A stretch of DNA of 22,935 nucleotides, from the IMG/VR virus record IMGVR_UViG_3300030101_004709, positions 1 to 22,935 of that record. One strand, 5' to 3'. The notes beneath the pieces were generated by a model. It was not told the origin of the DNA. It did no database searches and worked only from the letters and a program-made list of their open reading frames with translations. Positions 1 through 22,935 of the stretch are shown here, piece after piece (within the stretch, counting starts at the first letter, position 1; each line of letters starts with the position of its first letter). Source of the stretch: a virus. The translations under genes were made by a program, and so were the position numbers.

Positions 1-723
1 CTAAGAACTTCTTACGGCAGCACATCAGGTGGTGGTGGATCAGCAGAAGCATCTCTAAGCCTTGTTACAGGGTTAAGTTATACTATAATTGTTGGAGCAG
101 GCGGATCAAAAGGCTTTTCTGGTTCTGGTTCTGTAATTGCAAAAGGTTCTAATGGCGGAAATTCAACATTCCATACTGTTACCTCATTAGGCGGTGGTGG
201 TGGTGGCGGTGTCAATGGTAAAAACGGTGGTACAGGTGGAGGCGGGCAATATTATGCTTTAGGTGGAACAGGAACTACTGGACAAGGTTTTGCAGGCGGT
301 AATGGTGATCAAGCTAGCACACGTTGGGGCGGAGGCGGCGGAGGTGCTACTAGTGTTGGCGCAACTTCTGGAACTAGCGGTGGAGGAACTGCAGGCGGAA
401 CAGGATTAACTTCATCAATCAGAGGTTCTTCAGCTACTTATTCGACTGGCGGAAGAGGAGGTGGTAACACATTTCCTGGTGCGCAGGGAGATGCTACTGC
501 CAATACAGCAGACGGTGGACCTGGTTCATATCAAGGTCAAGGCGCAGGAAGTGGGGGTTCAGGTATAGTAATTTTAAGAACCTCTGTTGCTACTGCTACA
601 TTTAGCGCAGGAGTGACTTGCAATGGAACTGCAGGCGGAGGTACTATAAGTGGTCAAACAGCGGGTTCAGACTATGTATATCAAATAACAGCTGCAGGCG
701 CATCTGATACAGTAACATTTTAA
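1..723 (+). CDS. Glycine-rich tail fibre / adhesin, 3' part only
   Basis: Frame 1 is open from the window edge to TAA at 721-723, giving 240 residues with no start in view. The protein is dominated by runs of Gly with Ser, Thr and Ala (for example GGGGGGG near residue 65 and GGGGGGA near residue 113). It has the patterns YTIIVGAGG near residue 30 and GSGGSGIVILR near residue 190. These are typical of glycine-rich domains in phage fibre tips and adhesins, where poly-Gly segments can pack as a sandwich of type II helices, as in T2/S16 gp38; that structural analogy is inference. The last 45 residues form a small Ala/Thr/Gly-rich C-terminal segment. The next gene starts one base after this stop, so it heads a fibre gene cluster. 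Role: probably receptor recognition at a fibre tip. The fold class is fairly certain, the exact role is not. Confidence 0.7.
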   Translation, partial: LRTSYGSTSGGGGSAEASLSLVTGLSYTIIVGAGGSKGFSGSGSVIAKGSNGGNSTFHTVTSLGGGGGGGVNGKNGGTGGGGQYYALGGTGTTGQGFAGGNGDQASTRWGGGGGGATSVGATSGTSGGGTAGGTGLTSSIRGSSATYSTGGRGGGNTFPGAQGDATANTADGGPGSYQGQGAGSGGSGIVILRTSVATATFSAGVTCNGTAGGGTISGQTAGSDYVYQITAAGASDTVTF

Positions 724-724
724 T

Positions 725-1672
725 ATGGCACATTACGCAAACATATCAAACGCAGAATTTACAATAACAGAGAGAGCTCGGCTTCTTGAAGTTCAGCTAG
801 AAATAAGTTCTATTTGTGAGACTAATAGAGGAACTGAAGAATATAAAAATTTACAAGTATCTTCAGAAAGTAAATACACAAGCGACACATTAGAAAGACT
901 ACAATCCGAAGCTTTGAATCTTGAAACTTTTTCAGACGATTGGTTTGCAAAACAAGAAGAAATTCAAGCTGAAGAGGTAAACCTCGAAAAAGAAAGACTA
1001 GAGATACTTGATCAGATGAACGATTTAGAGAATAAAGACACAGAGGCTTTAGTATCTGAAAAAGAAACTTTGGAGACAACAATATCAAATGCTTTGTGCA
1101 GGGTCACCAATGTCATTGTTGGCAAGGATGAGATTTACTATATTGATGGTGATTCAAGCGAAATCGATGCAGAAATAAAAGCTTTAGAAGAAAGCAGAAA
1201 TGGTAAATCTAAAGAAGAGATTATAGCTATTGAGCAGGAGATACAAAATAAATTTGAGGAGAAAAAGAATATTCCCAAAATTGAGGTTGACAATACTGTT
1301 TATTTAGAAGCGGTCTATGGTGGTGCAAAAAGAACATCTTATAATAACAATATTAGAAAAAACTTTGCAGGTGTGGGTATGATATATGATCCTGTAAGAG
1401 ATGCTTTTTATGAAGAGCAACCTTATGAAAGTTGGACACTTGATGAAGACACCTGTGTGTGGCAACCCCCAACACCAAAGCTTGATGATAAATATTTTTG
1501 GAAAGATGATACAACCGAGTGGGTAGATTATGTATATTACAATCCCGACAAGAATCAACCATACCCGAGTTGGACGTGGAACACAGAAACAGGTATATGG
1601 GAACCACCTGTAGAAAAGCCTATAGGGCCTTTTTACAAGTGGGATGAGGAAACACAAACATGGATTATATAA
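725..1672 (+). CDS. Fibre-associated coiled-coil protein with W-rich C-terminal repeats
   Basis: A 315-residue protein starting at ATG 725, one base after the previous stop. It begins MAHYA, then has heptad-like, Glu/Lys/Leu-rich stretches (about 15-120 and 145-182) that predict coiled coil. Between them is a short segment RVTNVIVGKDEIYYID (126-140). From about 195 comes a conserved-looking segment (YGGAKRTSYNNNIRKNF, then AGVGMIYDPVRDAFY). Two W-rich units follow: PYESWTLDEDTCVWQPP (233-249) and PYPSWTWNTETGIWEPP (279-295), each followed by a K-W-D-x-x-T-x-x-W strand. The MAHYA start and the SWT...W.PP repeats recall a protein family common in marine phage genomes next to fibre genes (from memory, not searched). 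Its function is unknown. In this copy the coiled coil lies between the usual start and the conserved C-terminal part. Likely a virion fibre or fibre-accessory protein. Confidence 0.65.
   Translation: MAHYANISNAEFTITERARLLEVQLEISSICETNRGTEEYKNLQVSSESKYTSDTLERLQSEALNLETFSDDWFAKQEEIQAEEVNLEKERLEILDQMNDLENKDTEALVSEKETLETTISNALCRVTNVIVGKDEIYYIDGDSSEIDAEIKALEESRNGKSKEEIIAIEQEIQNKFEEKKNIPKIEVDNTVYLEAVYGGAKRTSYNNNIRKNFAGVGMIYDPVRDAFYEEQPYESWTLDEDTCVWQPPTPKLDDKYFWKDDTTEWVDYVYYNPDKNQPYPSWTWNTETGIWEPPVEKPIGPFYKWDEETQTWII
1421..1669 (+). repeat. Two tandem W-rich repeat units in the coding sequence
   Basis: Residues 233-278 and 279-315 of the coiled-coil fibre-associated protein align as two units. Each has PY-x-SWT, then a Thr-rich turn, W-x-PP, and a final W-[KD]-[DE]-x-T-x-x-W strand. 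The first unit is longer by an insert (residues 268-278). The similarity is clear in protein but not in DNA, so the duplication is old. Confidence 0.65.
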
Positions 1673-1675
1673 ATT

Positions 1676-2608
1676 ATGGCAACAACAAAAGTAATATCGG
1701 ACATAATAGATTTAAACAAGGCTAATACCACAAAGTCTCTAAAAATGCCATCGGGCACAGCTTTTTCAGGCACTCCTGTAGAGGGCATGCTTAGAAATGA
1801 TACAAGTCAGTCTAGTCAATCATCAGCTTCTACTATGCAGTTTTATAACGGTACAGCCTGGAAAAATTTTGCCAATTTAGGTAGCTGCACTACTAGCACT
1901 CTTAATTACCCTACAGGTGTTACTGGCACAGCGTTATATGAGTTTGACGGAAACGCAAACTCTACAAGTAGTTCTTCTTACGACGCTGCATCTACTGCAA
2001 ATTTAACATTTAACACAAGCATAAAAAGATATGGCACGTCATCCGCTTATTTTAATGGCTCAAACACTACAATAAATCTGCCCTTAACTTCATTTCATTT
2101 TAGTGCTTTTACTATTTCATGCTGGGTTTATCTTCCTACATATCCACCGAGTTCAGTATATGTAATTGCGAGCACTTATGATTACGGTCCTGGACCAAGC
2201 AAAGGTTGGCAACTTTACATCACAGGAGATGGTAAATTACAAGTAGATTTACATTCAGGTGATTGCGGCTCTCCATACCCTGTTGACCCTTCATGCACAG
2301 CTTATACTAGGATTACCTCTACTAATCTTATACCACAAAACACTTGGTCTCATTTAAGTTTGGTATGTGGAGGAACAGGCAATCCTGTAACTCTTTATAT
2401 TGATGCCAATCAAGAAGCAACTACAACTATGCAAGGATTAGCGTATCACGCAGGTGCTACACCAACTATAGGTTATAGAATTTACAGCGTTTCAGGAACA
2501 GTGTATCAAGAAGGTTATTTTGGTGGATATATAGACCAGTTTAGAGGTTACAATACAGCATTAACTGGCACACAAATACAGTCGTTACAAAATGAAGTAC
2601 CTTGTTAA
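1676..2608 (+). CDS. Tail fibre with LamG-like (concanavalin A-type) domain
   Basis: A 310-residue protein starting at ATG 1676 in the context AAATTATG, three bases after the previous stop. Residues 1-65 form an N-terminal module seen again in the next gene: a short MATTKV lead, then MPSGT, G-x-x-R-N-[DT] and YNGTAW. Residues about 75-308 look like a complete LamG / jelly-roll domain: an opening strand (TALYEFDG), AYFNGSNTTI (124-133), FTISCWVYLP (145-154), NTWSHLSLV, LYIDANQEAT, and the closing GGYIDQFRGYNTALTGTQI followed by a short tail. Such domains in phage fibres are generally carbohydrate-binding or trimer-forming; which applies here is not known. Cys residues at 71, 149, 197, 207, 231 and 310 are frequent for a phage fibre. 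It sits in the fibre cluster directly before a larger fibre with the same N-terminal module. Confidence 0.8.
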   Translation: MATTKVISDIIDLNKANTTKSLKMPSGTAFSGTPVEGMLRNDTSQSSQSSASTMQFYNGTAWKNFANLGSCTTSTLNYPTGVTGTALYEFDGNANSTSSSSYDAASTANLTFNTSIKRYGTSSAYFNGSNTTINLPLTSFHFSAFTISCWVYLPTYPPSSVYVIASTYDYGPGPSKGWQLYITGDGKLQVDLHSGDCGSPYPVDPSCTAYTRITSTNLIPQNTWSHLSLVCGGTGNPVTLYIDANQEATTTMQGLAYHAGATPTIGYRIYSVSGTVYQEGYFGGYIDQFRGYNTALTGTQIQSLQNEVPC

Positions 2609-2618
2609 AAAATAAATT

Positions 2619-5501
2619 ATGGCAATCACTAAAATTACAAAAACAGAATTATTAGAACTTACATCAACTACAGGTGCAGTAAGATTACCCAGCGGTACAA
2701 CAGCTGAAAGACCTTCTACTAATTTAAATGCTGGTGATTTTAGATACAATACAGACGATAATAAAGTTGAGTATTATGATGGCAGCAGTTGGTTTCAAAT
2801 AGATGATGAGAGTTTACCACCTGTTCCTAGTGAAAATTTTAATACGCTTTTATATTCAGGTAACGGAGGCACACAATCAATTACAGGGGCGGTATTTCAA
2901 CCAGATTTAGTTTGGGTTAAAAGGAGAAGCTCTTCAGAAGACCACGTGCTTTTCGATTCTGTACGTGGTGTGCAAGAACAATTAAGAAGTAATTCAGATG
3001 GTTCGCAAAGTACAAAAACAAATGCTTTAAGTTCTTTTGATTCAAGTGGTTTTACAACAGGTGCTAATAATGCACTGAACACAAATGGTCAAACCTATGT
3101 GGGATGGTGTTTTAAAGGAGGAGGAGCGCCTACTGCAACTAATTCAGCAGGAGCAGGTAACGTGCCAACAGCTGGTAGTGTAAAAATTGACGGAGCAGAT
3201 TCTAGCGCAGCGCTGTCAGGCTCTATAGCCGCCACTAAAATATCAGCTAATACAAAAACTGGATTTTCTATAATAACTTGGACAGGTACACAGGTTAATG
3301 ATTCTATAGACCACGGATTGAATGCAGCACCAAATCTACTTATTGTAAAAGACACTTCTAATAGTTATAATTGGTATGTATTTACAAAACCATCTGGAAC
3401 TTCAAATAATTTAAGAATTGAAGGCTTAAATACACAAAATGCTGCATCAACACAAAATTCACAATTTACAACAACAACCTCATTAATTGAAAATTTAACA
3501 ACCTTTGTTTCTCTTAATACATCTGGCGCAACTATGTTAATATATGCTTTTCACGATGTAGCGGGCTATCAAAAAATCGGAACATACACGGGCAATAATA
3601 CAGGAGGTCTTGAAAACCAAATAATACAAACGGGTTTTGAACCAGCGTGGTTATTAATAAGAAATATAACTTCTTCAAGTAATGATTGGATAATAGTAGA
3701 CAATAAAAGAAGTCTATCAAACCCAAGAAACCGAGTTTTAGAACCAAACAAAAATAATCCCGAAACAGAACAAACAGTTAATGTAAATTTTCTTACTAAT
3801 GGATTTGAACTTACAAATGGAAATAGTGATGTTAATGATAATGGTGATGTTTATCTATATTGGGCAATAGCTGCGGACCCAGACACCACAACACCAACTC
3901 TAGCAAACAGTTTCAAAACAAACTTATATACTGGTAACGGAAACACACAAACAATAGGCGGTCATTTGAGCGGGGCAGCACAGTTTAATGGCAGCAATAG
4001 CTTGATTGATATTACAGGGTTTTCCAATTTTGCTTCAACAGGAGTAAGTATATCTGCATGGATTAATGTAAAAAGTTTTAGTAGCGGACCCACTATTTTT
4101 AATTTATACAGTAATAACAGTATAGTTTTTGGAACTAATTCATCAGGTAAATTTTTTAGGTCAGGTCAAGGTACGACTGTTACCTCTGCTGCTACAATGT
4201 CCACAGGCACTTGGCATCATGTTGTAATGACAGCGAATACAAGTGGTTTTACAAACCTGTATTTGAATGGTTTCGGAGCTGGAAGTGGTGATTCAACAAC
4301 TGCAATGTATAATAGTAACAGTGATAAAGATTTAATTGGTGCTTATGGAACTAACAGCCAACCAATGGATGGTAGTATAGACCAAGTAAGAATTTATAAT
4401 TCTGTTTTAACCGCATCACAGGTTTCTGAATTGTATAATGAAACATCTTCTACCGCTAACACATTAGATTTTCCTACTGGCGCAGGATGTATTGCTGCAT
4501 ATCCTCTTAATACAAACTCAAACGATTTGAGTGGAAACTATAATGGAACAGATTCAAATATAACTTACAGTGATGGACCTGGATTTAAACCAACCTTTAT
4601 TTGGATGAAAGCTAGGGAGGCGACAACCTCACAAGCATTACAAGATAGCGTTAGAGGTGTAAGTAAATTTTTAGCAAGTAATGGTGTAGACCCTCAATAT
4701 AGTTATCCAGGATATGGAGTGGTATCATATAACAATGACGGTTGGACATTAACAGATGTCGCTTCAGGTGGATATGGTATTAATGGAGCACCAGGTGGAA
4801 CATACGCTGGCTCTAATGCTTATTATGTCGGATGGGCCTGGAAAGGCGCAGTTAATCTTCCCACAATAAATACTGATGGAAGTATAACAAGTATAGTCAG
4901 CGCAAATCCAGCAAGTGGATTTAGCGTGGTAAAATATAAAGGAACAGGTTCAGCTGCTACAATTGGACATGGATTGGATGATGTACCTGAATTTATTATA
5001 GTAAAAAATATGAGTTCTTCCGCTAAATGGAGAGTCTATGTTTCAGCAATTGGTGCAACTAAATATTTAAATTTAAGCGATGATGATTCTGAGGGAACTG
5101 CTTCAACAATATGGAATGATACTACACCAACCGAAGATGTATTTAGCATTGGAAGTGATTCATCTGTGAGCGCAAACAATGATTTATTTGTTGCATATTG
5201 TTTCCACTCGGTGTCTGATTATTGTCAAGTGGGCTCGTATACAGGCAGCGGCAACCCAGGAAATGCACAAGATATAGGATTTCAGCCTGGGTTTATAATA
5301 TTTAAAAACACAGATGGACAAAATTCTTGGTGGATGTTTGATTCAGAAAGAGGTGATAATAGCAGGCTTTTTGCTGATTTACCTAACGGAGAATCTACAT
5401 CAAGCAGTTTAACAACAAATTCCACGGGCTTTTCTTTCAATGACGGAAACAGCAATTTAAATCAACTTAATCATGTTTACATTTATTTAGCAATAAAATA
5501 A
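2619..5501 (+). CDS. Large multidomain tail fibre: N-terminal module, two repeated domains, LamG insert
   Basis: A 960-residue protein starting at ATG 2619 (AAATTATG context). Residues 1-65 are the shared N-terminal module (LPSGTTAERP, FRYNTDDNKVEYYDGSSW), probably for attachment or trimer nucleation. Residues 73-418 are a first copy of a domain common in marine phage fibres (I recall DUF7483; not searched): LLYSGNGGTQSITG, QPDLVWVKRR, LFDSVRG, YVGWCFKGG, then DHGLNAAPNLLIVK and IGTYTGNN. A second copy runs from 431 to 960 (LYTGNGNTQTIGG, KPTFIWMKAR, QDSVRG, YVGWAWKG, GHGLDDVPEFIIVK, VGSYTGSG). That second copy is interrupted at residues about 450-650 by LamG-type sequence (ISAWINV, TWHHVVMT, LYLNG, GSIDQVRIYN). 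Likely a trimeric receptor-binding fibre. The domain pattern is clear, the ligand unknown. Confidence 0.8.
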   Translation: MAITKITKTELLELTSTTGAVRLPSGTTAERPSTNLNAGDFRYNTDDNKVEYYDGSSWFQIDDESLPPVPSENFNTLLYSGNGGTQSITGAVFQPDLVWVKRRSSSEDHVLFDSVRGVQEQLRSNSDGSQSTKTNALSSFDSSGFTTGANNALNTNGQTYVGWCFKGGGAPTATNSAGAGNVPTAGSVKIDGADSSAALSGSIAATKISANTKTGFSIITWTGTQVNDSIDHGLNAAPNLLIVKDTSNSYNWYVFTKPSGTSNNLRIEGLNTQNAASTQNSQFTTTTSLIENLTTFVSLNTSGATMLIYAFHDVAGYQKIGTYTGNNTGGLENQIIQTGFEPAWLLIRNITSSSNDWIIVDNKRSLSNPRNRVLEPNKNNPETEQTVNVNFLTNGFELTNGNSDVNDNGDVYLYWAIAADPDTTTPTLANSFKTNLYTGNGNTQTIGGHLSGAAQFNGSNSLIDITGFSNFASTGVSISAWINVKSFSSGPTIFNLYSNNSIVFGTNSSGKFFRSGQGTTVTSAATMSTGTWHHVVMTANTSGFTNLYLNGFGAGSGDSTTAMYNSNSDKDLIGAYGTNSQPMDGSIDQVRIYNSVLTASQVSELYNETSSTANTLDFPTGAGCIAAYPLNTNSNDLSGNYNGTDSNITYSDGPGFKPTFIWMKAREATTSQALQDSVRGVSKFLASNGVDPQYSYPGYGVVSYNNDGWTLTDVASGGYGINGAPGGTYAGSNAYYVGWAWKGAVNLPTINTDGSITSIVSANPASGFSVVKYKGTGSAATIGHGLDDVPEFIIVKNMSSSAKWRVYVSAIGATKYLNLSDDDSEGTASTIWNDTTPTEDVFSIGSDSSVSANNDLFVAYCFHSVSDYCQVGSYTGSGNPGNAQDIGFQPGFIIFKNTDGQNSWWMFDSERGDNSRLFADLPNGESTSSSLTTNSTGFSFNDGNSNLNQLNHVYIYLAIK
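2835..3872 (+). repeat. Fibre domain repeat, copy A (uninterrupted)
   Basis: Residues 73-418 of the 960-residue fibre. The landmarks in order are LYSGNG, VWVKRR, DSVRGV, YVGWCFKG, SIDHGLNAAPN, YAFHDVAGY, IGTYTGNN and VYLYWAIA. The same landmarks recur in copy B, so the two are related by an old duplication; DNA identity is too low to see as a direct repeat. Confidence 0.7.
3909..5498 (+). repeat. Fibre domain repeat, copy B, interrupted by LamG sequence
   Basis: Residues 431-449 (FKTNLYTGNGNTQTIGG) match the start of copy A (FNTLLYSGNGGTQSITG). The next matching segment, FKPTFIWMKAR, appears only at residue 656, after about 200 residues of LamG-type sequence (nucleotides about 3966-4568). 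The remainder (DSVRGV, YVGWAWKG, GHGLDDVPEF, YCFHSVSDY, VGSYTGSG, VYIYLAIK) follows copy A to the C-terminus. Confidence 0.7.
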
Positions 5502-5512
5502 AATCAAAAATT

Positions 5513-5812
5513 ATGAACACAACAATAATTATTTTAATCGGATTGGTATCATTACTAATCATTATCAACATAGCGTCAATATGGCTAACTAAAAAAGGTC
5601 TCACTAAAGATGAGAATAATAACATGATACCCGACATACTAGAGGAGAAATTTGCTCAAATGAAAAGCGATGTTTCCAAAAGAGTTGATCGAGTGGGTCA
5701 AGAAATAAAAGATGTGACAAAAGCCATCAAAGAGGTAGGTAATCAAATTGGTGATGTACCGAGTGCATTTAAAGGCAATAATAGGTCAGGGAAAAAACCA
5801 AAGAAAAAATGA
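5513..5812 (+). CDS. Small N-terminally membrane-anchored coiled-coil protein
   Basis: A 99-residue protein starting at ATG 5513 (AAAAATTATG context). Residues 3-25 are a strongly hydrophobic segment (IIILIGLVSLLIIINIASIW), followed by a positive KK pair, so it is probably a single membrane anchor with the rest cytoplasmic. Next comes an Asp/Asn-rich loop, TKDENNNMIPDILEEK (31-46), a calcium-loop-like pattern often seen after the anchor in small Bacteroidota membrane proteins. A charged helix that may form a coiled coil follows (47-80), and the tail is very basic (SGKKPKKK). It is the first gene of the lysis-like cassette, so an accessory lysis or membrane role is inferred. No named family can be assigned from the sequence alone. 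Confidence 0.6.
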   Translation: MNTTIIILIGLVSLLIIINIASIWLTKKGLTKDENNNMIPDILEEKFAQMKSDVSKRVDRVGQEIKDVTKAIKEVGNQIGDVPSAFKGNNRSGKKPKKK

Positions 5813-5883
5813 TCTATTACACTACGACCTCTGCAGGAGATATTAATTTTAAATATGTATTTATAGATGATAAATGTGAATGA
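5809..5883 (+). CDS. Possible 24-aa peptide coupled to both neighbours
   Basis: ATG 5809 overlaps the stop of the preceding gene as ATGA, and the frame ends at TGA 5881-5883, inside the next small gene (which starts at 5867). The peptide is MIYYTTTSAGDINFKYVFID followed by DKCE. The main support is position: it fills the only gap in an otherwise continuous chain of overlapping genes. It could equally be untranslated spacer. Low confidence. Confidence 0.25.
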   Translation: MIYYTTTSAGDINFKYVFIDDKCE

Positions 5884-6025
5884 TCTTAAAATATATAGCA
5901 TAAATTTTGTTGCTCTAATGACATCTTTGACGAACTTAGATGTTATTTTGAAAATTATTCTATCTCTTGTAGCTATCGGTTACACTATACATAAATGGTA
6001 CATCATGCATGGAAAAAATAAGTGA
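5867..6025 (+). CDS. 52-aa single-span membrane protein, lysis cassette
   Basis: ATG 5867 to TGA 6023-6025, with an in-frame stop (TAG) directly before the ATG, so the start is well bounded. The protein begins MINVNDLKIYSINFVALMTS. A hydrophobic segment, VILKIILSLVAIGYTI (about residues 28-43), is followed by HKWYIMHGKNK, a basic tail of the positive-inside type. It overlaps the peptidase gene by 17 bases. The pattern (about 25 residues, one membrane span ending in GYTI-x-KW, then a basic tail) resembles small proteins I recall in marine phage lysis regions; no family name is certain. A holin or pinholin-like or antiholin role is plausible from position next to the endolysin and a second membrane protein. 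Confidence 0.65.
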   Translation: MINVNDLKIYSINFVALMTSLTNLDVILKIILSLVAIGYTIHKWYIMHGKNK

Positions 6026-6470
6026 TCATATTTCGTATAAAGAAGCAACAAAATCTAACACAGCTTCAAGATTAGGCATAGATAATACACCAAATTCTTA
6101 TCATTTATCTAATATGTCTATTCTAGCTGATAGACTATTTGAACCTTTGAGAAAATGGGTTGGTGGTTCTATCAAAATAAATAGTTTTTTCAGATGTGAA
6201 GAGCTTAATCGTGCTATAGGCGGTAGCAGTCGCTCACAGCATTGTGAGGGCAGAGCTGTTGACATAGATGATACTTTTGGCAACAAATCAAATGCAGAGA
6301 TGTTCGCTTACATAAAAAATAATTTAGACTTCGATCAAATTATATGGGAATTTGGTGATGATTTGAATCCTGATTGGGTGCACATGAGTTATGTTTCCGA
6401 AAGCGAAAATAGATCACGTGCTCTTAGAGCAACAAGGGAAGATGGAAAGACTAAATATACTGTTATATGA
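6009..6470 (+). CDS. M15-type peptidase endolysin
   Basis: A 153-residue protein starting at ATG 6009, inside the end of the preceding small gene. It matches the short zinc peptidase M15 family (D-Ala-D-Ala carboxypeptidase type), which cuts peptidoglycan cross-bridge peptides. The visible motifs are INSFFRCEELNRAIGG (57-72), the zinc motif S-x-H-x-x-G-x-A-x-D as SQHCEGRAVD (76-85; ligands His78 and Asp85), IIWEFG (111-116; Glu114 a candidate catalytic residue) and DWVHMSY (122-128; third ligand His125). The length is normal for single-domain phage enzymes and there is no signal peptide, so release probably depends on a holin. It is followed directly, with an ATGA overlap, by a holin-like gene. 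Role: host cell-wall degradation at lysis. Confidence 0.88.
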   Translation: MEKISDHISYKEATKSNTASRLGIDNTPNSYHLSNMSILADRLFEPLRKWVGGSIKINSFFRCEELNRAIGGSSRSQHCEGRAVDIDDTFGNKSNAEMFAYIKNNLDFDQIIWEFGDDLNPDWVHMSYVSESENRSRALRATREDGKTKYTVI

Positions 6471-6964
6471 GTAAACCCAAAAAAAAGTTTGGGCAAACCA
6501 CAGTGGGTAAACTTTTAAAAGCATCTGTAGGTTTAATAAATCCCACACTAGGCAGTTTGATACAAGGCGATATGTCTGTAGAACAAGTCGTTTCTTCTAT
6601 TAAAAATTCAAATGCACCTGCAGAAGATAAGATACGTGCCCAAGAGATGGTTCTTGAAGCTTACGAGGCTGAGGTCGCTGACAGGGCATCAGCACGCCAA
6701 AGGGAAATGGCAGCTCTAGCGTCTGGGTCAAATGATATTCTTTTCAAAACAGTAGGATGGGGCATCACCATATGTTTTATTGGAGTAGTTGCAGGAGCTA
6801 TTGGGTTGTGGGAGATACCTAAAGAATCACAAAGACTTTTTGATATGGGCTTTGGTGCAGTAGTTGCTGCATTTACACAAGTTATAGGGTATTATTTTGG
6901 ATCATCGGCGGGTAGTAAACAAAAAACAAATATTTTAAATAATGGCGAAGGCAATAAATTATAA
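6467..6964 (+). CDS. Holin-like protein, two predicted membrane helices
   Basis: A 165-residue protein, with ATG 6467 overlapping the peptidase stop as ATGA. Residues 1-55 are a basic, amphipathic lead (KPKKKFG, LINPTLGSLIQG). Residues 56-85 form a charged helix with EAEVADRASARQREMAAL. Two hydrophobic segments follow: about 97-114 (GWGITICFIGVVAGAIGL) and about 127-146 (MGFGAVVAAFTQVIGYYFGS). The C-terminal tail is short and polar. The E-x-x-D-R-x-S-A-R-x-R-E helix followed by two or three spans is typical of the phage / gene-transfer-agent holin family described as holins of three transmembrane segments. Position after an endolysin supports that it permeabilises the inner membrane. Its last 23 bases overlap the next small gene. 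Confidence 0.75.
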   Translation: MSKPKKKFGQTTVGKLLKASVGLINPTLGSLIQGDMSVEQVVSSIKNSNAPAEDKIRAQEMVLEAYEAEVADRASARQREMAALASGSNDILFKTVGWGITICFIGVVAGAIGLWEIPKESQRLFDMGFGAVVAAFTQVIGYYFGSSAGSKQKTNILNNGEGNKL

Positions 6965-7079
6965 ATCCTACCAAAGCAAATCTAAAGTGCGTAGACCAGG
7001 TGTTCACGCTAAAACAAAAACATCAGCACTAAAGTCCTCAAAAAACTACCGAAAGACATACAAAGGACAAGGGCGATAA
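6942..7079 (+). CDS. 45-aa basic conserved-type phage protein
   Basis: ATG 6942 to TAA 7077-7079 encodes 45 residues that begin MAKAINYKSYQSKSKVRRPG and continue with VHAKTKTSALKSS and KNYRKTYKGQGR. Lys, Arg, Ser and Tyr dominate and there is no acidic residue, so it should bind nucleic acid or another acidic partner. The pattern K-S-K-x-R-R-P-G-x-H-x-K-x-K-[TS]-S-x-x-K-x-S-K-N-Y-x-K-x-Y-x-G-Q-G is one I recall as recurring in marine phage genomes near terminase genes, but its function is unknown to me. It overlaps the holin gene by 23 bases in another frame, and is followed by a possible promoter and the terminase operon. A ribosomal-protein-like or packaging-associated role would be guesswork. 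Confidence 0.7.
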   Translation: MAKAINYKSYQSKSKVRRPGVHAKTKTSALKSSKNYRKTYKGQGR

Positions 7080-7087
7080 AATATTTG
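7080..7087 (+). promoter_or_regulatory. Possible Bacteroidota-type -7 element (weak)
   Basis: AATATTTG differs from TAnnTTTG by one base and lies 29 bases before the ATG at 7117, similar to the spacing of the better element before the scaffold gene. No TTTG -33 element is seen. It would start the terminase-portal operon. Confidence 0.35.
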
Positions 7088-7107
7088 TATCTTAGGGGTA
7101 AATTTAA

Positions 7108-7118
7108 TTTAATCTAAT
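7108..7118 (+). promoter_or_regulatory. Leader motif TTTAATCTAAT at gene start, copy 1
   Basis: The 11-base motif runs into the ATG at 7117. The same 11 bases occur before the scaffold gene and the gene after the capsid gene. Probably a shared 5' leader or initiation element; function inferred from position only. Confidence 0.5.
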
Positions 7119-7341
7119 GGATATAAGAAAAATATCTGTAGGCTCAGATTATAAATCAGGAGCCATGCACTACATAGTAGGTCAAAAAATTCTTAATGGC
7201 GACTATAGCATTCATTTGATTCAGTACGACATCCAAAGTAATTCAATCAAGATATGGATCGAAAAAGATGAAGAAGTTTTGTTATGGAAAGAGTTTAATG
7301 CTAATATGCCCTTTTCTTTAGAATACAATATTAACTTTTGA
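7117..7341 (+). CDS. Hypothetical 74-aa protein, first gene of terminase operon
   Basis: ATG 7117 follows the leader motif TTTAATCTAAT, and TGA is at 7339-7341. The 74 residues begin MDIRKISVGSDYKSGAMHYI and alternate hydrophobic and polar positions (YSIHLIQYDI, SIKIWIEKDEEVLLWKEF), suggesting a small all-beta protein. No signal peptide or membrane segment is seen and I recognise no family. It overlaps the next gene by one base (TGATG), so the two are probably translationally coupled. As the head of the operon with the GroES-like protein and both terminase candidates, it may act in head assembly or packaging, but that is only guilt by association. Confidence 0.65.
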   Translation: MDIRKISVGSDYKSGAMHYIVGQKILNGDYSIHLIQYDIQSNSIKIWIEKDEEVLLWKEFNANMPFSLEYNINF

Positions 7342-7904
7342 TGAAATCACCATACACATTTATTGTTGAACCATTAGATAATAAAAGATACGTCAACATT
7401 AAAAATATAAATGGTGTTGATTTGGTAATAAATACAAGTCAAGAGAATCATCTAGCTTCAAATAGAGAAGCAGTAGTTTTATCAACTCCAATCAAATACA
7501 CAGGGCCTATTTCTAAAGGTGATATATTATTAGTACATCACAATGTATTCAAATTTTATTACGATATTAAAGGGAGGCAAAAAAGTTGTAAAAGTTATTT
7601 TCGAGATAATTTGTTTTTTGTTGATAATGAACAATTTTTTATGTATAAACAAAACGGTGAATGGCATAGTCATGATAGATATTGTTTTGTAGAACCTGTA
7701 AAAACCAAACAATCTATTATATACAAAAACACAAAAGAAGAACCCTTGGTTGCAAAAATGGTATATACAAACAATACACTTAAAAAACAAGGTGTAATTA
7801 AAGATAGCATAGTATCCTTCAAACCTGAAAGCGAATACCCATTTCTTGTTGATAATAGAAAATTATATCGTATGTATGATCATCAAATAACCTTACTTCT
7901 ATGA
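7341..7904 (+). CDS. GroES-like (Cpn10-fold) two-domain protein, putative co-chaperonin
   Basis: A 187-residue protein. I choose ATG 7341, which overlaps the upstream stop by one base, over a TTG one codon earlier. Residues about 40-75 read REAVVLSTPIKYTGPISKGD then ILLVHHNVFKFYYD, which fits the strand - glycine - KGD - hydrophobic strand pattern of co-chaperonin barrels. After a loop (76-90) comes LFFVDNEQFFMY and then YCFVEPV (114-120). A second half, residues 134-187, has EPLVAKMVY, GVIKDSIVSFKPESEYPFLV, DNRKLYRM and DHQITLLL, closely paralleling the C-terminal half of GroES (KVGD-x-V-x-F..., dG-x-x-Y-x-[IL]-[RL]-x-x-[DE]-I-x-A-x-[IV]). So it may be two fused Cpn10-like barrels. T4 gp31 is the precedent for a phage co-chaperonin acting in capsid protein folding. 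No obvious GroEL-binding mobile loop is identifiable, so chaperonin binding is unproven. Confidence 0.5.
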   Translation: MKSPYTFIVEPLDNKRYVNIKNINGVDLVINTSQENHLASNREAVVLSTPIKYTGPISKGDILLVHHNVFKFYYDIKGRQKSCKSYFRDNLFFVDNEQFFMYKQNGEWHSHDRYCFVEPVKTKQSIIYKNTKEEPLVAKMVYTNNTLKKQGVIKDSIVSFKPESEYPFLVDNRKLYRMYDHQITLLL

Positions 7905-8179
7905 AATCAGAAATGTTAAAACTGCAAATAATAAATGCAGGCAGAAAAGCTGTTGAACAACTAATTAAAGTTGCAAAAGAAGATATCATAAAACCTGATC
8001 CTGAGGATGAACTTGCGGCTGATAGACTTAAAAACGCAGCAGCCACAAAAAAACTAGCTATATTTGATGCATTTGATATATTATCTAAAATAGATCAAGA
8101 AGAACAAGAACTAAACCAAGAGGAAAAAAATATTAATGTAAATACAAAACAAGGTTTTGCAGAGCGAAGATCTAAATAA
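7901..8179 (+). CDS. Candidate small terminase subunit (helical, acidic)
   Basis: A 92-residue protein, with ATG 7901 overlapping the previous stop as ATGA. It is nearly all helical by composition: residues 4-25 (EMLKLQIINAGRKAVEQLIKVA), then DIIKPDPEDELAADRLKNAA (28-47), TKKLAIFDAFDILSKIDQEE (49-68) and a polar tail. There is no recognisable helix-turn-helix. The position directly before the large terminase and the small helical make-up fit a terminase small subunit, but they fit a packaging accessory protein just as well. It overlaps the large terminase frame by 23 bases, so the pair is probably translationally coupled. Confidence 0.45.
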   Translation: MKSEMLKLQIINAGRKAVEQLIKVAKEDIIKPDPEDELAADRLKNAAATKKLAIFDAFDILSKIDQEEQELNQEEKNINVNTKQGFAERRSK

Positions 8180-10403
8180 ATTATATCAAAAGTTAGTAGG
8201 TTATATACCAACCGCAATCATAAAAAGAAAAAACAAAGCACGTACTTGGCTTTATGGGTATAATATTAAATATGATATTGTTATAATCTCAAAGGACGGC
8301 ACATTAGGCGATATCATAAATATTAATGGATTAGTTATAGGACTGCCTTCTATACCGGATAACGTGTATAGTAGATCTAAAAGTAAAAAAGAACAATATT
8401 GGCAACGACAACCTCTAGATAAAAGTTTAAATAAAATTCAATCTATATTTCAATGGAATGAAATGTCCTCATCATTTAAAAACCGTTGGATTGATTATAT
8501 TGAAAAAGAATTTGATAAAAGAGAAGAAGGGCATTGGTTTTACAATAATGGGACACCAACTTATATTAGCGGCTCACATTACATGTATTTACAATGGACT
8601 AGTATAGATGTAGGATACCCTGATTTTAGAGAAGCAAATAGAATCTTTTTTTTATTTTGGGAGGCATGTAAAGCTGACAATCGATGCTTTGGTTTAGATT
8701 ATCTTAAAATAAGACGCTCAGGGTTCTCGTATATGGGTTCATCAGAATGCATTAACACAGGAACTTTGGCAAAAGATTCTAGGGTTGGTATTTTATCGAA
8801 AACGGGAGCAGATGCAAAAAAAATGTTTACTGATAAAGTTGTTCCGATTGCAAACAGATTACCTTTTTTCTTCAAGCCTATACAAGATGGTATGGATAAA
8901 CCCAAAACAGAATTAGCTTTTCGTGTTCCTGCATCTAAAATAACTAAAAAAAATATGTATGACGTAGTTGATGATGAGTTGTATGGATTAGACACCACAG
9001 TTGATTGGAAAAATACAGATGAAAACTCATATGACGGAGAAAAACTATTATTGCTAGTACATGATGAAAGTGGTAAGTGGATTAAGCCCAATAATATTTT
9101 AAACAATTGGAGGGTAACTAAAACGTGTTTACGTTTGGGGAGTAAAATTATAGGTAAATGCATGATGGGCTCTACATCAAATGCTCTCAGCAAAGGCGGA
9201 GAAAATTTTAAAAAACTATATGAAGATTCAAACATATCTACACGTAATGCTAACGGTCAAACAAAAAGCGGCATGTATTCTCTTTTCATTCCCATGGAAT
9301 GGAATATGGAGGGTTTCATTGATAAGTATGGCATGCCTGTGTTTCATACACCTTTAAATCCTATACTTGGCGTGGATGATGAATACATATATAATGGAGC
9401 TATAGATTATTGGGAAGCTGAAGTTGAGTCTTTAAAAAAAGATCCAGATGCTCTTAATGAGTTTTACAGACAGTTTCCTCGAACCGAAAGTCATGCGTTT
9501 CGTGACGAGAGTAAAGGAAGTTTATTCAACCTTACAAAGATATATCAACAGATTGATTTTAATGATTCTTTGATTATGCCACAGCATGTTACGAGAGGTA
9601 AATTTTATTGGAAAGACGGCATCAAGGATACCGAGGTCATATGGACACCAGATTCAAACGGAAGGTTTCAAGTATCATGGACGCCAAACAAACAATTAAC
9701 TAACAAACCATCAAGCAGAAACGGTACTTACTACCCAAATAATGAGCATATTGGCGCTTTTGGGTGTGATAGCTATGATATATCAGGAACCGTAGGTGGA
9801 AGAGGTTCGAATGGCGCATTGCATGGGCTGACTAAATTTAATATGGATCAAGCCCCTAGCAATGAGTTTTTCTTGGAATATGTAGCAAGACCACAAACAG
9901 CAGAAATATTTTTTGAGGAGGTTTTAATGGCTTGTGTTTTTTATAGTATGCCTATTCTCGTAGAAAACAATAAACCACGTTTGCTGTATCATTTCAAAAA
10001 CAGAGGCTACCGAGGTTTTTGCATGAATCGCCCTGACAGACATTTTAACAAACTTTCAAAAACAGAAAAGGAGATAGGTGGTATACCTAATTCATCTGAA
10101 GATGTAAAGCAATCACATGCTGCTGCGATAGAATCATACATAGAAAAGTATATTGGTATTGATTTAGAGGGAACTTATAGAGATCAGACTACGATTGGGT
10201 CTATGCTTTTTAATAGAACACTAGAAGAATGGGCAAGGTTCGATATTAATAATAGGACACAGTTTGATGCCACTATAAGCTCGGGTCTTGCAATAATGGC
10301 GAATCAAAAATCGTTATATTTACCTATCCAAAAACAATCAAAAATAAGTCTTAACTTTGCAAGATATAGCAACAGTGGAAATTTTAGTGAATTAGTTAAA
10401 TGA
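8157..10403 (+). CDS. terL: Terminase large subunit (packaging ATPase-nuclease)
   Basis: The frame gives 748 residues from TTG 8157. No ATG occurs until residue 103, well inside conserved-looking sequence, so a non-ATG start near 8157 is likely. The ATPase half has a deviant Walker A, K-I-R-R-S-G-F-S (184-191), with the lysine at the start of the loop as in lambda gpA (KSARVGYSK). Walker B is LLLLVHDE (297-304; Asp303, Glu304), and the coupling motif is GSTSN (338-342). The C-terminal RNase H-like nuclease half shows FGCDSYD (536-542; Asp538), ILVENN (600-605; Glu603) and FDATISSGLA (703-712; Asp704), the usual acidic triad. It packages DNA into the procapsid through the portal, whose gene follows with an ATGA overlap. 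The length, about 750 residues, is on the long side for terminases. Confidence 0.88.
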   Translation: MQSEDLNKLYQKLVGYIPTAIIKRKNKARTWLYGYNIKYDIVIISKDGTLGDIININGLVIGLPSIPDNVYSRSKSKKEQYWQRQPLDKSLNKIQSIFQWNEMSSSFKNRWIDYIEKEFDKREEGHWFYNNGTPTYISGSHYMYLQWTSIDVGYPDFREANRIFFLFWEACKADNRCFGLDYLKIRRSGFSYMGSSECINTGTLAKDSRVGILSKTGADAKKMFTDKVVPIANRLPFFFKPIQDGMDKPKTELAFRVPASKITKKNMYDVVDDELYGLDTTVDWKNTDENSYDGEKLLLLVHDESGKWIKPNNILNNWRVTKTCLRLGSKIIGKCMMGSTSNALSKGGENFKKLYEDSNISTRNANGQTKSGMYSLFIPMEWNMEGFIDKYGMPVFHTPLNPILGVDDEYIYNGAIDYWEAEVESLKKDPDALNEFYRQFPRTESHAFRDESKGSLFNLTKIYQQIDFNDSLIMPQHVTRGKFYWKDGIKDTEVIWTPDSNGRFQVSWTPNKQLTNKPSSRNGTYYPNNEHIGAFGCDSYDISGTVGGRGSNGALHGLTKFNMDQAPSNEFFLEYVARPQTAEIFFEEVLMACVFYSMPILVENNKPRLLYHFKNRGYRGFCMNRPDRHFNKLSKTEKEIGGIPNSSEDVKQSHAAAIESYIEKYIGIDLEGTYRDQTTIGSMLFNRTLEEWARFDINNRTQFDATISSGLAIMANQKSLYLPIQKQSKISLNFARYSNSGNFSELVK

Positions 10404-12835
10404 AAGAAGTAAGTATAAATATTTCATCTGTAGGCTTTCCGAATCAATACGCCTCAGATGCTGAAAAAGCAACAGATGAATACGGACTTCAAATCGGGCA
10501 AGCAATACAATATGAATGGTTTCGTAAAGATTCAAACGGTTGTAGATATTACAATCAGTGGAGAGATTTTAATAGATTAAGGTTGTATGCACGGGGCGAA
10601 CAATCAATAGCTAAATATAAAAATGAACTAGCTGTAGACGGTGATTTATCATATTTGAATTTAGATTGGACTCCTGTACCTATCCTGCCAAAATTTGTTG
10701 ATATAGTAGTCAATGGATTATCAGAACGTTTATTTAAAGTAAAGGCTTATGCTCAAGACGCATTGTCTCAATCCAAAAGAAGTAAATACCAAGATATGGT
10801 TGAAGGACAAATGGCAGCAAAAGATGTTTTGGGCATTGTTCAAGAAAAAACAGGTTATAATCCTTTTACTATAAACCCTGAAGAATTACCACAAACAGAT
10901 GAAGAACTATCACTATATCTTAATTTAAATTATAAACCTGCAATCGAAATAGCTGAAGAGGAAGCTATTGACACTATGTTCGCCGAAAACCATTACGAAG
11001 ATATTAGAAAACGTATAGACTACGATCAAATGGTTGTTGGTGTAGGTATGGCAAAACACGAGTTTCTTCCTGGTGCAGGCGTAAAATTATCTTATGTTGA
11101 TCCTGCTAATGTAGTATACAGTTATACCGAAGACCCATATTTCAAAGATTGTTTTTATTGGGGTGAAATAAAAACTATAGGAATAACTGAACTTATGAAG
11201 ATAAATCCTGACTTGACTAATGATGATTTGGAAAAAATCGCACAATATAGCCAAAGTTGGTATGACTATTTTAATACAGCACAGTATTACGAAAACGATA
11301 TATTTTACAGAGATACTTGTACTCTTCTCTATTTTAACTATAAGACCACAAAAAAAATTGTTTACAAAAAGAAAAATCTTGACAGCGGAGCAACAAGGAT
11401 GATAGAGAAGGATGATCAATTCAATCCACCGGAAGAGATGATTGAAGAGGGAAACTTTGAAAAAATTGAAAAAACTATTGATGTTTGGTATGATGGTATA
11501 ATGGTTATGGGCACAAACATCATCTTGAAATGGGAGCTTGCTAAAAATATGGTAAGACCAAAGTCAGCAACACAACATGCATTACCTAATTATGTAGCAG
11601 TTGCACCTAGAATGTATAAGGGAAACATTGAATCTTTGGTAAGAAGAATGATACCTTTTGCCGATTTGATTCAAATAACGCATTTAAAACTTCAGCAAGT
11701 AATAGCAAGAACTGTGCCTGACGGGGTTTATATAGATGCAGATGGATTAAATGAAGTTGACCTCGGAACAGGTGCAGCTTATAATCCTGAAGACGCATTA
11801 AGATTATATTTTCAAACAGGTAGCGTTGTTGGCAGAAGTTATACTCAAGATGGTGATTTTAATCAAGCACGTACCCCTATACAGCAATTGACATCTAACT
11901 CTGGAGCCTCGAAAACACAAATGCTTATTGCTAACTATAATCATTATTTAGACATGATTAGGGCAGTTACAGGACTTAATGAAGCTAGAGATGGGTCAAC
12001 ACCAAACCCTGAAGCTTTAGTTGGGGTACAGAAGTTAGCAGCTTTAAATTCAAACACAGCAACAAGACACATCCTAGACGGTGGATTATACATATATCGT
12101 ACTTTAGCAGAGGCTTTGACTTATCGTATAGCTGATATACTTGAGTATTCTGATTTCAAAGACGATTTTATAAACAAAATAGGAAAGTATAATGTAAGCA
12201 TCCTTCAAGAAATATCAGAGCTATATATATACGACTTTGGCGTATTTATTGAGCTGTCACCTGATGAAGAACAAAAGGCTATGTTAGAGCAAAATATACA
12301 AATGGCATTGTCTAAACAAGATATTAATCTCGAAGACGCTATTGACATAAGAGAAATAAAAAACATTAAGTTAGCTAATCAACTACTAAAAGTCAAAAGA
12401 AAATCAAAACAAGAGTTTGATCAGAAAAAAATGATGGAAGAAAAAGCGCTTAGTGCACAACAAGCAATTAAAGTTCAAGAAATAAAAGCTCAGTCTGACG
12501 CACAAAAGATATCTCTCGAAACTGAAAGTAAGTTAAAAGTGAAACAAGCAGAGATAGCCTTTGAGATTGAAAAGCAAAAAGCCGAGGCTCAACTCAAAGC
12601 CACATTGATGGAGCAAGAGTTTCAGTATAACATGCAGTTAAGAGATGTCTCCGAAAATGCGTTAGCTTTTCGTGAGGGTTCTAGAGAGGAAGCCAAAAAG
12701 CAAAGGATAAGTCAACAAAACACTCAACAGTCTCAACTTATAAATCAAAGAAAAAATAACTTACCTCCAAAAAACTTTGAATCTAACGAAGACACCTTAG
12801 ATGGGTTTGATTTGGCAGAGTTTGAACCACGCTAA
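10400..12835 (+). CDS. Portal protein with C-terminal coiled coil
   Basis: An 811-residue protein, with ATG 10400 overlapping the large terminase stop (ATGA). Its place right after the terminase, its length, and segments such as VPILPKFVDIVVNGLSERLF (about 92-111), YVDPANVVYSYTEDPYF and ALVGVQKLAALNSNTATRHI, together with a long mixed alpha/beta body, fit a large portal of the P22 / crAss-like size class. From about residue 669 to 760 there is a long Gln/Glu/Lys-rich helix (QEFDQKKMMEEKALSAQQAI, then LKVKQAEIAFEIEKQKAEAQ) that predicts coiled coil and could form a barrel reaching into the capsid. The acidic tail reads TLDGFDLAEFEPR. Role: dodecameric channel for DNA entry and exit. Assignment is by context and size rather than by a single diagnostic motif. 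Confidence 0.82.
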   Translation: MKEVSINISSVGFPNQYASDAEKATDEYGLQIGQAIQYEWFRKDSNGCRYYNQWRDFNRLRLYARGEQSIAKYKNELAVDGDLSYLNLDWTPVPILPKFVDIVVNGLSERLFKVKAYAQDALSQSKRSKYQDMVEGQMAAKDVLGIVQEKTGYNPFTINPEELPQTDEELSLYLNLNYKPAIEIAEEEAIDTMFAENHYEDIRKRIDYDQMVVGVGMAKHEFLPGAGVKLSYVDPANVVYSYTEDPYFKDCFYWGEIKTIGITELMKINPDLTNDDLEKIAQYSQSWYDYFNTAQYYENDIFYRDTCTLLYFNYKTTKKIVYKKKNLDSGATRMIEKDDQFNPPEEMIEEGNFEKIEKTIDVWYDGIMVMGTNIILKWELAKNMVRPKSATQHALPNYVAVAPRMYKGNIESLVRRMIPFADLIQITHLKLQQVIARTVPDGVYIDADGLNEVDLGTGAAYNPEDALRLYFQTGSVVGRSYTQDGDFNQARTPIQQLTSNSGASKTQMLIANYNHYLDMIRAVTGLNEARDGSTPNPEALVGVQKLAALNSNTATRHILDGGLYIYRTLAEALTYRIADILEYSDFKDDFINKIGKYNVSILQEISELYIYDFGVFIELSPDEEQKAMLEQNIQMALSKQDINLEDAIDIREIKNIKLANQLLKVKRKSKQEFDQKKMMEEKALSAQQAIKVQEIKAQSDAQKISLETESKLKVKQAEIAFEIEKQKAEAQLKATLMEQEFQYNMQLRDVSENALAFREGSREEAKKQRISQQNTQQSQLINQRKNNLPPKNFESNEDTLDGFDLAEFEPR

Positions 12836-12855
12836 AAACGTATATTTTTTTTATT

Positions 12856-12863
12856 TAACTTTG
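12856..12863 (+). promoter_or_regulatory. Bacteroidota-type -7 promoter element for scaffold-capsid unit
   Basis: TAACTTTG matches TAnnTTTG exactly in a T-rich gap between portal and scaffold, 20 bases before the next gene's ATG at 12884. No clear -33 TTG at the usual distance. It would drive scaffold and major capsid expression independently of the portal operon. Confidence 0.55.
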
Positions 12864-12869
12864 TAGAAA

Positions 12870-12880
12870 TTTAATCTAAT
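12870..12880 (+). promoter_or_regulatory. Leader motif TTTAATCTAAT, copy 2
   Basis: An identical 11-base motif just after the -7 element, ending three bases before the scaffold ATG. The match with copy 3 extends left to AAATTTAATCTAAT (14 bases). Confidence 0.5.
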
Positions 12881-12883
12881 CAA

Positions 12884-14059
12884 ATGGAAATAAAAGTAAG
12901 AGAGCTGACTGATGTTAAAGAGAAGTCGAAACAAGAAATTGAACAAGAACTTCTTGATAAACATGAGCAGAAACAAAATACTGAAACTGAAGTTGCTGAA
13001 ACAAAAAATGAATCTGTAGAAGATACAAAAGTTGATGAAGCAAAAGTTACAGAAAATGTTACAGATTCTACAGAAAATACTGTAGAAGAAGAGGTTGAAG
13101 AAACAAATCCATCTGTAGCAGAAGAATCTTCTGAATTATCAGAAGAACAAGTTCTTTCATATATTGGTAATAGATGGGGCGAAGAAGTTACTTCTTTAGA
13201 TCAATTAAAGGATAAGCGAGATGCTGAAGAACCTTTATCTGAAGATGTTGCTGCTTACCTCAAATATAAAAAGGAAACAGGGCGTAATATGAGTGATTAT
13301 TTAAAATTACAAAAAGATTACTCGGAGATAAGTCCTGATAATTTGTTAAGAGAATACTTAACTATTACAGAAGAAGGTCTAGATCCTGAAGATATTGATT
13401 CACTTATGGAGGATTATGTCTATGATGAGGATGATGACGATGAAAATGTAATTAAAAAAGTAAAATTAGCAAAGAAAAAAATGGTTGCTAAAGCCAAGAA
13501 ATATTTTAATCAGGAGCAACAAAAATATAAACTACCTCTTGAGTCAAGGGAAAGTTCAGGCGCTGTTGATGAAGATTATCAAGCTTATAAGCAATACATA
13601 AGTGAAGCTAAGAGTCGAGAAGAGATAGACAAAAAAAAGTCTAACTGGTTTAAATCAGAAAGTGACAAGCTATTTTCATCTGAGTTTAAAGGTTTTAAAT
13701 TCAATATAGGTGATAATCAAATTGTTTATTCTCCTGGATCTGCGGCTGAATTAAGAAAGGCTCAAGACACTCCTATGAATTTTGTTAATACATTCTTGGA
13801 TAGTGATACGGGCTTAATTAAGGATACCGAGGGTTATCATCGCTCTTTAGCAATGGCAATGAATCCTGACAAGTTCGCCGAGTTCTTTTTTGAACAAGGT
13901 AAAGCTTATGCAACAGAAGATGTAATGCGCAAAACTAAAAATGTAGATATGAAAGAGCGCAGTGCACCTGAAGTTTCAACTAAGGGAGGGTTTCAAGTCA
14001 AATCAGTTTCACAACCTTCAAGTCGTGGACTGAAAATAAAGAGTATTAAAAAAATGTAA
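12884..14059 (+). CDS. Candidate capsid scaffolding protein
   Basis: A 391-residue protein starting at ATG 12884, between portal and capsid genes. Residues 10-90 are low-complexity and very acidic (Glu, Thr, Val, Asn; for example EVEETNPSVAEESSELSEEQ). A helical body follows: SYIGNRWGEEVTSLDQL, AAYLKYKKETGRN, LREYLTITEEGLDPEDIDSL, an acidic patch YDEDDDDENV, then KKVKLAKKKMVAKAKKYF. The C-terminus is basic and polar (GGFQVKSVSQPSSRGLKIKS, then IKKM). An acidic, helical, charge-segregated protein with a basic C-terminus, encoded next to the major capsid gene, is the usual profile of phage scaffolds, whose basic end contacts the capsid protein. No protease motif is seen. Promoter element and leader lie directly upstream, so it is co-expressed with the capsid protein. 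Confidence 0.6.
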   Translation: MEIKVRELTDVKEKSKQEIEQELLDKHEQKQNTETEVAETKNESVEDTKVDEAKVTENVTDSTENTVEEEVEETNPSVAEESSELSEEQVLSYIGNRWGEEVTSLDQLKDKRDAEEPLSEDVAAYLKYKKETGRNMSDYLKLQKDYSEISPDNLLREYLTITEEGLDPEDIDSLMEDYVYDEDDDDENVIKKVKLAKKKMVAKAKKYFNQEQQKYKLPLESRESSGAVDEDYQAYKQYISEAKSREEIDKKKSNWFKSESDKLFSSEFKGFKFNIGDNQIVYSPGSAAELRKAQDTPMNFVNTFLDSDTGLIKDTEGYHRSLAMAMNPDKFAEFFFEQGKAYATEDVMRKTKNVDMKERSAPEVSTKGGFQVKSVSQPSSRGLKIKSIKKM

Positions 14060-14078
14060 ATTATAAAAATTAGAAATT

Positions 14079-15536
14079 ATGCCTGGACAAGTTAAAACGA
14101 TTCCAACATTTGCGTTGACCCCGAGTTCAGAAAGAACTCCTACAACGGAAAACTACATAACTAACTTTGACTTTTTGAATCAGTATCTACCTGATACTTA
14201 TGAAAAAGAGTTTGAGCGTTATGGAAACAGAACTATATCTTCATTCTTACGTATGGTAGGAGCGGAGATGCCTACCAACTCTGACCTTATTAAATGGGCT
14301 GAGCAAGGTAGATTACACACCAAATACACTCAAGTAGGTAGTGCAGGAACAGCTGGAGATGATCAAGTTACTTTTCAAGTAAATGATACATTAGATCCTA
14401 CTGCAGCGGAGCAAGTCATTCGAATAGGACAAACAATAGTGGTTGTTCAAAACGATGGATCGGGTTCTAACAAAGCAGTGGTAAGCGCTGTTAATAATGC
14501 AGCTGGTGGTAGAGGACAATTTACTGCCGACTTTTATGAAGCAAGTGGTCTTGCTACTAACGGAACAGGAGTAGGAAACTCAGACGTTACTGTATTTATT
14601 TACGGATCAGAATTTAGAAAAGGAACTGCAGGAATGGTTGGTTCTTTAGAAGCTAATGACTTTATTTTCGAAAATAAGCCTATTATAATCAAAGATACTT
14701 ACAATGTATCAGGTTCAGATATGGCACAAATCGGATGGGTAGAAATAACAACTGAAGATGGTGCTACAGGATACCTATGGTATTTAAAATCAGAGCATGA
14801 AACAAGGCTTAGATTTGATGACTATTTAGAAACTGCAATGATTGAGGCTGTTCCTGCAGAGCAAAACTCAGGAGCTGCAGCAATATTAGGCAGTTCTGGT
14901 GCAGCAGCAAATCCTGGTGCAGGATCTGACGGTATCTTTTACAGCGTACAACAAAGAGGAAATATCTGGGATGGTGGTAATCCAACAACCCTAGCAGACT
15001 TTGATAATGTAATTAGTAGGCTTGATAAACAAGGAGCTATTGATGAAAATGTAATTTTTGTTGACAGACAATTTGCTTTTGACATTGATGATATGCTAGC
15101 TGCTCAAAACTCTTATGGAGCGGGTGGTACTTCTTTCGGTCTATTTGACAACGATGAAGAGATGGCCCTTAATTTAGGTTTCACAGGATTTAGAAGAGGT
15201 TATGACTTTTATAAATCAGATTGGAAATATCTAAATGACCCAACAATGAGAGGTGGTTTACCAACAGGAGCTGGATCAGGACGTATAAACGGATTGTTAG
15301 TACCAGCGGGTTCAACTAGTGTTTACGACCAAATACTTGGTAAAAATGCTAAAAGACCTTTCTTACATGTTAGATATAGAGCTTCTGAAACAGAAGACAG
15401 ACGTTATAAAACTTGGATTACTGGTTCTGCTGGTGGTGCAAGAACAACTGATGTGGATAATATGCAAGTAAACTTCTTGTCTGAAAGAGCTGTTTGTACT
15501 TTAGGTGCTAACAACTTCTTTATATTCCAAGAATAG
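14079..15536 (+). CDS. Major capsid protein
   Basis: A 485-residue protein starting at ATG 14079 (AAATTATG context), 19 bases after the scaffold gene. It is identified by position after portal and scaffold, size, the strong terminator immediately behind it, and its composition: balanced Gly/Ala/Asp/Phe with no low-complexity fibre features. Distinctive segments are NFDFLNQYLPDTYEKEFERY, LIKWAEQGRLHTKYTQVG, DNVISRLDKQGAIDENVIFV, GFTGFRRGYDFYKSDW and NFLSERAVCTLGANNFFIFQ. The N-terminal arm followed by an alpha/beta body is consistent with the HK97 fold, but I cannot point to a family motif. There is no obvious processed delta domain. It would form the icosahedral shell around the portal. Confidence 0.78.
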   Translation: MPGQVKTIPTFALTPSSERTPTTENYITNFDFLNQYLPDTYEKEFERYGNRTISSFLRMVGAEMPTNSDLIKWAEQGRLHTKYTQVGSAGTAGDDQVTFQVNDTLDPTAAEQVIRIGQTIVVVQNDGSGSNKAVVSAVNNAAGGRGQFTADFYEASGLATNGTGVGNSDVTVFIYGSEFRKGTAGMVGSLEANDFIFENKPIIIKDTYNVSGSDMAQIGWVEITTEDGATGYLWYLKSEHETRLRFDDYLETAMIEAVPAEQNSGAAAILGSSGAAANPGAGSDGIFYSVQQRGNIWDGGNPTTLADFDNVISRLDKQGAIDENVIFVDRQFAFDIDDMLAAQNSYGAGGTSFGLFDNDEEMALNLGFTGFRRGYDFYKSDWKYLNDPTMRGGLPTGAGSGRINGLLVPAGSTSVYDQILGKNAKRPFLHVRYRASETEDRRYKTWITGSAGGARTTDVDNMQVNFLSERAVCTLGANNFFIFQE

Positions 15537-15546
15537 TTTTGTTCAG

Positions 15547-15574
15547 AGGGGGGCGTAAGCTCCCCTTATTTTTT
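15547..15574 (+). terminator. Rho-independent terminator after the capsid gene
   Basis: An 8-bp stem (AGGGGGGC at 15547-15554 pairing with GCTCCCCT at 15559-15566, one G-T wobble) closes a GTAA tetraloop of the GNRA type and is followed by a T-rich run to 15574. It lies 10 bases after the capsid stop and ends the scaffold-capsid unit. Confidence 0.85.
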
Positions 15575-15588
15575 AAAATCTAATTAAA

Positions 15589-15599
15589 TTTAATCTAAT
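15589..15599 (+). promoter_or_regulatory. Leader motif TTTAATCTAAT, copy 3
   Basis: The same 11 bases (14 with the left extension AAA shared with copy 2), running into ATG 15598. No TAnnTTTG element lies between the terminator and this motif, so the gene may rely on read-through or on a promoter type that includes this motif. Confidence 0.5.
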
Positions 15600-16347
15600 G
15601 AATAAGTCTAAATACGTAGATAGAATCTACAAACTTACACGTGATAACGCTCCGTTATCATTAATACTAGCCTCTAGACACACGCAGAGGTATCCTTTAC
15701 TTCATTTCGATGAAAAAACAGGAACAAATAAATCTTTAAGATATGCACGAAATCAAAATTCCCCATTTATGGAGGAACAAGATGGTAATGCCATATTAGA
15801 ACCTATCGTATTTGAAAATGGATTTTTGACAGTACGTAAAGAAAACCAAAATCTACAAAAGTTTTTGGCCTTACATCCTGGTAACGGTAGGACATTTGTT
15901 GAGGTTGATAAAAATAAAGATGCGCAAAATAAAGTAGATGCTCTAAATCAAGAAGTTGATGCTCTTATTGAAGCAAGACAATTATCTATTGATCAAGTTG
16001 TAAACATGTCAAGGGTTTTATTTAATAAAAATGTAAGCAAGATGACAACGGCTGAATTAAAAAGAGATTTATTAGTCTTTGCTAAAAACAATCCTAAGAA
16101 TTTTTTATCGATATTGAAAGACCCAATGTTGCAACTTAACGCAACTGTGCAATCCTTTTTTGATAGTAATTTATTGACTTTACGAAACGGAGATAGAGAA
16201 ATATGGTTCAATACACCGACAAACAAAAAGAAAATGTTAAATGTGCCGTATGGTGAAGACCCCTTGCACATGGCTGTATCATTTTTTCAATCCGATGACG
16301 GTGTGGAATTATTAAAGCACTTAAAAAAGTTAACTGAAAATTTGTAA
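15598..16347 (+). CDS. Protein of unknown function between capsid and connector genes
   Basis: A 249-residue protein starting at ATG 15598 right on the leader motif. The N-terminal part (residues about 35-105) has a dense, conserved-looking stretch: LHFDEKTGTNKSLRYARNQN, EEQDGNAILEPIVFENGFLT, NLQKFLALHPGNGRTFVEVD. A charged helix follows (106-135), and then a helical C-terminal half with MTTAELKRDLLVFAKNNPKN, FLSILKDPMLQLNATVQSFF and MAVSFFQSDDGVELLKHL. I have seen similar proteins in structural clusters of marine phages but do not know a function. Position suggests a head-completion, capsid auxiliary or ejection protein. It is the only gene between two terminators, so it may have its own expression level. 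No membrane segment or signal peptide is present. Confidence 0.7.
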   Translation: MNKSKYVDRIYKLTRDNAPLSLILASRHTQRYPLLHFDEKTGTNKSLRYARNQNSPFMEEQDGNAILEPIVFENGFLTVRKENQNLQKFLALHPGNGRTFVEVDKNKDAQNKVDALNQEVDALIEARQLSIDQVVNMSRVLFNKNVSKMTTAELKRDLLVFAKNNPKNFLSILKDPMLQLNATVQSFFDSNLLTLRNGDREIWFNTPTNKKKMLNVPYGEDPLHMAVSFFQSDDGVELLKHLKKLTENL

Positions 16348-16397
16348 CTTAGTATATAATAAGATACCTTTTTTCATAATTTTAATATGGTTTGAAC

Positions 16398-16429
16398 AAG
16401 GCACCCATTTTAGGGTGTCTTTTTTTTTT
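16398..16429 (+). terminator. Rho-independent terminator before the connector genes
   Basis: A stem of about 9 bp (AAGGCACCC at 16398-16406 with GGGTGTCTT at 16413-16421, one G-T wobble) has loop ATTTTA and is followed by an unbroken T run to 16429. It ends the unknown-function gene and abuts the next promoter element. The stem-loop lies inside an upstream extension of the next reading frame, which is one reason to reject the longer start. Confidence 0.85.
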
Positions 16430-16432
16430 AAC

Positions 16433-16440
16433 TATCTTTG
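16433..16440 (+). promoter_or_regulatory. Bacteroidota-type -7 promoter element for connector-nozzle unit
   Basis: TATCTTTG matches TAnnTTTG exactly, 14 bases before ATG 16455 and just after the terminator T run. No TTTG -33 element is seen; that region is occupied by the terminator hairpin. Confidence 0.55.
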
Positions 16441-16454
16441 TTAAAATATTAATA

Positions 16455-17186
16455 ATGATTAATTCCGTAAGAAATACTGTCTTAGCTATTCTTAATAAAA
16501 ATAACTACGGTTATATATCGCCATCTGATTTTAATTTATTCGCAAAACAAGCTCAGCTAGATATATTTGACGATTATTTTTATCAATACAATCAATTGAT
16601 TAATCAAGAAAATGCAAGATTAGTTGGCACAGGATACGCTGATATTAGAAAAGGTTACGAAGAGGTAATTGATTTATTCTCAGAAACTAAAACATTAACA
16701 CAAAGCACGCTCAACCAATATTTTTTACCCTCGCAATCTACAACAGGTGATGATTATTATTTAATTAATAAGGTGTTGTGTTTCAGTGGTGGTATATTTC
16801 AAGGAGAGGCGGAAAAAGTTTCAAATAGCCAAATTACACTTTTAAACAATTCAATGTTAACAAGTCCATCTTTGGGATTTCCTGCATATAGTTTACAAGG
16901 AAATTTGATGACTGTATTTCCTGCACAATATAATGGTGCAAGCGATATACAAGCTCAATATATAAGGTATCCAAAAGCGCCTAATTGGACATTTATTACA
17001 GTAAGTGATGGTGCACCTGCTTTTAATCAAAGTGCAGCAGATTTTCAAGACTTTGAGTTATCTCCAGATGATGAAACCTCTTTAGTATTTAAAATATTAC
17101 AATATGCAGGTATGTCCATTCGGGAAATACAAGCTGCACAATTTGGTGCCGAGCAAGAAATAATGGAAGAACAAAAAGAAAATTAA
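16455..17186 (+). CDS. Candidate head-tail connector (ring) protein 1
   Basis: I start at ATG 16455 (MINSVRNTVLAILNKNNYGY), giving 243 residues. A longer frame from TTG 16392 would begin inside the terminator and upstream of the promoter element. The N-terminus is helical (AILNKNNYGYISPSDFNLFA, KQAQLDIFDDYFYQYNQLIN). A mixed middle follows with ILQYAGMSIREIQAAQFGAE near the C-terminus and a short acidic tail. The order after capsid, and before a P22 gp4 / T7 gp11-like candidate and a nozzle-like protein, suggests a connector ring that docks on the portal. The SPSDFN...A...Q...F.dyfy pattern recurs, from memory, in proteins at this position in marine phages. No single diagnostic motif. It overlaps the next gene by one base (TAATG). 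Confidence 0.55.
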   Translation: MINSVRNTVLAILNKNNYGYISPSDFNLFAKQAQLDIFDDYFYQYNQLINQENARLVGTGYADIRKGYEEVIDLFSETKTLTQSTLNQYFLPSQSTTGDDYYLINKVLCFSGGIFQGEAEKVSNSQITLLNNSMLTSPSLGFPAYSLQGNLMTVFPAQYNGASDIQAQYIRYPKAPNWTFITVSDGAPAFNQSAADFQDFELSPDDETSLVFKILQYAGMSIREIQAAQFGAEQEIMEEQKEN

Positions 17187-18109
17187 TGGCTTACTTATCA
17201 CAATTTCAATATTACGAAAACGCAGGAGCAATCCCTACAAATGCAAATTGGGGATCATATCAATATGTTTCCCTAAAAGATATAGTAACAAATTTTTTGT
17301 TAATGTATCAAGGTAATCATGCTTTGGTAAACAATGTAAATAGATTCAAAATATTATTTCATGCTAAAAGATCCATACAAGAACTTAATTATGATGCCTT
17401 CAAAGAAATAAAAGCTTTGGAGTTAAAAGTATTTGATAATCTTGTATTTACCCTCCCTTCTGACTATGTGAATTGGATACGATTATCTTTATATAAAGAC
17501 GGTTATCTAAGACCCCTTACTGAAAATATTCAAGTGAATTCGGCACAAGCTTATTTACAAAGTTCTACAGGATCATTAAGTTTTAATGCGGATGGTTCAG
17601 TAGTTACAGCTGAATCCAAACTAGACCAACAGCGCATATCAGGACAACAAGAAAGTATATATTTAAATCAAAACAACTCAAACACAACAATAAGTGATCC
17701 AAGCGCATATGACCCATATGAGTTAAAAGATTATAATATAGGGGCTAGATATGGTTTAAATACCGAGACTGCCAACTTTAATCCTACATTTCGTATAGAT
17801 AAAAAAGCTGGCGTAATAAATTTTGACTCTACTATGGCTAATGAACTTTGTGTACTTGAATATATTAGTGACGGTATGGAAGGGGGCGATGATTCGAAAG
17901 TAAGTGTCAATAAACTATTTGAGCAGTACATATATGCAGCTATAAAATATGAATTATTAAATAATAAATTTGGCGTACAAGAATACATAGTCAACAGAGC
18001 AAGAAAAGACAAATCAGCATTATTAAGAAATGCAAAAATAAGAATGAGTAACATTCACCCTGGTAGACTATTAATGAATATCCGTGGTGAAAACAAGTGG
18101 ATAAAATAA
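17186..18109 (+). CDS. Candidate head-tail adaptor / ring protein 2 (gp4/gp11-like position)
   Basis: A 307-residue protein, with ATG 17186 sharing a base with the upstream stop. Landmarks are YVSLKDIVTNFLLMYQGNHA (about 27-46), HAKRSIQELNYDAFKEIKAL (about 56-75), LPSDYVNWIRLSLYKDGYLR (about 90-109), VINFDSTMANELCVLEYISD and a helical C-terminus (KLFEQYIYAAIKYELLNNKF, RARKDKSALLRNAKIRMSNI). The arrangement of an N-terminal helical bundle, a beta segment opening with LP-x-DY-x-x-W, an F-D-S...V...Y-x-S-D strand, and a long C-terminal helix near a portal matches what is known of podovirus adaptor rings (T7 gp11, P22 gp4 and crAss-like ring proteins). The link is by architecture and position, not sequence identity. 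Confidence 0.6.
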   Translation: MAYLSQFQYYENAGAIPTNANWGSYQYVSLKDIVTNFLLMYQGNHALVNNVNRFKILFHAKRSIQELNYDAFKEIKALELKVFDNLVFTLPSDYVNWIRLSLYKDGYLRPLTENIQVNSAQAYLQSSTGSLSFNADGSVVTAESKLDQQRISGQQESIYLNQNNSNTTISDPSAYDPYELKDYNIGARYGLNTETANFNPTFRIDKKAGVINFDSTMANELCVLEYISDGMEGGDDSKVSVNKLFEQYIYAAIKYELLNNKFGVQEYIVNRARKDKSALLRNAKIRMSNIHPGRLLMNIRGENKWIK

Positions 18110-18110
18110 G

Positions 18111-21100
18111 ATGCCAAACACTCAAAGAAATTTTGTAAGAGGTAGAATGAACAAGTCTCTTGACGAGAGACTAGTGCCTAATGGTGAGTATATAGATGCA
18201 CTTAACGTTAGACTAGGTTCAACTGAAGCATCAGAAATAGGAGCTGTAGAAAATTCAAAAGGTAATACGCAGTTAACAACCTTACAATATGAAGAAACGG
18301 GCAGTGATGAGGCAACAACATTTCTTAGTGCAGACGCAAAGTGTATAGGTACTTTTCAAGACGGTCAAAATAACAGAATATATTGGTTTGTTCATGACCC
18401 AAATTTTTCCAAAGGTCTTACTAAAAAACTAGATTTAATAGTATCTCTCAACCCAACCACCAACAACTTAAATTATCATGTTGTTAGTATTGATGATGGC
18501 ACTGGTGTAAATACCACTTTAAACTTCAATAGCACAAATTTAATAACATCTGTCAATAAAATAGAAGATTTACTTTTTTTTACAGATAATGTAAATCCAC
18601 CTAGAGTTATCAACGTACAAACTAATTACCCAAACCCTGAATTCAATCAAGATTTGATTACAGCTGAAGAGTTACTTGTCATTAAAAAACCACCTACAGC
18701 ATCACCACAACTTTCTTTTAAATTTAAAACAAATCCCTTAGGTGATGATTTTTTATCTGATAGATTTATATGTTTTGCTTACAGGTATCAATATGCTAAC
18801 GGAGAATTTTCTGCAACTTCACAGTGGACGCAACCTGCTTTTGACCCAGGCATATATGATTATAACTTTTCTACAAACACTAACGAGGGGATGATTAACA
18901 CTATAAGTGGTGTTGATATCGTTTTTAATAGTGGTAGTCCACTTGTAAAAGCTATTCAGCTATTATATAAAGAAAACGTAAGTAATGTAATAAAAATTAT
19001 AGATAAGTTAGATAAGAATTTATTAGGTTATGCAGACAACACAGATTATAGTTTTGCATTTAACAACAGTAAAATATTTACTGTCTTGCCTGAATCAGAG
19101 CTATTAAGGTTATATGATAATGTACCTTTACGTGCTGTGGCTCAAACCATTATGGGCAATCGTTTGGTTTATGGAAATTACTATGAAGGCTACGATCTTA
19201 AAGATTTATATAATAATCCTGTACAACAACAATATACGACTCAGTTAGTTGAAACTGAAATAACAAATATAAACCTTGAAACTTCAACTATTGCAGGCAC
19301 ATATACTTATGGTGCTTCGAAAACAATAGCAAACTCTGTTTTGCAAGTAGAGCTAGGTGCGCTTAATCAATTCACACAATTGATTGCGGGGGTATCTTTA
19401 AACTTTACATTTGTTTTTGAACATTCAGAATATGATCCAACAGCGAGTCAACCAACAACAACTACACAAAACGTTGAACTTCAGTTTTCTTACACACTTC
19501 CTAGAGACTATACATCTGTATTTGACTTAGTAGCTGATAGTGAATTTCAAGAAGCAATAGGTACAAGCGGAAACATAAAACCTGTTTATGATGCAGCGGG
19601 TGCTAATTCTTGTACTGGATTTACATTGACAGATAACTTTAATTGTTTAGTGCCAACAACACAAACAACAAGCACAGGTACAGTTACTAAGTATGCAAGT
19701 GGAATAACCTCAAGCACTACAGCTGCAGGTGAACCTATTGCAATTGTTGGTAATGTACCCGCTTCAACAGCCATTAAGTTGCAACTACCCGCAATGAGAT
19801 ACGTTACAGATCCTGCGAGTCCAACAGGTGGGTTTTATGAATATTATAAAATTGTTTCATCTGAAGCTACTTACAGTTCAGTAAGTACACCAAAAAGCTT
19901 ACATAGTAACAGAGGATATGAAGTTGGTATAGTTTATATGGATGAATTTTTAAGATCCTCAACTGCACTTACAAGCACTAATAATACAGTGTATATACCA
20001 TGTAGAAACTCTAGACAACAAAACGAAATACAAGTAACCATACCATGGGGGCAACGAGCACCGTTTTGGGCAAAATTTTATAAGTTTTGTATCAAGCCAG
20101 ATAAAGGAACTTATGAAACAATATACGCTGAAACATATTTCAAAGACCCAAATAGCAACTCTGTATACTTTTTGTTGGAAGGCGAAAATGCTGCAAAAGT
20201 AGAATCAGGTCAAAGGTTAGTAGTTAAAAGAGATAGTGGTGGAGCAGTTGAACAATGTGTAGTTGCTACTGTAATAGAAAAGGCAAGTCAAGACGCTAAC
20301 TTCCTACAAATAGAAAACCCATTCAATACGGGCACAGACCCCACCGCAGAGGGATATTATTTACCTGTACCATCTGGTGCATATGCTGAAATAGTGCCCT
20401 CAGGATTTAATATATCTGTAGATCAATCGGTAGGACAAAACTTTGTAGCTTACCCAGCGGTGCGTACTACTTTTCCCGCCAACAACACTACACGAGGTTA
20501 TCCTGTTGGTAGAGCAAGAGTAAACATCTTGAATCCAAACCCCGAGTTTGCTACGGTAACACCGACTGAATATAAATATAAGGACTATACTATACCTGTA
20601 AATAGTAAAATTAATATACGAATATTTCAAAACAGGGAAGGGGGTAATAGAAAAAATGGCAAAGGTTGCGAGTTTCGTAGAAACTTGTATGAATCACCTG
20701 ACTTATTCGCAAGTGATAATTACGACGACTTTAAACAGTGGTTTGATGGTGATAATATAGCTAATAAAATAATATCAAATAGTGTGCCTGAAGTTGGTGG
20801 AGGTGGTACAGTAAATAATGTTTACAATAATACAATTCTAACAGGCGCAGCGACTGAACCTGAAGAACAGATAAAACGATCAAATCAAAATCCATATATT
20901 GATGTCGCTGTTGGTACTAACTATTATCAATTTTATAGATCTGATCCATCGTTAGGTGGTGATAACTCATTTTGGTTTCTTGCCACAGGAACTCTTAGTT
21001 GCAAAAGTGCTTTAGGTATTGGAGGTCAATCCTCGAATGTTGAAATAGAAATTACAGTAGAAAGAGCAAATCAAGCGGGTGTTGTTGTTTTTGAAACTGA

Positions 21101-22935
21101 ACCTTCGGATGCTGCACCTGATATATGGTTTGAAAATGAATTGTCTTTTCCAATTAATGACAATGGTGAACATCAGGGTAACTTACAAAACCAAAACATA
21201 CAAACACAAACTCCTGCTATAATAGAAACAAACTTTTTTGATTGTTTTTCTTTTGGTAATGGAGTGGAAAGCTATAGAGTTAGAGACTCAATAAAAGGTG
21301 AGCAATTTACTTATGGTAATAGAGTAACAACAACCGCAGGACAAGACTATAAAGAGGTGCATAGATTTGCAGACCTTACCTACAGTGGTGTTTTTAATGA
21401 CGAAACAAATGTCAATAAGTTAAACGAATTTAATTTAGGTTTATTAAATTTTAAAAACTTAGAAGAGGCTTTTGCTTCTGTACAAAAACTTTTTGCTCGG
21501 GAAACTGATATATTAGTTCTGCAAGAAGATAGAATTTCATACGTATTAGCAGGTAAAGATTTATTGTCAGACGCAGGAGGAGGTGGTGCATTGACATCTG
21601 TACCTCAAGTATTGGGGCAACAAATAGCTAGACTTGAAGAGTATGGTATAAGTAGAAACCCTGAAAGTTTCGCAGTATTTGGACCAGATAAATTTTTCAC
21701 AGACGAGCAAAGGGGTGCAGTTCTACAACTTAAAGGAGGTGCATACAATAATGAATCACTAACGGTTATATCAGAGTTTGGTATGCGACCGTACTTTAGA
21801 GATCTATTTCACAGTACATATGATCAACAAAAAATTGGAGGGTTTGACCCATACATGAATGAATATGTTTTATCATCTAACGGGAATAAACTACCGTTTG
21901 TAGGTGATTGTGATTTTTGTGGCACGAGCAGAGACATACAACTTCAACCAAATGTATCTTTTACATATTGTGTTAACGTAACCCAAGAGGTTGGTACTGT
22001 AAATATTGACTATGTTTTGCCAAGTGGTGGGAACAACAATATAGTTACGGAAGACGGTACAGGCACTAGTAATGAAATATTAACAACCGAAACAAATTCT
22101 ACCGCTTCAAGTGGCGGAAATATTGTAACCGAAGACGCTACCTCAAATAATAATTATACCATTACAGCACTTTACAACGGTAATTCATTTACTACAGGCC
22201 CCGTTAGTATTAGTGGTACTTTACAAATTGACAAAAATTCTGTTTATGCGGACATAATAGCAATAACCGTTTCATCAGATGCAATAACAACTGATGCCAT
22301 TGAAATAACAACTTTTTGTCCTGAGCCTGATCAAATTACCATCTTCCAAGTTTCAATAACAAGCAATCAAGATCGAGGTAAATTTATACATAATGAATAT
22401 AGATGGACAGATGGTTTATTTATATCTCCTTTACATTCAGAGCTCGTGGAATTTGCTTCAGGCACTCAATATCCATTGTTATCACAGTTTACAGAACTTA
22501 CAGGATCGCAAGGCGCAGGAGTCATTCCAGATGACGGAGCAGAAATTACTATAATTAGTAACAAGTTGGACTTTGATGATTTTGAGTTTGACGCATCCAA
22601 AAATAACTTTAGATATTTAAGGACAAGCACATTCTATGGTAAAACTCTAACTGATTTGTCAGCTCTTCTAGCTGCTTCAGCTACAGCAACACCTATTAGC
22701 ACAAGATTTGATCCACAATTTTCAGCACAATTTAATATGCCTGCAGGCACATCGGCAGATAAAAACTTGTACTTAATATGGGATTATAGAAAATCTACAC
22801 AAGTTCAGTTATGCTATTCAAATATAGATGCCACAGATGCATGTTGTACATGTGCAGTAGAACCGACCCCAACATCGACTTTAACTCCAACACCAACTCC
22901 AACTATATGTCATCAATATACATTGGAAGTTCCTG
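18111..22935 (+). CDS. Giant nozzle / tail-hub-like protein, 5' part (1608 codons in window)
   Basis: ATG 18111, one base after the upstream stop, opens a frame with no stop to the window end. I read it codon by codon: 1608 complete codons. It begins MPNTQRNFVRGRMNKSLDER, then LVPNGEYIDALNVRLGST and IGAVENSKGN. This resembles the first blade of beta-propeller tail hub proteins such as P22 gp10, T7 gp12 and the crAss-like muzzle; that link is inference. It is rich in Thr/Asn beta sequence and contains RIYWFVHDP, LLFFTDNVNPPRVIN (propeller-like), ILVLQEDRISYVLAGKDLL and GMRPYFRDLFH. Near the window end come a Cys cluster (Cys1578, 1579, 1581), a Pro-Thr linker (1585-1598) and the start of another domain (ICHQYTLEVP). 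It would cap the connector and gate DNA exit. The size, above 1600 residues, exceeds T7 gp12 about twofold. Confidence 0.68.
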   Translation, partial: MPNTQRNFVRGRMNKSLDERLVPNGEYIDALNVRLGSTEASEIGAVENSKGNTQLTTLQYEETGSDEATTFLSADAKCIGTFQDGQNNRIYWFVHDPNFSKGLTKKLDLIVSLNPTTNNLNYHVVSIDDGTGVNTTLNFNSTNLITSVNKIEDLLFFTDNVNPPRVINVQTNYPNPEFNQDLITAEELLVIKKPPTASPQLSFKFKTNPLGDDFLSDRFICFAYRYQYANGEFSATSQWTQPAFDPGIYDYNFSTNTNEGMINTISGVDIVFNSGSPLVKAIQLLYKENVSNVIKIIDKLDKNLLGYADNTDYSFAFNNSKIFTVLPESELLRLYDNVPLRAVAQTIMGNRLVYGNYYEGYDLKDLYNNPVQQQYTTQLVETEITNINLETSTIAGTYTYGASKTIANSVLQVELGALNQFTQLIAGVSLNFTFVFEHSEYDPTASQPTTTTQNVELQFSYTLPRDYTSVFDLVADSEFQEAIGTSGNIKPVYDAAGANSCTGFTLTDNFNCLVPTTQTTSTGTVTKYASGITSSTTAAGEPIAIVGNVPASTAIKLQLPAMRYVTDPASPTGGFYEYYKIVSSEATYSSVSTPKSLHSNRGYEVGIVYMDEFLRSSTALTSTNNTVYIPCRNSRQQNEIQVTIPWGQRAPFWAKFYKFCIKPDKGTYETIYAETYFKDPNSNSVYFLLEGENAAKVESGQRLVVKRDSGGAVEQCVVATVIEKASQDANFLQIENPFNTGTDPTAEGYYLPVPSGAYAEIVPSGFNISVDQSVGQNFVAYPAVRTTFPANNTTRGYPVGRARVNILNPNPEFATVTPTEYKYKDYTIPVNSKINIRIFQNREGGNRKNGKGCEFRRNLYESPDLFASDNYDDFKQWFDGDNIANKIISNSVPEVGGGGTVNNVYNNTILTGAATEPEEQIKRSNQNPYIDVAVGTNYYQFYRSDPSLGGDNSFWFLATGTLSCKSALGIGGQSSNVEIEITVERANQAGVVVFETEPSDAAPDIWFENELSFPINDNGEHQGNLQNQNIQTQTPAIIETNFFDCFSFGNGVESYRVRDSIKGEQFTYGNRVTTTAGQDYKEVHRFADLTYSGVFNDETNVNKLNEFNLGLLNFKNLEEAFASVQKLFARETDILVLQEDRISYVLAGKDLLSDAGGGGALTSVPQVLGQQIARLEEYGISRNPESFAVFGPDKFFTDEQRGAVLQLKGGAYNNESLTVISEFGMRPYFRDLFHSTYDQQKIGGFDPYMNEYVLSSNGNKLPFVGDCDFCGTSRDIQLQPNVSFTYCVNVTQEVGTVNIDYVLPSGGNNNIVTEDGTGTSNEILTTETNSTASSGGNIVTEDATSNNNYTITALYNGNSFTTGPVSISGTLQIDKNSVYADIIAITVSSDAITTDAIEITTFCPEPDQITIFQVSITSNQDRGKFIHNEYRWTDGLFISPLHSELVEFASGTQYPLLSQFTELTGSQGAGVIPDDGAEITIISNKLDFDDFEFDASKNNFRYLRTSTFYGKTLTDLSALLAASATATPISTRFDPQFSAQFNMPAGTSADKNLYLIWDYRKSTQVQLCYSNIDATDACCTCAVEPTPTSTLTPTPTPTICHQYTLEVP
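22863..22904 (+). repeat. Pro-Thr-rich linker in coding sequence
   Basis: Residues 1585-1598 of the giant protein read PTPTSTLTPTPTPT, a flexible rod-like linker. It separates the main body, ending in a Cys-rich patch, from a C-terminal extension that begins at the window edge. Confidence 0.75.

Follow-up and report, generated by a model that had tools for sequence, protein, structure and literature searches.

Sugar binding is frequent among LamG and pentraxin folds, and the hypervariable segments of the T-even type adhesin gp38 recombine. Domain insertion as such is common, being found in 20% of multidomain proteins (PMC13114784). Among phages, the evolved Dit of lactococcal phages is a tail protein that carries one or two carbohydrate-binding modules in its interior and still aligns at both ends with its uninterrupted counterpart; insertion of these modules changed phage adsorption (PMC10688798). 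The fibre gene that we describe here is alike in that plan. It differs in its host domain, which is DUF7483 rather than Dit (no family of the latter name occurs among our Pfam or PHROG matches), and in the permutation of its LamG insert, a trait not among the features described in the available part of that paper; moreover, the Dit insert was assayed for adsorption (PMC10688798), whereas the fibre LamG is known here from sequence and prediction. The gp38 adhesin likewise alternates conserved motifs with hypervariable segments but has an unrelated polyglycine fold (PMC6851490).

Since domain insertion as such is common, the kind of arrangement is already known, as are carbohydrate modules inside phage tail proteins; this nested, permuted form is new as far as the literature that we searched, in which we found no paper on DUF7483 by that name, nothing on LamG domain insertion in a phage tail fiber, and nothing on receptor-binding modularity of this sort. 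The window that we analyzed is a 22,935-nucleotide metagenomic viral contig, and its fibre gene comes from a marine phage. The LamG domain of this gene is most likely nested and permuted; related uncultivated phages show the arrangement repeatedly, together with signs that cassettes have been exchanged.

A DUF7483 domain split by LamG

The fibre gene (2619 to 5501, plus strand, like its parts and the neighboring LamG gene described below) encodes 960 residues: DUF7483 copy A, then a split copy B with LamG inside. Genes near it encode LamG, glycine-rich, and endolysin proteins; the endolysin (phrog_894, 6009 to 6470) lies beside the fibre genes. The host is likely a member of the Bacteroidota, because TerL relatives in 91 phage records fall mostly in phages of Flavobacterium (n = 68) and Cellulophaga (n = 15); the best match is to an uncultured phage.

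DUF7483 (PF24299) matched the protein in three stretches (E 9.3e-148; 492.1 bits, gathering score 27 bits), and by Pfam score both copies are members of the family, copy B differing in its split by LamG. The domain consists of three repeats of ∼100 residues each (HH probabilities 98.5 to 99.2%), the first of which contains the LamG slot. Copy A (residues 73 to 417; 2835 to 3869; Pfam, BLAST) is unbroken, as a preliminary description had noted: LLYSGNGGTQSITG (residues 77 to 90) is adjacent to QPDLVWVKRR (residues 94 to 103). The matching strands of copy B, LYTGNGNTQTIGG (residues 436 to 448; 3924 to 3962) and KPTFIWMKAR (residues 657 to 666; 4587 to 4616), had been described as lying about 200 residues apart with LamG between them; the gap is 208 residues and is mostly LamG, with Laminin_G_3 (PF13385) matching residues 458 to 603 (3990 to 4427; E 1e-23; 84.6 bits, gathering score 27.6). 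Pfam and BLAST also bear out the location of LamG between the first and second strands of copy B. The span proposed for it, 3909 to 4577, is correct as coordinates (residues 431 to 653), but comprises the first strand plus the insert; the insert alone is 3963 to 4577 (residues 449 to 653), as delimited by Pfam, the second model described below, and structure matches.

Overall, the two copies are identical at 110 of 361 columns (30%; BLAST E 9e-44). The first strand segment of copy B (residues 431 to 448; 3909 to 3962), called S1 here, was assigned by BLAST and HMM: it separately matches the first strand of copy A (11 of 18 residues, E 0.001 in a two-sequence comparison), and an HMM made from DUF7483 domains of ORFs without LamG scored residues 401 to 448 at 26.7 bits, whereas of 1000 shuffles, 994 of which received a score, none exceeded 20.1 bits. 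By this score, the first strand of DUF7483 is present in copy B.

Permuted order and predicted structure of the insert

The neighboring protein (1676 to 2608; sequence, Pfam) provides a contrast within the genome. In its LamG, the leader (TALYEFDGNAN onward) precedes the AYFNGS core, whereas the inserted LamG begins with the core (HLSGAAQFNG onward) and has the leader (CIAAYPLNTNSNDLSGNYNGTDSNITYSDG) at its end. This leader (residues 610 to 653; 4446 to 4577), delimited with a leader HMM and modelled strands, is composed of a linker, strand b1 (CIAAY, residues 624 to 628), and strand b2 (YNGTDSNITYSDG, residues 641 to 653). Compared with the adjacent gene's ordinary LamG, the insert is circularly permuted: its own leader, b1 included, follows the core instead of preceding it, a position that is not part of the Pfam cutoff for Laminin_G_3. 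Scored both ways, the segment before the LamG core (401 to 448) reached only 3.6 bits as LamG leader against its 26.7 bits as first strand, and the segment before the DUF7483 core (606 to 653) reached 37.0 bits with the leader HMM but −3.1 with that of the first strand. Both HMMs derive from other sequences; the leader HMM was trained on 13 rows, one of which is the window's own neighboring protein and another (L135) no real leader.

The insert shares its fold with Laminin_G_3 and pentraxins and aligns in order with pentraxin domains: the predicted model matched PTX3 (8s50; Z 22.6, 187 aligned) and SAP (1sac; Z 19.7, 184 aligned) in fold and strand order, although its 17.9 bits in Pfam fall below the gathering score of 25 bits for Pentraxin (PF00354).

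We modelled the split copy with AlphaFold2 from two alignments; a full-length alignment was not used for folding, since it put near-invariant first-strand columns (F12, Y17) on copy A and core columns on copy B. The first model (49 rows, including 9 nested relatives) left S1 (425 to 451) and residues 611 to 651 at pLDDT <50, with pTM 0.62; its top LamG matches had Z of about 18 with 158 to 165 residues aligned. For the second, we used 53 rows, comprising 29 nested sequences (window included) and 24 trimmed to the start of the second strand, which prevented uninterrupted rows from biasing the placement of S1; in two-LamG rows, the leader to align was picked by MAFFT. The second model (pLDDT 88.1, pTM 0.82) has strands at 432 to 438 (S1), 624 to 628 (b1), 649 to 652 (b2), and 660 to 665 (second strand). 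The two leader strands are short and of moderate confidence (block pLDDT 52 to 83), and the remainder of copy B from the second strand on (residues 654 to 959; 4578 to 5495; Pfam, BLAST) is mostly at 90 or more (lowest 58).

The best LamG matches of the second model span about model residues 26 to 229, that is, residues 450 to 653 (Z 22.0 to 23.3, 181 to 191 aligned, rmsd 2.0 to 2.4 Å), a prediction that supports the limits of the LamG domain. The S1 strand (model residues 8 to 14) lies outside the LamG match in all 50 matches listed, each of which starts at model residue 20 or later; 36 of the 50 take in the leader (ending at 227 or beyond), and the other 14, which are AbnA, sialidase, and CBM40 domains, cover the core alone and end at 183 to 185. 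In PDB structure comparisons of both models the matches listed were filled by LamG, hence none was for the DUF7483 fold; by sequence, PDB yielded one match, an arabinanase LamG. The 536-residue model also matches a 557-residue viral predicted structure (TM 0.80/0.78); Foldseek rows aligning both domains at rmsd 13 to 26 Å were excluded.

These comparisons bear on an alternative without nesting, in which S1 would serve LamG as its leader strand and b2 would serve DUF7483 as its first strand, leaving the two domains consecutive. This strand exchange appears improbable to us, though several observations speak for it: b2 resembles S1, and BLAST aligns b2 at the S1 position of copy A; DUF7483 HMM matches extend over b2-type strands; a lone b2-type strand precedes DUF7483 in two relatives (L029 and L039); and, with low-confidence residues kept, the LamG match of the first model starts at model residue 1 or 2 in 6 of 50 VIA rows listed, which, if trusted, would put the N-terminal residues in LamG. 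We counted those 6 rows, which would be consistent with S1 lying in LamG, against nesting, together with the low pLDDT of S1 and of residues 611 to 651 in the first model, the moderate confidence of the leader in the second, the 14 matches without it, and the likeness of b2 to S1. The second model, however, favors nesting over strand exchange, because none of its listed LamG matches reaches 432 to 438 and 36 of 50 include b1 and b2. Domain nesting as originally proposed is thus favored by this model and by the survey below; that the insert is a permuted LamG departs from the original proposal, whose terms carbohydrate-type and receptor-binding are putative. That proposal also lacked three features described below: the recurrence among relatives, slots with two LamG cores, and a variable interior between conserved ends.

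Nested units and their variants among relatives

Relatives were gathered from five scans of viral contigs (the best 80 loci each in two of them), 12 annotated-phage regions, and the window protein. All figures are among the loci listed (numbered with L); they are not prevalences, because nested and DUF7483 sequences served as queries in collecting the loci, nor independent events, because relatives share ancestry. Sequences were thinned by shared 3-mers, as some loci are the same contig fetched twice; L003, L022, L023, and L119, which duplicate other contigs or are nearly the window, were left out.

HMM classing of 82 LamG-array-plus-DUF7483 units, 62 of them non-redundant, showed that 45 of the 62 have S1 ahead of the first LamG and a LamG leader directly ahead of DUF7483; the reverse, ordinary order (leader first, S1 last) was found in 14, and the remaining 3 start at a contig end (leader-leader in L035 and L037; too short to class in L190). 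Every informative unit has one first strand per DUF7483 core, on either side of LamG. Strand exchange should also yield S1-LamG-S1-DUF7483, yet no unit among these 62 has S1 twice; it should likewise yield leader-LamG-leader-DUF7483, which is limited to the two units that start at a contig end.

Viewed from the LamG side, 76 cores among the loci listed have S1 before them, and 65 of these are followed by a DUF7483 core within their ORF: 62 such DUF7483 cores lack their own S1 by regex, and the other 3 carry b2-type strands by eye. For the other 11 LamG cores, 10 ORFs run past the available sequence and 1 (L027) ends at a stop; in this locus (1196 to 4403), the nested gene seems split into two frames between LamG array and DUF7483, a break that may be a frameshift or a sequencing error. 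Regex classing of the 252 DUF7483 cores whose start was usable, again among the loci listed, found 59 without their own first strand after a LamG array that starts with one (58 sources, window included) and 149 that carry the first strand directly (3 being regex errors on b2-type strands). Most of the other 44 show a first-strand variant by eye, and the rest are b2-type, cut, or without a first strand (L059). Thinning left 43 nested sequences besides the window, in which one LamG (11 sequences) or two (32 sequences) were detected; the slot in relatives thus holds one or two LamG cores. Uninterrupted homologues, for which the preliminary description had suggested looking, exist as well: 101 DUF7483 cores in ORFs without LamG match, among the loci listed.

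The same part order in the 43 non-redundant sequences from other loci, the junctions shared by independent contigs, and the presence of the same gene on a separate contig (L003) make an assembly chimaera, conceivable for a metagenomic viral contig, extremely improbable. Of 50,697 annotated-phage records, 20 matched S1 plus insert of the window as query, some from query residue 3 to 13; in S-H9-2 (L018), the one record read of these, no S1 was seen by eye. With the nested relative L127 as query, 4 annotated-phage records matched, all starting after S1. Neither S-H9-2 nor the 4 matches to L127 thus provided an isolate that has the nested form.

Other arrangements were seen among the relatives. 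An ordinary-order LamG lies between DUF7483 repeats 1 and 2 in eight loci (L106, L107, L062, L041, L073, L037, L140, and L188), and this gap, judged from domain order, is a second insertion site. A permuted LamG lies just past the end of repeat 1 (YVAWNWK) in L151, L176, L135, and L198, the last a contig from a Flammeovirgaceae MAG; the order of matches in L152 and L153 is the same as in L151. In L004 (1 to 1941), a contig that begins within the LamG core, a SPRY domain (Pfam E 6e-13) lies between LamG b1 and b2, before DUF7483, and by the same kind of reading constitutes a second level of nesting. L029 and L039 have two LamG cores but one full leader, and DUF7483 is preceded there by a b2-type strand alone, perhaps reflecting a LamG within the leader of another LamG; simple nesting explains them only with a second insertion, which counts against the explanation that we prefer.

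Conserved joints and exchange of LamG interiors

Compared with L051, the window protein is 80% identical over linker and S1, 34% over the LamG core, 100% at the LamG end, 81% over the linker with b1, 54% over b2, and 44% and 40% over the DUF7483 cores. Across 29 nested rows, S1 distances show their strongest correlations with segments past LamG, namely the linker and b1 (r 0.72) and b2 (r 0.64), versus r 0.39 for the DUF7483 core and r 0.13 for the LamG core. This pattern bears on the idea that residues 431 to 448 are recombination debris, the stump of a third DUF7483 copy, with LamG a mere linker domain between copies. Modules are indeed shuffled in these phages; however, S1 occurs once per DUF7483 core in units not cut by a contig end (L027 aside, among the loci listed), its distances track those of the segment past LamG, and S1 with its linker is far better conserved toward L051 than the LamG core, all of which makes debris quite unlikely.

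In 4 of 406 pairs, similarity in the LamG core exceeds that in S1 and that in DUF7483 by >0.2. In the clearest, L124/L127, 95% of core nucleotides are shared versus 54 to 60% elsewhere, the identity starting at FNGSSS and stopping at DQVRIFN; L164/L161 is the converse, with joints at 88 to 94%, core at 46%, and DUF7483 at 56%. The window and its sister phage L121 are 96.6% identical over 5492 to 9000 and 87.8% over 668 to 3127. From 3128 to 5491, just three short pieces align; two of these are the joints, upstream (3864 to 3993, 80% of nucleotides, with no alignment of the sequence either side) and downstream (4371 to 4610, 76%). On a larger scale, 1925 to 5224 of the window, largely both fibre genes, is 98 to 100% identical to L003 per 150-base block, while upstream blocks are at 75 to 91% and downstream pieces at 71 to 75%; because of this difference, we interpret the shared stretch as a recent transfer.

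At the level of sequence, then, the split, the permuted order, the conserved joints, and exchange in a few pairs are evident. We think it probable that the copy B hairpin was opened for a permuted LamG, with slot ends conserved and interiors exchanged between phages. Copy B would be one domain whose first hairpin (strands 1 and 2 of the first internal repeat) opened to admit LamG; a slot with neighboring ends would require LamG to be circularly permuted to fit, with b1 and b2 following the core rather than preceding it, which would give the pentraxin strand order. The DUF7483 scaffold would hold the jelly roll outward from one loop, and recombination between phages would replace the LamG interior (FNGSSS to DQVRIFN in two pairs read base by base) while the slot ends are kept, presumably changing the surface ligand bound by the fibre. 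We infer the pairing of S1 with DUF7483, the display of LamG, its binding of a ligand, and a receptor role, the fibre binding a receptor or a glycan or other sugar.

Relatives thus appear to swap the middle of LamG between conserved ends, a plausible way to alter what the phage sticks to. More tentatively, and as an idea that we rate slightly below even, DUF7483 may be a scaffold for natural display that has a slot of its own for this purpose. The conserved joints would let LamG interiors pass between different phage backbones, and would allow a second LamG to be stacked or another domain (SPRY in L004) to be put inside the leader of the first: nested dolls evolving host recognition with the scaffold untouched. 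The fibre gene offers a natural, recurring case in which permutation of an inserted domain brings its ends together. Because relatives have no insert, one, or two, rules for insertion sites and for the exchange of phage binding domains become directly testable, and lectin-like domains could be placed on DUF7483 as a ready scaffold.
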